From Abyssalbus ytuae (GTDB lineage Bacteria; Bacteroidota; Bacteroidia; Flavobacteriales; Flavobacteriaceae), in assembly GCF_022807975.1 (NCBI RefSeq), contig NZ_CP094358.1:2480001-2544000 (forward strand): a stretch of 64,000 bases of DNA. The letters run 5' to 3'. Both the position numbers and the translations under genes were made by a program. This document shows, piece after piece, positions 1-64,000 of the stretch (position 1 is the stretch's first letter; the number at the start of each line of letters is the position of its first letter). The notes under the pieces are model-generated. The model was not told the origin of the DNA, made no database searches, and saw only the letters and a list, made by a program, of their open reading frames with translations.

Positions 1-415
1 AAAAAGTTACTGCTTTTAATTTTTTGGTTTTATCCGCATTTTATTTCACTGTTTTGTTACCTAAACTTTTCTTAAAATTAGCGCCTGATAAAAATATATG
101 TTACTGATAATATGGAGCAAACTATATATTTTGAGTTAAATTTTCTTCCTCTTTTTTGTTGTTAAAAAGAGAATTGATATCCCGTAAGTTTTTAATTAAG
201 AAAGGTTTTTTAAGTTATCCCGTTGGTTGGTAATTCTTAAAGATTCATTTTGGGAAATAATGGGTAGCAAATAGTTACAATAAGAGGGTGACTTAATGCT
301 TACTTTTTTAAAAGAGAAACCCTCTTCTTAATTGCTATATTAGTTAAAAAGATACCAAAAAGCTCGTATTTGGCGGGTTTTATAAGGGAAACCATTTATT
401 ATAAAGCAGACTAAC
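1..415. other. AT-rich stretch with no recognised gene
   Basis: No open frame with a recognisable product was seen on either strand. The two minus-strand frames running into this stretch from the next gene (340-582 and 380-589) have low-complexity translations and lie opposite a better plus-strand gene, so they are treated as shadows. No clear terminator, tRNA or operator was recognised. Confidence 0.4.
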
Positions 416-1225
416 ATGCAAGCAGACAGAATGAAAATTGCTACGGAAAAACAGCTTGAGTTTATAAAATCCAAGCATGGGGAACTGATGAAAAACCATG
501 TTAAAAAACACGTTTGGGAGGGAAATGACCCGGCTATGCTCGAAAATTTTATTTTTTTTACCCATGATGATCTTTTTGGCATCTTGCAAAAGGAAAATTA
601 TTTGTTAATGACTAAGTGTCAAAAAATCTGGAATGAATATTTTTGGTATTTAAGATGTTCGGTTAACGTTGAATTGAACGGAGGTACTGTTTCCGATCAT
701 GAACAGGCTCTTTTTAATACCCTGGAAAAGCTTTATTACAATTGTGAGCAAATTGATGATGAACTGGTTGAGCCGTTTATTTGTTTCAGTGAAAATTTTG
801 TGAACCAGGCCCAAATAATTTTTGATTATTTCTTACCGGTTGTTCCCCGGCAGGAGGCTTCTTTAAATTCTAAAGAATTCAGGAGTATTATTCAACTTTT
901 AAAGATCAGGAACTTCACAGTTAGTGAAGTGGATGAATTAATTGAAAAAAATATAAATAACCCCGGTGGAGAGCTTTTAATTTATTCGGGGGAGAAAGAT
1001 AAGGGAACGGTTTTAAAAATTGATACATTTACCAAGGATAAAGACCGTATTCCTGTTATTAATTTGCTAATAAAGTGCCCTGTTCAGTATTATAAGCAGG
1101 TTGATGAACTTTTAGTCATGTTATGGGGAAAATTCAGTAATACTAGGGTGCCTTTTGTAGGAATGCTAATAGTTGATAAGTTTGAAGAAGAATATTATCA
1201 TCAGCGAAAAAAAATAGTAAAGTAG
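416..1225 (+). CDS. hypothetical protein, 269 aa
   Basis: I do not recognise this family. The protein is soluble in appearance, with no signal peptide, lipobox or membrane segment. It is rich in charged and aromatic residues and looks alpha-helical in the first 150 residues (for example the stretch around HEQALFNTLEKLYYNCEQIDDE). The second half contains alternating hydrophobic strands. A second ATG five codons in (position 431, MKIATEKQ) is an equally good start, and no ribosome binding site settles the choice. The gene stands alone and is convergent with the RidA-like gene downstream. Codon use resembles the neighbours. The open frame is long enough to be real, but no function can be assigned. 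Confidence 0.7.
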   Translation: MQADRMKIATEKQLEFIKSKHGELMKNHVKKHVWEGNDPAMLENFIFFTHDDLFGILQKENYLLMTKCQKIWNEYFWYLRCSVNVELNGGTVSDHEQALFNTLEKLYYNCEQIDDELVEPFICFSENFVNQAQIIFDYFLPVVPRQEASLNSKEFRSIIQLLKIRNFTVSEVDELIEKNINNPGGELLIYSGEKDKGTVLKIDTFTKDKDRIPVINLLIKCPVQYYKQVDELLVMLWGKFSNTRVPFVGMLIVDKFEEEYYHQRKKIVK

Positions 1226-1464
1226 GCATAACTTCCCGGCCTGGTAAAGGGTTTCTTAAGATGAAAAATTATCTTTTTGAAAGGTTTCAGACATAATTTG
1301 TAACCAATACAGTGATTTTGAAATTATTTTTTCAAATGTAAAAATCGAAACAAAACACTTATAATACTCAAGCTGAACTTATTCTTCTGTAAAATATTAC
1401 AACTTAAAGCATTAAAAAATATAAGATGTTAGGGGGGTATCCCCAATGTTATCAATTTGCTTTA

Positions 1465-1995
1465 TTATTTATTCAAATCAGTTATTTCTGCAATTAAATC
1501 TACTTCTAATTTGGCATTTTCTTCATACAATCTACTTATTTGAACCCAGCTAGCTGCCGGATAGTCGCCCTGGTAAAATTCTTTCCGTACATCATTGTAC
1601 TTTTTCATTGTCTCTATGTCGGTGGTATAAAGGGTTTCTTTAACTATATCTTTTGAGGTTGCTCCAAATGTATTCAAGCATTTCTCTAATGTTTTATAAA
1701 GCCTGGTTATCCCATCTGGGCTTAAGTCGTTTGTTGGAACTCCTGATATATAAATAGTATTACCGACTTTTACAACTTGCGTATATCCTGCACTTTCACT
1801 TTGCTTATCAGGATGGTCCCAATGCCATTTTTCTTTAACTACTAATGGCTTTTCAGATTTGCCTGGCACTTCCTGTTTTGTATCAATATTGTTTTTGCAA
1901 TTATTACTGATAAAGAGAATTATCAAAAGAGGAAAAAATACGGTTGTTTTTTTCCAATGAAAAGATTTGAAGTTAGTTTTATTTCTATTTTTCAT
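1465..1995 (-). CDS. RidA/YjgF-YER057c-UK114 family lipoprotein
   Basis: Residues 60-173 carry a RidA-like domain: the core VGNTIYISGVP, the central KDIVKETLYTTDIETMKKYNDVRKEF and the closing YPAASWVQISRLYEENAKLEVDLIA. Classic RidA is a cytoplasmic enamine/imine deaminase of about 128 residues. This 176-residue version has an N-terminal hydrophobic segment (residues 18-30) followed by a Cys near residue 33 in a weak lipobox (ISNNC), so it is probably exported and lipid-anchored or periplasmic. The Arg that contacts the carboxylate in active RidA is not evident in the usual place (YPAASWVQIS replaces the common PARxxV/P motif), so deaminase activity is doubtful. It stands alone. The export prediction is moderate and the family assignment is firm. 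Confidence 0.82.
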   Translation of the reverse strand: MKNRNKTNFKSFHWKKTTVFFPLLIILFISNNCKNNIDTKQEVPGKSEKPLVVKEKWHWDHPDKQSESAGYTQVVKVGNTIYISGVPTNDLSPDGITRLYKTLEKCLNTFGATSKDIVKETLYTTDIETMKKYNDVRKEFYQGDYPAASWVQISRLYEENAKLEVDLIAEITDLNK

Positions 1996-2148
1996 TGCTT
2001 TTTAGTTTTAAATTACCCATATATATGGTATATATTTATATATGTTTCTGTTAAAAATATCGATTTATTTTATTAAGGTTATCAAGACTGAACTGCTCAA
2101 AATTCTATAAATGTTTGCGGAAGTAACTAATTATATAAATTTTTGAGT

Positions 2149-3717
2149 TTACTTGCAGGTTATTTCAGGGTCTTTATCAATAAAAATATCCATAATACAG
2201 ATTTCGTTTGGTATATATTCCAAATTATTATGTTGTATAAATAGTTTGAACAGATTTGTAAGGTTTGATAATTCCACAGGTAATGATACAAGTTCATTAT
2301 GATCTAAATGCAGAAACTCTAAATAAGATAAATTTCCAATCTCAGGAGGTATTGTACTTAGTTTATTATTTCCTAAGTGCAGGTATTGAAGGTTTTTAAT
2401 ATTTCCTGTTTGAGATGGGATTGACAGGAGTTCATTGTTATTTAAATACAATTCTTTTAAATGATGTAATTCGCCAATTTGTAATGGAATTTCTTTTAAG
2501 TTGTTATTTCCCAAAAACAGGTATTCCAGTTGTTTTAATAAACTTATTTCTGCGGGTACAAAAGCTAACTTATTCTCGAATAAAAATAGTTCCCTAAGGT
2601 TTTGAAGACCGCCTATTTCTGACGGAATATTAACCAGGATATTGTTACTTAAATCCAGTCTTTGCAAGTTTATTAACTTTTGTATTTCAGAAGGAACTTC
2701 AATGAGTTTGTTATAACCTAAAGATAAAGAGACCAAATTAACCAATTCTCCCATTTGCTTTGGCAGGACATTTAATTTGTTATGCCTTATGCTAAGTTTT
2801 GTAAGCTTTTGGAGGTATTCTATCTGAGAAGGTAATGTGAGTAAATTATTATCATCTAATACCAGGATATTTAATTCTTTTAAAAATTTAATTTCCGGAG
2901 GGATTATATTGATTCTGTAATTTGAAAGGTGCAATTCAATAACATTTTGGTTATTATCAAGAATAACACCTTTCCATTTACTCAGATCCTCTTCGTTTAG
3001 ATCCCATTCCAACAAACCGGGGTTAGAATTGTAAATTGCTACTAATGCTTTTTTTTGAAGATTTTCCTTTATTACAGCAAATACTTTATAGTTACTGATT
3101 GTATTATCTTCGGCCTTAACTGTATAAGTGATTGTTTTAGTAAAATCCTGACTCCCCTGGGGAGTTACAATTGCATTTTCGGATATTTTTAAAAAAGGCA
3201 ATAATGAATTTATTTTGGTGTCATGCGGGAATTCAACTATAATTTTTTGAGTGTGTTCATCAATTAAGCCGGTTATATTTTCTTTTAAACTCTCATTGAC
3301 AGATTCTAAAAATTTGAATTCTAAAATCTTTTTCTCATGGTTAGGCAAAATATAAACAGTTACTTTGTATGAAGTTTCAGCACCATTTTCTGCCATAATA
3401 GTATAATATACCGGGCCGGAAAAATCATGAGATCCGTTTAACCTGATTTTTGCTCCCGGTGACACTTCTATAGTAGGTTTCAAATTTGACACATCAGTTT
3501 TAAAAGGAACGGTTATTTTGACGGTTTGATTATCATCATTTATAACCCCAATAATGTTTTGGTTTAATCCGGGATTGTTTGTCGTTTCAAAAATAAAACT
3601 GATTATTTCATTCTTATTACTTTTTGAGTGGCTATCGTCATCATTACAGGATATAATAGTGAACACAATAAATAATCCTAAAAAATAAGTATATGGTATT
3701 TTTGTTTTAAAAAGCAT
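2149..3717 (-). CDS. leucine-rich repeat lipoprotein with two DUF5018-like domains
   Basis: The N-terminus is a lipoprotein signal ending in IISC (Cys about 24) followed by an acidic DDD tract, as in surface-exposed Bacteroidota lipoproteins. Two beta-sandwich modules of the DUF5018-like type follow (about residues 37-123 and 128-215). Each has the ending ITYTVKAEDNTISNYKV or YYTIMAENGAETSYKV. From about residue 260 there are eleven 23-residue leucine-rich repeats of the form LxxLxLxxNxLxxxPxxIxxL. The C-terminus has a two-Cys cap (EICIMDIF...ITC). LRR proteins of this kind usually bind protein or glycan ligands; no enzyme motif is present. The gene is preceded on its own strand by an ECF-type promoter at 3783-3810, about 65 nt from the start. 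Domain calls are confident; the ligand is unknown. Confidence 0.88.
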   Translation of the reverse strand: MLFKTKIPYTYFLGLFIVFTIISCNDDDSHSKSNKNEIISFIFETTNNPGLNQNIIGVINDDNQTVKITVPFKTDVSNLKPTIEVSPGAKIRLNGSHDFSGPVYYTIMAENGAETSYKVTVYILPNHEKKILEFKFLESVNESLKENITGLIDEHTQKIIVEFPHDTKINSLLPFLKISENAIVTPQGSQDFTKTITYTVKAEDNTISNYKVFAVIKENLQKKALVAIYNSNPGLLEWDLNEEDLSKWKGVILDNNQNVIELHLSNYRINIIPPEIKFLKELNILVLDDNNLLTLPSQIEYLQKLTKLSIRHNKLNVLPKQMGELVNLVSLSLGYNKLIEVPSEIQKLINLQRLDLSNNILVNIPSEIGGLQNLRELFLFENKLAFVPAEISLLKQLEYLFLGNNNLKEIPLQIGELHHLKELYLNNNELLSIPSQTGNIKNLQYLHLGNNKLSTIPPEIGNLSYLEFLHLDHNELVSLPVELSNLTNLFKLFIQHNNLEYIPNEICIMDIFIDKDPEITCK

Positions 3718-3782
3718 TGTGAGAGCTATAGTTTGAATAAAAAAAGGTTTAAGGATTTTTTAATTTACCCGTTGCTCTATAC

Positions 3783-3810
3783 AGACAAAATAATTTCGAA
3801 GAATGTGACA
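3783..3810 (-). promoter_or_regulatory. ECF41-type promoter upstream of the LRR lipoprotein gene
   Basis: On the minus strand this reads TGTCACAT, 16 bases, GTCT. The same two boxes at the same spacing occur at 4722-4749, 6470-6497 and 10101-10128, with a variant at 9502-9529. Known ECF41 promoters have a TGTCACA -35 box and a CGTC/TGTC -10 box. An ECF41-like sigma gene lies at 8760-9323. The sharing of spacing is seen directly; recognition by that sigma factor is inferred. Confidence 0.7.
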
Positions 3811-3940
3811 GTTTTTTTTGATTTTATCATCTTCAAAAAGAAAAAGTTAATAAGAAGCAGGCTTGTAAAATATGTATTTCAAGATGTTTTTTTATTGTTT
3901 TGATAAAGGCCGGGATTAATATAAAACCCAAAGGAGTATA

Positions 3941-4696
3941 TTAATGCGTTTTTTTAAACTCTTTTAAATGGGGCAAATAAACAGCAATTCCTTTTTTTAG
4001 CATTTTAGAAACTCCATTACTTGTAATTGTTGCCCCGGATAATGCATCTACTTCATTATCCTTTTTATCTTTGTTTAATGGGTCAGCATTATTTTTGCTT
4101 ACAGTAACACCCACATATTTTCCTTTTTCGTTCAGAATGTTTTCTTCTTTGAAATCTTCTCTAAAATAATGTTCAGTGATATTGGCTCCTAACCCTGCAG
4201 TTTCTTTTTCATGATCAAAAACCGCTCCCTGTATTTTATTTAATTCTTCGTTTAGGCTTACATACCCCCAAATACGACCCCATAAGCCATTTCCCAAAAC
4301 CGGAATTATGAAATAACGTTTGCCTTTATTAATTCCTACAAAAAAGGGATACTTTTGAATATAATCCTGGTCGTTTAAAAAACTGGCTCTTTCTTTTTTC
4401 AGATCAATTTTAAATGCGTTTTTTGTACGGGATATTTTACCGTTTTTAATAGTATATTGCTCATTACCAATATATTTTTCAAATGTTTCAACAACCGAAT
4501 CTTTAGATATGGCCTCCTGATTATTACCTGTTACATTCATAACAAGCAATATATTTTGCATTGTTTCCAGTTCCTGATTCTTTTTGATTTTCGGTTTTAA
4601 ATAAACAGACAATCCCGAAAGTAAAAAGCCAACAATAAGAACCATCATTATTGAAAAAACAACTGTATAGGTATTACTCTCTTTATTTATTTTCAT
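3941..4696 (-). CDS. nqrC: orphan NqrC-like FMN-binding subunit
   Basis: This is a full-length (251 aa) homologue of NqrC, the periplasm-facing covalently flavinylated subunit of the Na+-translocating NADH:quinone reductase. It has one N-terminal membrane helix (residues 12-32), the FMN-binding domain with a KGKRYFIIPVLGNGLWGRIWGYV core, the GLGANI turn and the flavin attachment motif SGAT at residues 220-223, where the Thr would be esterified to FMN by ApbE. In Flavobacteriaceae nqrC normally sits inside nqrABCDEF. Here no other nqr gene and no apbE is present, so this is an extra or relocated copy. An ECF41-type promoter lies only 25 nt upstream of the start, suggesting stress-linked expression. 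Family is certain; working partner is unknown. Confidence 0.88.
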   Translation of the reverse strand: MKINKESNTYTVVFSIMMVLIVGFLLSGLSVYLKPKIKKNQELETMQNILLVMNVTGNNQEAISKDSVVETFEKYIGNEQYTIKNGKISRTKNAFKIDLKKERASFLNDQDYIQKYPFFVGINKGKRYFIIPVLGNGLWGRIWGYVSLNEELNKIQGAVFDHEKETAGLGANITEHYFREDFKEENILNEKGKYVGVTVSKNNADPLNKDKKDNEVDALSGATITSNGVSKMLKKGIAVYLPHLKEFKKTH

Positions 4697-4721
4697 TTGA
4701 AAAAATTATTTATCTATGCTA

Positions 4722-4749
4722 AGACAGCGCTATTGCCAGTAATGTGACA
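4722..4749 (-). promoter_or_regulatory. ECF41-type promoter upstream of orphan nqrC
   Basis: The minus strand reads TGTCACAT, 16 bases, GTCT, ending 25 nt before the nqrC ATG. Box sequences and spacing are the same as at three other sites within 6.4 kb. This is an ideal position for a promoter with a short leader. Confidence 0.72.
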
Positions 4750-4806
4750 ATTTTCAAAACTTTTTTTGAGGTTATGATCAACTTTTAAATGTTGAGGAGA
4801 TGTTTA

Positions 4807-5685
4807 TTATGGATGAGTTTGTTTAATAAACTGTGCTATTTCAGTAATAATTCTGTCGGATTCTTCTTCTTGCGGAAAATGTCCACATTTTTCCAATTTA
4901 ACCAATTTACTGTTTTTAAAGCCATTAATAAATTTTTGTAAGTTATGAGGTTTTAGGACAGGATCCTTCATTCCCCAAATAAACAGGGTAGGTTTGTGGC
5001 TTATTATTTGTCTTTTGTTCCAAAGTTCTTCAAACCACATCTGGTCATCTAACAAGGATTTTGCAAAATATAAAACACCGTACCTCTGGCTTCTATTTTT
5101 AAAAGGCTTGATGTATTGTTTCAACCTCTTTTTTGAAAATTTGTGCTTAATTATCATTTTTGGAAGTATAAACCTGGGTGAAAAGTTTAAGTATATGTAT
5201 AAGAATGGGAGTAGAGGACTTTTTAAAATTTTCGATATTTTAATAAAATCAGGATCATTTTTACTACTCCACATCCAAGAGTTTATAATAACAATTTTTT
5301 TAACTAACTCCGGATATCTCAATGCAAAGTTTAAGCCTATGGGGCCACCAAAATCGTGAACGACCAGGGTTATATTTTTCAGTTTTCTTTTTAAAACAAA
5401 CGTTTCTAAAGATATAGAATGATTAATTGTATGGTAATTGTAATGCTTTGGTTTGTCTGAAAGTCCAAAACCTATATGATCGGTAGCAATACACCTGAAA
5501 TTATTTTTTAAGGCTTTAATCAATTTTCTGTACTCAAAACTCCATGACGGTGTTCCGTGAACAAATAATATTATATCCCCTTTTCCTTCATCAATATAGT
5601 GCATTTTGTAGTTATTGATGTTGAAATACTTATTCTCAAATGGATATTCTTCGATATCTAACCAATCGAACTCTTTTTTTACCAT
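4807..5685 (-). CDS. alpha/beta hydrolase, haloalkane dehalogenase-like
   Basis: The 292-residue protein has the layout of the haloalkane dehalogenase/epoxide hydrolase branch: HGTP oxyanion motif at residues 43-46, nucleophile Asp111 in HDFGGP, and a C-terminal catalytic His269 in GHFPQEEE. An all-helical cap lies between residues 135 and 215. Active haloalkane dehalogenases normally have Trp directly after the nucleophile (HDWGG) to hold the halide; here it is Phe112. Dehalogenase activity is therefore uncertain, and another ester or epoxide hydrolase role is equally possible. There is no signal peptide, so it is cytoplasmic. The gene stands alone, downstream of and on the same strand as the Crp/Fnr gene, with a 66-nt gap that contains no obvious terminator. 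Confidence 0.85.
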   Translation of the reverse strand: MVKKEFDWLDIEEYPFENKYFNINNYKMHYIDEGKGDIILFVHGTPSWSFEYRKLIKALKNNFRCIATDHIGFGLSDKPKHYNYHTINHSISLETFVLKRKLKNITLVVHDFGGPIGLNFALRYPELVKKIVIINSWMWSSKNDPDFIKISKILKSPLLPFLYIYLNFSPRFILPKMIIKHKFSKKRLKQYIKPFKNRSQRYGVLYFAKSLLDDQMWFEELWNKRQIISHKPTLFIWGMKDPVLKPHNLQKFINGFKNSKLVKLEKCGHFPQEEESDRIITEIAQFIKQTHP

Positions 5686-5751
5686 ATTTAAAATTTTAAT
5701 ATGGCAATTTCACACCAATTTTTAATAATCAAATTGGTTTATACCAAGCTT

Positions 5752-6318
5752 TTAAATTTTGATTGAGTTGAAAAGCTTACTAAAGTTTGTGGGGTTTATT
5801 GATAAGTAAGAAGCAATATGTTTATGTGGCACTAACTGTAATAAATGAGGGCTTCTGGTGCAAAAGGCTTTAAAACGTTCTTCTATTGTTAAAGAATGTA
5901 ATTCAATATGTCTGTTAATTATACCGGCCACCAAAAGTTCTGTCATTTTTCTAAATAGCCGTTCAATATTTTGAGATTTATCAAATATTTCTTGTAAATC
6001 ATCGTAGGTAAGGTATTCAAGATGGCTATCAGAAAGACATGTTAAAAAATATTTTGATGGTTTTTGTTGAGTAAAGGATTCAGGAATAGCACACAAATCG
6101 GGAGGATAGGTAAATGCAATGACATGGGTCTTTTTTTGAGATTCGAAAAACGACATTTGAACCCCGCTATTTACAAAATACATGTTTTTTTGTGTTTCTC
6201 CCGGAACAACAATTGTTTCACCTTTGTTGAAGTTTTTCTTTTTTAAATTTTTGATGATAAGATTATATTCCTTTCTGTCAATTTTATGAAACAGATTAAA
6301 ATAGTCAAAACGATTCAT
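5752..6318 (-). CDS. Crp/Fnr family transcriptional regulator
   Basis: Residues 15-115 form a cyclic-nucleotide-binding beta-roll (KGETIVVPGETQKNMYFVNSGVQMSFFES). A dimer helix and a short C-terminal helix-turn-helix follow (PHKHIASYLSINPTNFSKLFNSIK). No Cys cluster typical of oxygen-sensing FNR is present, and the cAMP-binding Arg/Ser pair is not evident, so the effector is unknown. Bacteroidota carry many Crp-like proteins of 185-195 residues that sense unknown signals. The gene precedes the alpha/beta hydrolase gene on the same strand and may be co-transcribed with it. The wing after the recognition helix is short, so the protein ends abruptly, but relatives are similar. Confidence 0.88.
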   Translation of the reverse strand: MNRFDYFNLFHKIDRKEYNLIIKNLKKKNFNKGETIVVPGETQKNMYFVNSGVQMSFFESQKKTHVIAFTYPPDLCAIPESFTQQKPSKYFLTCLSDSHLEYLTYDDLQEIFDKSQNIERLFRKMTELLVAGIINRHIELHSLTIEERFKAFCTRSPHLLQLVPHKHIASYLSINPTNFSKLFNSIKI

Positions 6319-6469
6319 GTGTGTTAAATAATTATTGAAAAGCGGACTCTGATTTTATTGTTTTAAAAATACTCAATTAATTTATAAGAGTTTTGTTTAT
6401 GATACTACAATAATACAAGTTGTTTTTAGGAAATCACTTCAGGGCTAATTAAAAAATTATAATTTTTAT

Positions 6470-6497
6470 TGTCACATATTTTAATCTCTATTTGTCT
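6470..6497 (+). promoter_or_regulatory. ECF41-type promoter upstream of a GNAT gene
   Basis: The sequence is TGTCACAT, 16 bases, GTCT, ending 30 nt before the ATG at 6528. An in-frame TTG at 6492 lies inside the -10 box, which rules it out as the start if this promoter is used. Confidence 0.7.
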
Positions 6498-6527
6498 CTA
6501 ATTAATAGTAACTTTTTGGTTTTATCG

Positions 6528-7115
6528 ATGAATACGAAAAATTTTAAAGAAGGATTTCTTCTAAGGGAAGTTGAGATAGAAGATTTAAATAATTTTTACA
6601 ATTTAATTGATAGTAACAGAGAAATAATTCAAAGGTTTTTAGCAGGCCTGGTTTCTAAAACTACTTCTCTGGCTAGCACGAGAGTATTTATAGATGATGC
6701 AAAAAAGAGAAAGGTGCAACGAAAATATTTTATATACGTTATAGTAGATAAGTTGTCTAATGAGTTTATTATGTTTTTTGACCTAAAAAATATTGATTGG
6801 TCAATTCCCAAAGCAGAAATGGGATGCTTTATTGATAAAGAGTATAAAGGGAAGGGTTTAACAACAAATTACATGAATTTTTTTTTGGATTATTGTTTTA
6901 ATGAGCTTGAATTAAAAAAAGTTTTCTTACGAACTCATATTACGAATGTTCCCATGCGAATTATTGCAGATAAATGTGGCTTTCAGAGGGAAGGTGTAAT
7001 AAGGTCGGACTATAGAACATCTTTCGGAGAATTAATTGATGTGTTTTACTATGGGTTATTAAAAGAGGACTATGTTGAGTTCCGACAAAACTTAAGCCCG
7101 GGCACTGGACAATAA
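6528..7115 (+). CDS. GNAT acetyltransferase, RimJ/RimL type
   Basis: The protein has the RimJ/RimL layout: N-terminal LREVEIEDLNNFYNLI, a central beta4 strand with AEMGCFIDKEYKGKGLTTNYMNFFLDYCF (acetyl-CoA-binding pattern Q/RxxGxG as KGKGLT), and the closing NVPMRIIADKCGFQREGVIRSDYR. RimJ/L enzymes acetylate N-terminal residues of ribosomal proteins, and relatives acetylate many other amines; the substrate here is unknown. I place the start at the ATG MNTKNF rather than at an upstream TTG, because the latter overlaps a likely promoter. The gene stands alone, about 145 nt from the next one. Confidence 0.88.
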   Translation: MNTKNFKEGFLLREVEIEDLNNFYNLIDSNREIIQRFLAGLVSKTTSLASTRVFIDDAKKRKVQRKYFIYVIVDKLSNEFIMFFDLKNIDWSIPKAEMGCFIDKEYKGKGLTTNYMNFFLDYCFNELELKKVFLRTHITNVPMRIIADKCGFQREGVIRSDYRTSFGELIDVFYYGLLKEDYVEFRQNLSPGTGQ

Positions 7116-7261
7116 ACCAAATAAGATTTAATAAAAATTAACCAGCAATTAGATTAATAGAGAAGTTGTTGATTTATGAATTGAAGGAATTTTTAGCCGG
7201 GATATAATATTGATATGCGCTCGTTTTTTTAAGGTACTATTATTTTAAATAAATTATTGAT

Positions 7262-7636
7262 ATGAAATTACTTGAGATAGCGGGGTTGGTAACAGGAAGT
7301 TATTTTGTGGTCACTGGCCTTGGTTTTTTATTGTCTAAGCCTTTTTATAAGAAAGTAATCAAAGCAACTTTAAATTCGGATCCAGTGTTGATTAATCTAT
7401 CGGGGATGGTGCATTTTCTTATAGGAATTACTTTGATTGCACTTTTTTTTAGTTTTAATACCCTTCTGGAAATATTGATATCATTTTTCGGGATAGCCTT
7501 TTCCATAAAAGGGGCTCTTTTAATTATGGTGCCGGAACTAATTCTCAAATCGAATGAACAATCAATTAAATATTTCCATTTGTTTGGTTATGGATTTGTT
7601 GCTGTTGGACTTATCACTTTGTTTGTAATTATTTAA
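7262..7636 (+). CDS. small integral membrane protein, 124 aa
   Basis: Four hydrophobic segments (about residues 5-25, 46-64, 68-90 and 104-123) suggest a four-helix inner-membrane protein. A KPFYKKVIKA loop is probably cytosolic. I do not recognise a family with confidence; it resembles short uncharacterised membrane proteins common in Bacteroidota. The next gene, a beta-propeller lipoprotein, starts 10 nt downstream, so the two are very likely co-transcribed. No motif indicates transport or catalysis. Confidence 0.7.
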   Translation: MKLLEIAGLVTGSYFVVTGLGFLLSKPFYKKVIKATLNSDPVLINLSGMVHFLIGITLIALFFSFNTLLEILISFFGIAFSIKGALLIMVPELILKSNEQSIKYFHLFGYGFVAVGLITLFVII

Positions 7637-7646
7637 ATAAAGCAAT

Positions 7647-8588
7647 ATGAATGTAAAGTATTATTTGTCAGTGATAACAGGAATAGTTTTTGTATTGCAA
7701 AGTTGTAAACCGATAAATTCATATAGTCTCTATTCTGGTCAGAAGCCTCCGGGAGTTAAACCAAAGTTATTTGCCCCTTCTGTAGTAAATACGGACCACA
7801 TAGAAATTAATACGGTATTCAACTCTTCGTTTACAGAAATGTTTTTTACTAGAATTATTAACGGAAGCTTTGTTATACACCATTCTGAATTAATTGATGG
7901 TAATTGGACCATGCCACAACCAATTCAAATGTATTCAAACCAAGATACTAATTCTGTAGCTATTGATCCCTCAATTACCAAAGATGGAAACACAATGTAT
8001 TTTCTTGGCATAAATCCTGAAGACTATTCTAAAAATTCTAAACCGGACATTTATAGAAGCCAAAAAATAAATGGCAAATGGCAAATTGCTTCAAAAGTAG
8101 GATATCCAATATCTACAGATGAATATGCTGAATCATATCCTGTTGTGGTTGCCGACGGGAGCCTTTATTTTACCTCTGACCGACCCGGAGGGTATGGTAA
8201 ACGAGATATTTACAGAGCTCAGTATTTGGGAGATGGAGAATTTGATACTCCCTTAAATATTGGTCCGGAAATTAATTCTGAAGAAAATGCCCGTAGTACT
8301 TATGTTGCACCCGATGAAAATTACTTGATTACCACTGGCTCTTCACCCAAACTAAAGGGTTTTTTTGTGTCATTTAAAAAAAAGAATAAGTGGCAAATGC
8401 CAATTTATGTTGATTTAGATAAACCACTGGAAAAAGATTGGGTATATTTTTGTCCTTATATGTCTCCTGATGGCAAGTACTTTTTCTTTTCCAGAAGGTA
8501 TAGTAACCCTCCGGGCGGTTCTTGGAAAGAGGTTGTGAAGGGAGAAGTATATTGGGTAAACTCTAAAATTATTTTTAATAATAAATAA
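7647..8588 (+). CDS. PD40/TolB-like beta-propeller lipoprotein
   Basis: A lipoprotein signal ends at Cys20 (VLQSC). The rest, about 290 residues, consists of WD40-like PD40 repeats. Diagnostic phrases are SITKDGNTMYFLG, KPDIYRSQKINGKWQ, GSLYFTSDRPGGYGKRDIYRAQ and MSPDGKYFFFSRR. Such propellers, also found at the N-terminus of OmpA-like proteins in Bacteroidota, bind proteins or peptidoglycan-associated partners and are not known to be enzymes. The protein is probably anchored in the outer membrane facing the periplasm or the surface. It follows the 124-residue membrane protein by 10 nt. Confidence 0.85.
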   Translation: MNVKYYLSVITGIVFVLQSCKPINSYSLYSGQKPPGVKPKLFAPSVVNTDHIEINTVFNSSFTEMFFTRIINGSFVIHHSELIDGNWTMPQPIQMYSNQDTNSVAIDPSITKDGNTMYFLGINPEDYSKNSKPDIYRSQKINGKWQIASKVGYPISTDEYAESYPVVVADGSLYFTSDRPGGYGKRDIYRAQYLGDGEFDTPLNIGPEINSEENARSTYVAPDENYLITTGSSPKLKGFFVSFKKKNKWQMPIYVDLDKPLEKDWVYFCPYMSPDGKYFFFSRRYSNPPGGSWKEVVKGEVYWVNSKIIFNNK

Positions 8589-8759
8589 AACCTTTTAATT
8601 ATAAAAGCAGGAAATCCAATAGCAGAATCTCTAATATTATTGCATAGGAGTTTAGGTAACGCTGTAAATTTTAATAGAAAAGTTCGTTCATTTTCCCGGT
8701 TAAAAATGTTGTATAAATTTTTGGTAATAAGGAGTTAACAAGAATTCAGATGGATTTAT

Positions 8760-9323
8760 CTAGTTTAAGGACATTAAAAACTTTTCCAGCTCTTCCATAT
8801 TTCTTTTTTTTATTTTTTTTAGAAGAGTTTTAGTAAAAGTCTCTTTTTGGTTAGATGTTTTTTTAGTTTTAATTTCTGAATTTAATCTACTCAATTTTTT
8901 CCTTGAATTGACAGGGTCAATACCCAATAATTCAGAAATTTCATTATGGGAGTAATTAAAGCCATATTTTAAAATATAAATGGCCGTCGATTTCATGTCA
9001 AGTTTATTAAGATACTTTAAGTTTGAATTAATAAAATCATTTTCAACTATCAAATTCCAGTCAGGAGATTTATAAGAACTTTCTATATCATAAAAATTCT
9101 CATCTGGTTTAATAACAGTTTTACCAAGTTTTTTTTTCAAACTTATTGATCTGTTAATTGTACTTTTAATTAAATAATTCTTTGGGTTTTTTATTTTAGT
9201 TTTATCCTTGGTAATAAAAGAAGTAATTACATCTTGAATAACATCTAATGCATCATCGTATGAATTTAGTATTGTAATTGAATATGGGAGTAATAATTCC
9301 TGGTAGTTTTTAATTTGCCTCAT
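8760..9323 (-). CDS. ECF sigma factor, ECF41-like, lacking the SnoaL-like tail
   Basis: Region sigma2 is at residues 10-65 (DDALDVIQDVITSFI and IKNPKNYLIKSTINRSISLKKK) and sigma4 at 100-150 (LDMKSTAIYILKYGFNYSHNEISELLGIDPVNSRKKLSRL). The NPKNYLIK and FNYSHNEISELLG phrases resemble ECF41/SigJ proteins. ECF41 factors normally continue with a SnoaL-like domain of about 100 residues that controls activity. Here the chain stops after FTKTLLKKIKKRNMEELEKFLMSLN, which resembles only the first helices of that domain. Translation past the stop gives no convincing SnoaL remainder. No anti-sigma gene is adjacent. Five ECF41-type promoters lie within 5.6 kb, but none precedes this gene, so it is probably not autoregulated. 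The sigma identity is strong; the subgroup is moderately sure. Confidence 0.85.
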   Translation of the reverse strand: MRQIKNYQELLLPYSITILNSYDDALDVIQDVITSFITKDKTKIKNPKNYLIKSTINRSISLKKKLGKTVIKPDENFYDIESSYKSPDWNLIVENDFINSNLKYLNKLDMKSTAIYILKYGFNYSHNEISELLGIDPVNSRKKLSRLNSEIKTKKTSNQKETFTKTLLKKIKKRNMEELEKFLMSLN

Positions 9324-9501
9324 CTATTAAATCTTGCTTATACAAACTTCTCATTTCTGAATAATTATAAACTTGGTATAAACCAACTTTCATCAACAAA
9401 AACAATATTATTAAGCAGTGTCATTAAATATTGGCATCTCAGTTTATTATATTGAGTTTTTAAGGAAAGGCTATATAAATTAATCGGATACAAGAAAAAT
9501 C

Positions 9502-9529
9502 AGTCACGTTTTTCTTTTTATAATGGTCT
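9502..9529 (+). promoter_or_regulatory. variant ECF41-type promoter upstream of dinB-like gene
   Basis: The sequence AGTCACGT, 16 bases, GTCT keeps the exact spacing and GTCT box of the four TGTCACAT sites but differs at two -35 positions. It ends 27 nt before the DinB-family ATG. It is weaker evidence alone, but the position fits. Confidence 0.5.
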
Positions 9530-9556
9530 TAAAGTAATAGGCTAAACAATAATCTT

Positions 9557-10036
9557 ATGAAATTCTTTTTTGAGTATAATTGGAAAATAAGAAATGAATG
9601 GTTTAATCTGTTAAAAAATGTACCTCAAGATGAACTGTTAAAAGAAAGAACAGGAGGCCTGGGTTCTATTTCAAAGACATTGTTTCATATAATAAAAGTT
9701 GAACACAACTGGATTTGTGATCTAAAAGGCATGCCTATTTTAGATATTAAGTTTTCTTCCTCTTTTACAGGGCTGCACAGTATAATCAATTTTTCAAATG
9801 AACTTAATAAAGATGTTGTGGAATATCTTTCAAACTGGAATGATAATTATGAATATAAAATACTCTATTTAAAACCTGAAAACGGAGGAGATATAAGATG
9901 TACCTACGCAGAAGTTTTAAGGCATTTAATTATTCATGAAATTCATCATATTGGCCAATTGTCTATATGGGTTAGGGAATTAGGAATGAAACCAGTTTCA
10001 AGCAATTTTATTCATAATGGCTTAATGAAAAACTGA
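9557..10036 (+). CDS. DinB family protein
   Basis: This is a four-helix-bundle DinB/YfiT-like protein of 159 residues. The metal-site pattern is visible: a His in helix 2 (SISKTLFHIIKVEHNWICDL) and the HEIHHIGQLSIWVREL motif near residue 130. Members include bacillithiol- and mycothiol-dependent transferases and damage-inducible proteins of unknown activity. Flavobacteria do make bacillithiol, so thiol transfer is possible but not shown. The product is cytoplasmic. The gene stands alone between the sigma factor and phzF, and a variant ECF41-type promoter precedes it. Confidence 0.85.
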   Translation: MKFFFEYNWKIRNEWFNLLKNVPQDELLKERTGGLGSISKTLFHIIKVEHNWICDLKGMPILDIKFSSSFTGLHSIINFSNELNKDVVEYLSNWNDNYEYKILYLKPENGGDIRCTYAEVLRHLIIHEIHHIGQLSIWVRELGMKPVSSNFIHNGLMKN

Positions 10037-10100
10037 TTTAAAACTACAATGGGAATTATTAAAAATTCTAAATAGTTTTCTTGATAAATTATAAAAATAG

Positions 10101-10128
10101 TGTCACATAAATTATAATCTTTACGTCT
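10101..10128 (+). promoter_or_regulatory. ECF41-type promoter upstream of phzF-tauE
   Basis: The sequence is TGTCACAT, 16 bases, CGTC then T, a full match to the published ECF41 pattern. It ends only 8 nt before the phzF ATG, so the mRNA would be leaderless or nearly so if this start is right. Confidence 0.7.
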
Positions 10129-10136
10129 TAAATGGT

Positions 10137-11021
10137 ATGAAGAAAAGTCTGGAAATTTATCAGGTAGATGTTTTTACGGATGAAAGGTTTAATGGAAACC
10201 CGGCTACTGTGGTTTGGGATTCTGAAAGCTTGTCTAAAGATTTAATGCTCAAGTTAGCACAGGAGTTTAACAATTCAGAAACAGTTTTTGCCTGTTTTAA
10301 TAAAAACAATACCCTTGTATTGAGATATTTTACGCCAACACAGGAAATTGATTTTTGTGGGCATGCAACCATTGCAGCTGCTATTGTTTTTGTTAAACGA
10401 TTAGGAAGTCGAAGTTCAATAGAATTTTTAACTAACTCAGGCCCCCTGACTATTCATTTAAAAGATGGAAAATATTACTATGGCCCATATGAAGCGCGCA
10501 CGGATGAGATAATAGATGGTAGGATGAAAGAGGAGTTATTGGGGGTTCTTAACTTGAGCAGTAAAGATTTACATTCTAAATATCCAATGCAAATCGTTAA
10601 AAGTGTTAGTAATAAATTATTGATATTTCTTAAAACGAGAAAGAGTGTTTTTGGTTTCTTTCCTAATTTTACCAAATTAAAGGAGTTTTCAATTCATTAT
10701 AATTTACCACCAGTTTTTCTTTTTTCTGTAAAAAAAGATGTAACCAATCTTAAATGTTACGGGAGGATGTTTGCCCCTACCCTTGGGATTGATGAGGATC
10801 CGGTAAATGGAAACTCGTGTATAACAATGGCAGAGTATTTATTCACTCATAATGTTGTTGAACATACATTATTTTTTAATACCCCTGTTCAATGTATACA
10901 AGGTAAGTTAACGGGTAGGGAGGGAACAGTTTTTATTGATGTCAAAGAAGTAAATAAACAATTGAAGGTGAGTATAGGGGGTACGGGTGTAATTGTTTTT
11001 AAAACGAAAGTAAAAATTTAG
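10137..11021 (+). CDS. PhzF family isomerase/epimerase
   Basis: The 294-residue protein has the two-lobed PhzF/diaminopimelate-epimerase fold. Marks are QVDVFTDERFNGNPATVV, the catalytic Glu48 in NNSETVF, the DFCGHATIAAA phosphate-type loop at 72-82 and the second-lobe GIDEDPVNGNSC near residue 218. PhzF itself isomerises a dihydro-hydroxyanthranilate in phenazine synthesis. Most genomic homologues, including this one, have no phenazine genes nearby and an unknown substrate. It is cytoplasmic. The TauE/SafE exporter gene starts 4 nt after its stop, so they form an operon, and an ECF41-type promoter lies just upstream. Export of a small product by the partner is possible but speculative. Confidence 0.9.
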   Translation: MKKSLEIYQVDVFTDERFNGNPATVVWDSESLSKDLMLKLAQEFNNSETVFACFNKNNTLVLRYFTPTQEIDFCGHATIAAAIVFVKRLGSRSSIEFLTNSGPLTIHLKDGKYYYGPYEARTDEIIDGRMKEELLGVLNLSSKDLHSKYPMQIVKSVSNKLLIFLKTRKSVFGFFPNFTKLKEFSIHYNLPPVFLFSVKKDVTNLKCYGRMFAPTLGIDEDPVNGNSCITMAEYLFTHNVVEHTLFFNTPVQCIQGKLTGREGTVFIDVKEVNKQLKVSIGGTGVIVFKTKVKI

Positions 11022-11025
11022 ATAT

Positions 11026-11802
11026 ATGTTTGATGTTTTTGGGCAGGAGATCAATATGGTGGAAATTACAATTTATTTTTTAATAGGTTCCATATCAAGT
11101 TTCTATGGGAGTATTACCGGAGGTGCAGGAATGCTGTCTGTGCCTGTTTTAATTTTTATGGGTATTCCTGTTGAAACAGTAATAGCAACTATTAAACTTG
11201 GCGATTTAGGGAGATTTTCTTTTTCAGTTTTTCGGTTTTTTAAATCTGGTAAGATTGTATGGAAATATGCCTTGCCATTTATTCCTTTGGCTTTATTAGG
11301 AGGAGTGATTGGCGCAAAACTATTGGTTGTGATTGATAAAGACAGCTTACATTTAATAATTGGCATTTTAGTTTTATTAATGGTTCCAATTATAATTATT
11401 AATAAAAAAACTGGTGTTGAGCAAGTCAAAACTAAACCTCATAAGGTGGTATTAGGATACTTGATTTATTTCTTGCTGGCTATATATGGAGCATCAGTTC
11501 AAATAGGGTCAGGGCCTTTAATTATTTATGCACTGATTTGGTTATTTGGATTGACAATAATTCAGTCTAATGCAACAAGTTCTGTGGCCTGGATTTTTAT
11601 AACAATCAGTTCGCTTATATCTTTAATTTTTATGGGTATGGTTAATTTTTACATTGGTATTCCCCTATTATGCGGTTCTGCTTTAGGAGGATATTTAGGA
11701 GCAAATACCGCCATTAAAAAGGGAGACAAGTGGACAAAGAATTTGTTTGCCTTAGTAGTACTTATAATGGGTGTGAAGATAATATATGAGTGGATAAAAT
11801 AA
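11026..11802 (+). CDS. TauE/SafE family sulfite-type anion exporter
   Basis: The protein has about eight membrane segments in two homologous halves, each with the glycine-rich start seen in TauE/SafE proteins (SSFYGSITGGAGMLSVPVLIFMGIP in the first, YGASVQIGSGPLIIYALI in the second). The family exports sulfite, sulfoacetate or other small organic anions from the cytoplasm. The start MFDVFGQEINMVEI is used because it lies 4 nt after phzF; MVEITIYF at codon 11 is an alternative. Substrate is unknown. Confidence 0.88.
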   Translation: MFDVFGQEINMVEITIYFLIGSISSFYGSITGGAGMLSVPVLIFMGIPVETVIATIKLGDLGRFSFSVFRFFKSGKIVWKYALPFIPLALLGGVIGAKLLVVIDKDSLHLIIGILVLLMVPIIIINKKTGVEQVKTKPHKVVLGYLIYFLLAIYGASVQIGSGPLIIYALIWLFGLTIIQSNATSSVAWIFITISSLISLIFMGMVNFYIGIPLLCGSALGGYLGANTAIKKGDKWTKNLFALVVLIMGVKIIYEWIK

Positions 11803-11812
11803 GAAAGAAGAA

Positions 11813-11944
11813 ATGAGTATAAAAGTAAAGCCCTTATCACTACCTGTGGGTGGGGTTTATAATAGTGTTTCTATGCTTGTTAGAGTAACTAACACGGGAA
11901 AAGATAATTATCCGGTATATGATAAAACAAGGTTGTCAAAATAA
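11813..11944 (+). CDS. possible 43-aa small protein
   Basis: An ATG frame starts 10 nt after the tauE stop and encodes MSIKVKPLSLPVGG...RLSK, basic and without a membrane segment. It may be the third gene of the phzF-tauE operon, or a remnant: the phrase VGGVYNSVSMLVRVTNTGKDNYPVYD reads like a beta-strand fragment of a larger protein. No family recognised. Confidence 0.3.
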   Translation: MSIKVKPLSLPVGGVYNSVSMLVRVTNTGKDNYPVYDKTRLSK

Positions 11945-11968
11945 TCAAATTTAAATAATAGTTTAAAT

Positions 11969-12754
11969 ATGAACGTTAAATATAACAGAATAGGGAAAGA
12001 TTACAATACCACTAGGAAAGCAGATCCATATTTGTTAGACAGGATGAGGTTTTTTCTTGATCTCAAAAAAGGCCATAACTATTTAGACATTGGGTGTGGG
12101 ACAGGAAATTATACCATAGAATTGCAATCTGAAGATTATAGATTTATAGGAGTTGACCCTTCAGGTATTATGCTAAATAAAGCTTTTAAATTAAATGGCA
12201 ATGTTGAATGGTTAACAGGTTCAGCAGAAACAATTAGTTTGCCGGAAAACTATGTAGATGGTATTATTGCCAGCCTTACAATTCACCACTGGTCAAACTT
12301 AGATAAAGCTTTCAATGAATTAAACAGGGTTTTAAAACCTAAAGGGAAGATTGTAATTTTTACATCAACCCCTAAACAAATGAGAGGTTATTGGTTGAAT
12401 CATTATTTTCCGGAAATGATGGATGAATCCATCAACCAAATGCCATCATTAGACATTGTCATAAATAGTTTGATGACTGCCGGGTTTGATAGTATTTGCT
12501 TAGAGAAATATTTTGTGAAGCCGGATTTGCAAGATCAGTTTCTTTATTGTGGTAAAACCCAACCTGATCTGTATTTAGATAAAAGAGTGAGAAACGGCAT
12601 ATCTTCTTTTTCTGATTTATCAAAGAAGATTGAAGTTGATTCTGGTTTGCTGAATTTAGAAAAGGATATTCAATCCGGGAAAATATTGGAAGTTATAAGC
12701 CAATATGAAAACAAGTTGGGAGATTATATTTTTATTTCGGCTAAAGTATCATAA
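11969..12754 (+). CDS. class I SAM-dependent methyltransferase
   Basis: Motif I LDIGCGTGNYTIEL (residues 37-50), motif II FIGVDPSG, the post-I region AETISLPENYVDGIIASLTIHHWSNL and motif III LKPKGKIVIFTSTP identify a Rossmann-fold class I methyltransferase of 261 residues, of the UbiE/COQ5-like Methyltransf_11 group. The C-terminal 90 residues are variable and probably bind the substrate, which cannot be inferred. It is cytoplasmic and stands alone, 167 nt after tauE with only a possible 43-aa frame between, and may be in the same transcript. Confidence 0.88.
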   Translation: MNVKYNRIGKDYNTTRKADPYLLDRMRFFLDLKKGHNYLDIGCGTGNYTIELQSEDYRFIGVDPSGIMLNKAFKLNGNVEWLTGSAETISLPENYVDGIIASLTIHHWSNLDKAFNELNRVLKPKGKIVIFTSTPKQMRGYWLNHYFPEMMDESINQMPSLDIVINSLMTAGFDSICLEKYFVKPDLQDQFLYCGKTQPDLYLDKRVRNGISSFSDLSKKIEVDSGLLNLEKDIQSGKILEVISQYENKLGDYIFISAKVS

Positions 12755-13101
12755 ATTCTTATACTATCTGTTTACAAATGCATATTGTTCACGTTAGGAG
12801 AACAAACAAATAAAATGGACAAGTAGTTTTTTCCTTGTAGTATTTAAAAAGTTTAGTTTACAACATATAAGAAACTAAAGCATTCAGGGATTTCCTGGTA
12901 TGCAGCAACTTTTTGTGCCTTCGATTTTATTTTTATATATAGTGATTTCTTTTTTATTTCGGTTTATTCTTATTTCTCAATTTGAAGTATTGTTAGCTAT
13001 ATTGTTTATTAGGTTTGAAAAAATTAACTAAAGCTGACTTTATTCTATAATTGTTTTAAAATAAAGTATATGATTATTTAATTCTTTTTGTATTTTAGCA
13101 T
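12755..13101. other. intergenic stretch with no convincing gene
   Basis: Only two very short ATG frames are present; the longer, 12900-13031, would encode 43 hydrophobic residues (MQQLFVPSILFLYIVI...). It lacks a recognisable start context or family. A weak hairpin-like GTTCACGTTAGGAGAAC at about 12788-12804 may end the methyltransferase transcript. Confidence 0.3.
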
Positions 13102-13115
13102 ACCAAACGTTTGGT
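13102..13115. promoter_or_regulatory. TetR-family operator, perfect palindrome
   Basis: ACCAAACGTTTGGT is a perfect 14-bp palindrome ending 3 nt before the tetR ATG. A near copy lies just past the other end of the gene. Placement over the start region fits autorepression. Confidence 0.72.
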
Positions 13116-13118
13116 TTT

Positions 13119-13727
13119 ATGAAGGACTCAAAAGAACATATTTTAAAAACATCCCTTTCACTTTTTTTACAAAAAGGTTTTAAAGAGGTAACCATGAGCG
13201 AAATTGTAAAAAATTCCGGATTTTCCAAAGGAGCTTTTTATCATTACTTCAGTAGTAAAGAAGAAGTTTTTAGAGATGTAATAGAAACCTATTATAATAA
13301 AATATTATATGTTGATTATAACTCATTACCATCTGATTCTTTAAAATCTTTTTATAGGGCAAGAATTGATATTCATATGGAAAATGAAAAAAAATTCCGG
13401 AATTGGTTAGTTACTTCTTTAAATCAACCTCCTTCAACTACTAATTTATATTACATACTTTTTGATGCGATGAGATTGATACCTGAATTTCAGGAAAAAG
13501 AAAGGGAAGATTTAAAAAAAGAGTTTGAGGCTTGGGAAAATGTAATAAATAAAGCCAAAGAATCCGGTGAAATTTCATCTAAGATTTCAAGTAATGAATT
13601 AGCAAAACAATTTGTCTATGGTGGCGATGGTATTGCCTTACATATGGTGCTAAAAGATACAACAGAACAATTAATTCCTGAAGTAACTAGATTATGGGAT
13701 AGTTTATATAAAAACTTAAAAAATTAG
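13119..13727 (+). CDS. TetR/AcrR family transcriptional regulator
   Basis: The N-terminal 50 residues hold the TetR helix-turn-helix: ILKTSLSLFLQKGFKEVTMSEIVKNSGFSKGAFYHYFSSKEEVF. The C-terminal domain (residues 60-202) is the variable ligand-binding and dimer domain, here with a KEFEAWENVINKAKESGEI stretch. Such repressors usually control an efflux pump or a lipid/xenobiotic enzyme beside them. No such gene is present within 500 bp on either side. A perfect palindrome overlaps the start and a second copy lies 110 nt beyond the stop, so the regulator probably represses itself and, at least formerly, something downstream. Confidence 0.92.
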   Translation: MKDSKEHILKTSLSLFLQKGFKEVTMSEIVKNSGFSKGAFYHYFSSKEEVFRDVIETYYNKILYVDYNSLPSDSLKSFYRARIDIHMENEKKFRNWLVTSLNQPPSTTNLYYILFDAMRLIPEFQEKEREDLKKEFEAWENVINKAKESGEISSKISSNELAKQFVYGGDGIALHMVLKDTTEQLIPEVTRLWDSLYKNLKN

Positions 13728-13836
13728 TCATTAAAAATTACTATGATCAGAACAAAATAATTGGTTTTTGTTCTATAATATCAAATTAAGAGCTGTAAAG
13801 GAAAGAATTTTAGTATATAAATATTCAACATATGAT

Positions 13837-13850
13837 ACCAAACGTTCGGT
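13837..13850. promoter_or_regulatory. second TetR-family operator copy
   Basis: ACCAAACGTTCGGT matches the upstream palindrome (13102-13115) at 13 of 14 positions. Frames starting just after it end within a few codons, so no obvious target gene follows directly; the nearest is the small gene at 14010. Confidence 0.62.
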
Positions 13851-14009
13851 TTTATTGATTTATAAGATGAAATACTAAAACTTAAAGAGTTATTAAAATA
13901 AGGAACTATACTATGTCCTGAAAAATAAGGTGTTAGCTATAAAGGACAGTTGTGAGACAAAACAGTAAAATTTATATTGATTATAACATACTACGAAAAG
14001 TAAACAAAG

Positions 14010-14249
14010 GTGATAACTAAAAATATAAAATTAAAAAAAGAAATATCAATCTTTCGCACATCAGTTAATTCAGAAGATGAAGTAAAACTATTGAAACCTT
14101 TATTGAATAATTTAGTTGGACGGAAGAACTGGAATTTTGATTTGGAAGATTGTGACAATATATTAAAGGTGCATTCCTATCCTGAGATGAATAACTTTTT
14201 AATTGTAGAAATCAATAAAATGGGTTTTGAATGTATTGAACTATATTAA
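14010..14249 (+). CDS. small HMA-like fold protein without CxxC
   Basis: This 79-residue protein starts at a GTG. Its pattern of two alpha and four beta elements, with phrases EISIFRTSVNSEDEVKLLKPLLNNLVGRKNWNFDLEDCDNILKV and FLIVEINKMGFECIEL, resembles the ferredoxin-like heavy-metal-associated domain. The metal-binding CxxC loop is absent, so it is not a classical copper chaperone. Similar short proteins are common in Bacteroidota. It lies upstream of a small membrane-protein gene and of a TonB receptor whose plug is Cys-rich, so a role in metal handling is possible but unproven. Confidence 0.6.
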   Translation: MITKNIKLKKEISIFRTSVNSEDEVKLLKPLLNNLVGRKNWNFDLEDCDNILKVHSYPEMNNFLIVEINKMGFECIELY

Positions 14250-14265
14250 AAAAACTGAAAGCGAT

Positions 14266-14385
14266 ATGGAAAAAGTGTTGCAGGAAATAAATAACATGGA
14301 AAAGCATAGGGAACTTCAATTTAAAGTATTATTATTGGGCATAATTATCTTGGGTGTCTTAATAACAGTTTACAAATTCATGTAG
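14266..14385 (+). CDS. 39-aa single-span membrane protein, paralogue of 17360-17569
   Basis: The frame encodes a short charged, coiled-coil-like N-terminus (MEKVLQEINNMEKHRELQF) and one hydrophobic helix ending in TVYKFM. It is clearly related to the C-terminal half of the protein at 17360-17569 (MEKVLSKMDIQFKV...LTIYKFIG). Both are followed by the same 39-nt repeat. The shared ending and conserved reading frame argue that it is, or was, translated. Function unknown. Confidence 0.5.
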   Translation: MEKVLQEINNMEKHRELQFKVLLLGIIILGVLITVYKFM

Positions 14386-14398
14386 TAAGGCTTAGGCT

Positions 14399-14437
14399 CA
14401 CTTTTTTTGTCATGGTTTTTGCAAAAGGCAAAAACAC
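14399..14437. repeat. 39-nt perfect repeat, copy A, with hairpin
   Basis: The block is identical to 17627-17665. It contains an inverted repeat GTTTTTGC-AAAAG-GCAAAAAC (14415-14435) after a T7 tract, so it could form a hairpin. It follows the 39-aa ORF and precedes the TonB receptor, while copy B follows the paralogous ORF after the receptor. Confidence 0.8.
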
Positions 14438-14598
14438 ACCCCAAAAACCCTTTAGATTAAAATTAGGATATAATTCTGCTTCAATAAATTTAGGTGCAGA
14501 ATACAACTATATTTGGCGATTTTGGTAATTATTACATTTTGGTAAGAGCCAGTGACAAAAGTGGTAATTGAGTATTTTCTGCTTATTGTCCGAAGTTT

Positions 14599-14612
14599 AT
14601 GATAAAAATCAT
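14599..14612. promoter_or_regulatory. Crp/Fnr-like palindrome upstream of TonB receptor
   Basis: ATGAT-AAAA-ATCAT resembles the FNR-type layout TTGAT-N4-ATCAA, with the outer base changed. It lies 60 nt before the receptor start and directly beside a second palindrome. This is suggestive only. Confidence 0.35.
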
Positions 14613-14614
14613 AT

Positions 14615-14637
14615 TTATTTAGACTTAATATAAATAA
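14615..14637. promoter_or_regulatory. metal/iron-box-like palindrome upstream of TonB receptor
   Basis: A 23-bp inverted repeat has perfect 7-nt arms TTATTTA and TAAATAA around GACTTAATA; only two of eleven pairs mismatch. The core TTTAGA-N5-TATAAA is close to the TTTAGA...TCTAAA boxes I associate with iron- or metal-regulated uptake genes in Bacteroidota. It ends 34 nt before the ATG. Confidence 0.5.
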
Positions 14638-14671
14638 CATTACGCCCGTAATTAAGTATAACCTAAATAAA

Positions 14672-17038
14672 ATGATGAAATCACTTGCCTTAACTACAAC
14701 CATAATACTTTTTTTTACACAATTTTTATGGTCCCAAAATCCATCTATTATTGGTAAAATTACCAGTAATAAAGACAATTTATCTTATGCGACAGCCAGT
14801 GTTAAAAACACAAACATCGGTGCTATAACAAACGATGAAGGTTTGTACGAAATAAAAAATCTACACCCGGGTACTTATACAATAGTTGCAAGAATAGCCG
14901 GCTTCAAGCCACAAGAAAAGGAAATAGAATTAAAACAAGGTCAAACGCTAACCTTGGATTTTCAATTGGAAGAGGATATTCTTGGTTTGGAGGAAATCGT
15001 TATTACTGCTAATAGAAGCAGAATAAACAGAAGAAAAGCAACAACAATTGTCAATGTTATCAATCCGGAAATTTTTCAAACCACACAATCGGTAACATTG
15101 GGAGAAGGGTTGAGCTTTTGCTCTGGTTTGCGTATGGAAAATAATTGCCAAAACTGCGGATTTAGCCAAGTAAGAATGAATGGGTTAGAAGGGCCGTATT
15201 CTCAAATACTCATTAACAGCCGACCAATTTTTAGTGGTTTGGCTGGTGTTTATGGTTTGGAGCTTATTCCATCTAATATGATTAAAAAAGTAGAGGTTAT
15301 TCGTGGTGGAGGTTCGGCACTTTATGGTAATAATGCTATTGCCGGAACCATTAATTTAATTGTAGAAGAGCCTATTCAAAACTCTTATGAAATTGGATAT
15401 GCCAATAGTTTAATAGGAGTTGGTGTAGACAATGTTGACGATCCGGCTACAGATTACAACCTACAGTTTAATACATCTTTGATTTCTGATAATAATAAAT
15501 CTGCCCTGGCCTTATACGGCTTTCATAGAAACCGAAAACCATTTGATGCCAATGATGATAGTTTTTCAGAAATATCAAAACTAAAAAACTCTACTCTAGG
15601 TGCTAAACTATTTCAAAAATTCGGTACAAAAGGAAAGTTATCGTTAGATTTTTTTCATGTAAATGAAGAGAGAAGAGGAGGTGATAAATTTGAACTTCCA
15701 AACCATGAAGCTGGAATTTCTGAAGCTGTGGAACATCATTTAACAACAGTGGCCGCAAATTACGATCAATACTATAGTGAAAACGATTTACTTTCTGTTT
15801 TTGCTTCCGGACAGTATATTAACAGGGATTCATATTATGGTGCGGAGCAATCGTTAAGCGATTATGGAAACACTAAAGACAAAACCTTAAATATAGGTGT
15901 GCAATACAACACTAAAATAAGTAAAGGCGATATCATTTTTGGATTTGAAAATACCAGCTCGCATCTAAAAGATATGAAACTGGGTTATCCGGATTATGAT
16001 AACGCTGTAATAGAAGATGGCGAAATTGTGTCAATTCCACACACAGATAACATTATAGTATCCCACCAAAAAATGAATACTCTTGGTCTTTTTTCCCAAT
16101 ATGAATTTAGTTTAAACAAGCTAAAACTTACCTTAGGAGCGAGATTTGATCATTATGACATTCAAGACGAAGAACATGATTCAAGTGATAAATCTGGTAA
16201 CGTGTTTAGCCCAAGGATTAATATGTTGTATGATATTAACAACAAACTTCAAGCACGGTTAAGTTATTCACAAGGTTACAGATCACCACAAATTTTTGAC
16301 GAAGATTTACATATAGAAACCTCCGGGTCAAGGCAAGTCATCCATAGAAATAGTGACGATTTAGAACAGGAAACCAGTAACAGTATTATGGCTTCTTTAG
16401 ACTATAACCATAATTTTGGAGATGTAAACCTTGGCTTTTTGGTAGAAGCTTTTTATACCAAACTAACCGACCCTTTTGCTAACGAATTTTCAGACCCGGA
16501 TGAAAATGGTGTCATAATCTATACCAGGGTAAATGCCGAAGGAGGAGCAGAAGTAAGTGGTGTAAATTTAGAATTAACCCTTGTGCCAAGTCCAACTTTA
16601 TCTATTACAGGTGGCTTTACTATCCAAAAAAGTGAATATGATGAGGCGCAAGAATTTAATGAAAAGAGCTTTTTCAGAACGCCGGATAATTATGGATTTT
16701 TAACCTTGGATTGGGACCCAAAAGAAAATTGGGAACTTGCTTTTACCGCAAATTATACTGGTAAAATGCTAGTGCCTTATTTTGGTGTTGATGCGGCAGA
16801 TACCGAAGAAGGTGAGTTAAGAAAATCTGACTCCTTTTTAGATTTAGGAACTAAAATAAGCTATAGATTTAAAATTAACGACTCAAATCTGGAACTGTCA
16901 ACCGGAATTAAAAATATCTTTAATTCTTACCAGGATGATTTTGATACCGGAATTAACAGAGACCCGGCCTACATTTATGGTCCATTAAATCCACGTACAA
17001 TTTATGCCGGTATTAAATTAAGTAATCTGGGATTTTAA
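14672..17038 (+). CDS. TonB-dependent outer membrane receptor
   Basis: The 788-residue protein has a signal peptide (to about residue 21, WSQ), a carboxypeptidase-regulatory-like beta domain (25-105), then a plug with the TonB-box-like EEIVITANRSRIN and the well-known phrase RMNGLEGPYSQILINSRPI...IKKVEVIRGGGSALYGNNAIAGTINLI, and a 22-strand barrel ending in GIKLSNLGF. Three Cys cluster in the plug (150, 159, 162; the last two as CQNC). This Cys-containing plug occurs in Bacteroidota receptors tied to metal or metal-complex uptake. It is not SusC: no SusD follows. Upstream palindromes resemble metal and Fnr-like boxes. The substrate is unproven; a metal, heme or corrinoid complex is my best guess. 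Confidence 0.9.
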   Translation: MMKSLALTTTIILFFTQFLWSQNPSIIGKITSNKDNLSYATASVKNTNIGAITNDEGLYEIKNLHPGTYTIVARIAGFKPQEKEIELKQGQTLTLDFQLEEDILGLEEIVITANRSRINRRKATTIVNVINPEIFQTTQSVTLGEGLSFCSGLRMENNCQNCGFSQVRMNGLEGPYSQILINSRPIFSGLAGVYGLELIPSNMIKKVEVIRGGGSALYGNNAIAGTINLIVEEPIQNSYEIGYANSLIGVGVDNVDDPATDYNLQFNTSLISDNNKSALALYGFHRNRKPFDANDDSFSEISKLKNSTLGAKLFQKFGTKGKLSLDFFHVNEERRGGDKFELPNHEAGISEAVEHHLTTVAANYDQYYSENDLLSVFASGQYINRDSYYGAEQSLSDYGNTKDKTLNIGVQYNTKISKGDIIFGFENTSSHLKDMKLGYPDYDNAVIEDGEIVSIPHTDNIIVSHQKMNTLGLFSQYEFSLNKLKLTLGARFDHYDIQDEEHDSSDKSGNVFSPRINMLYDINNKLQARLSYSQGYRSPQIFDEDLHIETSGSRQVIHRNSDDLEQETSNSIMASLDYNHNFGDVNLGFLVEAFYTKLTDPFANEFSDPDENGVIIYTRVNAEGGAEVSGVNLELTLVPSPTLSITGGFTIQKSEYDEAQEFNEKSFFRTPDNYGFLTLDWDPKENWELAFTANYTGKMLVPYFGVDAADTEEGELRKSDSFLDLGTKISYRFKINDSNLELSTGIKNIFNSYQDDFDTGINRDPAYIYGPLNPRTIYAGIKLSNLGF

Positions 17039-17070
17039 AAAAATAATATAATTATTAAAGAGAGAGGCTA

Positions 17071-17108
17071 TTGCCCCTACCTGATTTGTTGTAGGGGGTA
17101 AATTTTTA
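17071..17108 (+). terminator. terminator after TonB receptor
   Basis: The inverted repeat CCCCTAC/GTAGGGG (17074-17080 and 17091-17097) with a 10-nt loop is followed by a TAAATTTTTA tract, 32 nt after the receptor stop. Confidence 0.55.
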
Positions 17109-17359
17109 TAGTATTAAGACATAACCATCCCAAGGGCAATAAAAATCCTGGTGAAGCTTATAAAAACCTGATCCGAAAATAAATAGAGTCACTAAATTTT
17201 TTACATCAATGTCCTTGACCATATCATAATCACACCCAATGAAGAATACTTTAGTTTTGGAGATGAGGGGTTGCTTTAATTTAAATCTCCAATTTGAGAT
17301 GAAATTTTTCTTTCTACTGATGGAGTGCACAAATATTGTTTAATTTAATTATGTGTGTT

Positions 17360-17569
17360 ATGAAAATAACAGATCTTCAAAAGCAGATAGAAAACTTGCC
17401 TGAAAAACTAAGAACATCTATCTTAGCTATTATCGAAATTAAAACTGAAATCGATATGGAAAAAGTATTGTCGAAAATGGATATTCAGTTCAAAGTAATT
17501 GTGGGGATGATGGGTATTGCTTTTACCCTCATTGGCCTTTTACTCACTATTTACAAATTCATAGGGTAG
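17360..17569 (+). CDS. small single-span membrane protein with amphipathic N-terminus
   Basis: Starting at the ATG MKITDLQKQIENLPEKL, the protein is about 69 residues. The first 50 are charged and helical (KLRTSILAIIEIKTEIDMEKVLSKMDIQF), followed by one membrane helix (IVGMMGIAFTLIGLLLTIYKFIG). Upstream TTG (17336) and ATG (17351) starts are possible but add only MFNLIMCV. Its C-terminal half is a paralogue of the 39-aa ORF at 14266-14385. The layout resembles small bitopic proteins sometimes linked to type I toxins or sensor partners, but I recognise no family. Confidence 0.55.
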   Translation: MKITDLQKQIENLPEKLRTSILAIIEIKTEIDMEKVLSKMDIQFKVIVGMMGIAFTLIGLLLTIYKFIG

Positions 17570-17626
17570 GCTTAGGCTTACTTTTTTAAGCGTTATAGTG
17601 AACAGGTTTTTAACTATTTACTTCCC

Positions 17627-17665
17627 CACTTTTTTTGTCATGGTTTTTGCAAAAGGCAAAAACAC
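17627..17665. repeat. 39-nt perfect repeat, copy B
   Basis: Identical to 14399-14437, with the same hairpin (17643-17663). About 46 nt absent from copy A separate it from the shared segment that follows the ORF stop. Confidence 0.8.
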
Positions 17666-17814
17666 CCGCCAAAAAGCCCTTAAAACAATTAAATAGCCTA
17701 AGTATAAAAATCTTAAATAATAAATTTCATAATTAATTTGAGTATTAAATTACGAAGAAAACATATTAAAAGTATAAAATATCATTTTTAAACGTTGCCT
17801 TTTTTGTAGCCCTA

Positions 17815-17856
17815 AAAAATAAAACCCTCAGTAACTACAGGGTTTCTGAGGGTTTT
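17815..17856 (-). terminator. terminator of tRNA-Leu
   Basis: The inverted repeat AAACCCTCAG/CTGAGGGTTT (17822-17831 and 17846-17855) has a T-rich run after it on the minus strand. It lies just past the tRNA 3' end. Confidence 0.7.
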
Positions 17857-17860
17857 TCAG

Positions 17861-17940
17861 TGCCTCGGGTGGGAATCGAACCCACACTCCGAAGAACACG
17901 AGTTTGAGTCGTGCGCGTCTACCAATTCCGCCACCGAGGC
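17861..17940 (-). tRNA. tRNA-Leu (anticodon CAA)
   Basis: Read on the minus strand: acceptor stem GCCTCGG/CCGAGGC with discriminator A, D-arm GCGGAATTGGTAGACGC, anticodon stem CACGA/TCGTG around loop CTCAAAC (anticodon CAA, reads UUG), a long variable arm of class II type (TTCTTCGGAGT) and T-arm GTGGG-TTCGATT-CCCAC. The long variable arm and the discriminator A fit leucine. CCA is not encoded. Confidence 0.95.
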
Positions 17941-18085
17941 AAATGGATTGCAAAGCTAAAAAATATTTTCATTTGTCAATACCAAAAATACCAACATTTA
18001 TGCTGGAAGGTTAAAATAAATTTCTAAATTTGCACCTTAATTTTAGAAAAAGCAATAATAACCCTTTATTAAACAGCTCTTTATA

Positions 18086-19027
18086 ATGCCATACAGAGTC
18101 CCTGAACCTAAAATTTTTGCCTGTACACAATCAGTTGAACTGGCTAAAAATATTGCGAAATCGTATGGAGCAGAATTAGGTGAAGTTTTATTTTCCCGGT
18201 ATAGTGACGGTGAGTTTCAACCATCTTTTGAAGAATCTGTGAGAGGGGCCAGGGTATTTATCATAGGGTCAACGAATCCAAGTTCTGAGAATTTAATGGA
18301 AATGTTGTTAATGCTCGATGCAGCCAAACGTGCATCAGCAAGACATATAACAGCAGTAATGCCATACTTTGGTTGGGCAAGGCAGGACAGAAAAGATAAA
18401 CCTCGTGTACCTATCGGGGCAAAATTAGTTGCCAAATTATTGGAAGCAGCCGGAGCAACCAGAATTATTACTATGGATTTACATGCTGATCAAATTCAAG
18501 GTTTCTTTGAAAAACCGGTAGATCATTTATTTGCTTCTACTATATTTTTACCTTATTTAAGAAGTTTGAATCTGGGTAATTTAACTATAGCATCTCCGGA
18601 TATGGGAGGATCCAAAAGAGCATATGCATACTCTAAATTTTTAGAAAGTGATGTAGTAGTATGTTATAAGCAAAGAAAAAAGGCAAATATTATTGAACAT
18701 ATGGAGCTTATTGGAGATGTAACCGGTAAAAATGTTGTATTGGTAGATGATATGGTTGATACGGCCGGAACCTTAACAAAAGCAGCCGATTTAATGATTG
18801 AAAAGGGGGCAGTTAGTGTTAGAGCTATTGCAACACACGCTTTGCTGTCTGGTAATGCTTATGAAAAAATTGAAAATTCTCAATTAACGGAGCTCATAGT
18901 TACCGATTCTATACCTTTAAAAAAGAAAAGTGATAAGATACGAGTACTAACTTGTGCCGATTTATTTGCAGATGTAATGCACAGAGTACATCATAATACA
19001 TCCATAAGTTCAAAATTTTTAATGTAA
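18086..19027 (+). CDS. prs: ribose-phosphate pyrophosphokinase
   Basis: Prs makes PRPP from ribose 5-phosphate and ATP for nucleotide, His, Trp and NAD synthesis. The 313-residue chain shows the class I marks: FSRYSDGEFQPSFEESVRGARVFIIGST near the start, the ATP-binding loop YFGWARQDRKDKPRVPI, the TMDLHADQIQGFF metal/substrate region and the PRPP-binding VVLVDDMVDTAGTL. It is a cytoplasmic housekeeping enzyme. rplY follows after 29 nt and pth after that, a common flavobacterial order (prs-rplY-pth). Confidence 0.97.
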   Translation: MPYRVPEPKIFACTQSVELAKNIAKSYGAELGEVLFSRYSDGEFQPSFEESVRGARVFIIGSTNPSSENLMEMLLMLDAAKRASARHITAVMPYFGWARQDRKDKPRVPIGAKLVAKLLEAAGATRIITMDLHADQIQGFFEKPVDHLFASTIFLPYLRSLNLGNLTIASPDMGGSKRAYAYSKFLESDVVVCYKQRKKANIIEHMELIGDVTGKNVVLVDDMVDTAGTLTKAADLMIEKGAVSVRAIATHALLSGNAYEKIENSQLTELIVTDSIPLKKKSDKIRVLTCADLFADVMHRVHHNTSISSKFLM

Positions 19028-19056
19028 AAAAAGTAAATTAATTTTAATTATATATA

Positions 19057-19677
19057 ATGAAGTCAATTACAATCAAAGGATCTCAAAGAGAAAGCGTAGG
19101 CAAAGTTTCAACTAAGGCCTTACGTAATGCTGAAAAGGTTCCTTGCGTGTTATACGGAGGAGATAAACCATTACACTTTTCGGCAGATGAATTAGCATTT
19201 AAAGAATTGGTTTATACTCCAAATGCACACACGGTGTTGATTGAGTTGGAGAATGGCGAAAAATATGATGCTGTAATGCAGGATATTCAGTTTCATCCTG
19301 TTTCCGATAAAATTTTACATATCGATTTTTATCAGCTATTTGAAGATAAGCCCGTAACTATGGAAATTCCGGTAAGACTTGTTGGAAACTCACCAGGGGT
19401 TAGAGCCGGAGGTAGGTTGTTGTTTAGAAAACGTAAATTAAGTATCAAGGCATTGCCTACCAAGTTACCTGACTTTTTAGATGTAGATATTTCTAAACTG
19501 AAAATAGGAGGCAATATTGCAGTTGCTTCTTTATTAAGTGAAGATTATACAATTCTTCACCCTGATAATACTGTTGTGGTTCAGGTGAAAACATCAAGAA
19601 CAGTTGTTGCAGGGGCAGATGAAGAAGAGGAAGATACTGCTGAAGATGCTGCCGCTGAAACACCAGCAGCAGAATAA
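19057..19677 (+). CDS. rplY: 50S ribosomal protein L25/general stress protein Ctc
   Basis: This is the long, CTC-type L25 that binds 5S rRNA. The N-terminal beta-barrel domain contains [28 protein letters not shown], and the C-terminal TL5 domain starts near residue 92 ([21 protein letters not shown]...[21 protein letters not shown]). The tail is a low-complexity acidic and Ala-rich stretch ([19 protein letters not shown]). It lies between prs and pth. A strong terminator follows, so pth may also have its own promoter. Confidence 0.96.
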
Positions 19678-19699
19678 ATATTTGCAGAATAGTTTTAAT

Positions 19700-19730
19700 A
19701 AGCATCCATATATTTATGGATGCTTTTTTA
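19700..19730 (+). terminator. rho-independent terminator after rplY
   Basis: Ten-bp stem AGCATCCATA/TATGGATGCT with a 4-nt loop, followed by TTTTTATTTTT. It lies between rplY and pth. Confidence 0.85.
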
Positions 19731-19753
19731 TTTTTACCAAAAACTAACACAAA

Positions 19754-20389
19754 ATGTTCTCATTATTAAAAAAGCTTTTTTATAAAAACCAAAAATCAGA
19801 GATAGGAGCAACAGAAACTATGAAAAAATTTTTAATTGTAGGTTTAGGCAATATCGGTACAGAATATAAAAACACGAGGCATAATATAGGTTTTAAAATT
19901 GTCGATCATTTTGCTCAAAAAGAATCTCTAAATTTTGAAACAAAAAGATTGGGAGATATTGCCATTTATAAATTTAAGGGGAGGATGTTTATTTTTTTAA
20001 AACCTTCAACTTATATGAACCTAAGTGGTAAAGCAGTTAAATTTTGGATAGAAAAAGAAAAAGTTCCTTTGGAAAATGTTCTCATAATTACCGATGATCT
20101 TAATTTACCTTTCGGAACAATAAGGTTAAAAGGAAAAGGAAGTCATGGAGGTCATAATGGATTAAAAGATATTGAAGACAAACTAACTACAACGAATTAT
20201 TGCAGATTCAGGTTTGGAGTAGGTAATAATTTTACAAAAGGCAGGCAAATAGATTATGTATTGGGAGAATGGGATGAAACTGAATTGGAAAATATGCAAA
20301 CTCTTTTAGACAAGGGTGTAGAACTAATTAAATCATTTGTTTTTGAAGGATTGGATAAAACCATGAATTTTTTCAATAAAAAAAATTAA
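19754..20389 (+). CDS. pth: peptidyl-tRNA hydrolase
   Basis: Pth releases peptides from tRNAs that fall off the ribosome. The core has VGLGNIGTEYKNTRHNIGFKIVD with the catalytic His in RHNIGF, then LKPSTYMNLSGKAV, DDLNLPFGTIRLKGKGSHGGHNGLKDIE and the C-terminal EWDETE. Total length is 211 residues. The ATG at 19754 adds about 22 residues (MFSLLKKLFYKNQKSE...) before the usual start MKKFLIVGLGN. Flavobacterial annotations often include such an extension, but the inner ATG at 19820 could be the real start. Confidence 0.95.
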   Translation: MFSLLKKLFYKNQKSEIGATETMKKFLIVGLGNIGTEYKNTRHNIGFKIVDHFAQKESLNFETKRLGDIAIYKFKGRMFIFLKPSTYMNLSGKAVKFWIEKEKVPLENVLIITDDLNLPFGTIRLKGKGSHGGHNGLKDIEDKLTTTNYCRFRFGVGNNFTKGRQIDYVLGEWDETELENMQTLLDKGVELIKSFVFEGLDKTMNFFNKKN

Positions 20390-20624
20390 GAAAGGAGGAT
20401 TTTTAGTTAAAAAAAACCTCTCCTCTTTATCTTCATTATATTTCAATATTATAAATTCTTCATTTTATAAGTTTTTTTAAAATTACGATTTAAACATTAT
20501 TTAGTTTTATTTTTTATAATTTGTTAAAAATTACTAAATTTATTTATAGGTTTATCAAAATTACTTAAAAACAGTCGATTGTATTTCATTAAGATTCTAT
20601 TTAAGTAATTTTAACAAAAAATTT

Positions 20625-20640
20625 ACGCAATCGATTGCGT
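20625..20640. promoter_or_regulatory. LacI-family operator 1
   Basis: ACGCAATCGATTGCGT is a perfect 16-bp palindrome with the central CG typical of LacI/GalR sites. Its centre is 82 bp from that of operator 2. Confidence 0.78.
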
Positions 20641-20707
20641 TCATAAAATATTTATGTATATTTATCTGGATATTTTAAAAAGGCTTAGAACAATCTATCA
20701 ATTTTTT

Positions 20708-20721
20708 CGCAATCGATTGCG
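20708..20721. promoter_or_regulatory. LacI-family operator 2
   Basis: CGCAATCGATTGCG repeats the 14-bp core of operator 1. It lies 78 nt before the susC ATG. Two copies could allow looping. No lacI gene occurs in this window. Confidence 0.78.
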
Positions 20722-20799
20722 TAGTGTGCAATCTCCAAGTAAAAATGGTGTTTGTTGTGTCTAATTCATTATTAACTAATAAAATTAAAAATTAACGAA

Positions 20800-23700
20800 A
20801 TGACCAATCCATTACTATTTAAGTACAAGTCGAGAGGCCGGTTCTATTATTTCTTGGTCTTATTTTTTGCGTTTTTCATAATGAATGCGCAAAATATTTC
20901 AGTATCTGGTATGGTGTCTGACAATCAAGGGCCCTTGCCAGGGGTAAGTGTGGTTTTAAAAGGCACCTCCAATGGTGCTGCAACCGATTTTGACGGAAAC
21001 TATGTAATTAATGTTCCCTCAGACGGAGTATTAGTGTTTAGTTTTGTAGGATTCATTACAAGAGAAATCCCCGTTAACGGGCAATCCGTAATCAATGTTA
21101 TTTTGGAAGAAGACCTTCAGCAGTTAGATGAAGTAGTTGTTGTAGGTTATGGTACTATGGAAAGACAGAATGTAACCGGTGCTATTGCTACTGTTAATGT
21201 AGGAGAGGTTTCAAAGGCTCCTGTTGTTAACATTGTTGATGCCTTAAGGGGGCAAGTTGCTGGTCTACAGGTAGTAAGAAATTCTGGGCAACCTGGTTCA
21301 GCTCCTGTTTTTAAAATTAGAGGAAATAATTCGTTGGGAGCTTCAGCTTCCGGAGCTGACCGATTAGATGAAGTAAACCAACCAATAATTGTTATTGATG
21401 GTGTTCCCCAAGTAGGAGGTAACCTTTCAGAGTTTAATCCGGATGATATTGAAAGTATTAATGTTTTGAAAGATGCGGCTTCAGCGTCGATTTATGGATC
21501 AAGTGGTGCCAACGGAGTTGTATTGATAACTACTAAAAAAGGTAAGGCCGGAAGAACGCAGGTAAGTGTTTCCACTTCTACGGGATACGTTGATTTAGCC
21601 CAGATGCCGGATATTATGAATGGAGATGAATTTCTTAAATTTAAACTGGATGCAGTAAAAGCCGGTGACCCAAATGCGGCAGAACCTCTGGTAGCAGGGG
21701 TGTTAGATGATATAGAATTTGCAAATTACTTAGCAGGGAATGAAGTTGATTGGTTAGATCAGGTAACCAGAACCGGAATTCAAAATAATCTTGGACTGAC
21801 GGTATCGGGAGGATCGGATTTGGGAACATTTTATTTGAATGGAAATTATGTAAGAGAAACAGGGCCTTTAATTGCATCTGATTATAAAAGATATTCGGTA
21901 CGTTTTAACGGTGATTTAAATGTAAGTGATTGGCTTAAAGTAGGTGCACGGGTACAATTGTCAAAGAGTTTTTCAGACCAAAGAACTGCCATAGTTGGAT
22001 TTGGGAACGATGGAGTTCCTTCTTTATCGGCTTTAATTGAAACTAGTCCTTTTGGTAATTTATTCGATGAAAATGGTAGTTATTCAAAATTTGCTACTCG
22101 CGATCAGTTCGCAGTAAACCCGTTGCATAAGTTTAATGAAAGTGAACTGGATGTAAATGTTACTCGTTCATATATTAACCCGTATGTTAATATTAATTTA
22201 GCCAAAGGCTTAACTTATACTATAAACAGTTTTGCTGAAGACAGAAAAGAATTTTTAGGCAGATTCCAGTCGGAAAATTTCACCGATGGTGCAGATAATG
22301 TTGCACAGATTAGAACCAGAGAGTCTACAAATTATCTGATAGATAATATTTTAAATTATAGAAAAGACTTTGGAGATCATGGTTTGGATATTACCTTAAT
22401 TTATGGTATTCAGGAATCTCAATGGACTGAGATAAATAATCAAGCTACAAAAACAGCAGCAGACCAGTTAGGTTATTGGGGTATTGGAACTGCTCCTTCC
22501 GAAACTCAAACCATTAGCAATAATAGTAGTGATTGGGGTAAAGCTTATTTTGCCGGTAGGTTAGGGTATAATTATGCCAGCAGGTATAGTGCAACCTTTA
22601 CATTAAGAAGAGATACTTCATCTAGGTTTTATGGAAGTAATCAGGTTGGATACTTTCCCTCTATATCCTTAGCATGGAATGCTCACAATGAAAATTGGTG
22701 GTTTGGAGGAGAAGAATTTAATCAATTAAAATTTCGTTTTAGTTATGGAGAAATGGGAAATGATAATATAACACCTTTTTCATATCAAGCCAATACTCAG
22801 GATGTGTTGATTCCTCCTGGTAATACTGATACTGGTTTAATTCCCGGCGAAGTTGCCGGGAATAAAGATATTAAATGGGAAACAAGCCAGCAGCTAAATA
22901 TTGGTTTGGATTTCGGGCTTCTCAATAATAGAATTAGTGGTACGGTTGAATGGTATAAAACTACAACAAAAGACGTTTTATTGTTTCAGGATATTCCGGG
23001 AGCTCTTAATAATGGATTTACAAGATATCCCTCCAATATTGGAGAAACTGAAAATGAGGGAGTTGAAGTTAGTTTAAAAGGTAACATTATTCAAAGTGAA
23101 GATTTTAACTGGAATATGAGTGTTAACTGGTCTACCAGTAAAAGTACTATTGTTCGTTTAAATCAGTTGTCACCAGATGGTGAACCTCTTGATGATATAG
23201 CCAACGGATGGTTTATTGGACAGGATTTTAATGAAATATATGATTTTAATTATACAGGTGTCTGGCAGCTTGATGAAACTCCGGATGTAACAACGTTTGG
23301 TGCCACACCTCAACCAGGTGACCCCAAGTTTGAAGATATTAATGGAGATGGCAATATTGATTTTGAAGATAGAACATTTTTAGGCAATCCTACTCCAGAC
23401 TGGTATGGTGGTATAAATAATGTATTTACCTATAAAAATTTTGAACTATCAGTACTTTTTGAAATAGTAGAAGGAGTTAAAAGATTCAATGAAATTTATC
23501 AAACATATAATAGTGCAAGACAAAACAGGCCGGTAATTAATTACTGGACTCCTGATAATCCTACAAATGATTATCCACGAGTTGGTGAAAATGGAGCCAT
23601 GGCAGGAAGTGGAGGTACTTTCCACAGAGCTATTTTTCTTGAGGATGCCAGTTTTGTTTCTTTAAGAAATGTTTCTTTCTCTTATTCTCTTCCTAAAGTA

Positions 23701-23862
23701 TGGTTAGACAGAACCTTCTTTGATGAACTCAAATTTTCGTTGAGTGGAAATAATTTAAAATACTGGACAGATTATAAAAATGCTTATTCGCCCGAAGTAA
23801 CCAATACAGATCAGTATCCTATTTCAAGAACATGGGCGTTGGGAGTTAAAGTTGTATTCTAA
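20800..23862 (+). CDS. susC: SusC/RagA family TonB-linked outer membrane protein
   Basis: The 1020-residue protein has a signal peptide ending near IMNAQ, a carboxypeptidase-regulatory-like domain (VSGMVSDNQGPLPGVSVVLKGTSNGAATDFDGNYVI), the SusC signature LDEVVVVGYGTMERQNVTGAI and the plug phrase PIIVIDGVPQVGG...NPDDIESINVLKDAASASIYGSSGANGVVLITTKKGK. A long TonB-dependent barrel follows. With SusD it imports oligosaccharides across the outer membrane. SusD follows after 11 nt. Twin LacI-type operators upstream point to control by a sugar-responsive repressor encoded elsewhere. No glycoside hydrolase flanks it, so the glycan cannot be deduced. Confidence 0.96.
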   Translation: MTNPLLFKYKSRGRFYYFLVLFFAFFIMNAQNISVSGMVSDNQGPLPGVSVVLKGTSNGAATDFDGNYVINVPSDGVLVFSFVGFITREIPVNGQSVINVILEEDLQQLDEVVVVGYGTMERQNVTGAIATVNVGEVSKAPVVNIVDALRGQVAGLQVVRNSGQPGSAPVFKIRGNNSLGASASGADRLDEVNQPIIVIDGVPQVGGNLSEFNPDDIESINVLKDAASASIYGSSGANGVVLITTKKGKAGRTQVSVSTSTGYVDLAQMPDIMNGDEFLKFKLDAVKAGDPNAAEPLVAGVLDDIEFANYLAGNEVDWLDQVTRTGIQNNLGLTVSGGSDLGTFYLNGNYVRETGPLIASDYKRYSVRFNGDLNVSDWLKVGARVQLSKSFSDQRTAIVGFGNDGVPSLSALIETSPFGNLFDENGSYSKFATRDQFAVNPLHKFNESELDVNVTRSYINPYVNINLAKGLTYTINSFAEDRKEFLGRFQSENFTDGADNVAQIRTRESTNYLIDNILNYRKDFGDHGLDITLIYGIQESQWTEINNQATKTAADQLGYWGIGTAPSETQTISNNSSDWGKAYFAGRLGYNYASRYSATFTLRRDTSSRFYGSNQVGYFPSISLAWNAHNENWWFGGEEFNQLKFRFSYGEMGNDNITPFSYQANTQDVLIPPGNTDTGLIPGEVAGNKDIKWETSQQLNIGLDFGLLNNRISGTVEWYKTTTKDVLLFQDIPGALNNGFTRYPSNIGETENEGVEVSLKGNIIQSEDFNWNMSVNWSTSKSTIVRLNQLSPDGEPLDDIANGWFIGQDFNEIYDFNYTGVWQLDETPDVTTFGATPQPGDPKFEDINGDGNIDFEDRTFLGNPTPDWYGGINNVFTYKNFELSVLFEIVEGVKRFNEIYQTYNSARQNRPVINYWTPDNPTNDYPRVGENGAMAGSGGTFHRAIFLEDASFVSLRNVSFSYSLPKVWLDRTFFDELKFSLSGNNLKYWTDYKNAYSPEVTNTDQYPISRTWALGVKVVF

Positions 23863-23873
23863 AAAAAATTAAA

Positions 23874-25511
23874 ATGAAAAAGCTTAAAAACATTTTTGTA
23901 TCACTGATAGCACTTCCTTTACTTTTTATAAGTTGTGATGACGATGTGCTAGATCAAGAGTTAAGACATACATTGTCTGCTGAAGATGCTGCAAATACAG
24001 TAAAAGGTAACCAGGCGTTACTTGCAGGGTCTTTAATATATGCCCGAGAGGTTTATAGAGATTTTGAACTTCGTGTGACCATGTTCAAACAATGTGGAAC
24101 AGATATTGTACGTAACGGAACTAATATGGCCGACGAACCGGCCGATGGTTTATTAGCGATGAACACATATTCAGGTGATTTATCAGCAGGTAGCGAACGT
24201 ATACAAACGTTTTGGGATAATTATTACCAGGGAATTACCCCTGCCAATCAGATTATCAACTCCATTACTTCATCTGGTTCTATTGATGAACTGTCTGATG
24301 ATATTAAAAATGCATTGGGCCAGGCTTACACCATGCGAGCATTTCTTTATCTTGAATTAGTAAGAAGATTTGAAAATATTCCTATTGTTGAGGTGGCTGA
24401 TTTGGACGCAACAGGACCCGTCTTTACAACTCAACAGAATACCAGAGAGGAGGTTTATGACCTTATTTTATCAGACCTTAAGACAGCAGTTCCTTTGTTG
24501 AAAAAAAGATCGGAATTAGATAATAGTGTTCTAACTATCTCCAGTGGGCTGGCCAATATTTTATTGGCAGAAGCCAGTTTGGATGTGGGTGATTATCAAG
24601 CAGCAGCCAACGCAGCAGATGCGGTAATAAGTGATGAATCCTATGTTTTACAGCCCCTTGATAACATTTTTGGTCTGGATGGGGGTAAAAGCGGAGAAGA
24701 AAATAACCAGGAAATTATATTTTCAATAGGGTTTGAACCACCCTCTACCGAAAATGTTCAATGGACATCTCAAATGTTTGTTCCTTTGTATGACAGAGTA
24801 AATGGTGTTGCGAGAACTATGGAACAAGGCGGTAGGCCATGGTCAAGATTATCACCTTCTGAATATTACTGGAGTTTATTTGATTCTGATAGCGATGACG
24901 ATTTATTGGATGAAAATGATGGCCGCCTTGAAGCATGGCATAAACTTTATTGGGTTTTTGATCAGGAAGTTGACGAGAATGGAAATCGTGTATTACCCGA
25001 CGGAAAACAATTAGGTGATAGAGTAACATTGGAAGATGTTCAGGCCCAATGGCCCGACAATGAAACTAACTGGCGTTATATAGAACCTACCACAATCAAA
25101 ACATGGGAAGATGACCAGTATGGCAGAACTACTGCAATTGCGGAAGGATGGAGAAATATTATGATTTTTAGATATTCACATGCATATGTTATAGGAGCAG
25201 AAGCCTATTTTAAGTTAGGCAATACATCTAAAGCAACCGAATATTTAAACGTCTTAAGAGAACGTGCTTACGGAGATACTTCTGGTAATTTTTCCACTAT
25301 TACTTTTGAAGATATAGTAGAAGAGCATGCCCGTGAGTTAGGTCATGAAGGCCATAGATGGCAGTTTTTAAAACGAAACAATCTTTTAATTGAAAGAGTA
25401 AGGTTGTATAATAGTGATGCTTCAACAAATATTCAGGAAAAGCATTTGCTATGGCCTTTACCTCAAGGATTTATAGATCAAACAGGAAGTCAGCAAAATC
25501 CTGGCTACTAA
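23874..25511 (+). CDS. susD: SusD/RagB family nutrient-binding outer membrane lipoprotein
   Basis: The 545-residue protein has a lipoprotein signal (PLLFISC, Cys21), the N-terminal SusD region with LRHTLSAEDAANTVKGNQALLAGSLIYAREVYRDFELRV, TPR-like helices (ALGQAYTMRAFLYLELVRRFENIPIVE) and the C-terminal family ending WPLPQGFIDQTGSQQNPGY. SusD caps the SusC channel and binds the glycan. It starts 11 nt after susC and is followed by the glycan-binding lipoprotein gene after 16 nt, so the three are one operon. The EEHARELGHEGHRWQFLKRNN motif is standard for the family. Confidence 0.96.
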   Translation: MKKLKNIFVSLIALPLLFISCDDDVLDQELRHTLSAEDAANTVKGNQALLAGSLIYAREVYRDFELRVTMFKQCGTDIVRNGTNMADEPADGLLAMNTYSGDLSAGSERIQTFWDNYYQGITPANQIINSITSSGSIDELSDDIKNALGQAYTMRAFLYLELVRRFENIPIVEVADLDATGPVFTTQQNTREEVYDLILSDLKTAVPLLKKRSELDNSVLTISSGLANILLAEASLDVGDYQAAANAADAVISDESYVLQPLDNIFGLDGGKSGEENNQEIIFSIGFEPPSTENVQWTSQMFVPLYDRVNGVARTMEQGGRPWSRLSPSEYYWSLFDSDSDDDLLDENDGRLEAWHKLYWVFDQEVDENGNRVLPDGKQLGDRVTLEDVQAQWPDNETNWRYIEPTTIKTWEDDQYGRTTAIAEGWRNIMIFRYSHAYVIGAEAYFKLGNTSKATEYLNVLRERAYGDTSGNFSTITFEDIVEEHARELGHEGHRWQFLKRNNLLIERVRLYNSDASTNIQEKHLLWPLPQGFIDQTGSQQNPGY

Positions 25512-25527
25512 ATTTAATTTATATATT

Positions 25528-27537
25528 ATGAAAAATATTTTTAAATACATATTTAGTATAATAGCAATGGCTTCCTTAATGTGGGTGGCCAGTTGTGAAG
25601 ATGATGATTTTACACAGGTAAGCGTTACCGGAAAGAGTGTTGAAGAAGCTTATCCGGGGGATCCTGTATCTCTCACAGGGGATAATTTTAATACAGTCCA
25701 ATTTGTTTTTATTGGTAATGAGCAGGCTCCTTTTGAACTAAACGGAGATACTATTAGTTTTTTAGTACCTGAAGATGCTGAAGTTGGAAATAATATTATC
25801 ACTCTTGTAATGGCTGATAATTACCGGGTGCGTTTTCCTTTTAAGGTACTGTTAAGGCCAATAGCTGTTATAGAATATTTTGATGCATTTGTTCCAGTAG
25901 GCGGAGAATTGGTAATTAAAGGCACGAGTCTTAATTCTGAATACAATCCACAAGTCACTATTGGAGGTGTAGAGGCCACTATTGTAAGTAATACTCCAAC
26001 AGAAATTATTGTTACTGTTCCAGGAGTTCCTGATGATGAAGCTTTAGAAATAGAAATTAATACTATTCATGGTACAACAGTAACAACTACAGCATTTATT
26101 GCCCGGGAAAATTTACTGTCCAATAGTCAGTTAAGTGAAGGTTCCGGCGATGATTTTACCGGATGGACAAAGTTAAATGGAAATGATGGAATGACGGAAG
26201 TTACAGGAGATGAAGCTTATGGAGGAGGAAGATCCCTGAGAGTAGTAGGGGCCGGAAATCCTAGTCAGCCATGGGCAACTCAATTTGCAGCAGACGGGGT
26301 TCCTTTGGTATTAGGTGAAGAATATACCGTTTTATTGTGGGCTAAACTTGAATCGGGCTCTTCTGATGAGGATATCATGAGAGTGTCTGTTTCACAATAC
26401 GATGGTAATGGAGCCGATTATTTTTATGGAGATGCAGTGCAATTGGATAATACATGGAAACCTTATTCCTGGACTTTTACCGTAGGCAAAGATTTACCTA
26501 CTCACAGAGTAGTGCTGGATATGGGCTTTAGCAGTTCACCTTTCTTAATTGATCATATTGCACTTATTCCGGGAGCTATTAATTTAAGTGGAACCATACC
26601 TGAATTGTTGTCAAACTACAGCTTTGAAGATGATATGACGGGATGGCAGATATTAAGCGAAGCAAATGCAGCTCAATTTGATATTTCAACAACTGAAGCT
26701 TATTGCGGAAGCCAGTCATTAACAGCCACAGGGACCGGCGGCAATTATTGGGATGTGCAAATTGCCATTGCAGAAGATGCTGCTCCTACTTTAGAAGTAG
26801 GAACTATGTATGAGTTGGGCTTTTGGGCAAAAGCAGCAGGGCCTGACGGTATTATTCGGGCTTCGGTTTCCAGATGGTGTAGTGGTTGCAATGATGATTT
26901 CTTTTATTCACCGGATGTAACTGTTGCAGAAGAGTGGACATATTATTCGTTTGTATTTGAAGCTGAAAACACTACCACAGGAGTACACCAGGTGGTTCTT
27001 GATTTTGGGTTAACTACTCAAACATTCTTTGTGGATGCGGTTAGCTTAAAAAAATATGAACCGGATAATCTTTATGAAAATGGAGGATTTGAAGATGATA
27101 TGACGGGATGGCAAATATTAAGTGAAGCAAATGCAGCTCAATTTGATATTTCAACTACTGAAGCTTATGAAGGTAGTCAGTCCTTAACAGCTACAGGAAC
27201 AGGCGGTAATTATTGGGATGTTCAAATAGCTGTTGCAGAAGATGCTGCTGCTACTCTGGAAGTTGGTAAACAATATAAATTAAGTTTCTGGGCAAAAGCA
27301 GCAGGGCCTGACGGTATTATTCGGGCTTCGGTTTCCAGATGGTGTAGTGGTTGTAATGACGATTTCTTTTATACACCGGATGTGACGGTTGCGGAAGAAT
27401 GGACGTATTATTCGTTTGTTTTCGAAGCTGAAAATACAACCACAGGAGTACATCAGGTTGTCCTGGATTTTGGGTTAACTACTCAAACATTTTTTGTAGA
27501 CAATATCAATGTAACTGAATTTGACCCTTGTGAATAA
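25528..27537 (+). CDS. surface glycan-binding lipoprotein with IPT/TIG and three CBM-like domains
   Basis: A lipoprotein signal ends at VASC (Cys23) followed by EDDD, a surface-export type tail. Residues 30-190 hold two IPT/TIG immunoglobulin-like modules (SVEEAYPGDPVSLTGDNF; FVPVGGELVIKGTSL). Three beta-sandwich modules of the CBM4/9-like type follow, at about 198-355, 360-510 and 515-665, each starting with an LxN-F-D-D-GW pattern and ending with a Vxx-D/N motif. The second and third are almost identical. It holds the SusE/SusF/SGBP position after SusD and probably captures the glycan at the cell surface. It has no enzyme motif. A terminator follows the stop. Confidence 0.85.
   Translation: MKNIFKYIFSIIAMASLMWVASCEDDDFTQVSVTGKSVEEAYPGDPVSLTGDNFNTVQFVFIGNEQAPFELNGDTISFLVPEDAEVGNNIITLVMADNYRVRFPFKVLLRPIAVIEYFDAFVPVGGELVIKGTSLNSEYNPQVTIGGVEATIVSNTPTEIIVTVPGVPDDEALEIEINTIHGTTVTTTAFIARENLLSNSQLSEGSGDDFTGWTKLNGNDGMTEVTGDEAYGGGRSLRVVGAGNPSQPWATQFAADGVPLVLGEEYTVLLWAKLESGSSDEDIMRVSVSQYDGNGADYFYGDAVQLDNTWKPYSWTFTVGKDLPTHRVVLDMGFSSSPFLIDHIALIPGAINLSGTIPELLSNYSFEDDMTGWQILSEANAAQFDISTTEAYCGSQSLTATGTGGNYWDVQIAIAEDAAPTLEVGTMYELGFWAKAAGPDGIIRASVSRWCSGCNDDFFYSPDVTVAEEWTYYSFVFEAENTTTGVHQVVLDFGLTTQTFFVDAVSLKKYEPDNLYENGGFEDDMTGWQILSEANAAQFDISTTEAYEGSQSLTATGTGGNYWDVQIAVAEDAAATLEVGKQYKLSFWAKAAGPDGIIRASVSRWCSGCNDDFFYTPDVTVAEEWTYYSFVFEAENTTTGVHQVVLDFGLTTQTFFVDNINVTEFDPCE
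26623..27036 (+). repeat. internal CBM duplication, unit 1
   Basis: This 414-nt unit encodes 138 residues that differ from unit 2 (27088-27501) at only eight positions. The interval 26824-26888 is identical at DNA level to 27289-27353, while synonymous changes are scattered elsewhere. Confidence 0.9.
27088..27501 (+). repeat. internal CBM duplication, unit 2
   Basis: Second copy, 465 nt downstream of and in frame with unit 1. Both units keep the RWCSGCNDD motif, which is absent from the first CBM-like domain. Confidence 0.9.
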
Positions 27538-27571
27538 GTTTTATTTGTTTTTAAAGAGCTGATATCTTTAG

Positions 27572-27608
27572 CCGCCGGTTTATACATAAATAAATCGGCG
27601 GTTTTTTA
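27572..27608. terminator. terminator after the Sus-like operon
   Basis: Eleven-bp stem CCGCCGGTTTA/TAAATCGGCGG (one G-T pair) with an 8-nt loop, followed by TTTTTT. It lies between the SGBP and dnaE stops, which converge. Confidence 0.88.
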
Positions 27609-27621
27609 TTGAAATAGACTA

Positions 27622-30600
27622 TCAATTCAACTTATAAAAAACCTCCCTGTTTTTTAATTCGTTAAGTAGTTCATTAGTAATTTGCACTTTTTGTTTTCTG
27701 CTGGGCATAGTAAGTTTTACTTTATTTTCGGTTTCATGAATGGTAAAACTTATAGGATGGCTACCTTTATGTGATCTGATTAATTCTTTTAAGGAATCAA
27801 TTCTTTCTTCTTTCAGCTCACTTATTTTCAGGTGGATGGTTAGTTTTTTTGCAAAAGTCTCCATTACATCCTGAAGCATCATGATATTATTAAATTGCAA
27901 CCGGGGGTCTCCTTTCTTTCCCGTTTCTTTATTTACCCACCCTTCTTTTATATATGCTTTTACATAAATAAAGGAATTGGAAATTAAGAAATGCCTGAAT
28001 CTTAAATATTCTTCTCCAAAAATTCTGAATTCAAATGATTCATTATAATCTTCAACCGAAAAAGCTGCCCACCCTCTTCCGTTTTTAGAAACTTTATGCT
28101 GAACATCGGTTACTACACCACCAAAGGAAATCTCGCGGTTAACATAGTTTTCCAAATCATTGAATAAAGAAATATTTCCGTTGCAAAATACTTGCAATTC
28201 GGTTTTAAAATCATCGAGCGGGTGCCCGGAAATATAAATTCCAACCACTTCTTTTTCCCTTTTAAGTTTTTCCATGGTGCCCCATTCTTCACAAGGAGGT
28301 ACGACGGGTTCCGGAATTTGTACTTCACTGGCATCGCCAAAGAGGCTTACCTGGGAGGAGTTTTCATTTTCCTGGTACTTTGCTCCGTATTTGATGGCTT
28401 TTTCAAGAAAAGTAATGCCGTCACCTTCCTCGTGAAAATACTGTGCCCTGTGGGTATTTGTAAAAGAATCAAACCCACCGGCTAATGCCAGGTTTTCAAA
28501 AGCTTTTTTATTGGCTGCTCTTAAATCTATTCTTTTGGCAAGGTCAAAAACGGATTTATACCGGTCTTTTTCTCTGTTCTCTACAATGGTATTTACTGCA
28601 CCTTTTCCCACACCTTTAATGGCTCCCATACCAAAGCGGATTGCATTATCTTTATTTACGGCAAATTTGTAAAAAGATTCATTTACGTCAGGGCCCAACA
28701 CAGTTAACCCTGTCCTTTTACATTCTTCCAGGAAAAAGGAAACCTGTTTAATATCGTTCATGTTGTTAGACAATACGGCCGCCATATATTCGGCAGGATA
28801 GTTAGCTTTTAAATAAGCAGTCTGGTACCCTATCCATGCGTAACAGGTAGAATGCGATTTATTAAAGGCATAACTGGCAAAGGCTTCCCAGTCTTTCCAT
28901 ATTTTTTCCAAAACATCTCTTGGGTGGCCGTTTTTTTCACCACCGTCCAGAAACTTGGGTTTTAATTGCTCCAGGAGGGCAAATATTTTTTTACCCATGG
29001 CTTTACGGAGAACATCGGCTTCACCTTTTGTAAATCCGGCAAGTTTTTGTGAAAGTAACATCACCTGCTCCTGGTAAACGGTAATACCATACGTTTCTTT
29101 AAGATATTCTTCCATGGCCGGAAGGTCATAGGTGATTTCTTCGTCGCCGTGTTTTCTTCTGATAAAACTCGGGATATACTCCAACGGCCCGGGTCGGTAG
29201 AGAGCATTCATGGCTATCAGGTCGGCAAAAACAGTAGGTTTAAGGTCTTTCATGTGTTTTTGCATCCCGGCGGATTCGTATTGGAATATCCCTACCGTTT
29301 CACCTCTTTGAAAAAGTTCATATGTTTTTTGATCATCCAGTGGAAAATCGTCCGGATTCAGTTCAATATTATGCCTGTATTTTATGAGTTTTACGGTGTC
29401 TTTTATTAGAGTTAATGTTTTTAACCCTAAAAAGTCCATTTTAAGTAAGCCAGCACTTTCAACTACTGAGTTGTCAAACTGGGTAACATATAAATCAGAG
29501 TCTTTTGCGGTAGCGACAGGCACAAAGTTGGTAATATCATCGGGGGTAATAATTACCCCGCAGGCATGTATTCCCGTATTTCGTAATGAGCCTTCCAGCA
29601 CCCTTGCCTGGTTTACGGTTTGAGCTTCGAGGTCATTTCCTTCGGCTATATTTTTAAGTTCATTTACTTTGAGTACTTCTTCTGACCGTAAGCTTTCTTT
29701 TAATTTGTTATCCTCCAGATTAAATATTTTAGCCAGCTTCATATTAGGTATGAGCTTTGCTATTCTGTCGGCATCACTTAAAGGTAGATCCAGCACCCTG
29801 GCTGTATCTCTGATAGAAGATTTTGCTGCCATGGTACCGTAAGTAATTATTTGTGCTACCTGGTTGGCCCCGTATTTTTTTATAACATAGTCCATAACCA
29901 GGCCCCTGCCTTCATCATCAAAATCAATATCAATATCGGGCAGTGATACCCTGTCCGGATTTAAAAAGCGCTCAAAAAGGAGATCGTATTGAATGGGATC
30001 TAAATTTGTTATTCCAAGGCAGTATGCTACGGCCGACCCTGCTGCTGATCCCCGGCCCGGACCTACCGATACTCCCATATCTCTGGCAGCAGCAATAAAG
30101 TCCTGAACAATGAGAAAATATCCCGGATAACCGGTGTTTTCAATAACCTGTAGTTCAAAATCTAACCGTTCTCTTATTTCATCGGTAATTTCCGGATAAC
30201 GTTTTTCGGCCCCTTTATATGTGAGATGCCTTAAATATTTATTCTCGCCTCTTTTTCCGCCATCAATTTCATCTTCTTTTACCTGGAATTCTTCCGGAAT
30301 ATCAAATTTTGGAAGCAGAACTTCCCTGGCTAATTCAAAAGGTTCAATTTTATCAATTACTTCCTGGATGTTTATGATAGCTTCAGGAATGTCTTTAAAT
30401 AGTTCTTTCATCTGCTCAGAACTCTTAAAATAGTATTCCTGATTAGGTAAGCCATACCTATACCCTCTGCCCCGCCCGATGGGAGTATCTTTTTTTTCTC
30501 CATCTTTTACACAAAGCAGGATATCATGTGCATTGGCACTTTTCTTATCAATGTAATAGGTGTTGTTAGTGGCTATTAATTTTATATTGTGTTTTTTTGA

Positions 30601-31998
30601 GAATTGAATTAAGACATCATTTACCCGATTTTCATCTTCTTGGTCATGACGCATTAATTCGATATAAAGGTCATCTCCAAATTGATCTTTCCACCAGATC
30701 AATGCTTCTTCAGCCTGTGATTCCCCTACATTTAAAATTTTACCGGGAACTTCACCATATAAATTTCCGGTTAGAACTATGATGTCTTCTTTATACTGAG
30801 AGACTATGTTTTTGTCTATCCTGGGGACATAATAAAACCCTTCTGTGTAGGCTATGGACGACATTTTGGCAAGGTGATGATATCCTTTTTTATTTTTTGC
30901 CAGCATGACTATCTGGTAACCATTATCCTTGCGGGATTTATCTGTATGGTTTTCGCAAATATTAAAGGTACACCCCAATACAGGTTTTATTATTACCTCT
31001 TGAGGAGTTTCTCCCTTACTTATTGCTTCTTCGTTTTTTGTTTTGACAGTTTTATTGTGGTTGCCTATTTCTTTAACAAAATGAAAAGCTCCCATCATGT
31101 TTCCAATATCGGTCAGGGCGAGGGCAGGCATTTTTTCTTTAGCAGCTGCTTTAACAAGGTCAGGGACACTTGAAGTGGCTTGTAATACCGAAAATTGAGA
31201 ATGATTATGAAGGTGTGCAAAGTGAACTTCTTTAAGGTCCTGGATGTTTTGATGGAGTTCTTCTTTGGAAATTTCTTCAGAAGGGTCTTCTTTCTGGAGT
31301 CTTATTCTGTCCGATTCGGCTTTTAGGTTAATGTGTTTTAATCCTATAAGCTCAATAGGCTGAGGGTTTGTTTGTGAGAACCTGTCAAAATAATCGGGGG
31401 TAACATCCAGTTCTTCTGCAGTAAATATTTTTCTTCTTATGAGTTCAAAGAAACACCGGGTAGTAGCTTCAACATCGGCAGTGGCATTATGTGCTTCTTC
31501 AAAACCATTGCCAAAAAGGAAGCCGTGGAGTTCGGTAAGGGTAGGGAGTTTAAATTTTCCACCTCTTCCTCCGGGTATCTGACATAATTGTGCGGTAGTT
31601 TCGGTACAGGTATCCAAAACAGGTAACCGGGCCAGGTTATTTTCTATACCTTCCCTGTAAAATTCTGCCCCCATAATATTTACATCAAAACCTACATTCT
31701 GGCCTACTATGAATTTTGATTGTGAAAGGGCCACATTAAATTTTTCGAGTACTTCCCGTAAACCTATTCCTTGTTCCTGGGCTAATTCGGTAGAAATTCC
31801 ATGGACTTTTTCAGAGTCGAAAGGAATATTAAAGCCTTCGGGTTTAATAAGATAATCCTGATGTTCTATAAGGTTTCCTGTTTCGTCATGAATCTGCCAT
31901 GCAATCTGAACCGCCCGTGGCCAGTTATCAGTATCACTTACAGGGGCATCCCAGCGTTTTGGCAATCCGGTAGTTTCAGTGTCAAAAATCAGGTACAT
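27622..31998 (-). CDS. dnaE: DNA polymerase III alpha subunit with fused N-terminal 3'-5' exonuclease
   Basis: This is the replicative polymerase, 1458 residues. Residues 1-195 form a DEDDh exonuclease: DTETTG with Asp6 and Glu8, VGQNVGFDVNIM, and HNATADVEATTRCF. The PHP domain starts near 260 (FAHLHNHSQFSVLQATSS). The C-family polymerase core follows, with VGPGRGSAAGSAVAYCLGI and the metal-binding PDIDIDF near 687-693. After it come the tandem helix-hairpin-helix region and an OB fold (ISFGGVVTDVQHKVSKNGRGWAAFSVED). E. coli DnaE lacks the exonuclease, which is there a separate subunit (DnaQ). In Bacteroidota this fusion is usual, so proofreading is carried in cis. The gene is single. Confidence 0.96.
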   Translation of the reverse strand: MYLIFDTETTGLPKRWDAPVSDTDNWPRAVQIAWQIHDETGNLIEHQDYLIKPEGFNIPFDSEKVHGISTELAQEQGIGLREVLEKFNVALSQSKFIVGQNVGFDVNIMGAEFYREGIENNLARLPVLDTCTETTAQLCQIPGGRGGKFKLPTLTELHGFLFGNGFEEAHNATADVEATTRCFFELIRRKIFTAEELDVTPDYFDRFSQTNPQPIELIGLKHINLKAESDRIRLQKEDPSEEISKEELHQNIQDLKEVHFAHLHNHSQFSVLQATSSVPDLVKAAAKEKMPALALTDIGNMMGAFHFVKEIGNHNKTVKTKNEEAISKGETPQEVIIKPVLGCTFNICENHTDKSRKDNGYQIVMLAKNKKGYHHLAKMSSIAYTEGFYYVPRIDKNIVSQYKEDIIVLTGNLYGEVPGKILNVGESQAEEALIWWKDQFGDDLYIELMRHDQEDENRVNDVLIQFSKKHNIKLIATNNTYYIDKKSANAHDILLCVKDGEKKDTPIGRGRGYRYGLPNQEYYFKSSEQMKELFKDIPEAIINIQEVIDKIEPFELAREVLLPKFDIPEEFQVKEDEIDGGKRGENKYLRHLTYKGAEKRYPEITDEIRERLDFELQVIENTGYPGYFLIVQDFIAAARDMGVSVGPGRGSAAGSAVAYCLGITNLDPIQYDLLFERFLNPDRVSLPDIDIDFDDEGRGLVMDYVIKKYGANQVAQIITYGTMAAKSSIRDTARVLDLPLSDADRIAKLIPNMKLAKIFNLEDNKLKESLRSEEVLKVNELKNIAEGNDLEAQTVNQARVLEGSLRNTGIHACGVIITPDDITNFVPVATAKDSDLYVTQFDNSVVESAGLLKMDFLGLKTLTLIKDTVKLIKYRHNIELNPDDFPLDDQKTYELFQRGETVGIFQYESAGMQKHMKDLKPTVFADLIAMNALYRPGPLEYIPSFIRRKHGDEEITYDLPAMEEYLKETYGITVYQEQVMLLSQKLAGFTKGEADVLRKAMGKKIFALLEQLKPKFLDGGEKNGHPRDVLEKIWKDWEAFASYAFNKSHSTCYAWIGYQTAYLKANYPAEYMAAVLSNNMNDIKQVSFFLEECKRTGLTVLGPDVNESFYKFAVNKDNAIRFGMGAIKGVGKGAVNTIVENREKDRYKSVFDLAKRIDLRAANKKAFENLALAGGFDSFTNTHRAQYFHEEGDGITFLEKAIKYGAKYQENENSSQVSLFGDASEVQIPEPVVPPCEEWGTMEKLKREKEVVGIYISGHPLDDFKTELQVFCNGNISLFNDLENYVNREISFGGVVTDVQHKVSKNGRGWAAFSVEDYNESFEFRIFGEEYLRFRHFLISNSFIYVKAYIKEGWVNKETGKKGDPRLQFNNIMMLQDVMETFAKKLTIHLKISELKEERIDSLKELIRSHKGSHPISFTIHETENKVKLTMPSRKQKVQITNELLNELKNREVFYKLN

Positions 31999-32208
31999 TT
32001 CTACGTGTATTAGTTTTTATAAAGTGATTGAGAATGGAGCTTATTGGTGGTAAAAATAAAAATATTTCAGGGTTATTTTCGGGTTAGTTATCAGGAGTTA
32101 TTAACGACTCTGGAGTACGTTTTACTATTAATTCTTACAAATGCAAAAAATAGGTTTTATAAAGTAATCAGTTTAATTATCTTTGCGCATCTTTTAAAAA
32201 AATTATAA

Positions 32209-32640
32209 ATGTCAATTTCAGATTTATATTCAAGCGGGTTTAGAGAGCGTAATAGAGATCATTTTGCATCGATAGTAAGAGTTGCAATGTCTGACGGGAC
32301 TATTAATGAAATGGAAAAAGAATTTTTAGACCGATTAGCTAAAAACCTTGATATTTCAGAAGAAGAATATGAAAAAATAGTAGAAAATCCGTCTGCTTAT
32401 CCTATTAATCCGCCTGTATTGTACGAGTCCCGTTTAGAGAGGTTATACGATATATGTAAAATGGTCTATTCTGATCATATTGCCGATAATGACGAAATGA
32501 ATTTGATGATGAAATTAGGGGTAGGATTAGGGTTTACGCCGGGTAATGTTGAATTTATTGTGAAAAAGGCAATGTATTTACTTAATCTGGGAGTTGATAT
32601 AGAGACTTTTAAGGAGGAAATTAAGCATATGAACCGATAA
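32209..32640 (+). CDS. TerB family protein
   Basis: The 143-residue acidic helical protein has the TerB/DjlA-N layout: FASIVRVAMSDGTINEMEKEFLDRLAKNLDIS and a second copy of the pattern, ICKMVYSDHIADNDEMNLMMKLGVGLGF. TerB-like domains bind metal through acidic residues and occur in tellurite-resistance and membrane-stress systems; single-domain copies like this are common in flavobacteria, with no known role. It is cytoplasmic and stands alone. A TATCTTTG box (32178-32185) suits a Bacteroidota -7 element 24 nt before the ATG. It converges on the histidine-kinase operon and shares a terminator with it. Confidence 0.85.
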   Translation: MSISDLYSSGFRERNRDHFASIVRVAMSDGTINEMEKEFLDRLAKNLDISEEEYEKIVENPSAYPINPPVLYESRLERLYDICKMVYSDHIADNDEMNLMMKLGVGLGFTPGNVEFIVKKAMYLLNLGVDIETFKEEIKHMNR

Positions 32641-32671
32641 AAAAAAAGCCGCTTTTACGCGGCTTTTTTTT
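32641..32671. terminator. bidirectional terminator between terB-like gene and kinase operon
   Basis: A7 tract, stem GCCGC/GCGGC with a 6-nt loop, then T7. It is symmetric, so it serves both converging transcripts. Confidence 0.9.
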
Positions 32672-34214
32672 ATTTTAAACGGCTGGCAATCTTTTTTAAC
32701 AAAGTATATTCGTCAAAAGGTTTTTGAATAATATCATTCATACCGGCCTTTTTGTATTTTTTTATTTCTTCCGGAAAAGCACTTCCTGTTAATCCGATAA
32801 CGGGTATTTTTTTCACTTCTTTAAATGGCAGGTCTCTAATCATTTGAGTTAAAATATGCCCCTCAATATCGGGTAATTTAATGTCCATTAAAATAAGATC
32901 GTATTCGTTTGTCATCAAATCTTCAATTACTCCTTCTGCACTATTGTGAATGTCTAAAAAGAATTTTTTGGTTGATGATAATATCTTAAGGATCAGCATT
33001 TGGTTTACCTGGTCGTTATCAACAAGTAATACGGAATACTTTTTTTTCTTCTCGGGAAAAATGATCTCTTTTTTAATTTTTGATTTGCTTCTTTCCTTTT
33101 CTTCTTCTTCTTTGAGTTGAGAGTGGAGGGGGAATTTTAGCATCAAATCAAAGTAAAACCTGCTTCCTTCACCTTCTTTGCTTTCAACCTGAATGTTGCC
33201 ATCCATAAGTTCCAAAAGGCGTTTTACTATGGTTAGCCCCAGGCCGGTGCCTTTATATCGTTCATTTTCGTGTATTTGAATAAACCTGTTAAAAATTTCA
33301 TCTGTTTTATCTTCAGGTATTCCAATTCCGGTATCAGCTATTTCAAACCTTACCATTACTTTATTGGCCCGCTTGGTGAGCATGCTCACATTTAATTTTA
33401 TTTTTCCTTTTTTTGTGAATTTTATAGCATTTTCCAACAGGTTAACCAATACCTGGTTAATTCTTAAAGCATCTCCTTCAACCTTTTCGGGTATTTTCTC
33501 ATCAAACTCTACGTTAAAACTGAGTCCTTTTTCTTTGGCTTTTATATTATAGGTAAGTGTTAGTAAATTGATGGTGTCCCTCAAATCAAAAATTTGCTGG
33601 TGAATTTTAAGGTTACCCGATTCAATTTTGTTGATGCTTAATATATCTTCGAGCAATAATTTGAGGTGGTTATTGGAGTTGTTAATGAGTTTGAGGTATT
33701 CCTGTTGGTTGGAGTCCAGTTGTGTTTTTTGCAGCAGGTGGGTAAATGATAAAATGGAAGTTAACGGATTTCTGATTTCGTGGCTGAAATTAGCAATGAA
33801 TTCATCTTTAAACTTTTCCCTTTCCTGCAATTGAATATTTTTTAAAGTAACCAGTTCTTCATTTATAATGGATTCGTTTTTGGTTTGGGCGAGAGACTGG
33901 TAGGTAAAATAATGCTCGGAAAGATCATTAAGAATGATGAGACTTTTATTGCCGTTAACCCGTGCATGAACATTTATGTCATATATTTTATCGGAACCCA
34001 AAAAATCCAGATGAACACAGGTAAATGTATACTCTTTTTCAGGAGATAAAAAAAGTGATTCTAAGGAAAAGAAAAAAGGGTGTAAATCAAAAATACTACT
34101 TCCCTCTTTTAAAGTTATAAGATTGTTGTCACTTTCTGCAATTATTCCGTTTTTATCAACTAAAATTAATTGAATATTACATGCTACATATTTGTTTCGG
34201 AGATTCTTTAACAT
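32670..34214 (-). CDS. cytoplasmic hybrid histidine kinase (PAS-like, HisKA, HATPase, REC)
   Basis: The 514-residue protein has an N-terminal PAS-like sensor (about 10-105), a coiled linker, HisKA with His145 in NFSHEIRNPLTSIL, the HATPase domain (INQVLVNLLENAIKFTKKG; IADTGIGIPEDK; GTGLGLTIVKRLL) and a C-terminal receiver with Asp444 in LILMDIKLPD and the KPF switch. There is no membrane helix, so it acts in the cytoplasm. Its start codon shares one base with the GTPase stop (TAATG), indicating translational coupling. It is the last gene of a four-gene operon. No separate response regulator or output domain is nearby, so the phosphorelay target is unknown. Confidence 0.93.
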   Translation of the reverse strand: MLKNLRNKYVACNIQLILVDKNGIIAESDNNLITLKEGSSIFDLHPFFFSLESLFLSPEKEYTFTCVHLDFLGSDKIYDINVHARVNGNKSLIILNDLSEHYFTYQSLAQTKNESIINEELVTLKNIQLQEREKFKDEFIANFSHEIRNPLTSILSFTHLLQKTQLDSNQQEYLKLINNSNNHLKLLLEDILSINKIESGNLKIHQQIFDLRDTINLLTLTYNIKAKEKGLSFNVEFDEKIPEKVEGDALRINQVLVNLLENAIKFTKKGKIKLNVSMLTKRANKVMVRFEIADTGIGIPEDKTDEIFNRFIQIHENERYKGTGLGLTIVKRLLELMDGNIQVESKEGEGSRFYFDLMLKFPLHSQLKEEEEKERSKSKIKKEIIFPEKKKKYSVLLVDNDQVNQMLILKILSSTKKFFLDIHNSAEGVIEDLMTNEYDLILMDIKLPDIEGHILTQMIRDLPFKEVKKIPVIGLTGSAFPEEIKKYKKAGMNDIIQKPFDEYTLLKKIASRLK

Positions 34215-34708
34215 TACTTAATTAGTTGATGGGCAATAAATTCAAAAGCATGATTAACATTATCGCCCGTTTTAGCACTAGTAAGGTAGTCATAAGGTAT
34301 TTGGTTGTCCTTCAGCTTTTTCTGTAAAGTTTTCAAATCGACCAAGTCTACTTTATTTCCGATTACCTGCAATAACACATTAGGATATTTAACCTTTATA
34401 AGTTCAATATCATTATTCATATTTTGAAAAGTAGAGGGTCTTGTTACATCAAACACGTATATAAAACTGTGAGATCCAAGCAGATATGATTCTCTTATTT
34501 TTTCAAAATTATCCGATCCTTCCAAATCCCATATAATTAATGAGATGTTTTCATTGTTATTAATTTGTATTTCTTTTTTAAGAATATGTACCCCGATGGT
34601 TACTTTGTAATCTTCAGAAAATACGTTTTCTACAAATCGCCTGATTAAAGAAGATTTTCCGACACCAAAATAACCCAGTAAAACAATCTTTTTAGATATT
34701 TTCATCAT
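34214..34708 (-). CDS. Rab/Ras-like small GTPase
   Basis: A 164-residue single-domain G protein. G1 is GYFGVGKSS (residues 12-20). Switch I is EDYKVTIGV with Thr37, strikingly like the Rab phrase TIGVDF. G3 is WDLEGS (60-65), followed by DNFEKIRESYLLGSHSFIYVFDVT, also Rab-like. G4 is NKVD (118-121) and G5 is TSAK (143-146). The residue after the G3 Gly, the catalytic Gln in Ras and Rab, is Ser65, so intrinsic hydrolysis should be weak. No lipid-attachment tail is present. It overlaps the upstream longin-like gene by 17 nt and is coupled to the kinase gene. By analogy with MglA/MglB the upstream gene may encode its regulator; this is inference. Confidence 0.9.
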   Translation of the reverse strand: MMKISKKIVLLGYFGVGKSSLIRRFVENVFSEDYKVTIGVHILKKEIQINNNENISLIIWDLEGSDNFEKIRESYLLGSHSFIYVFDVTRPSTFQNMNNDIELIKVKYPNVLLQVIGNKVDLVDLKTLQKKLKDNQIPYDYLTSAKTGDNVNHAFEFIAHQLIK

Positions 34709-35519
34709 TGAAATAGTGTGATAGCTCTTTTACCAGTACGTCCTCTTCTATTTTTGAGGGGTCGGGAAAGAGCTTTAAATAGTTTTGTGAAAAGTCAAAG
34801 ATAATATCTTGTAGCTTATTTTTAAATTCTGTAGTGTAATTTCCGGAAATTGCCACTGCTATGTAATAAGAAATAAAGTTTTGTATGTGAATATTGTATA
34901 ATTCATATTCTATAAGCTCTAAGCTTTGGTCTTTATTTTGAAATGCATCTTCTATAAAATGTTTAATAGCGGTTAACATTCCGGAAATCATATCCTTATC
35001 AATGGTAGCTACTTTTTCATAACTTCCAATAAGTAGGCCTGAATTTTTATCAATAATAAGTACTTGTAAAACTTCGGCTTTGTTTAATTCGCTTATAATA
35101 ATATCTTCTTCCTTAACTCCTGTAAACCATGATGTAAAGCGTCTTTTCCAGCTTTTTGCTGAAAAACTGTTTTCCACCTGTTGGTTGATTTTATCTGATA
35201 AAAGGTTTATTTCCTGCTGGATGTATTTTTTTATCATTTTACCCATAATAGGATATAAAGCTTCCACCACCTGGTCTTTGGAATTTTTTATTTCCTGTTT
35301 CAGGGTTTCTGTAATGGTAGGTCCCAGGGTTTTTGGAATATTTTCGACAAAGGAGTCTATTTTACCATCAACAATGGGATCAACTTTTTGTGAAAGAAGT
35401 TTACGTTCGTTCAGGGTTTTTTCAAGGATTTCAATTTTTTTTGAAATATTATATGCATACTCCCTTTCATCAGTAAGTAAAATTTCTTTTAATATGTTTA
35501 ATTTATCATTTTCATCCAT
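34692..35519 (-). CDS. longin/roadblock-like regulator candidate, 275 aa
   Basis: The N-terminal 100 residues are helical. They start with a LNILKEILLTDEREY motif and include LGPTITETLKQEIKNSKDQVVEALYPIMGKMIKKYIQQEI. The C-terminal part, about 135-250, alternates strands and helices (VLQVLIIDKNSGLLIGSYEKV; DKDMISGMLTAIKHFIEDAF; YYIAVAISGN), as in longin or roadblock folds. I recall the same pairing (VxALxPVMGxxIRKAI, then DxDMVSGMLTAIxxFVxDSF) ahead of OmpA domains in cyanobacterial and proteobacterial proteins; here the OmpA part is missing. Roadblock/longin proteins regulate small GTPases, and the next gene is one. The fold call is by pattern only. Confidence 0.7.
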   Translation of the reverse strand: MDENDKLNILKEILLTDEREYAYNISKKIEILEKTLNERKLLSQKVDPIVDGKIDSFVENIPKTLGPTITETLKQEIKNSKDQVVEALYPIMGKMIKKYIQQEINLLSDKINQQVENSFSAKSWKRRFTSWFTGVKEEDIIISELNKAEVLQVLIIDKNSGLLIGSYEKVATIDKDMISGMLTAIKHFIEDAFQNKDQSLELIEYELYNIHIQNFISYYIAVAISGNYTTEFKNKLQDIIFDFSQNYLKLFPDPSKIEEDVLVKELSHYFNDENI

Positions 35520-35536
35520 ATTAAAGAAAGGGTAAA

Positions 35537-35899
35537 TTAGCCTTTGGCGCTTATTTTTTCACCTAAATCCATCAAAAGTTTCCCTAATAATTTTCTGTCT
35601 ACTTTTGCTTCATCAAGATCATCAGTTCTGTCGGTTATTTTATTTTCCAATTCAGTAATCCTGATATTTAAATCGGTACTTAAATTATCTATATTTTGTG
35701 TAAGCTCGCCTCTTGCTTCTTCAATAAGATTGTTTAATTCGTTTTTCTTTTTGAGAATATCTTCTTTAATCTTATCAAACTCTGATTTGTATTCCTGTAT
35801 GTTTTCACCAAATAGTAATTCTTTAATCACTTCAATTTTTGAAGAAGCATCATGAGCCTGTCCGTTTTCAGGAGGATTTGTAATTTCTTTTTTTGACAT
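35537..35899 (-). CDS. coiled-coil protein, first gene of the GTPase-kinase operon
   Basis: The 120-residue, highly charged protein has a predicted coiled coil over residues 35-95 (EFDKIKEDILKKKNELNNLIEEARGELTQNIDNLSTDL...). Its motif IEVIKELLFGENIQEY matches LNILKEILLTDEREY at the start of the next gene product, suggesting a shared docking segment. The C-terminus VDRKLLGKLLMDLGEKISAKG looks like a short terminal helix. It has no signal or membrane segment. The next gene starts 17 nt after its stop. Function unknown; scaffold or adaptor is a guess. Confidence 0.72.
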   Translation of the reverse strand: MSKKEITNPPENGQAHDASSKIEVIKELLFGENIQEYKSEFDKIKEDILKKKNELNNLIEEARGELTQNIDNLSTDLNIRITELENKITDRTDDLDEAKVDRKLLGKLLMDLGEKISAKG

Positions 35900-36054
35900 T
35901 TTATCCGAATTATTTTACAAAACTAATAAAAGATTAACATGTTACAGCATAACCTTTTAATAAAGATAGCAAATGTTTAAGTAAAATAATAATTATATAT
36001 AATTAGTTAATAGTAACAACAACAAGGTATTTTGTTATACATATTGACAAGTAT

Positions 36055-36084
36055 TTTGCGGTTAACTTTACATTTATAACTTTG
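36055..36084 (+). promoter_or_regulatory. Bacteroidota housekeeping promoter
   Basis: TTTG (36055-36058), 18 bases, TAACTTTG (36077-36084) fits the TTTG/TAnnTTTG sigma pattern. It places transcription start near 36091, which excludes a GTG start at 36086 for the GNAT gene. Confidence 0.7.
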
Positions 36085-36103
36085 CGTGAAATTTATAACA
36101 AAA

Positions 36104-36583
36104 ATGAATTTTATAATCAGAAAGGCAATAAAAGATGATATGGGCAGGGTTTTAGAGCTTATAAAACAACTGGCTGTTTTTGAGCGGGAACCTCAAGCTG
36201 TAATTATTACTGCTGAAGATTTGGAGAATGATGGCTTTGGTGAAAACCCTCTTTTTCAATGTTTTGTGGCTGAAGCTAATTCTCAGATTGTAGGGATAGC
36301 TCTTTTTTATCCCCGGTATTCAACCTGGAAGGGAAAAACAATTCATCTGGAAGATTTAATTGTAGATGAAACTATGAGGGGCAAAGGAATTGGAAATGCA
36401 TTATTTGAAGAGGTTATTAAATATGGACACAGCCTTGGGGTAAAAAGAATAGAGTGGAATGTGCTGGACTGGAATGAGCCTGCCATAAATTTTTATGAAA
36501 GCAAAGGGGCTATTGTTTTAAGAGATTGGGATGTAGCACAGCTGAATGAAAACGGAATAAAAAATTTTATAGCGAATTTATAA
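36104..36583 (+). CDS. GNAT acetyltransferase, diamine/thialysine N-acetyltransferase-like
   Basis: The protein begins MNFIIRKAIKDDMGRVLELIKQLAVFEREP, the spermidine/thialysine acetyltransferase opening. It continues with GIALFYPRYSTWKGKTIHLEDLIVDETMRGKGIGNALFEEVI (motif A with RGKGIG) and ends with WNVLDWNEPAINFYESKGA. The family acetylates polyamines or lysine analogues with acetyl-CoA. I use the ATG at 36104; a GTG six codons upstream overlaps the promoter. The aspartate-kinase gene starts 3 nt after the stop, so the two are co-transcribed. Confidence 0.9.
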   Translation: MNFIIRKAIKDDMGRVLELIKQLAVFEREPQAVIITAEDLENDGFGENPLFQCFVAEANSQIVGIALFYPRYSTWKGKTIHLEDLIVDETMRGKGIGNALFEEVIKYGHSLGVKRIEWNVLDWNEPAINFYESKGAIVLRDWDVAQLNENGIKNFIANL

Positions 36584-36586
36584 TTT

Positions 36587-37837
36587 ATGAGAATTTTTAA
36601 GTTTGGTGGGGCATCGGTTAAAGATGCCGAAGGGGTCAAAAACGTTGTAAATGTATTAAAAACTGTTGGTTATGAAAATACGTTGCTTGTAGTTTCGGCA
36701 ATGGGTAAAACTACTAACGGGATGGAAAATGTTATTAAGAATTATTTTAGTGATAAAGCCAAATTAAGTGATTCTATAAAAGAAATGGAAGATTATCACA
36801 ATAATATTCTAAATGATCTTTTTGAAAATAAACAGCACCCCATATTTAATAAAATAAAAATTTTTTTTGATGAACTCAAAGGATTTTTTGACAGAAACAA
36901 ATCGCCAAAATATAATTTTGTTTATGATCAGATAGTAAGCTACGGAGAACTTATTTCTACAACCATTATCAGTGCCTATTTAAATGAAGTCGGTTTAAAA
37001 AATGAATGGCTTGATGTGAGGAAATTTATAAAAACCGATCATAAATACAGGGATGCCAACGTAAACTGGGAGTTAACCCAGCAAAAAATTTCAAGCGAAG
37101 TAAACAGAGAAAGTCTAAATATAACCCAGGGATTTTTGGGCAGTGATGAAAATAATTTCACTACCACGTTAGGGCGGGAAGGATCCGATTATACAGCGGC
37201 TATTTTTGCTTACTGCCTTAATGCCCAATCCGTAACAATATGGAAAGATGTTCCGGGGGTTTTAAATGCCGATCCCAGGTATTTTGAAGAAACCAGTTTG
37301 TTAAACCAGATTTCTTACAGAGAAGCCATCGAGCTTGCATTTTATGGAGCTTCTGTTATTCATCCCAAAACTTTACAGCCTTTGCAAAGAAAAGAAATAC
37401 CACTGCATGTGAAATCGTTTATAAATCCCGAAGCTGCCGGAACCATAGTAAAAAAAGGAGAAGGGATACAACCCAATGTACCTTGTTATATTGTAAAAAA
37501 GGACCAGGTACTTATCCAGTTGTCTTCTCTTGATTTTTCGTTTATAGTAGAAGAAAATATAAGCGAAATTTTTAAACTGTTGCATGATTACCGCATGAAA
37601 GTTGACCTTATTCAAAATTCAGCTATCAGTTTTTCTGTATGTGTTGATAATAAGTTTAACAACCTGGATACTTTATTAAATGTGTTAAAATCTAAATTTA
37701 AAGTAACTCATTATGAAGGGGTATCTTTATACACTGTTCGTCATTTTAATGAAAAAGCGGTAGAATTTATTCAAAATGGTCACGAGGTGTTGTTAGAGCA
37801 ACGAACTAAAGAAACATTACAATTAGTCGTTAAGTAA
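36587..37837 (+). CDS. lysC: aspartate kinase (monofunctional)
   Basis: Aspartokinase phosphorylates aspartate, the first step toward Lys, Thr, Met and diaminopimelate. The kinase domain has FKFGGASVKDAEGVKNV at the start, VSAMGKTT, GFLGSDENNFTTTLGREGSDYTAAIFAY and WKDVPGVLNADPR. Residues about 320-416 are a regulatory ACT-like region (LDFSFIVEENISEIFKLLHDYRMKVDLIQNSAISFSVCVD). At 416 residues it matches the short flavobacterial form rather than the ThrA or MetL fusions. It lies 3 nt after the GNAT gene. Confidence 0.92.
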   Translation: MRIFKFGGASVKDAEGVKNVVNVLKTVGYENTLLVVSAMGKTTNGMENVIKNYFSDKAKLSDSIKEMEDYHNNILNDLFENKQHPIFNKIKIFFDELKGFFDRNKSPKYNFVYDQIVSYGELISTTIISAYLNEVGLKNEWLDVRKFIKTDHKYRDANVNWELTQQKISSEVNRESLNITQGFLGSDENNFTTTLGREGSDYTAAIFAYCLNAQSVTIWKDVPGVLNADPRYFEETSLLNQISYREAIELAFYGASVIHPKTLQPLQRKEIPLHVKSFINPEAAGTIVKKGEGIQPNVPCYIVKKDQVLIQLSSLDFSFIVEENISEIFKLLHDYRMKVDLIQNSAISFSVCVDNKFNNLDTLLNVLKSKFKVTHYEGVSLYTVRHFNEKAVEFIQNGHEVLLEQRTKETLQLVVK

Positions 37838-37989
37838 CTAAAGCCATAACTTCTTTTTTTATATTTGTTATTATAAACAAAAATTAATTATTTCTTTGGG
37901 TTATGGCTCAAAGATGTTTTTAGTGTGCTAATGGCATGACTAACTGATAATTAACAACACGTTAATGTTATTAGCTAATAAATTTAAGA

Positions 37990-39813
37990 ATGGGTTTAGT
38001 AACGGCTAAAGAAGTAGCAAGCGCTATTAATCTGAGTAAATACGGTTTTATAGGAACTTTCATAGGATGGATAATTATGAAAGTTTTAAAAATTTCTACT
38101 CTCAACAAAGTATATAATAAACATCAGGATAAAGAAAACTTACATTTTTTAAATTCTATATTGAATGAGTTTGAAATTAAGTTTGAAATACCTGAAGAGG
38201 ATTTAAAGCGATTGCCCAAAGCGGGCGCTTATATTACTATTTCCAATCACCCGTTGGGTGGTATTGACGGAATTTTACTTTTAAAACTTTTATTGGAGAA
38301 GCGTTCGGATTTTAAAATAATAGCCAATTTTTTACTCCATAGAATAAAGCCTCTAATACCTTATATAATGCCTGTTAATCCTTTTGAAGAACATAAAGAT
38401 GCCAAAAACAGCATTATGGGTTTTAAGCAGGCACTATCCCATTTAAGAGAAGGTCACCCGCTGGGCATATTCCCTGCCGGTGAGGTTTCGACTTATAAAG
38501 ATGGTAAATTAATAGTAGACAGGCCATGGGAAGAGGCAGCAATGAAGCTTATAAAAAAAGCAGAAGTTCCTGTAGTGCCTATTTATTTTCATGCCAAAAA
38601 TAGCAAGTTGTTTTACCGGTTATCAAAAATCAGTGATACCTTCAGAACTGCCAAATTACCTTCTGAATTGTTAACGCAACGAAACAGGCTGATTAAAGTA
38701 AGAATAGGAAAACCTATCTCTGTTGAAGCTCAGAAAGAACAGGAGAGCCTGGCAGAGTTTACCGATTTTTTAAGAAAAAAAACTTATATGCTGGCAAATC
38801 CTTTCGAAAAGGAAAGTATATTGCAAAAGGTACCTACTTCATTAAAACTTAATAAGGCCCCAAAAAAAATTATTACTTCTGTAGACAAAAATCTTATGGA
38901 TGCCGAAGTTGAGGCATTAAGAAAAAGTGAATGCCGGTTGCTTGAAAGTAAAAATTACGAAGTTTTTTTAGCACCTGCTCAATTAATGCCCAATATTTTA
39001 CAGGAAATAGGAAGATTAAGGGAAATAACTTTTAGAGAAATAGGCGAAGGCACAAATCAGGCAATCGATTTAGATGAGTTTGATAAATATTATCATCATA
39101 TGTTTTTGTGGGATAATGAAGAAAAAAAGGTGGTAGGTGCGTATAGAATGGGACTAGGGGCCCAGATTTTTGACAAATACGGTATTGATGGTTTTTATCT
39201 TCAGGACTTGTTCCGGTTTGAACCGGAGCTTTATAAAATGATGGGTGAAAGTATTGAAATGGGAAGAGCTTTTATTATAAGTGAGTATCAGCAAAAACCT
39301 ATGCCTTTATTTTTACTTTGGAAAGGGATTGTTCATACCACCTTGCGTTACCCCGAACATAACTATTTAATAGGTGGAGTAAGCATTAGTAACCAGTTCT
39401 CCAATTTTTCAAAATCATTGATGATTGAGTTCATGAAATCCCATTATTGGGATCCTTATGTAGCACAATATGTGAGGCCAAAGAAAGAATTTAAGGTAAA
39501 GTTGAAGGATGCTGATAAGGATTTCATTTTTGATGAAACTGAAGCTGATTTGAATAAATTTGACAAGTTAATAGACGAAGTAGAACCAGGCAACCTGAGA
39601 TTACCCGTACTTATAAAAAAGTACATAAAGCAAAATGCAAAAGTGGTAGCTTTTAATGTAGATCCATTATTTAACAATTCGGTAGATGGATTAATGTATA
39701 TACGAATTGCCGATTTGCCTGAGAGTACCGTAAAACCTGTTATGGAAGAATTTCAGGCAGAACTGGAAAGAAAGTTTATGAACGGAAACGGCATGACTCC
39801 GGTGACAGAATAA
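37990..39813 (+). CDS. olsF: bifunctional acyltransferase, OlsF-like (ornithine/amino-acid lipid synthesis)
   Basis: The 607-residue protein fuses two acyltransferases. The N-terminal half is a PlsC-type O-acyltransferase with the NHPLGGIDG catalytic motif near residue 87, FPAGEVSTYKDG near 163 and VPVVPIYFHAKNSK. The second half, from about residue 300, is an OlsB/hemolysin-type N-acyltransferase (LREITFREIGEGTNQAIDLDEFDKYYHHMFLWDNEEKKVVGAYRMGLG; ESIEMGRAFI). This is the OlsF layout, described for Serratia and shown to work for a Flavobacterium homologue, which makes ornithine lipids, a phosphorus-free membrane lipid. It acts at the inner face of the membrane. Related glycine or serinolipid products cannot be excluded. 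Confidence 0.88.
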   Translation: MGLVTAKEVASAINLSKYGFIGTFIGWIIMKVLKISTLNKVYNKHQDKENLHFLNSILNEFEIKFEIPEEDLKRLPKAGAYITISNHPLGGIDGILLLKLLLEKRSDFKIIANFLLHRIKPLIPYIMPVNPFEEHKDAKNSIMGFKQALSHLREGHPLGIFPAGEVSTYKDGKLIVDRPWEEAAMKLIKKAEVPVVPIYFHAKNSKLFYRLSKISDTFRTAKLPSELLTQRNRLIKVRIGKPISVEAQKEQESLAEFTDFLRKKTYMLANPFEKESILQKVPTSLKLNKAPKKIITSVDKNLMDAEVEALRKSECRLLESKNYEVFLAPAQLMPNILQEIGRLREITFREIGEGTNQAIDLDEFDKYYHHMFLWDNEEKKVVGAYRMGLGAQIFDKYGIDGFYLQDLFRFEPELYKMMGESIEMGRAFIISEYQQKPMPLFLLWKGIVHTTLRYPEHNYLIGGVSISNQFSNFSKSLMIEFMKSHYWDPYVAQYVRPKKEFKVKLKDADKDFIFDETEADLNKFDKLIDEVEPGNLRLPVLIKKYIKQNAKVVAFNVDPLFNNSVDGLMYIRIADLPESTVKPVMEEFQAELERKFMNGNGMTPVTE

Positions 39814-39840
39814 AAAAGCGGTTATAAAACCGCTTTTTTT
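39812..39840. terminator. bidirectional terminator overlapping the arsC stop
   Basis: A6 tract, stem GCGGTT/AACCGC with a 4-nt loop, then T7. The arsC stop codon (39822-39824) lies inside the hairpin, so the terminator also encodes the last arsC residues. Confidence 0.88.
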
Positions 39841-40256
39841 GATAGATGCTCTTTAACAAATGCTTTACAATAAGCTTTAATTCCGTTTCTGGTATTCTCA
39901 AAAGCTTCAAAAATCTCTTCTTCACTGCCTGTGACTTTTGAAGGGTCAGAAAAATTATGGTGAAGCCTTACAGCATTTTTAGACGGTATATACGGGCAAT
40001 TTTCATTGGCATGGTCACATACGGTAATTATATAATCAAAATCAATGTCCATATACTCATTTACATTATTGGAGGTGTACTCCGTGATGTCTATACCATC
40101 CTCCTGCATAATTGCCACAGCTCCGGGATTGAGCCCGTGAGTTTCAATTCCTGCACTATAAATTTTTGCCTTACTACCTGCAAAATGTTTTAAATAGCCA
40201 TGAGCCATTTGGCTTCTGCATGAGTTTCCTGTACAAAGAACCAGTACGTTTTTCAT
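39822..40256 (-). CDS. arsC: thioredoxin-type arsenate reductase
   Basis: ArsC reduces arsenate to arsenite through a Cys cascade, using a low-molecular-weight phosphatase fold. The P-loop CTGNSCRS gives nucleophile Cys8, and the resolving pair is Cys80 and Cys87 (VCDHANENC). This matches Cys10/82/89 of the Staphylococcus enzyme after a two-residue offset. Length is 144 residues. It is the last gene of an operon with arsR, a DUF6428 gene and a GNAT gene, all on the minus strand. The arsenite exporter expected in such an operon is not present. Confidence 0.93.
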   Translation of the reverse strand: MKNVLVLCTGNSCRSQMAHGYLKHFAGSKAKIYSAGIETHGLNPGAVAIMQEDGIDITEYTSNNVNEYMDIDFDYIITVCDHANENCPYIPSKNAVRLHHNFSDPSKVTGSEEEIFEAFENTRNGIKAYCKAFVKEHLSKKAVL

Positions 40257-40280
40257 ACGTTTAAATATTAATAATTTAAA

Positions 40281-40772
40281 TTAATTAATACCAACAATTT
40301 TACTTCTTCTTTCCAATATGTAGTTGTCTTTCCAAACACCCTTAAGACGACCAATTTTTTCCCGTAGCCCTATCATTCTGAAACCTGCTTTTTGATGTAA
40401 TTTAAGGCTTGCTGTATTTTCTGTAAAAATTCCTGACTGTAACGTCCATATTCCTTCTTTTTCACTTAAACTTATGAGATTTTTAAGTAAGGCTGTACCC
40501 ACCCCTTTTCCGTGATGCTTGTTTGATACATATACACTAACTTCCGCAACTCCTGCATATACACACCTTCCCGAAACAGGAGTTAATGCTGCCCAACCCC
40601 AGATTTCATCATTATTCCCTGCAACAATTCTGCAAGAATCCATGTGTGTTTTATTCCAGTGCTCCCAATCCGGCACATCGGTTTCAAAGGTTGCAATACC
40701 TGTAGCAATTCCTTCGGAATATATTTTTGCCACACTGTCCCAATCTTTTTCAAGTAAAGGCCTGATTTTCAT
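40281..40772 (-). CDS. arsN: GNAT acetyltransferase of the phosphinothricin/ArsN1 type
   Basis: The opening MKIRPLLEKDWDSVAKIYSEGIATGIATFET, the GWAALTPVSGRCVYAGVAEVSVYVSNKHHGKGVGTALL segment and TLQSGIFTENTASLKLHQKAGFRMIGLREKIGRLKGVWKDNYILERRS are those of phosphinothricin-type N-acetyltransferases. ArsN1 members in ars operons acetylate the organoarsenical arsinothricin or related compounds. The operon position between the DUF6428 and arsC genes supports ArsN1. The substrate is inferred from context only. The upstream gene ends 11 nt before it. Confidence 0.88.
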   Translation of the reverse strand: MKIRPLLEKDWDSVAKIYSEGIATGIATFETDVPDWEHWNKTHMDSCRIVAGNNDEIWGWAALTPVSGRCVYAGVAEVSVYVSNKHHGKGVGTALLKNLISLSEKEGIWTLQSGIFTENTASLKLHQKAGFRMIGLREKIGRLKGVWKDNYILERRSKIVGIN

Positions 40773-40783
40773 CTTTTACAGTA

Positions 40784-41272
40784 TTAGCAACAGCCGGAAT
40801 TCTCTTCACAGCAAACTTTTACTTCCGGGTTGTCATTTTCAGGAGCACAACAGATTTCCTTAGCTTTACAATCGGTTTTTTCTACTGCTAATTTAATAAT
40901 CAGTTTCTTTTCAGATATTTCATAATCGTTAACAAAAAGTTGCGATGTATGAAATTTCTTATTTCCATATTCAAATTTAATTTCGGTTGATTCATCCATA
41001 GGCTTTATACGGTTAACTTTTTTTAATATGGACAGGGCTTTATATACAGTCATGTAATCCCTCTTGCCTATTTCGGTCGGACTTTCCCAAAGTTGCACAA
41101 TGGTTTCTTTCCAGAAGTTGGTTCCACCACCACAATCGACAGTGTCATAGGTGGTGTTTTTAACTTCCGTAATATGATAATTAGCACCCACAAGATGATT
41201 ATTAGAGTATTCAAATAATAAAGATTTGTCTTGTTGTTCTTTTAAAAGGTTTAAGAATTCAGCGGTTGTCAT
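40784..41272 (-). CDS. DUF6428 family protein with Cys-rich tail
   Basis: A 162-residue protein of the DUF6428 type seen between arsR and arsC genes in Bacteroidota. The body is an alpha/beta domain (TTAEFLNLLKEQQDKSLLFEYSNNHLVGANYHITEVK; WKETIVQLWE). The last 30 residues hold eight Cys, mostly in CC pairs (CKAKEICC, KVCC, SGCC). Such a tail could bind arsenite or another soft metal, which would matter in an operon lacking an efflux pump. It lies 11 nt after arsR. Function unproven. Confidence 0.85.
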   Translation of the reverse strand: MTTAEFLNLLKEQQDKSLLFEYSNNHLVGANYHITEVKNTTYDTVDCGGGTNFWKETIVQLWESPTEIGKRDYMTVYKALSILKKVNRIKPMDESTEIKFEYGNKKFHTSQLFVNDYEISEKKLIIKLAVEKTDCKAKEICCAPENDNPEVKVCCEENSGCC

Positions 41273-41283
41273 AATTTAATTTT

Positions 41284-41607
41284 TTAGCAACAGTTATACT
41301 TAGTTTTATTGAAAAATATATTCAGTTCATTTTGAATTTCGTTCCATTTAACGGTATCGATACAATAACACATACTTTTTCCGTCAATTTCGCCCTTTAT
41401 TAAACCAATGTTTTTTAATTCTTTTAAATGCTGCGAAATAGTGGCTTGTGCCAATCCTATTTCTTGTACCAGATCATTACATATACAAGCATTTTGTTTG
41501 CTTATATGCTGTAGTATGGCCACCCGTGCAGGATGCCCCAAAACTTTAAACAGGGTAGCCAGTTCATTTTGTTGTGAGGTGAAAATTTGTGTTTTAGTAA
41601 TTCCCAT
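41284..41607 (-). CDS. arsR: ArsR/SmtB family metalloregulator
   Basis: The winged helix protein of 107 residues has EIGLAQATISQHLKELKNIGLIKGEIDGKSMCYCID as recognition helix and wing. Candidate metal thiols are CICNDL in helix 3 to 4 (the As(III) position in many ArsR proteins), the pair in MCYC and the C-terminal YNCC. It is the first gene of the ars operon, and an ArsR-type palindrome lies just upstream, so autorepression relieved by arsenite is likely. Confidence 0.93.
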   Translation of the reverse strand: MGITKTQIFTSQQNELATLFKVLGHPARVAILQHISKQNACICNDLVQEIGLAQATISQHLKELKNIGLIKGEIDGKSMCYCIDTVKWNEIQNELNIFFNKTKYNCC

Positions 41608-41622
41608 GATTAGTATTTATAT

Positions 41623-41638
41623 ATCGCAATATTACGAT
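41623..41638. promoter_or_regulatory. candidate ArsR operator
   Basis: ATCGCAATATTACGAT is a 16-bp palindrome with one mismatched pair, centred on AATATT and 16 nt upstream of the arsR ATG. Its shape and position fit an ArsR autoregulatory site. Confidence 0.6.
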
Positions 41639-41651
41639 AATATTTTAAAAT

Positions 41652-41690
41652 AAAAAACCGATCCTTAAAGAAATCGGTTTAAATTTTTTT
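41652..41690 (-). terminator. terminator after TM2 gene
   Basis: Stem AAACCGAT/ATCGGTTT (41655-41662 and 41673-41680) with flanking T runs on the minus strand. It sits between the TM2 gene stop and the ars operon promoter. Confidence 0.75.
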
Positions 41691-42114
41691 AGAACCAGGG
41701 TTTTTTACCTACCTGGTAAGTATTATAAAATTCAGCATCGGATTTAGTAAGGTAAATAATGCCCTCAATAAGGCCAACTATACCCATTGCCGAGGCACCT
41801 ATTCCACAGGTAAGAAAACCTAATACAACAGTAATAAGAAGCATAATAATACCTTCTTTGTTGTAGCCTAATATGAATTTATGTATACCAAGAGCTCCTA
41901 AAAGTATAGCTAAGATACCTGCCATTATCTTTTTGTTGTCCTGGGAATTGAAAGCTTCTTTGGCCCCCTGGGTAAACTCTTTTGCCGTTTCTTTAGCTTC
42001 TTCGGCAAATTCTTTGGCTTCCTCTTTTACGTCTTCATAAGTTTCTTTGGCTTTTTCTTTGGCATCGCCTAATGCGTCTTTAGCTTTATCGCCCAAATCT
42101 TTATCTTCACTCAT
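41689..42114 (-). CDS. TM2 domain protein with LEA-like N-terminus
   Basis: Residues 1-55 are a low-complexity Lys/Glu/Ala helix (DKAKDALGDAKEKAKETYEDVKEEAKEF...) like LEA or YtxH stress proteins. Residues 60-130 form the TM2 domain: KKIMAGILAILLGALGIHKFILGYNKEGI, a second membrane helix, then a GLIEGIIYLTKSDAEF ending. TM2 proteins are small two-helix membrane proteins without an assigned activity. The amphipathic stretch may lie along the membrane. The gene stands alone, with its own terminator. Confidence 0.85.
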   Translation of the reverse strand: MSEDKDLGDKAKDALGDAKEKAKETYEDVKEEAKEFAEEAKETAKEFTQGAKEAFNSQDNKKIMAGILAILLGALGIHKFILGYNKEGIIMLLITVVLGFLTCGIGASAMGIVGLIEGIIYLTKSDAEFYNTYQVGKKPWF

Positions 42115-42158
42115 GATTTTAGTTGTTTTTTAGTTAGTACGACTAAAGTAATAAATTT

Positions 42159-42551
42159 TCACAATAACTCACTGTCAATTGGTTCCCATAACTCAATTTT
42201 GTTTCCTTCGGGATCTATTATCCACCCAAACTTTCCGTAACTATATTCTTCTGTTTTACCTATAATTGTTACTCCTTCTTCTTTCAGGGTTTTAAGTAGC
42301 TGCTCGAGGTTTTCTACCCTGAAATTCATCATAAACTGTTTTTTGCTGGGTTCAAAATAGTCAGTATCTTCTTTAAAAGGACTCCACTGGGTGAGGGCTT
42401 TTTCATTTGGGTTTTCGTCTTTTCTCCATGTAAATGTACATCCGTATTTATCAACGGGTAATCCTAAATGTTTTTTATACCATTCTTTAATTTCTGCAGG
42501 GTTTTTTGATTTAAAAAAGAATCCTCCGATTCCTGTTACTCTTTTTTTCAT
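42159..42551 (-). CDS. VOC family protein (glyoxalase/bleomycin-resistance fold)
   Basis: The 130-residue protein has one pair of beta-alpha-beta-beta-beta units: GIGGFFFKSKNPAEIKEWYKKHLGLPVD, QFMMNFRVENLEQLLKTLKEEGVTII and FGWIIDPEGNKIELWEP. The last phrase has the metal-ligand Glu typical of the superfamily. The specific reaction is unknown; such short stand-alone copies are numerous in Bacteroidota. It follows the DUF1801 gene on the same strand after 85 nt. Confidence 0.88.
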   Translation of the reverse strand: MKKRVTGIGGFFFKSKNPAEIKEWYKKHLGLPVDKYGCTFTWRKDENPNEKALTQWSPFKEDTDYFEPSKKQFMMNFRVENLEQLLKTLKEEGVTIIGKTEEYSYGKFGWIIDPEGNKIELWEPIDSELL

Positions 42552-42636
42552 GTATTTAAATTTTTATAATTGGTTGGTTTTAAGATTAATTAAAAAATTG
42601 AGAATCCCTGAACTTCAGGACTTGATGTTCGTTTTA

Positions 42637-43098
42637 TTATTTGTCTTTTTTTATAGTTTGTTCATATATTTTTATCCATTCTTCTACCGTCATCTTTTTA
42701 GCCAGTTCGCCAATTAGGGAGTAGGGTATATCATTCATTTTTTTAAACCGGATGCAGCTTTTGCCCATATCGAGTTTTGTTTTACAGTGTTTGGGATATT
42801 CATTTACAAACCAGTTTTGAATTTCTTTTTTTGCATAAACACTGCTGCTGTATAGTGCGATAAAGTTTTTTTGAGAGGCAATATTCATGAAGGGTAAAGG
42901 TAATTTCGGGTCACAGTGGTATCCTTTTGGATAAAGGGAATGGGGCACAACATACCCAATCATTCCGTAACTCATTTCTTCTTTAAACCCGTTTGGGAGA
43001 TTGTTAATTATGGTTTGTCTTATTTTAGAAACCGCTTCTTTTCTCTCTTCAGGTAGTTGGGAAATATACTCATCAGGTGAACTGGCCTGGTATTTCAT
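42637..43098 (-). CDS. DUF1801 family protein (YdhG/YjdF-like)
   Basis: The 153-residue alpha/beta protein of the DUF1801 group has SPDEYISQLPEERKEAVSKIRQTIINNLPNGFKEEMSYGMIGYVVPHSLYPKGYH, then IASQKNFIALYSSSVY and TKLDMGKSCIRFKKMNDIPYSLIGELAKKM. The fold resembles the frataxin-like/iron chaperone Fra family, and activity is not established. It is cytoplasmic. It lies near the VOC gene on the same strand. Confidence 0.87.
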   Translation of the reverse strand: MKYQASSPDEYISQLPEERKEAVSKIRQTIINNLPNGFKEEMSYGMIGYVVPHSLYPKGYHCDPKLPLPFMNIASQKNFIALYSSSVYAKKEIQNWFVNEYPKHCKTKLDMGKSCIRFKKMNDIPYSLIGELAKKMTVEEWIKIYEQTIKKDK

Positions 43099-43188
43099 GT
43101 GCTTAAATATTTTTAATCAATTGAAATTTAGTGAATAAAAAATTAAGAATCCCGACCTCCGGGAATTGGAGACTTTGGGTGAATAGCT

Positions 43189-43243
43189 AAACTATATTGC
43201 AAAAAGTTAGGGAGTATATGCGACTGGGGGTGCTTTTGCTATT
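43189..43243 (-). repeat. 55-nt dispersed repeat, copy A
   Basis: Matches 44461-44515 at 50 of 55 positions. Each copy ends at or within about a dozen bases of the stop of the minus-strand gene it follows (here the beta-propeller gene). Confidence 0.8.
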
Positions 43244-43255
43244 TATTGGGTGATT

Positions 43256-44389
43256 TTATTTCTTAATCTCGATGAAACACAGCACGGGATTGCTATTTAA
43301 ATCAACAGGTCTTTTTAAATATTTGTTTAGCTTATCTATTTTATCTGAAGGTTCTATAACTGTAATTACTTTATCTTTTATTTTGCCTACAGGATTAAAG
43401 ATGAAATTGTCTAATGTAAAAGTAGGTTTATCATATATGGTGGTGGTGTTGTTTTTCTTTGAATAAACAACCAATGAGTAGCCTTTATTGGTGTAGTATC
43501 TAAATATTAAATTATTAGGGAGTGCCATAAAATCACTTGTCTGATAAATGTAATTATTCTTTCTGGCATACTCATGAAACTCTATGATATTAGTAAACCC
43601 ACGCTTCCACAATCTTGATTTTTTAATGTTGAATTCGGGGCTTGTGTTGATTAGGAGGGCAGGCTTTATTAAATTTTTTCTGTTTATAGAAAAGATGGTG
43701 TCGTTAAAACACGGTTGTACATATAATAAACTATCAGATATTGACATATTTTTATTTCCCCAAAAGGAAAGGTTTTCAATAGGTTTTGGTATAATTGCAG
43801 CAGAATTAATGTATTGCTGATTTTGATCTGTAATAATAACATTCTCATTTGGATGATCTTGTAAAACAAAGTTATGGCAGTAGAATACAAATGAATTATT
43901 AAACCATTCCATAAACATCCCGGCATTTTTCGTGTTAATTTTCTGCGAGCTTATATAATTCCCCTTTAAATCGTATCTTAAAATGTTTTTTAGTCCTATA
44001 TCTATAATTAGTATTTCGTTTCTTATGTAATCATAAGTCATATCGTCAATTCTCACATACTCTCCGGGGCCTTTACCTGTGTTTTTAAACATTGATATGA
44101 GATTTCCTTCCGGGGAAAAAATTAATACCTTTCCTAACTTGAAATCTCCAACTAATATTGAATCTCCAATATTAATGACTTCGGACACCTCTTTAATGAG
44201 TGATGTGTCATTAGTTTCAAGTGCCACGAATTCTACACTTTGAATAATTGTATCTAAATTTCCTGCTTCCTGTATGTTTTTTTTATTTATATGTATAGCT
44301 GGGAGATCTTTCTCAATTTTTCTATTGTTACACGAAAAGCTGATAATTATATATCCTGTTAAAACAATAAAAATAATTTTTTTCATCAT
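43256..44389 (-). CDS. 6-bladed beta-propeller lipoprotein (BF3164-like)
   Basis: A lipoprotein signal ends at Cys20 (IISFSC). The remaining 355 residues show the BF3164/6-bladed propeller pattern: FVALETNDTSLIKEVSEVINIGDSILVGDFKLGKVLIFSPEGNLISMFKNTGKGPGEYVRIDDMTYDYIRNEILIID. In Bacteroidota such lipoproteins are found in many copies, often in tandem, and their ligands are unknown. It probably sits on the outer membrane. Related 55-nt repeats flank the gene. Confidence 0.85.
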   Translation of the reverse strand: MMKKIIFIVLTGYIIISFSCNNRKIEKDLPAIHINKKNIQEAGNLDTIIQSVEFVALETNDTSLIKEVSEVINIGDSILVGDFKLGKVLIFSPEGNLISMFKNTGKGPGEYVRIDDMTYDYIRNEILIIDIGLKNILRYDLKGNYISSQKINTKNAGMFMEWFNNSFVFYCHNFVLQDHPNENVIITDQNQQYINSAAIIPKPIENLSFWGNKNMSISDSLLYVQPCFNDTIFSINRKNLIKPALLINTSPEFNIKKSRLWKRGFTNIIEFHEYARKNNYIYQTSDFMALPNNLIFRYYTNKGYSLVVYSKKNNTTTIYDKPTFTLDNFIFNPVGKIKDKVITVIEPSDKIDKLNKYLKRPVDLNSNPVLCFIEIKK

Positions 44390-44460
44390 TTATTATTTAA
44401 GTTTAAAAAGGAGGGAATTTTCTTCTCCCCGAAGTCCCTGACTTTCGTGGGAGAATAACG

Positions 44461-44515
44461 AAACTATATTGCAATGAGTTAGGGATTATATGTAACTGGG
44501 GGTGCTTTTGCTATT
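44461..44515 (-). repeat. 55-nt dispersed repeat, copy B
   Basis: Near-copy of 43189-43243, overlapping the XRE stop codon by two bases. It is preceded at about 44425-44450 by a CCCTGACTTTCGTGGG segment, similar versions of which occur near 42605, 43150 and 47630. Confidence 0.8.
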
Positions 44516-44732
44516 ATTCATTAGGTAGTTTTAATTTATTAAAAATGTCTTTGAACATTTCTCCAGGATCTACATCTAATGCTAATGCAATTAGGTATAG
44601 TTCCCATGCTCTTAGTTGAGTGGATGGATTAAGAGTCAGTTCACTGAGCCTGGATTTACTAATTCCGGTCTTTTTGGAAATACCTGCCTTACTTGCTGAT
44701 TTTTTTGATAGATATTGCCCGAGTTCTGTCAT
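44514..44732 (-). CDS. XRE-type helix-turn-helix protein, 72 aa
   Basis: A single Cro/C1-like domain: GQYLSKKSASKAGISKKTGISKSRLSELTLNPSTQLRAWELYLIALALDVDPGEMFKDIF. No effector or protease domain is present. It is divergent from a 66-residue coiled-coil gene, with 124 nt between them holding no clear operator palindrome. Such short XRE proteins often control a neighbouring module. Confidence 0.85.
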   Translation of the reverse strand: MTELGQYLSKKSASKAGISKKTGISKSRLSELTLNPSTQLRAWELYLIALALDVDPGEMFKDIFNKLKLPNE

Positions 44733-44856
44733 ATTTATTTCGGTTTTCGGTATTCAAATTTAGCTGTTTCGAATTTTAGTTTAGAATTTCCGGATAATAA
44801 TTTTGGTTTATTCCAGAAAATATAACTATAGTTTTTAAAATCTAAACAGCTACATT

Positions 44857-45057
44857 ATGAGCAAAAGATATACCAAAGCCGATTTAGAACAAATTGTTTA
44901 CGCTCAACTGGACAACCTGAATGGTATGCATGACCTTTTGAGCATTATGAAGCATCAAAATGAATTACTGAATAGTGCTAATAAGAAATTGAAAGATGAA
45001 ATCACGGATTTTAAACAAAAGTTGTATCCAACCCGTAAAAGAAATTCAAATTTTTAA
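44857..45057 (+). CDS. small coiled-coil protein, 66 aa
   Basis: The charged, helical protein (MSKRYTKADLEQIVYAQLDNLNGMHDLLSIMKHQNELLNSANKKLKDEITDFKQ) is probably a short coiled coil. I recognise no family. It is divergently placed from the XRE gene, as in small regulator-target pairs. A further small frame starts 9 nt after its stop. Confidence 0.55.
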   Translation: MSKRYTKADLEQIVYAQLDNLNGMHDLLSIMKHQNELLNSANKKLKDEITDFKQKLYPTRKRNSNF

Positions 45058-45066
45058 AGGTGTGGG

Positions 45067-45279
45067 ATGAATAACAAAGCTATATTGGGCAAAGTCGGGA
45101 AACTTGCGGAACAGAGGGCCAGAGGCTTAGGGAATAAGAGGTGGCCGGTATTGACAATTATTGTCTTGTTGATTTTTTTTGCGTGTCCAAAGAAAAGAAC
45201 CAACCCGCCCGAACGTGCGATTTGGTATGGGCGGGAAGAAAAGACCCTTTTTCCAAAGTATTTTTGCCCGCATAGCTGA
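45067..45279 (+). CDS. doubtful 70-aa ORF in repeat-like sequence
   Basis: The frame begins 9 nt after the previous stop, with a GGTGTGGG tract just upstream. It encodes a basic start (MNNKAILGKVGKLAEQRARG), one hydrophobic helix ending FFACPKKRTN and a Cys/Pro-rich tail. The DNA, especially around TTGCGTGTCCAAAGAAAAG, looks like intergenic repeats that recur in flavobacterial genomes, so it may not be translated. It is kept as a low-confidence call. Confidence 0.25.
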   Translation: MNNKAILGKVGKLAEQRARGLGNKRWPVLTIIVLLIFFACPKKRTNPPERAIWYGREEKTLFPKYFCPHS

Positions 45280-45468
45280 CAAAACCACAAGCTTTCCCTA
45301 AATTTTACTCACCAACATTTTTTATTGCTTTAAGTGTTCATGAATCTTCGATTTCTCCAAGGCTTCGAAAATTTTTGACGGAAAACCTTGTTATACTGGG
45401 GAAAAAGAAGGGTTTACATTCAATTAATAGTTATCTTTTATATACGAACTGACGTTATGTTATTAAAA
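45280..45468. other. intergenic sequence without a gene
   Basis: No ORF or RNA gene was recognised. A GACGTTA...TTAGCGTC inverted arrangement lies next to the symE stop (about 45451-45477) and may be its terminator. Confidence 0.3.
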
Positions 45469-45684
45469 TTAGCGTCTTATGTAACTATTACGTTTGTGGC
45501 CGGCTTTTTCTTCATCTTCAATTAGAGTAATTATCAATTTTTTGTGTTTCCATTCCACTTTCACATGCTTTCCTTGCTTAAAACCCAGCTTTTCCAACCA
45601 TTTACCTTCTATTTTGATTTCTGGAATCCATATTTCATCATAGGTTCTTCTGCGATGTTTGGGCTGGATTTTAATTTTTTTCAT
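45469..45684 (-). CDS. SymE-like toxin
   Basis: The 71-residue basic protein has the SymE/AbrB-like core: IWIPEIKIEGKWLEKLGFKQGKHVKVEWKHKKLIITLIED. E. coli SymE is an SOS-induced toxin that binds nucleic acid and is held down by the antisense RNA SymR. Here no antisense RNA can be confirmed by eye. A divergent XRE gene starts 146 nt away, which could act as a protein antidote or repressor. The tail KAGHKRNSYIRR is strongly basic. The family call is good; toxicity is inferred. Confidence 0.78.
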   Translation of the reverse strand: MKKIKIQPKHRRRTYDEIWIPEIKIEGKWLEKLGFKQGKHVKVEWKHKKLIITLIEDEEKAGHKRNSYIRR

Positions 45685-45726
45685 TTTTTACAATTCATTC
45701 AATTGTTTTCGATTTAAGAAAAATAA

Positions 45727-45743
45727 TTTTCGTTTTACGAAAA
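45727..45743. promoter_or_regulatory. palindrome between symE-like and XRE genes
   Basis: TTTTCGT-TTT-ACGAAAA is a 17-bp perfect inverted repeat in the divergent promoter region. TTGAT...ATCAA (45781-45795) and a TATATTTG -7-like box (45797-45804) lie on the XRE side. Confidence 0.55.
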
Positions 45744-45829
45744 CTTATGAGCGAATATATAAAACTTTTTAAAAATAAAGTTGATTTTAGATCAATTATA
45801 TTTGCGCAATACGAAATTTAGTTGATTTG

Positions 45830-46042
45830 ATGTCAAAACAACGGTACAATAGGATCAAAATAGTTCTTGCTGAGAAGGAGAAGTCTGCCAAATGGTTAGC
45901 CGATGAGTTGGGCAAAGATAAATCTACAGTTTCTCGTTGGTGTACTAACGATATGCAGCCCTCAGTTGAAACATTTTATGAAATTGCTAAGATTTTGGAT
46001 ATTGAAGTTAGAGAGTTGTTTGTTCCGTCTAAAGATAGTTAG
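45830..46042 (+). CDS. XRE family helix-turn-helix regulator
   Basis: The 70-residue single-domain Cro/C1 protein has RIKIVLAEKEKSAKWLADELGKDKSTVSRWCTNDMQPSVETFYEIAKILDIEVRELFVP. The start is the ATG at 45830, preceded by an in-frame TTG. It is divergent from the symE-like gene and probably represses both through the palindrome between them. The LFVPSK ending is typical of short XRE regulators linked to toxins or restriction systems. Confidence 0.88.
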   Translation: MSKQRYNRIKIVLAEKEKSAKWLADELGKDKSTVSRWCTNDMQPSVETFYEIAKILDIEVRELFVPSKDS

Positions 46043-46164
46043 GAAAAGAAATTCATTGTAACTTAATTATCGAACTCCATATGTACTTAGCCTGATACAT
46101 TACTTATTCTTTTGTTCTTAAAATTATTGGCTTGTGCGATGGTTACTGGGGTTGTAAATAGTGT

Positions 46165-46947
46165 TTAAGCAGCAAGAAGTCCTTTGTTTTTCCCCGAATC
46201 TCTCTCTGACCAAAGAATAAAATCAGCATTTTTTGCTTTTAGAGCATCAAGGTATTCAGTTTTTATTTGCTTGTCAATATCATTAATAACAGCAATAGCG
46301 CTTACATCTTTTTTTGTAGTTTTTTCTCGTACAGGTTTTATATCCTCCCACGAAAATAGAAATGTTGACAAATTCTGTTTGTGAATGGTATTAAATGACT
46401 TGATTACTATTTCTTTATTTTTTTTGGCAATTTGAAAATCAAAATTGAATTCTAACCCTGTTGCTCCTTTGGAAATAAAATCAGGGGTATAAATAATGTC
46501 TTGAGAGTCTAAATAATTTCTAACATCTTCTTTAAAAATTGAGGCAACATTGTTATTGGATAAAACATAGAGATCATTAACTTCAATAATTGCAGATAAA
46601 AAATTATGTTTGGATTGTGAGAAATTCTCCAAATTCGTCTCGATAAAAAGCTCGTTACTTTCGGAATGTATTCCATAATTTAAAAGAATCGAATCTAATA
46701 AATCTCTTCTTTTTTTTGAGCCTTGAATGTGCAACCCTTGAAGTTCAAGGTTAGCCATTGTCTCTCCATTATCACTCAGAATTAATTTTTCTCCGTCTTT
46801 TCTTGCATAAATTTCAATAGAATCATTAAATGCTCCTACAAAAGGGGTATTTATAAGAAACCAATCGGTAGTAGGTCCCTGTTGGATAAAAGTTTTTTCT
46901 CTTAACCAACTATAATAATCGTCTACATATGAGTTAATCCAATTCAC
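46165..46947 (-). CDS. DUF1828/DUF1829 domain protein
   Basis: The N-terminal 100 residues match DUF1828: WFLINTPFVGAFNDSIEIYARKDGEKLILSDNGETMANLELQG. The C-terminal half matches the accompanying DUF1829: YTPDFISKGATGLEFNFDFQIAKKNKEIVIKSFNTIHKQNLSTFLFSWEDIK. The start is GTG and shares the four bases GTGA with the stop of the DUF6978-like gene upstream, so translation is coupled. DUF1828 proteins turn up in accessory regions near phage and defence genes, but no activity is established. Confidence 0.83.
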   Translation of the reverse strand: MNWINSYVDDYYSWLREKTFIQQGPTTDWFLINTPFVGAFNDSIEIYARKDGEKLILSDNGETMANLELQGLHIQGSKKRRDLLDSILLNYGIHSESNELFIETNLENFSQSKHNFLSAIIEVNDLYVLSNNNVASIFKEDVRNYLDSQDIIYTPDFISKGATGLEFNFDFQIAKKNKEIVIKSFNTIHKQNLSTFLFSWEDIKPVREKTTKKDVSAIAVINDIDKQIKTEYLDALKAKNADFILWSERDSGKNKGLLAA

Positions 46948-47441
46948 AATATTGCTTGTTGAATATTAATTCGGGATTTTAGGTTTATTAATTCTGCGAA
47001 GGTAGTTATTAAATCAGTTAAGTCAGACACTTCGTTAATTTCTTTAATTGGAAATTTAATGGCAGCCAGTGGAATAGCCCAAGCAAGAGGCTTATAACCC
47101 TCTACAAATACGTGCATATGATGTTCGGTCGGATCAAACCATTTGCCTGCATATGGTTTAAGATAACCTGGAAGAGTGTCTTTTATCCCTTCTGGGTTTT
47201 GATGAGTCCCTTTAAAATCAATTCTTACAAGCCCTATAAATGTGTTGCTTTCAAGATGATGGATTGATGTTTTAAGTATTATTTTGTGATTTGAGGTTAT
47301 TTCCACCCAAAAATTATATTCGGAATCTTGATGAGAAATTAATTCCAATCTATTCTTTTTATTCCGCAAGTCAATTGTCTGAATGGGATCAGATAAGACT
47401 TTTTCTAATTTCATCAGATATTCAGCTTGCTGATTTGTCAA
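46944..47441 (-). CDS. DUF6978 family protein
   Basis: The 165-residue protein begins MTNQQAEYLMKLEKVLSDP and contains FWVEITSNHKIILKTSIHHLESNTFIGLVRIDFKGTHQNPEG and KWFDPTEHHMHVFVEGYKPLAWAIPL. These are the marks of DUF6978, which I know as a partner of DUF1828 genes. The conserved His/Asp phrase (DFKGTHxNP, HHMHVF) might be catalytic. It is the first gene of a two-gene operon. A toxin-antitoxin or defence role is a hypothesis only. Confidence 0.78.
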   Translation of the reverse strand: MTNQQAEYLMKLEKVLSDPIQTIDLRNKKNRLELISHQDSEYNFWVEITSNHKIILKTSIHHLESNTFIGLVRIDFKGTHQNPEGIKDTLPGYLKPYAGKWFDPTEHHMHVFVEGYKPLAWAIPLAAIKFPIKEINEVSDLTDLITTFAELINLKSRINIQQAIL

Positions 47442-47738
47442 ATTTTTGTTTTTTAAATATGTCTATATACATATATTATTACTTTATAATCGCTTAAAAA
47501 GGAAACTATAAGTATGTTTTTATTTTTAAAGTATCAATTAAAAATCGGGTGAGGAATTACGAATATAGGCGGTTTCTTATAAAAAAACAAAAAAACATTA
47601 GAGGTAAACTTTAATGAATACCCGCTCCTTGAAGTCCCTGACTCTTGGGGGAAGAATAATAAAACTATAGTATGCAAATTCAGGAGACTATGTGGAACAG
47701 AGTAATATGGATTCCGTATCCGGGCAGGGAATGACAAA
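47442..47738. other. intergenic region with decayed dispersed repeats
   Basis: It contains AAGTCCCTGACTCTTGGGG and AAACTATAG segments (about 47630-47670), related to those at 43150 and 44430. A CCGTATCCGGGCAGGGAATGAC stretch (47712-47733) resembles GGAATGAC-type genome repeats. No gene was supported. Confidence 0.5.
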
Positions 47739-47770
47739 AACAAGCCTGCTTTTTATAAAGCAGGCCTTAT
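47739..47770. terminator. terminator hairpin downstream of serA-like gene
   Basis: Nine-bp stem GCCTGCTTT/AAAGCAGGC with a 4-nt loop and T-rich flanks. Confidence 0.75.
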
Positions 47771-47775
47771 TGTTT

Positions 47776-47812
47776 AAACTGCCCCAAAAAAGGAGGGACA
47801 GTTTTTTTACTT
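47776..47812. terminator. second hairpin downstream of serA-like gene
   Basis: AAACTGCCCC/GGGACAGTTT pairs with one mismatch around an A-rich loop, with T7 on the plus strand. It is tandem with the previous hairpin. Confidence 0.6.
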
Positions 47813-47819
47813 GTTATAG

Positions 47820-48758
47820 TTAGCAAAAATGCTCTTTAATTTTGTCTACTATTGTCTGGGCTAGTTTTTCTTTGCTTTCAATGGTCCATCCTGCTACGTG
47901 AGGTGTTATAATTACATTGTTTGCTTTAACAAGGTATCGTAAGGGGGCGGGGATTACATCATCCATAAATAAATCTTCAAACGAAGTTTTTTCATATTCT
48001 AACACATCAAGTCCGGCACCTTTTATTTTTCCTTCTCTTAATGCTTCGGCCAAATGAGCGGTAACCACACTTTTGCCTCTTGCTGTATTTATAAACCAGA
48101 AGTTTTTTTCGAAAGCGTTTATAAAATCTTTGTTAATCATGCCTATTGTTTCTGGTGTTTCCGGAACATGCAGGCTGAGAATATCTGCGTTTTGCTGAAG
48201 TTCTTCCAGGGATACTTGTTGTGCATTTTCATTGCCTACATTATCAAGAATATCATGGCACAGAACTTTTACATCAAAGCCGCGCAATTTTTTTGCAAAA
48301 GCTTTACCGGTATTTCCGTAACCTATAATTCCCACGGTTTTGCCGTCTAACTCTACTCCGCGGTTTTCTTCTCTTGACCATTTTCCTTTTTTAACATCTT
48401 TATTGGCTTTTTTAAAATTGTTAAATAAGGAAAGGATCATGCCTAAAGCATGTTCTCCTACTGCGTTTCTGTTTCCTTCGGGAGCGGCAAGCAGTTTTAC
48501 ACCTTTGCTTTCGGCGTAATTACAGTCTATGTTTTCTAATCCGGCTCCAACTCTTCCTATGAATTTGAGGTTAGAGGCTTTATCCAGAAATTGTTTGTCT
48601 ATTTTAAAACGGCTTCTGATAATTATACCGTCATATTCTTTTATAATTGCTTCAACTTTATGTTTGGGAGACGTATAGTCTTCATCATTGATAAAGCCAA
48701 GATTGTTTAATTGCTCGATTAAAAGGGAATGATTAGTGTCTAAATGGAGTACTTTCAT
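47820..48758 (-). CDS. serA: D-2-hydroxyacid dehydrogenase, phosphoglycerate dehydrogenase-like
   Basis: A NAD-dependent D-isomer dehydrogenase of 312 residues. It shows the NAD loop GIIGYGNTGKAFAKKL, catalytic Arg in NTARGKSVV, Glu in LDVLEYE and His in ITPHVAGWT; the substrate side has GRVGAGLENIDCNYAESKGVKL. Short SerA without an ACT domain fits the first step of serine synthesis, but no serC is adjacent and other 2-hydroxyacids are possible. It is cytoplasmic and single, with a tandem terminator downstream. Confidence 0.85.
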   Translation of the reverse strand: MKVLHLDTNHSLLIEQLNNLGFINDEDYTSPKHKVEAIIKEYDGIIIRSRFKIDKQFLDKASNLKFIGRVGAGLENIDCNYAESKGVKLLAAPEGNRNAVGEHALGMILSLFNNFKKANKDVKKGKWSREENRGVELDGKTVGIIGYGNTGKAFAKKLRGFDVKVLCHDILDNVGNENAQQVSLEELQQNADILSLHVPETPETIGMINKDFINAFEKNFWFINTARGKSVVTAHLAEALREGKIKGAGLDVLEYEKTSFEDLFMDDVIPAPLRYLVKANNVIITPHVAGWTIESKEKLAQTIVDKIKEHFC

Positions 48759-48944
48759 TTTCTATGATTTGAGGGGTCAAATTTAAGGAATGATAATGCA
48801 ATATCTAATTAAATTAGTGTTAAGTACTACACTATTTTTATTTGTAAGATTTATTGTGATTTTATTTTACAAAATGGTAATATCGGCAGTCTTAAATTTA
48901 TGTTTTCTCAATTTTGAAGGTATATTTTTAACACCGGGGATTTT

Positions 48945-50303
48945 TTAAAAGCCTAAAATTAATTTTGCTATATAAAAGAAAAGAAAAATACCGAAAATAT
49001 CGTTGCTTGTTGTTATAAAAGGGCCTGTTGCTATAGCGGGGTCTATGCCTTTTTTATGAAGTATGATGGGTATAAAAGTGCCTATTAGGGCAGCTACTAC
49101 GATAACAGTCATCATTGAAATGGCTATGGTAAGGCTAAAATTTATAGGGTTATCCATTAAAAATCCAAAAATTACTATTAAGCAGGCAAGAACGGACCCG
49201 TTTATAAGGGTTAAACTAACTTCTTTTACCAGGCGGTTGAGTAAGCTTCCTTTTACTACATCATTGGCTAAACCCTGTACGATAATTGCACTTGATTGCA
49301 CTCCTACATTTCCTGCCATAGCCGCAATGAGTGGGGTGTAGAAAAATAGTCCTCTGTAACTTGGGTTCACCATAATTTCTTCAAAACCTTCCAGAATGAA
49401 TACGCTTCCTAATCCTCCAATTAAGCCTAGTACGAGCCATGGAAGCCGGGCACGTGTAAGTTCTATAATGCTGTCATCGGCCTCAACTTCCTGGGTAATA
49501 CCTGCTGCCAGCTGATAGTCTTTGTCGGCTTCTTCTTTTATAACATCTACTATATCATCAATAGTAATTCTTCCTGCCAGCCTGCCCAGTTCATCTACTA
49601 CGGGAACCGCTTCAAGGTCGTACTTTTGCATAAGCTTGGCAACTTCTTCTGCTTTATCTGTTACTTTTACATAATCCACCTTTGGGATGTATACCTCACT
49701 TATCTGGGTTTTTGTTGAGGTGGTTAGCAGGTCTTTTAAGGATAGTCTGCCTTTTAATTTTTCATCATCATCAACTACATATATAGAATGTACCCTGGTA
49801 ACGTGTTCGGCCTGGATGCGCATTTCTTTTACACATTTAAGTACATTCCAGTTTTCATTGACTTTTACAAGTTCTTTTGCCATTAAACCACCGGCAGAGT
49901 TTTCATCGTAACGTAAAAGTTCTACAATATCTTTGGCGTGTTCTTCGTCCTCAATCTGTGCTATAACTTCCTGTGCACGTTCCCTGGATAATTCTGCAAT
50001 TATATCGGCGGCATCATCGGTATCCAGTTCCCCGAGTTCTTCGGCAATTTCTTTGGCCGACATATTTTCTAAAATCTGCTCGCGTACATCTTCATCTAAT
50101 TCAGCAAGTACATCGGATGTTTTATCGCTTTCAAGAAGTTTTATAATATAAGTGGCTTCTTCAAGATTGAGTTCGTGAATAATCTCAGCAACATCGGCAT
50201 AATGAAACTCGCCAAACATATTTTGCAGGGCTGTATCATTTTTGCTTTCAATGAGGAGTTCTATTTCCTCAATAAGTTGATCGCTAAGTTTAAACGGTGT
50301 CAT
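48945..50303 (-). CDS. mgtE: magnesium transporter MgtE
   Basis: The 452-residue channel has an N-terminal superhelical domain (residues 1-130, [54 protein letters not shown]), two CBS domains (135-255) and five membrane helices from about 280 ([11 protein letters not shown]...[20 protein letters not shown], the latter being the conserved pore-end motif). MgtE is a Mg2+-gated channel in the inner membrane; the cytosolic domains close it when Mg2+ is high. It overlaps rsmA by 14 nt, so the two are co-expressed. Confidence 0.95.
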
Positions 50304-51075
50304 TTTCTATCTTTTGAGTAAGCATTATAAATTTCTTTACACTTAACTGTTCAGGGCGCTGCCCAAAGATAGCATCTTCTTTTAAATTATCAGAGAGGTT
50401 GAATGTTTTTAAACTGTTACGCAATGTTTTTCTTCGTTGCTGAAAGGCTGTTTTGACCACCTGAAAAAACAGTTTTTCGTTACAATCCAAATGATGGTTT
50501 TCTTTTCTTTTTAATCTTAAAACCCCGCTTTTAACTTTTGGAGGGGGATTAAATACTTTTTCGGATACTTCAAATAAATACTCGGCATCGTAAAAGGCTT
50601 GTGTGAGGACAGAAAGGATTCCATAGGTTTTGCTGCCTTCTTTCTGGCAAATTCTTACTGCAACTTCTTTTTGAAACATGCCTGCAAACTCAGGTATAAA
50701 GCTTCTCATTTCCAGCATTTTAAATACAATTTGAGAAGAGATGTTGTACGGAAAGTTACCTATGATTGCAAATTGTTTGCCTTCGAAAGCTTTGCGGACA
50801 TCGTATTTTAAAAAATCGCCTTCAATAATATTGAATTCAGGATTTTGTACTTTAAATTCAGCGTTCAAATACCGTACTGATTCCGTATCTACTTCTATAA
50901 CATGTACTCTTACCGGCTTTTGGAGTAAGTATTTGGTTAAAACGCCCATTCCGGGGCCTATTTCCAAAACATCGCTGTAGCCTTTAAGGGTGAGGGTGTT
51001 GGCTATTTTTTTTGCAATATTTTCGTCGGTTAAAAAATGCTGGCCTAAATGTTTTTTTGCACGTACTTGATTCAT
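50290..51075 (-). CDS. rsmA: 16S rRNA dimethyladenosine transferase
   Basis: RsmA (KsgA) dimethylates A1518 and A1519 of 16S rRNA. The 261-residue chain has [18 protein letters not shown] at the start, the SAM motif [27 protein letters not shown], the catalytic [15 protein letters not shown] and the C-terminal [14 protein letters not shown] and [13 protein letters not shown]. The start codon shares one base with the preceding DUF4286 stop (TAATG). It is part of the TPR-DUF4286-rsmA-mgtE cluster. Confidence 0.96.
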
Positions 51076-51386
51076 TAATGTTCACTGATGATTTCTAATT
51101 CGGTTCTAAACGACAATACTTTGTCTGCAAAATGTCTAAGGGTATCGGCACGTAATGTTTCCGCATTTTCGTCATAATATTTTTGCAGGGTTTGTTTACT
51201 GTCAGTGATGTATTGTACCGAATATGTAACCCCTCCAGTTTCTTCTTTTACCATTACCTTAACCATGCGGGCGTTAGTAAATTTACCTGTAGCCAACATA
51301 TCGGGAATGTGCTGTTCTTTCATCCACTTAACCCATTTTTCATGAACCGATTCGTCTATGTTACTTGTAACGTTGTATATGTACAT
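51075..51386 (-). CDS. DUF4286 family protein
   Basis: The 103-residue ferredoxin-like domain has [44 protein letters not shown] and [47 protein letters not shown]. This is DUF4286, widespread upstream of rsmA in Bacteroidota, with no assigned function. It is translationally coupled to rsmA. Confidence 0.88.
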
Positions 51387-51408
51387 TTAATCAAGGTTTT
51401 AGATGAAA

Positions 51409-53196
51409 TTAATTGATGGCGTCTCCGCGTAAACGACGATATTTTTTTCGTGATTCTACATAATAAATGCTATCGGGATGGTTGAATATTATACGTTCGT
51501 ATAATGCCATAGCTTCGTTATTGTTATTAAAATAATTGTGGTATAATTCAGCGAGATTAAAAATAGCGTCATCGGCCAGTATACCATTGCTGTAGAATTC
51601 TATTATTTTTAAGTAATTGATTTTTGCTTTTTCATATTCTTTATTTTCTTCAAACAATTGTGCCTGTTTAAAGAGTGCTTCATCTTCAATACTTTCTCCT
51701 TTGTGGTTGATTAAAATTTCATTTAACAGTTTTATGGCATCATGCGGTTTGTTTTGATAAGCCAGTAAACTGGCTTTTGCATAAATTTTTAAGGCAGTTT
51801 GAGTTGAATCTTCCAGTGAATTATCTGAAATCAAAAGTTTTAATTGTAAAGCATCATTGGCAATTAATTGAGAGGTGGAAGACTTTAATACTTTCAATTG
51901 TGTTTCTGCCCAATTAAAATCTCCTTTATAAAAGCTGGTTTGGGCCACTTTAAAACGTGCTTCCTGGGAAAGCACATCATTTTTTAATAATTTTTGGATT
52001 TGTGAATAATATATAAGTGCCTGATTAAATTTTTCGTCATATACTAAAATATCTCCAAGGGCCATTTTTATATATGCTTCGTCATATTTGTTTAAAGGAT
52101 CTTTTAGTAGCGTTTTTAGTAATTGCGAAGCATTTGTTGGCTGTTCTTTTTCAAACGCCAGAAAATTGGCATAGGCTATTTTCAGGTTAACGGCTTCGTT
52201 TGATTTCCCGTATTCCTCAAGTAATGAATTGAATTTATTTTCTATTTCATTTATTTTTTTTGACGATTTATTTTTAAGTTCAATATTTATGATATTTAAA
52301 TGTGATTGAATGATTATATCCGGCTCTGAAGAGTTTTCTATAACATATTGAAAAATGTTTCTGGCAGTGTCATTGTCTTTTTCATCGAGGGTAACTAATC
52401 CTAATTCAATAATTCTGTTTAATGAAGCTTCGTCAGATCTTTTATAGATAGCTTTTTCTTGGGCAAATGCGCTGGAAAAATGTTTTTGCTGAATAAACAG
52501 CCAACTTAATAATTCGTTCCAAACAAGGTTAGGGTCAGACTGAACCCTTTTTAAAAGTAATTTTTTGAGTAATTGATTATTTCCTCCTGTTTCTTCATCA
52601 GAAATAAATCTTCCGATATTACGCTGGACATTTCCTAAATACGATTGTTGATAAGCAATAAGGTCAAGGTAAGTATTATACATTCCTTCAATATCACCCA
52701 TTTCGCCATAGATGTATGCCAGATCGTAATTAAAATTAAGGTCCGGGTTTACGGCCATTCCCAGTTTAAATGCTTTTATAGCATATTCTAACAGTGATTT
52801 TTTTCTGAAAGCATTGCCTACCGTATATGCGTAAGAAGCGTTTTCATTTATAGATTTAAGGGCAATTTCATAATTCCTGTCCGCTTCTCTGTCATTACTT
52901 TTTAACGAGTAATTATATCCTATTTCTATATGTAATAGAGGGGTGTTTACTTTGCTGTTTGCTAAAGCTTTTAACAATATTTTCTCGGCTTCGTCATATT
53001 TTTCCAATTGTTGGTAACAAAACACTAATGAGAATAAGTGACTGGTATTCAGTGGATATTTATTGTGCAACTTTTCATAATACACAAGAGATTTTTCATA
53101 GTCGCCTCCATCAAAATAGTATTTGGCTAACCTGGCGTCTTGTGAAAAAGATATGTTATATACAATAAACAGTAATATGAAAAGTATACGCTTCAT
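51409..53196 (-). CDS. secreted/periplasmic tetratricopeptide repeat protein
   Basis: A signal peptide (residues 1-19, SFSQ) is followed by a 575-residue array of TPR helices. Clear units start at YYFDGGDYEKSLVYYEKLHNKYP, LEKYDEAEKILLKALANS and, near the end, ENKEYEKAKINYLKIIEFYSNGILADDAIFNLAELYHNY. The C-terminal part resembles YbgF/BamD-type repeats with AxxxYExIIxxHPDSIY. Such proteins act as periplasmic scaffolds in envelope assembly. It precedes DUF4286 by 22 nt on the same strand. Confidence 0.88.
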   Translation of the reverse strand: MKRILFILLFIVYNISFSQDARLAKYYFDGGDYEKSLVYYEKLHNKYPLNTSHLFSLVFCYQQLEKYDEAEKILLKALANSKVNTPLLHIEIGYNYSLKSNDREADRNYEIALKSINENASYAYTVGNAFRKKSLLEYAIKAFKLGMAVNPDLNFNYDLAYIYGEMGDIEGMYNTYLDLIAYQQSYLGNVQRNIGRFISDEETGGNNQLLKKLLLKRVQSDPNLVWNELLSWLFIQQKHFSSAFAQEKAIYKRSDEASLNRIIELGLVTLDEKDNDTARNIFQYVIENSSEPDIIIQSHLNIINIELKNKSSKKINEIENKFNSLLEEYGKSNEAVNLKIAYANFLAFEKEQPTNASQLLKTLLKDPLNKYDEAYIKMALGDILVYDEKFNQALIYYSQIQKLLKNDVLSQEARFKVAQTSFYKGDFNWAETQLKVLKSSTSQLIANDALQLKLLISDNSLEDSTQTALKIYAKASLLAYQNKPHDAIKLLNEILINHKGESIEDEALFKQAQLFEENKEYEKAKINYLKIIEFYSNGILADDAIFNLAELYHNYFNNNNEAMALYERIIFNHPDSIYYVESRKKYRRLRGDAIN

Positions 53197-53260
53197 TAAT
53201 TATGCATTTTATCAAATATACTATTTACCTGATAAAAAAACAGTTACTGAAAGTCTAAAA

Positions 53261-54532
53261 TCACGAAATCATATCAAACCCTGTGTAAGGTACCAACACT
53301 TCAGGAATTTTGATGCCGTTTTCAGTCTGATAATTTTCAAGGATTCCTGCCAGTACTCTTGGTAAGGCAAGTGAACTGCCGTTTAAGGTATGAGCTAAAC
53401 GGCTTTTTCCGTCAGCATCTTTATATCTTAATTTAAGCCTGTTTGCCTGGAATGTTTCAAAATTGGAAACCGAACTTATTTCTAACCATCTGTTTTGGGC
53501 GGTGGAGAATACTTCAAAATCGTATGTAAGGGCAGAGGTAAAGCCAAGGTCGCCTCCGCATAGCCTTAAAATCCTGTATGGAAGTTTAAGCTCTCTAAGC
53601 AATCCTTTTACATGCTCTACCATGCCGTCCAATGCTTTATATGAATTATCAGGATGTTCAATTCTTACTATTTCAACTTTATCAAATTGATGTAACCGGT
53701 TTAAACCTCTTACATGAGCTCCATAACTTCCTGCTTCTCTTCTAAAACAAGGTGTATAAGCAGTACAACAAATTGGAAAATCTGATTCATTTATAATTTC
53801 GTCCCTGAAAAAATTTGTAACCGGCACTTCTGCAGTAGGAATCATATAAAGATCATCGGCTGTTATATGGTACATCTGGCCTTCTTTATCCGGTAATTGC
53901 CCGGTTCCGTACCCTGAAGCTTCGTTAACGACATGAGGAACCTGAAATTCTTTGTAACCGGCCTCAGTATTTTTATCTAAAAAATAGGTGATAAGTGCCC
54001 GCTGCAGTTTGGCACCTTTACCCTTATACACCGGAAAACCTGCTCCTGTAATTTTTGCACCCAGGTCAAAATCTATAATGTCATATTTTTTGGCAAGTTC
54101 CCAATGAGGTAATGCATTTTCTCCCAGGTCGGGAACAGCTCCTTCTTTAAAAACCTCTTCGTTGTCTTCTTCATTATTTCCCGCAGGAACTAGGTGGTGG
54201 GGAATGTTTGGTACTTTGTAAAGTAACTCGGTTAATAACCCGGATTTTTCATTTAACTTATCAGAAAGTTCTTTTGAAAGCTCTTTAAGATCACCTGTTT
54301 TGGCTTTAAGTTCATTAGCCTTATTATGATCGCCGCTTTTAAAAAGGTTTCCTATTTCTTTTGATAATTTGTTAGACTCGGCCAAAGTAGTGTCTAATTT
54401 AGCCTGGATATTTCTACGGTCTTCATCTAAAGAGATTACTTCATTAATTATTTCTGCAGCATCCAGATTGCGTTTTTTTAATGAAGTGATTACCTGTTCT
54501 TTATTTTCCCTGATAAATTGTACTTGTAGCAT
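53261..54532 (-). CDS. serS: seryl-tRNA synthetase
   Basis: A class II synthetase of 423 residues. The N-terminal long antiparallel coiled coil (residues 30-105, IINEVISLDEDRRNIQAKLDTTLAESNKLSKEIGNL) grips the long variable arm of tRNA-Ser. The catalytic core has motif 2 FRREAGSYGAHVRGLNRLHQFDKVEIV and motif 3 NGSSLALPRVLAGILENYQ; the Ser-binding TAEVPVTNFFRDEI is intact. It is an essential cytoplasmic enzyme, with a 64-nt gap to the TPR gene downstream. Confidence 0.97.
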   Translation of the reverse strand: MLQVQFIRENKEQVITSLKKRNLDAAEIINEVISLDEDRRNIQAKLDTTLAESNKLSKEIGNLFKSGDHNKANELKAKTGDLKELSKELSDKLNEKSGLLTELLYKVPNIPHHLVPAGNNEEDNEEVFKEGAVPDLGENALPHWELAKKYDIIDFDLGAKITGAGFPVYKGKGAKLQRALITYFLDKNTEAGYKEFQVPHVVNEASGYGTGQLPDKEGQMYHITADDLYMIPTAEVPVTNFFRDEIINESDFPICCTAYTPCFRREAGSYGAHVRGLNRLHQFDKVEIVRIEHPDNSYKALDGMVEHVKGLLRELKLPYRILRLCGGDLGFTSALTYDFEVFSTAQNRWLEISSVSNFETFQANRLKLRYKDADGKSRLAHTLNGSSLALPRVLAGILENYQTENGIKIPEVLVPYTGFDMIS

Positions 54533-54655
54533 AAGTATAAATTTGTATGCAATTGCTTATTCGGATATAGTTTTTAAAATTTGCTATACTATATCCCGTT
54601 TATTTTTACAAGAGCACAAATTTAAGGTAAATCCCTATAAAACCAACGCTTAAAA

Positions 54656-55987
54656 TTATTCTTTTTTGTAGGGTAAAATCCAGGTGTGATGCTTTAAAGG
54701 ATGCCATTTTTCTGATGCAAGGTCTACATCGGGGTCAATAAAAGGCATAAGTTCTCCGTTGTTTACCCTGACTTTACTTCGATTTATGTAAATAGCCACC
54801 TCTTTGCCTTCGTTATTGTAATTTTTTTTAAGCCTTTGTACAAATTGCCATATCACATCCGGTTTTGTGGCAATTATGCGTTGTTGCTTTTTAGACAGGT
54901 AGTCTTTAGGGTAAACTATACTGGTTTGCCCGGAGTTTTTGTCAACCACCTTAAATGAAATATAGCCTTGTTTGCTACGTAGCATCATACGCCAGCTAAG
55001 CCTGTGGCCTTCTTCTGTCCATAAAACATCATCTTTTATGAGCCAATGACGCAGTGGTAATGAAATGTGCACCAAAAAATAAATACTTCCTATTACCATT
55101 AAACTTGTTCTGTATTTAGGAATTATAATTTCATTTTCAGTATATAACGGCTTCTTTTTTAGAAAAATGTTTCTAATAGTTGCCGGCTCAAAAAAGAAAA
55201 GAGTAAACGCTAACGACAAGTAAGGGAAAATACCTATCTGAAATACTATGGAGTTAAAGATATGAAATATGATGGAAGCAATAAATGCCAGCACCCTTGT
55301 AGGCTTCCATAGCAATAAGGGTACGATTAAAAGATCAAAAAATATTCCTGTGTAAGAAATGAAGGCATGGAGCCATTTTTGTTGCAATATTTGTCCGATA
55401 ACCGGATAATTTTGCTTGGGTTTCATTAACGTTTCCGCTACCGAAAGATCCAGCCAGTCCGGATATATTTTAGCCAATGAAGCGTAGGTGTAAACTATCC
55501 ATATTTGCAATATTATTATTAAAGAACACCAACGGGGCATTGAGATGCTTTTTATTGCCAGATTTTGTTTTGCATCTATTGAGAAATATCTGTTTGCAGG
55601 TACAAGGAGCATTAAAATGCAAATTAAAATAAGCAAATAATAATGGTTATTGTAGGATGCTTTTTGCATTAAATATACCGATGTCCATAAAATAGTAAAC
55701 AGACCCAGACTCCATTTATATTTATAGCCTGTCATAACCAAAAGTCCGCAAAAGCCCATGACAGCAAAATAAAAATACATTCCGTAACCGGGTAAAGGCT
55801 GTAAAAAATCAAAACCTATAAAATTGAAAGTAAATTCAGGTTCAACAAGCGTTCTTGTTATCCACCCTGTAAAAATCGCACCAAAACTTTCTAAAGCTAT
55901 TAACAGCCCAAAAATTATTCGGAAAACAATAAGGGGTGAATTATCTATTTGTTTAAATAAAAGCTTATTGAGCATGGTATTTTTCAA
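54656..55987 (-). CDS. HTTM domain membrane protein (vitamin-K-dependent carboxylase-like)
   Basis: The 443-residue protein has the HTTM domain, about eight membrane helices in residues 20-275 (DNSPLIVFRIIFGLLIALESFG; YNNHYYLLILICILMLLVPANRYFSID; WCSLIIILQIWIVYTYASLAKIYPDWL; PYLSLAFTLFFFEP). A soluble C-terminal part follows. This is the family of vitamin-K-dependent gamma-carboxylases, but bacterial members have no proven carboxylase activity. The gene overlaps the end of ribF by 23 nt; an internal ATG (MLNKLLF) is the alternative start and still overlaps. Coupling to ribF appears to be transcriptional convenience, though a flavin link cannot be excluded. Confidence 0.87.
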   Translation of the reverse strand: MKNTMLNKLLFKQIDNSPLIVFRIIFGLLIALESFGAIFTGWITRTLVEPEFTFNFIGFDFLQPLPGYGMYFYFAVMGFCGLLVMTGYKYKWSLGLFTILWTSVYLMQKASYNNHYYLLILICILMLLVPANRYFSIDAKQNLAIKSISMPRWCSLIIILQIWIVYTYASLAKIYPDWLDLSVAETLMKPKQNYPVIGQILQQKWLHAFISYTGIFFDLLIVPLLLWKPTRVLAFIASIIFHIFNSIVFQIGIFPYLSLAFTLFFFEPATIRNIFLKKKPLYTENEIIIPKYRTSLMVIGSIYFLVHISLPLRHWLIKDDVLWTEEGHRLSWRMMLRSKQGYISFKVVDKNSGQTSIVYPKDYLSKKQQRIIATKPDVIWQFVQRLKKNYNNEGKEVAIYINRSKVRVNNGELMPFIDPDVDLASEKWHPLKHHTWILPYKKE

Positions 55988-56903
55988 TAAAATTTAAAGC
56001 ATTGGCTTTGTCTTTGTAAAGTTGTTGTTTAAGGGCTTCAACCGACTCAAACCTTTTTTCATCCCTGAGCCTTTTCATCATGTTTACCTGGATTGTTTTT
56101 CCGTATAAGTCCTGATCAAAGTCGAAAAAGTGAATTTCAATGGATTTTGTAGTGCCTCCTACAGTAGGGTTTATCCCGATATTCATCATTCCGTACACTG
56201 TTTTTTTGTTTATGTTACTTTTAACAATATAGACTCCGTGTTTTGGAATAAGCTTATAATTTTCTTGTATGTTGAGGTTGGCGGTAGGAAATTCAATTTG
56301 TCTTCCCAATCCCTTTCCTTTGGTAATATTGCCGGTAAGCATAAATTCATATCCCAGATACAGGTTGGCTTTTTCAATATCGCCTTCTTCTAATGCCTTT
56401 CTTATTTTTGTTGAACTTACTGAAACTTCATTAATTTCTTCTGCAGAAATTTCTTCAACTTCAAAGTTAAAAGAAGCAGCATATTCTTTAAGTTCTTTTA
56501 TTGTTGCTGTCCTGTTGCGGCCAAATCTATGATCATATCCTATAATAATTTTTTTTGCATTAAGCTTGTTCACCAGAATATTTCTTACATATTCCATGGC
56601 AGACAATCGGGAAAATTCTTTAGTGAAAGGCTGAATAATTAATTGATCCAGTCCCAGCTTTTCCAGTATTTCTGTTTTTTCATCAATAGTGTTGATTAAT
56701 TTTAATGAATCGTCCTGTTGAAGCACCATTCGCGGATGGGGAAAAAACGTAAGTATGGTCGAGTTAAAGCCGTTAGCTTTGGCAGTTGAGACTAATTTTT
56801 CAATTATTTTTTTATGTCCTAAATGTACTCCGTCAAAAGTTCCGATGGTTATTACTGATAAACCGGAACTATCTAATTCATCGAGATTTCGCTTTATAAT
56901 CAC
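55965..56903 (-). CDS. ribF: bifunctional riboflavin kinase/FAD synthetase
   Basis: The FMN adenylyltransferase domain (residues 15-170) has TIGTFDGVHLGHKKIIEKLV with the HxGH motif, FFPHPR and IIGYDHRFGRNRTATI. The riboflavin kinase domain (about 185-305) has GYEFMLTGNITKGKGLGRQIEFPTANL and HGVYIVK, plus MNIGINPTVGG. It converts riboflavin to FMN and FAD. It is the first gene of a two-gene unit with the HTTM gene. Confidence 0.96.
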   Translation of the reverse strand: MIIKRNLDELDSSGLSVITIGTFDGVHLGHKKIIEKLVSTAKANGFNSTILTFFPHPRMVLQQDDSLKLINTIDEKTEILEKLGLDQLIIQPFTKEFSRLSAMEYVRNILVNKLNAKKIIIGYDHRFGRNRTATIKELKEYAASFNFEVEEISAEEINEVSVSSTKIRKALEEGDIEKANLYLGYEFMLTGNITKGKGLGRQIEFPTANLNIQENYKLIPKHGVYIVKSNINKKTVYGMMNIGINPTVGGTTKSIEIHFFDFDQDLYGKTIQVNMMKRLRDEKRFESVEALKQQLYKDKANALNFIEKYHAQ

Positions 56904-57061
56904 TTAAAGCTAAAATTTAAAGTTTAACATTCAAAGAGCAAAATAATGAATTATCAGATTAAATGATAAGATTAATTAATTATTAATTTGCCTTTTTTAC
57001 AAATTTAACGTCCGTATAACATTATAAATTTTATTACATTTATCAGCCTAACTATTTAGAA

Positions 57062-60000
57062 ATGATAAAAAAAGTTAAAATTTTAGTCTTATTTTTTGCA
57101 ACATTTACAATTTCACAAGGTGTAAGTTCTCAGGAAATTGATGTTTGGAAATTAAGGGATAAAGATCATATTTCGGAAAAAAGTATAAATTCTGCAAGGA
57201 ATTATTATGATTTGGACATTATTGCTTTAAAGGAAAAACTTTCGGATGTGCCCAAAAGGATAAAGAAAGGAAAAGCTAAAAAAAGTTTTATTTATTTTCC
57301 AATGCCGGATGGGTCTAAAGAGTTGTATGAAGTTTTTGAACATTCGGTATTGTCCGAAAAACTATCTTCGAAATATCCTGAAATAAAATCTTATTATGCA
57401 ACATCTGTAAATAATTCGCTTAATACCATAAGGTTTAGTGTAGACAACTTTGGGTTTCACGGTATGGTTTTTCACAAAGGCAGTGCGTTTTACATAAACC
57501 CTGCGGGAGATGATTTGTATTATCTTGCTGCAAAAAATGATTTTCAGGAAAAAGATTTTACCTGTACTGTAGACGACAATAAATTAATTGAAGAAAGTCT
57601 TAAAGAAGCAGAGGTACAACAAAGAGCTCCTAACGATGGCCAATTGAGAACTTTTAGGTTAGCCTTAGCTTGTACTGCAGAATATGCTGCTTTTCATATA
57701 AGTGCGGCAGGTCTCTCTGCCGGTACAACCGCTCAACAAAAAGCAGCGGTGCTTTCGGCTATGAATACAACGATGACACGTGTGAATGGAATTTTTGAAA
57801 AAGAAATTTCGGTAACAATGGAGCTGGTTGACAATAATGACGACTTAATTTTTTTAGACACAGCAACAGATGGCTATACAAATTCTGATGCCTCGGAAAT
57901 GATAGATGAAAACCAGGAGATTATAGATGATATTATAGGGTTATCAAATTACGATATTGGTCATGTGTTTAGCAGGCCATCCGGTGGAGGTAGCGGTTTG
58001 GCGCAGGTAGGTTGCCCCTGTACTACCGGTAAGGCAAGAGGCGTTACAGGACTGGAAAACCCGGTAGGAGATGCTTTTGATGTGGATTTTGTATGTCATG
58101 AAATGGGACATCAGTATGGTGCTACTCACACCTTTAACAATTCATGTAGTAACAACAGAACTAATATTACAGCAGTTGAGCCGGGCAGCGGATCTACCAT
58201 TATGTCTTATGCCGGAATATGCTCCCCTTTGGTGGCAGAGAATGCCAGCCCGTATTTTCATACGGTGAGTATCACCCAAATGTGGTTAAATATAACCGAG
58301 GGGAACAGTACCTGTGCAGCACCCACCACCACAGGAAATAGTGTGCCTGTTGTTAGTGCAGGTAATGATTATACCATACCCAAAGGAACACCGTTTGTTC
58401 TTAAAGGCGAGGCATCAGACTCAGATGGTGACAATATAACCTATTGTTGGGAACAAATTGATAATCAGGTGGGGGAAATGCCCCCCGTTTCCACAGCCGA
58501 AAGCGGACCGGTATTCAGGTCCAGGCTTCCTGTTACATCTCCTTACAGATATTTTCCTCAAACTCAGGATATCTTAGACAATAATTTGTCACCAACCTGG
58601 GAAGTTATACCTACGGTAGGCAGAGAATTAAACTTTTCATTGTTAGTAAGAGATAATAATACCACGGGAGGGCAATCGGGAAGGGACGATATGAAGATAA
58701 TTGTAGATGATAATTCAGGCCCTTTTATGATAACTTCACAAACTACATCATCAACATTTAGTGAAGGCGAAATAATGACCATAACCTGGGATGTGGCCAA
58801 CACTACTTTGGCGCCTGTAAATGCAGAATTTGTTGATATTTATTTTATTGTTAACGGAGATTTTGACAACCCGGTGAGTATAGAGCAAAGTGTTCCTAAC
58901 GATGGTTCTCAAAGTATTGTAGTGCCTACCGGGCTAACCTCTTCTGCCGTAAGGGTAATGATAAAGGGCTCGGATAACATTTTTTTTGCTATAAATGAGG
59001 CTGATTTTACTATTCAGCAAAGTGAATTTGTTTTAGATTTTGATGCTGTTGATTTTAATATTTGCAATACGGAAACAGGTTTTAGTTTCCAGTTTACTTA
59101 CAATACTTTTGGCGGGTTTAATGAAGTGACCTCTTTTACCTCATCGGGAGAACCTTCCGGACTGAGCGTTTCTTTCAACCCTACAACGGCTGTAAATAAT
59201 AATGATGTGGTAGAGGTTACAGTCTCGGGGACCGATAACCTGGCTATGGGTAGTTACAGTTTTGCAATACAGGCAACCTCAGGTAGTACTACTCTGAATT
59301 ATCCCATAGGATTGAATATTTTTTCTCCGGTTGTTGAAGACCCGGTATTGTTGCTTCCGTTGGATAATTCAGTTGATCTGCCTAAAAAAGAAGTCTTATC
59401 ATGGCAGGAAGATACTAATGCGCTTCAGTATGAAATTCAAATTTCCGAATCAGTTAATTTTTCAACAATAACTGAACAAGGAGCTACTATAGCCAATGCG
59501 TATGCCCCTCAAAACCTGGAATACGGTTCTCAATATTTTTGGAGAGTAAAAACAATAAATGACTGCGGAGAGAGTAGCTACAGCACTCCTTTTTCTTTTA
59601 CTACAATAAATGTTTCCTGTGTGAATTTTGTAAATGATAAATCAATTTCCATAGATAATGTTAATGCCAATACAATAACATCAGTAATGCAGGTGCCATA
59701 CGAAGGAAAAGCAGAAAATATTACGGTAGAACTTGATATAAGCCATACCTGGGTTGAAGATTTAACGGTTAACTTAACCTCACCTACAGGAAAGACAGTT
59801 ACATTATTATCAGGGCAATGCGGGGATGGTCAAAATATAAAAGCGGTTTTCGATGATGAGGCTTCTTTTCTTACTTGTCTTGATAATCCTGTAATTTCAG
59901 GCAATATAAAACCCGTGGGAACACTTTCTTCTTTTAAAGATGAAGAAATTAACGGTGGATGGACCTTAACCGTTATAGATGGTGTAACGGGCGATGGGGG

Positions 60001-60775
60001 AGCATTGAACTCCTTTTCAATTAATATTTGTATTCAGGGAGATGAACCGATATTGAATTTGCCTGCAAACAACTTTACTGTAAGCTCTTTGAGTGAATCG
60101 TGTGTGGGAAATAATGACGGAGAAATAAAGATTGAAACATTCTATAATTTAAATTTTACTGCGAGCCTGTTAACCGGAGGCAGTTCAGCACCCAAACAAT
60201 TTAGTACCGAAACCCAATTCACTAACTTGTCGGCAGGAGAATATCAGGTATGTGTTACTTTGGACGAAGAGCCTGATTTTGAACAATGTTTTACCCTTAA
60301 TTTGAAACAACCCGAGTCATTATCCGTTTTCTCTAAAGTAGATACACAAAACAAAGTTGTTAATTTAAATATGGAAGGCGGGACTACTTACAATATCGAA
60401 TTAAATGGAGAAATTATAACCCAAACCTCACAAAGTAACATAGTCGTGTCGCTTAAGGAAGGGGTAAACTTAATGAAAATTACTACCAATAAGGAATGCC
60501 AGGGATTGTATGAAGAAGAATTTTTTATATTCAACAACTCCGTTGCTTATCCTAATCCTTTTGACTCCAAAATTACTTTTAATACACGATATGATAATAA
60601 GTTAATCACCCTTATTATCTACACAATTTCAGGAGAAAAAATATACCAGGGAAGTTTAACAACTGACCAAGCGGGTGAAGCAAGTATAGACTTAAACAAT
60701 CTTCCCGAAGGAATATATTTTGCCACAATAAAAGGTGAAGGCATCAAGGCTACACATAAAATAATAAAACAATAA
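57062..60775 (+). CDS. secreted reprolysin-like zinc metalloprotease with P-domain and T9SS sorting tail
   Basis: The 1237-residue precursor has a signal peptide (to about residue 24), a pro-region and a metzincin catalytic domain with zinc motif HEMGHQYGATH (His346, His350, His356; catalytic Glu347) and Met-turn IMSYAG near 380. The middle contains Ig-like and Fn3-like modules (PVVSAGNDYTIPKGTPFVLKGEASDSDGD; LSWQEDTNALQYEIQIS). A proprotein-convertase P-domain spans about 850-995 (ITVELDISHTWVEDLTVNLTSPTGK). The C-terminus is a type A T9SS tail (YPNPFDSKITF...GIYFATIKGEG...HKIIKQ). It is exported by the gliding-associated T9SS and attached or released at the surface. The next lipoprotein gene starts 14 nt later. 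Confidence 0.93.
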   Translation: MIKKVKILVLFFATFTISQGVSSQEIDVWKLRDKDHISEKSINSARNYYDLDIIALKEKLSDVPKRIKKGKAKKSFIYFPMPDGSKELYEVFEHSVLSEKLSSKYPEIKSYYATSVNNSLNTIRFSVDNFGFHGMVFHKGSAFYINPAGDDLYYLAAKNDFQEKDFTCTVDDNKLIEESLKEAEVQQRAPNDGQLRTFRLALACTAEYAAFHISAAGLSAGTTAQQKAAVLSAMNTTMTRVNGIFEKEISVTMELVDNNDDLIFLDTATDGYTNSDASEMIDENQEIIDDIIGLSNYDIGHVFSRPSGGGSGLAQVGCPCTTGKARGVTGLENPVGDAFDVDFVCHEMGHQYGATHTFNNSCSNNRTNITAVEPGSGSTIMSYAGICSPLVAENASPYFHTVSITQMWLNITEGNSTCAAPTTTGNSVPVVSAGNDYTIPKGTPFVLKGEASDSDGDNITYCWEQIDNQVGEMPPVSTAESGPVFRSRLPVTSPYRYFPQTQDILDNNLSPTWEVIPTVGRELNFSLLVRDNNTTGGQSGRDDMKIIVDDNSGPFMITSQTTSSTFSEGEIMTITWDVANTTLAPVNAEFVDIYFIVNGDFDNPVSIEQSVPNDGSQSIVVPTGLTSSAVRVMIKGSDNIFFAINEADFTIQQSEFVLDFDAVDFNICNTETGFSFQFTYNTFGGFNEVTSFTSSGEPSGLSVSFNPTTAVNNNDVVEVTVSGTDNLAMGSYSFAIQATSGSTTLNYPIGLNIFSPVVEDPVLLLPLDNSVDLPKKEVLSWQEDTNALQYEIQISESVNFSTITEQGATIANAYAPQNLEYGSQYFWRVKTINDCGESSYSTPFSFTTINVSCVNFVNDKSISIDNVNANTITSVMQVPYEGKAENITVELDISHTWVEDLTVNLTSPTGKTVTLLSGQCGDGQNIKAVFDDEASFLTCLDNPVISGNIKPVGTLSSFKDEEINGGWTLTVIDGVTGDGGALNSFSINICIQGDEPILNLPANNFTVSSLSESCVGNNDGEIKIETFYNLNFTASLLTGGSSAPKQFSTETQFTNLSAGEYQVCVTLDEEPDFEQCFTLNLKQPESLSVFSKVDTQNKVVNLNMEGGTTYNIELNGEIITQTSQSNIVVSLKEGVNLMKITTNKECQGLYEEEFFIFNNSVAYPNPFDSKITFNTRYDNKLITLIIYTISGEKIYQGSLTTDQAGEASIDLNNLPEGIYFATIKGEGIKATHKIIKQ

Positions 60776-60789
60776 ATGAGCATAAACCT

Positions 60790-61461
60790 ATGAAAAAAAG
60801 TCAGTTAATTATTATATTCTCATTCTTATTACTTTCTTGCAGCAACGGGGATGACGGACCTCCTTCTCCGGCCGCAGCAAGCTTAATATCTCCCGAAAAT
60901 AATTCGGAATGCACTACGGGAACCGATGTTAATGATAGCCAAAGTTCAGTGACATTCCATTGGAATGCAGCCAATAATACAGATAGTTACGAGATAACAA
61001 TTACTAACCTTATTACAAATTCATCAGTTAATTTGAAATCGTCGGCTACATCAGTTGAAACGGTGTTAGATAAAAGTGTCCCCTATTCCTGGTTTGTTAC
61101 ATCGATTGGCAGTTCCAATCAAACAGCACAAAGTGAAACATGGAAGTTTATGAATGCCGGGGGAACAATTTCATATGCTCCTTTTCCTGCTGATTTGATT
61201 TCTCCTGCTTCAGAAGCGGTAATAACAGGCGCATCTGTTAATTTTTCATGGGAGGGTAGTGATGTTGATAATGATATTGTGGGTTATGACCTGTTACTGG
61301 ATACCACCAACCCTCCATCCAATGTGGTTATGTCTGATATAACTGAACAATCTGTTAGTGTTTCTTCTTTGACCGCAGGAGTTTATTACTGGAGGGTAAT
61401 AACAAGTGATGAAGAAGGTAATGCATCAAAATCAGTTATTTACCAGTTTGAAAAACAATAG
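60790..61461 (+). CDS. lipoprotein with two fibronectin III-like modules
   Basis: A lipoprotein signal ends at Cys17 (FLLLSC), followed by SNGDD. Two Fn3-like modules follow: 30-115 (AASLISPENNSECTTGTDVNDSQSSVTFHWNAANNTDSYEITI) and 125-220 (PADLISPASEAVITGASVNFSWEGSDVDNDIVGYDLLLDT), each ending in a strand like YSWFVTS or YYWRVITSDEEGN. It has no enzyme motif. Operon position directly after the protease gene suggests a surface partner or adhesin. The second domain closely resembles a Fn3 module of the protease (YFWRVKTINDCG). Confidence 0.85.
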   Translation: MKKSQLIIIFSFLLLSCSNGDDGPPSPAAASLISPENNSECTTGTDVNDSQSSVTFHWNAANNTDSYEITITNLITNSSVNLKSSATSVETVLDKSVPYSWFVTSIGSSNQTAQSETWKFMNAGGTISYAPFPADLISPASEAVITGASVNFSWEGSDVDNDIVGYDLLLDTTNPPSNVVMSDITEQSVSVSSLTAGVYYWRVITSDEEGNASKSVIYQFEKQ

Positions 61462-61720
61462 TAGTTATAAAAGTTAAGTGCGTTGCCCGGGTACCTTTAC
61501 CCGGGAAATGCTCTTCTAAAATTTATTCTCCGGTTCTTTTTTAATTTTTATCCCACCTTTTCGGGGTTGAGTATTTCTCTTTTATTTTAAACGTTAAAAA
61601 TTTGATTTACAGTTTTTTATTGTTTTGTTAAAAAATAATATGACAATATATCTTTCATTCTGTAATTCTAAAAAGGGGTAATCTTTACTTTTGTTATTAT
61701 TAAATATTTAAAAATTTTAA

Positions 61721-62485
61721 ATGAAGATTATATCTTATAATGTAAACGGGGTGAGAGCGGCTGTTAATAAAGGATTAGTAGATTGGTTAAAAACTGCCAG
61801 CCCGGATGTACTTTGTATACAGGAAACCAAAGCGTTGATTGACCAGGTTGACTTGTCATTATTTGATGAAGCCGGGTATAAATACAGTTATTGGTTTAGT
61901 GCAGAAAGAAAAGGCTATAGTGGAGTAGCAATTCTGTCAAAGACTGAGCCGGATCATATAGAATATGGAACCGGCATTGAATATATGGATGTGGAAGGAA
62001 GAAATATCCGCGCAGATTTTGGAGACCTGTCTATTATGAGTTTGTACCTCCCTTCGGGAACAAATATAGAAAGGCTGGATCATAAACTAACCTACATGGA
62101 CGATTTTCAGCACTATGTAAATGAATTAAAAAAACAAAAACCTAACCTTGTAATTTCAGGCGATTATAATATCTGTCACAGGGCAATTGATATTCACGAC
62201 CCGGTAAGAAATGCAAAAGTTTCAGGATTTCTTCCGGTAGAAAGGGAATGGATAGATAATTTTATAAACAGTGGTTTTATTGACAGTTTCAGGTTTTTTA
62301 ATAAAGAACCTCATAACTATTCATGGTGGAGCTACCGCGCCAATGCCAGAAATAATAACAAAGGCTGGCGGATAGATTACAACATGGTGGCACAACCTTT
62401 GCAAGAAAAATTAAAAAGAGCCGTTATATTACCGGAGGCTAAACACAGCGATCATTGCCCTGTTTTAGTAGAATTAGATGTATAA
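61721..62485 (+). CDS. xth: exodeoxyribonuclease III
   Basis: Xth repairs abasic sites and blocked 3' ends. The chain of 254 residues has ISYNVNGVRAAVNKGLVDWLKTASPDVLCIQETKA (catalytic Glu), SGDYNICHRAIDIHDP (Asp/Asn pair), WRIDYNMVAQPL and the ending SDHCPVLVELDV with the catalytic Asp-His. It belongs to the endonuclease/exonuclease/phosphatase superfamily and is cytoplasmic. A TACTTTTG box (61686-61693) may be its -7 element. The OmpA lipoprotein gene starts 6 nt after the stop. Confidence 0.95.
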   Translation: MKIISYNVNGVRAAVNKGLVDWLKTASPDVLCIQETKALIDQVDLSLFDEAGYKYSYWFSAERKGYSGVAILSKTEPDHIEYGTGIEYMDVEGRNIRADFGDLSIMSLYLPSGTNIERLDHKLTYMDDFQHYVNELKKQKPNLVISGDYNICHRAIDIHDPVRNAKVSGFLPVEREWIDNFINSGFIDSFRFFNKEPHNYSWWSYRANARNNNKGWRIDYNMVAQPLQEKLKRAVILPEAKHSDHCPVLVELDV

Positions 62486-62491
62486 ATTAGA

Positions 62492-63457
62492 ATGTTTATG
62501 ATGAGGAATATTTTCAGTGGAATTATAGTTTTATTATTAACATCTTCCTGCATATCAACGAAAGTTTTTAATGATTTAAAAGCTGATTATGACACTATGA
62601 AGATGGAAAGAGACAGGTTGGTCGAAGAAAAAGGTGAACTCCAATCAGCAAATAATAAGTTGAAAAATGATTTGTCTTCTTTACAGGAAGCATATGATAA
62701 AGCAGTGGCCGAAAGAGACAGGTTACGACAAGATTATGAGGCGGTTTCCAACAATCTTAAAAATTTACAGGCTTCGTATAATGCTTTAGAAAAAAACAGT
62801 AATTCGGCAATTGCTGAAAATGTAAAAGCAAACCGAAATTTATTATCCCAACTGGAAGAAAAAGAAAAAGCCCTGGCGGCTGAAAGAGCAAGGTTAAACG
62901 AATTGCAAAGACAATTGGATGCACGGTCGCGAAGGGTAGATGAGCTGGAAAATGTGATCGCTGCCAAAGATGCATCAATGAAACAGCTAAAAGATGCTAT
63001 ATCAAAGGCATTACTGGATTTTGAAGGCAAAGGATTAACCGTAGAACAAAGAGATGGTAAAGTATACGTTTCCATGGAAAATAAACTTTTATTTGAAAGT
63101 GGTAGTTGGGCTGTAGGGAGTGAAGGAAGAAGGGCTGTGGAGCAATTAGGGAATGTGTTGGCACAAAATCCGGATATTGCAATTTTGATAGAAGGACATA
63201 CCGATAATGTACCATATCGTGGTAACGACCATATAAGTGGTAATTGGGACCTTTCCACAAAGCGGGCTACTGCTATTGTAAAAATTCTCATGGAAAACAA
63301 GAATATAAAACCTGATAATTTAACCGCAGCAGGCAGGGGAGAGTATATACCCGTAGCCCCCAACGATACAGCAGAAGGAAAAGCAAAAAACAGACGGATA
63401 GAAGTCATTCTTACCCCTAAGCTTGATGAAATTACAAAGCTTTTAAGTGAAATTTAG
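62492..63457 (+). CDS. OmpA family lipoprotein with periplasmic coiled coil
   Basis: The lipoprotein signal ends at Cys20 (LLTSSC); MMRNIF two codons in is an alternative start. Residues 25-170 are an uninterrupted coiled coil with repeated RLxxExxxLxxxxxxL heptads. The OmpA peptidoglycan-binding domain lies at about 190-310: FESGSWAVGSEGRRAVEQLG, LIEGHTDNVPYRGN, NWDLSTKRATAIV and AAGRGEYIPVAPNDTAEGKAKNRRIEV. It probably links the outer membrane to the cell wall. A strong terminator follows. Confidence 0.93.
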   Translation: MFMMRNIFSGIIVLLLTSSCISTKVFNDLKADYDTMKMERDRLVEEKGELQSANNKLKNDLSSLQEAYDKAVAERDRLRQDYEAVSNNLKNLQASYNALEKNSNSAIAENVKANRNLLSQLEEKEKALAAERARLNELQRQLDARSRRVDELENVIAAKDASMKQLKDAISKALLDFEGKGLTVEQRDGKVYVSMENKLLFESGSWAVGSEGRRAVEQLGNVLAQNPDIAILIEGHTDNVPYRGNDHISGNWDLSTKRATAIVKILMENKNIKPDNLTAAGRGEYIPVAPNDTAEGKAKNRRIEVILTPKLDEITKLLSEI

Positions 63458-63515
63458 CGGCTTTTCATTTTAATTTTTTTTAACATTTACGCTGATTAAA
63501 ATATTTAACTTTAAG

Positions 63516-63545
63516 ACCTCTTTTGCCAGAAAAGAGGTTTTTTAA
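63516..63545 (+). terminator. terminator after OmpA gene
   Basis: Nine-bp stem ACCTCTTTT/AAAAGAGGT with a 5-nt loop, followed by TTTTTT. Confidence 0.88.
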
Positions 63546-63573
63546 CTAATCAACTTTAAATTTTATAACTTTC

Positions 63574-64000
63574 ATGAAGTACACAAAACTTCCCGGAACC
63601 GATATTGATGTTAGTAAAATATGCCTGGGAACCATGACCTGGGGTAAGCAAAATACAGAAGCAGACGGACATGAACAAATGGATTATGCTTTAAACCAAG
63701 GAATTAATTTTTTTGATACTGCGGAGTTGTATGCGATACCTATTGAAAAAGAAACCCAGGGAGAAACCGAAAAAATTATAGGAACCTGGTTCAAAAAAAC
63801 CGGAAACCGTGATAAAATTATACTCGCTTCAAAAATTGCAGGCCCCGCCAGCCAGAACAGACATTTTATCAGGGAAGAAGGCTTTACCAAAAAGGCTTTT
63901 GACAATGCAATTCACGGGAGTTTAAAAAGATTGCAAACGGATTATATTGATCTTTACCAGCTACATTGGCCCGACAGAAAAGCAAATTTTTTTGGAAGAA
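63574..64000 (+). CDS. tas: aldo/keto reductase, Tas-like (cut by window end)
   Basis: The first 142 residues are present. They match E. coli Tas closely: LGTMTWGKQNTEADGHEQMDYALNQGINFFDTAELYAIP, ETQGETEKIIGTWFKKTGNRDKIILASKIAGP and SLKRLQTDYIDLYQLHWPDR. The catalytic tetrad of the family is in view: Asp in FFDTAE, Tyr in ELYAI, Lys in ASKIAG and His in QLHWP. It is an NADPH-dependent oxidoreductase with a TIM barrel. The substrate is not known with confidence even for Tas. The gene continues past 64000. Confidence 0.92.
   Translation, partial: MKYTKLPGTDIDVSKICLGTMTWGKQNTEADGHEQMDYALNQGINFFDTAELYAIPIEKETQGETEKIIGTWFKKTGNRDKIILASKIAGPASQNRHFIREEGFTKKAFDNAIHGSLKRLQTDYIDLYQLHWPDRKANFFGR

What the first reader, a model, noticed from the sequence alone, without database searches (positions are those of the whole stretch)
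32670..35899. Four-gene signalling operon joining a Rab-like GTPase with a hybrid histidine kinase
Seen: tightly packed genes (17-nt gap, 17-nt overlap, TAATG overlap) encode a coiled-coil protein, a longin/roadblock-like protein, a Rab-like G protein and a soluble PAS-HisKA-HATPase-REC kinase. Known: MglA-MglB pairs show that a roadblock protein can regulate a bacterial small GTPase. Inferred: the 275-aa protein regulates the GTPase, and the GTPase state feeds the kinase or is controlled by it. I know of no described system with this gene set.
Basis: partly seen in the sequence, partly recalled or inferred. Interest (0 to 1): 0.85.

Follow-up and report, generated by a model that had tools for sequence, protein, structure and literature searches.

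The report
Rab-like GTPase operon with histidine kinase
Four neighbouring bacterial genes encode a Rab-like molecular switch, two helper proteins and a signalling kinase; the gene set was described by computer analysis in 2014 and its working is still open, and the comparison here points to the part of the kinase that the switch probably talks to.

Summary
The four genes are real, spaced as stated, and strictly conserved in the order coiled-coil (C), 275-aa protein (U), GTPase (R), kinase (H). Of 80 named relatives, all keep C-U-R and 78 show H; the other two contigs end there. In 199 family genomes the four are nearly all-or-none (C 45, U 45, R 42, H N-terminal domain 43). R lacks the G3 glutamine, as that group does. 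Added here: U ends in a longin/roadblock fold (moderate-confidence model), and 15 of 15 relatives examined outside the family carry OmpA (one just under cut-off). H begins with a PAS-fold domain that recurs alone or in second kinases at these loci; outside the family sigma-54 activators or nucleotide cyclases can replace H, and one glutamine is the only column identical in all 12 such partners. Most likely R, controlled by U, docks on this domain and switches the output; the direction is inferred and no interaction was measured or modelled.

The parts
35537..35899 (-). C: coiled-coil protein, 120 aa, first gene of the operon
   Evidence: ORF; 7 of 8 hydrophobic heptad positions in a 28-residue stretch; relatives in the same 45 of 199 genomes as U
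34692..35519 (-). U: 275-aa protein, two long helices then a longin/roadblock-like domain (about residues 149-275); no transmembrane segment, no OmpA
34214..34708 (-). R: Rup-type (Rab-like) small GTPase, 164 aa; G1 GxxGVGKS, G3 W-D-L-E-G-S (no catalytic Gln), G4 NKVD, G5 SAK
32670..34214 (-). H: soluble hybrid histidine kinase, 514 aa: PAS-like (about 1-98), signalling helix with conserved Q110, HisKA 136-200 (H145), HATPase 247-358, REC 395-509 (D439)
33810..34214 (-). DNA for residues 1-135 of H: the proposed GTPase partner domain plus the start of the linker helix
   Evidence: predicted at mean pLDDT 89.4, PAS fold; recurs stand-alone in 7 of 80 named loci and in a second tandem kinase in 11 of 80
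32637..32680 (.). Inverted repeat with A and T runs between the convergent TerB-like gene and H; by eye a two-way terminator
   Evidence: read in the sequence; the terminator scan did not list it

Best explanation
A Group 1 Rup signalling operon, in the form without a membrane anchor. R is a Rab-like switch with poor built-in hydrolysis. U carries a longin/roadblock-type domain, the fold that handles small GTPases in MglB, TRAPP and Mon1-Ccz1, and together with the coiled-coil protein C forms the platform that sets the nucleotide state of R. R in one state (probably GTP) docks on the PAS-like N-terminal domain of the hybrid kinase H, next to Q110 at the start of the signalling helix, and so changes autophosphorylation of H145 and phosphotransfer to its REC domain. 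The docked domain may also supply the missing catalytic glutamine and so end the signal. Shown: gene set, order, co-occurrence, motifs, and that the partner domain travels with R. Predicted only: the folds. Inferred: every interaction, the direction of the signal, and the glutamine's role.
For: Order and co-occurrence. In 41 of the 42 R-bearing family genomes U and R lie next to each other (positions). U: model with b-b-a-b-b-b-a-a order in its last 130 residues; VIA Z 13.6 over 120 residues, top rows all longin folds (AP and COPI subunits, Mon1, TRAPP); MglB at Foldseek rank 14. Partner domain: PAS fold Z 10.8; stand-alone copies beside R in 7 of 80 named loci, with R-PAS-R-kinase order in five. 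Direction: R is followed by a sigma-54 activator (3), a kinase (6) in the nine outside loci with an R, by a kinase in Nostoc and by a cyclase in two rhizobia; enzymes this different share only the region ahead of the catalytic part, which suits a common receiver of the GTPase signal better than a common sensor. Glutamine: 42 of 43 rows; the only column identical in all 12 outside partners, also when they are aligned without the family. R lacks the G3 Gln in 65 of 70 rows and 9 of 9 outside rows.
Against: No binding, exchange, hydrolysis or kinase assay; no complex could be modelled. The U model is of moderate quality (mean pLDDT 66, pTM 0.44; 56-86 per block in the domain). Homology of the partner domain is weak outside the family: profile scores 7.6-13.2 bits for sigma-54 activators, Nostoc kinase and cyclases, none above 0.4 bits for the other six kinases, and hhalign found nothing for four of those. 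Against a trans-acting glutamine: five R proteins that do have a G3 Gln keep Q110 in their kinase. One stand-alone domain (L125, 127 aa) lacks the Gln in that column. G157 has R-H away from C-U, and G181 has C and a diverged U without R or H, so the pairs C-U and R-H can part.
Confidence: 0.6

Rival explanations
1. Conservon-like direction: the kinase is the sensor, its phosphorylation state sets U or R, and R-GTP is the output that controls a machine elsewhere in the cell.
For: The 2014 paper proposes the GTPase as output for conservons, which have no response regulator; conservon work treats CvnA as sensory input (passages). H has a PAS-like domain and no DNA-binding output.
Against: H carries its own REC domain. 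In other lineages the same position holds a sigma-54 activator or a nucleotide cyclase, which are outputs; the kinase is not the constant part, C, U and R are.
Confidence: 0.2
2. Polarity or envelope-scaffold module: C and U assemble at the envelope or a pole and R places the kinase there, so that the effect is on location rather than activity, as for MglA in Myxococcus.
For: Outside the family U has a hydrophobic segment (12 of 12) and an OmpA domain (14 of 15 over cut-off); C and U are largely helical.
Against: The family form of U has neither segment nor OmpA. A link to gliding could not be seen: GldJ is over cut-off in 190 of 199 family genomes, so the operon's 42-45 cannot be told apart from it.
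Confidence: 0.15
3. Co-transcribed genes without a shared pathway.
For: No interaction has been measured.
Against: Near all-or-none occurrence in 199 genomes, same order in 80 of 80 loci and in a cyanobacterium and two rhizobia.
Confidence: 0.03

Closest known systems
Group 1 Rup GTPase neighbourhoods (Wuichet and Sogaard-Andersen 2014, PMC4316618)
   Same: [quoted passage not shown] Bacteroidetes and Cyanobacteria included.
   Different: Here U lacks the transmembrane helix and OmpA domain that the paper says are often present. Not in the sections read: the longin/roadblock fold of U, stand-alone partner domains, sigma-54 activators and nucleotide cyclases as outputs.
Actinobacterial conservons CvnA-D (actinobacterial G protein systems)
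   Same: Operon of histidine kinase, roadblock-type regulator, further small protein and small GTPase.
   Different: Their GTPase is MglA-type and CvnB is a sequence-recognisable MglB homologue; here R is Rup-type, no Robl_LC7 domain is found in the four proteins and the kinase is soluble and has REC.
MglA-MglB of Myxococcus xanthus
   Same: Small GTPase with a regulator of the longin/roadblock fold group; MglB is Foldseek rank 14 for U.
   Different: R keeps the G3 Asp (70 of 70), MglA has Thr there (abstract in listing); U is not a Pfam roadblock.
Eukaryotic longin-type Rab exchange factors (Mon1-Ccz1, TRAPP)
   Same: Longin fold paired with a Rab-like GTPase; Mon1 and TRAPP chains are among the top matches of U.
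   Different: No sequence similarity to solved structures; exchange activity not tested; U has two long N-terminal helices.

Membership tests
Group 1 Rup system | Single-domain Ras-superfamily GTPase with G1-G5 motifs | tested here: met
   Ras 1.3e-34; motif columns in 70 rows
Group 1 Rup system | No Gln in the G3 motif | tested here: met
   Ser65 in the window; Gln absent in 65 of 70 rows. Five rows have Gln.
Group 1 Rup system | Neighbouring gene for a cytoplasmic coiled-coil protein | tested here: met
Group 1 Rup system | Neighbouring gene with the conserved unknown domain, often with transmembrane helix and OmpA | tested here: met
   U aligns with the OmpA-bearing protein of L148 (hhalign 99.8%, E 1.2e-29); the OmpA part itself is absent in the window. 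That this is the paper's domain is inferred from the matching description; its supplement was not read.
Group 1 Rup system | Output protein with an invariant Gln in its N-terminal region | tested here: met
   Q110: 62 of 62 kinases, 42 of 43 mixed partners. That it is the Gln of the paper's logo is inferred; figures are not held.
Group 1 Rup system | Placement in the Group 1 clade of the Rup tree | not tested
   no tree with the paper's sequences was built
Conservon (CvnA-D) | MglB-type roadblock protein (CvnB) | tested here: not met
   no Robl_LC7 match in the four proteins at E up to 1
Conservon (CvnA-D) | LPxR motif at the C-terminus of the kinase | not tested
   not searched; the C-terminus is a REC domain
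MglA-MglB | GTPase with Thr in place of the G3 Asp | tested here: not met
   Asp61 in 70 of 70 rows
Longin domain (U, residues 149-275) | Longin fold | tested here: inconclusive
   Best Z values are longins (13.6) but MglB also matches, the two folds are circular permutations (passage in PMC3521125), and the model is of moderate confidence
PAS fold (H, residues 12-98) | PAS fold | tested here: met
   Top 50 VIA rows are mostly named PAS, PYP or ARNT/HIF entries, best Z 10.8, rmsd 1.9 over 86 residues; not recognised by Pfam

The most novel reading that the evidence does not exclude
A bacterial Rab-longin pair that works like a eukaryotic exchange-factor platform, wired to a dedicated PAS-type effector domain that both receives the GTP signal and supplies the catalytic glutamine in trans; the same cassette (C, U, R) is plugged into kinases, sigma-54 activators, nucleotide cyclases and c-di-GMP enzymes by swapping what follows that domain.
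Probability: 0.3. Interest if true: 0.82.

Novelty: new member of a known kind. Interest (0 to 1): 0.52.

Why it matters
Rup GTPases are the bacterial small GTPases that the 2014 paper places closest to Rab, Ras, Rho and Ran, and that paper states that none had been characterised. This operon names the candidate regulator (U) and the candidate receiving domain (first 135 residues of H) in a compact soluble set of four proteins from culturable genera such as Kordia, Aquimarina, Lacinutrix and Maribacter, so the first biochemical test of a Rup system becomes simple. If U is a true longin regulator, pairing of longin domains with Rab-like GTPases is not confined to eukaryotes.

Tried and rejected
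TerB-like neighbour (32209-32640) as a fifth component: rejected, it is in 176 of 199 family genomes, far more than the operon. Gliding link through GldJ: uninformative. Defence system: PADLOC gave only weak matches (best 8.4e-4, coiled-coil type). Phage origin: PHROGs gave weak matches only. Sequence search of solved structures with U and with the partner domain: nothing useful. Profile comparison of the family's partner domain with four outside kinases: no similarity. Q15 as the universal Gln: rejected, 61 of 62 in family kinases but 30 of 43 in the mixed set. Promoter scan: 15 sites found, 17.1 expected by shuffling, so no information. Literature: eight searches in the open-licence library; only PMC4316618 was found to treat Rup GTPases as a topic; subscription papers are not covered. 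Papers: PMC4316618 outline, sections 16-18 and passages; PMC3521125 and PMC13343842 passages only; PMC3000849 start of abstract in a listing; others listing only.

Full report
What is there. Four minus-strand genes lie head to tail at 35899-32670, with a 17-nt gap, a 17-nt overlap and a one-base TAATG overlap. They encode a 120-aa coiled-coil protein (C), a 275-aa protein without a Pfam family (U), a 164-aa Ras-superfamily GTPase (R; Ras 1.3e-34) and a 514-aa kinase (H; HisKA, HATPase_c, Response_reg). None of the four has a hydrophobic segment of transmembrane strength (best 19-residue mean 1.14). R is the only strong Ras match in the 4.37-Mb single-contig genome (4.2e-34; the next is 7.8e-8). 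The genome shares its family label with contigs that match, by length, records of Leptobacterium flavescens and Kordia periserrulae, so I call the family Flavobacteriaceae; that is an inference.

Is it a unit. In 20 of the 45 family genomes with U, from which I took 14-kb stretches, 19 have all four families in the order C-U-R-H on one strand; the twentieth (L052, genome G181) has C and a diverged U only, and L046 has two R. In the 80 named loci kept of 389 found, C-U-R is present in 80 and H in 78; the two others end about 1.2 kb after R. These two sets overlap in genomes. Gaps are short: C-U under 50 nt in 76 of 80, U-R in 68 of 80, R-H in 78 of 78. In 199 family genomes U is in 45, C in the same 45, R in 42 and the N-terminal domain of H in 43. 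All 42 with R have the other three. The three without R are G079 (H domain and U at contig edges), G062 (C and U remnants with stop codons, TerB-like gene close by) and G181. In G157 R-H sit on another contig than C-U, so 41 of 42 keep U and R side by side. Flanking genes (TerB-like 72, acetyltransferase 73, aspartokinase 74, 607-aa protein 66 of 100 loci) show an inherited place rather than a mobile cassette.

What it is. The gene set is that of Group 1 Rup GTPases: rup, a coiled-coil protein, a protein with an unknown domain often followed by a membrane helix and OmpA, and an output module with an N-terminal invariant glutamine, the GTPase lacking the G3 glutamine (PMC4316618 sections 16-18). 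Here G3 is W-D-L-E-G-S; 65 of 70 family rows lack Gln. U matches the OmpA-bearing protein of another family of the phylum (hhalign 99.8%). A plasmid search found the same order in Nostoc (kinase with REC and Hpt) and in Mesorhizobium and Rhizobium (nucleotide cyclase), the Mesorhizobium genes being annotated OmpA family protein, Rab family GTPase and adenylate/guanylate cyclase. All 15 such U proteins match OmpA, 14 over the cut-off and L157 at 27.0 against 27.2 bits. The 80 family U proteins are 268-290 aa with no segment above 1.69. So the window holds the soluble form.

The parts. The U model has two long helices and a last domain b-b-a-b-b-b-a-a; mean pLDDT is 66 and pTM 0.44, with 56-86 per ten-residue block in that domain. 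VIA puts longin folds first (Z 13.6, rmsd 2.7 over 120 residues; AP and COPI subunits, Mon1, TRAPP); Foldseek lists MglB at rank 14 (E 1.6e-3). Longin and roadblock domains are related by circular permutation and bind GTPases in similar ways (passages of PMC3521125). The first 135 residues of H are predicted at pLDDT 89.4 and are a PAS fold (Z 10.8).

Which domain faces the GTPase. The PAS-like domain is the mobile element. Seven of the 80 named loci carry it as a small separate gene next to R (between two R genes in L079, L093, L108, L119 and, twice, L125; between U and R in L083 and L086), and 11 of 80 carry a second kinase that begins with it. In the family sample of 20 one more locus (L046) has the separate gene. 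Q110, at the start of the helix that leaves this domain, is invariant in 62 of 62 kinases and present in 42 of 43 mixed partners including sigma-54 activators, cyclases and the Nostoc kinase. It is the only column identical in all 12 partners from outside the family, both in the joint alignment and when those 12 are aligned alone. Against this, overall similarity of these regions to the family profile is weak (7.6-13.2 bits for six) or absent (six kinases), and hhalign found nothing for four kinases and 41% for a sigma-54 activator.

How it most likely works. U with C sets the nucleotide state of R; R docks on the PAS-like domain and alters the kinase. The direction rests on the outputs being exchangeable while C, U and R are constant. 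Q110 may complete the active site of R, as the 2014 authors speculated for their glutamine; five R proteins that have a G3 Gln keep Q110 all the same, so Q110 must have some other or additional use there. The kinase has its catalytic residues (H145 62 of 62) and no DNA-binding part, so a phosphorelay partner elsewhere is needed and was not sought.

Verdict. Observation confirmed; 'undescribed gene set' not supported. The window operon is a new member of a known, experimentally untested kind. The longin/roadblock fold of U, the stand-alone partner domains and the cyclase and sigma-54 outputs are not in the sections of the 2014 paper that I read; its supplement and figures were not available.

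Noticed in passing
L160 (window genome C1 near 4229992): 1486-1812 and 1866-2243: Two small genes in a row, the first a Robl_LC7 match (1.5e-7), the second similar in length; no GTPase ORF within the 1.5 kb held on either side.
   Followed up: partly
L079, L093, L108, L119, L125, L046: Operons with two GTPase genes separated by one or two stand-alone copies of the kinase's PAS-like domain, giving an R-PAS-R-kinase order.
   Followed up: partly
L052 (genome G181): C 53% identical to the window's, U only 28%, neither R nor H anywhere in the genome at the thresholds used: C and U may work without the GTPase, or this is a relic.
   Followed up: partly
Genome G062, contig C53 4379-4918: Remnants of C and U with stop codons beside the TerB-like gene and no R or H: the operon appears to be decaying there.
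   Followed up: no
L151, L154, L158: C and OmpA-bearing U without a GTPase in the 12 kb examined, all three from one genus of the phylum sample (g238).
   Followed up: no
window 27622-31998: 1458-aa DNA polymerase III alpha-type protein whose N-terminus looks like a fused exonuclease domain (by eye; no family search run).
   Followed up: no
window 32209-32640: TerB-like protein (Pfam 2.7e-9) convergent with the operon, in 176 of 199 family genomes.
   Followed up: yes
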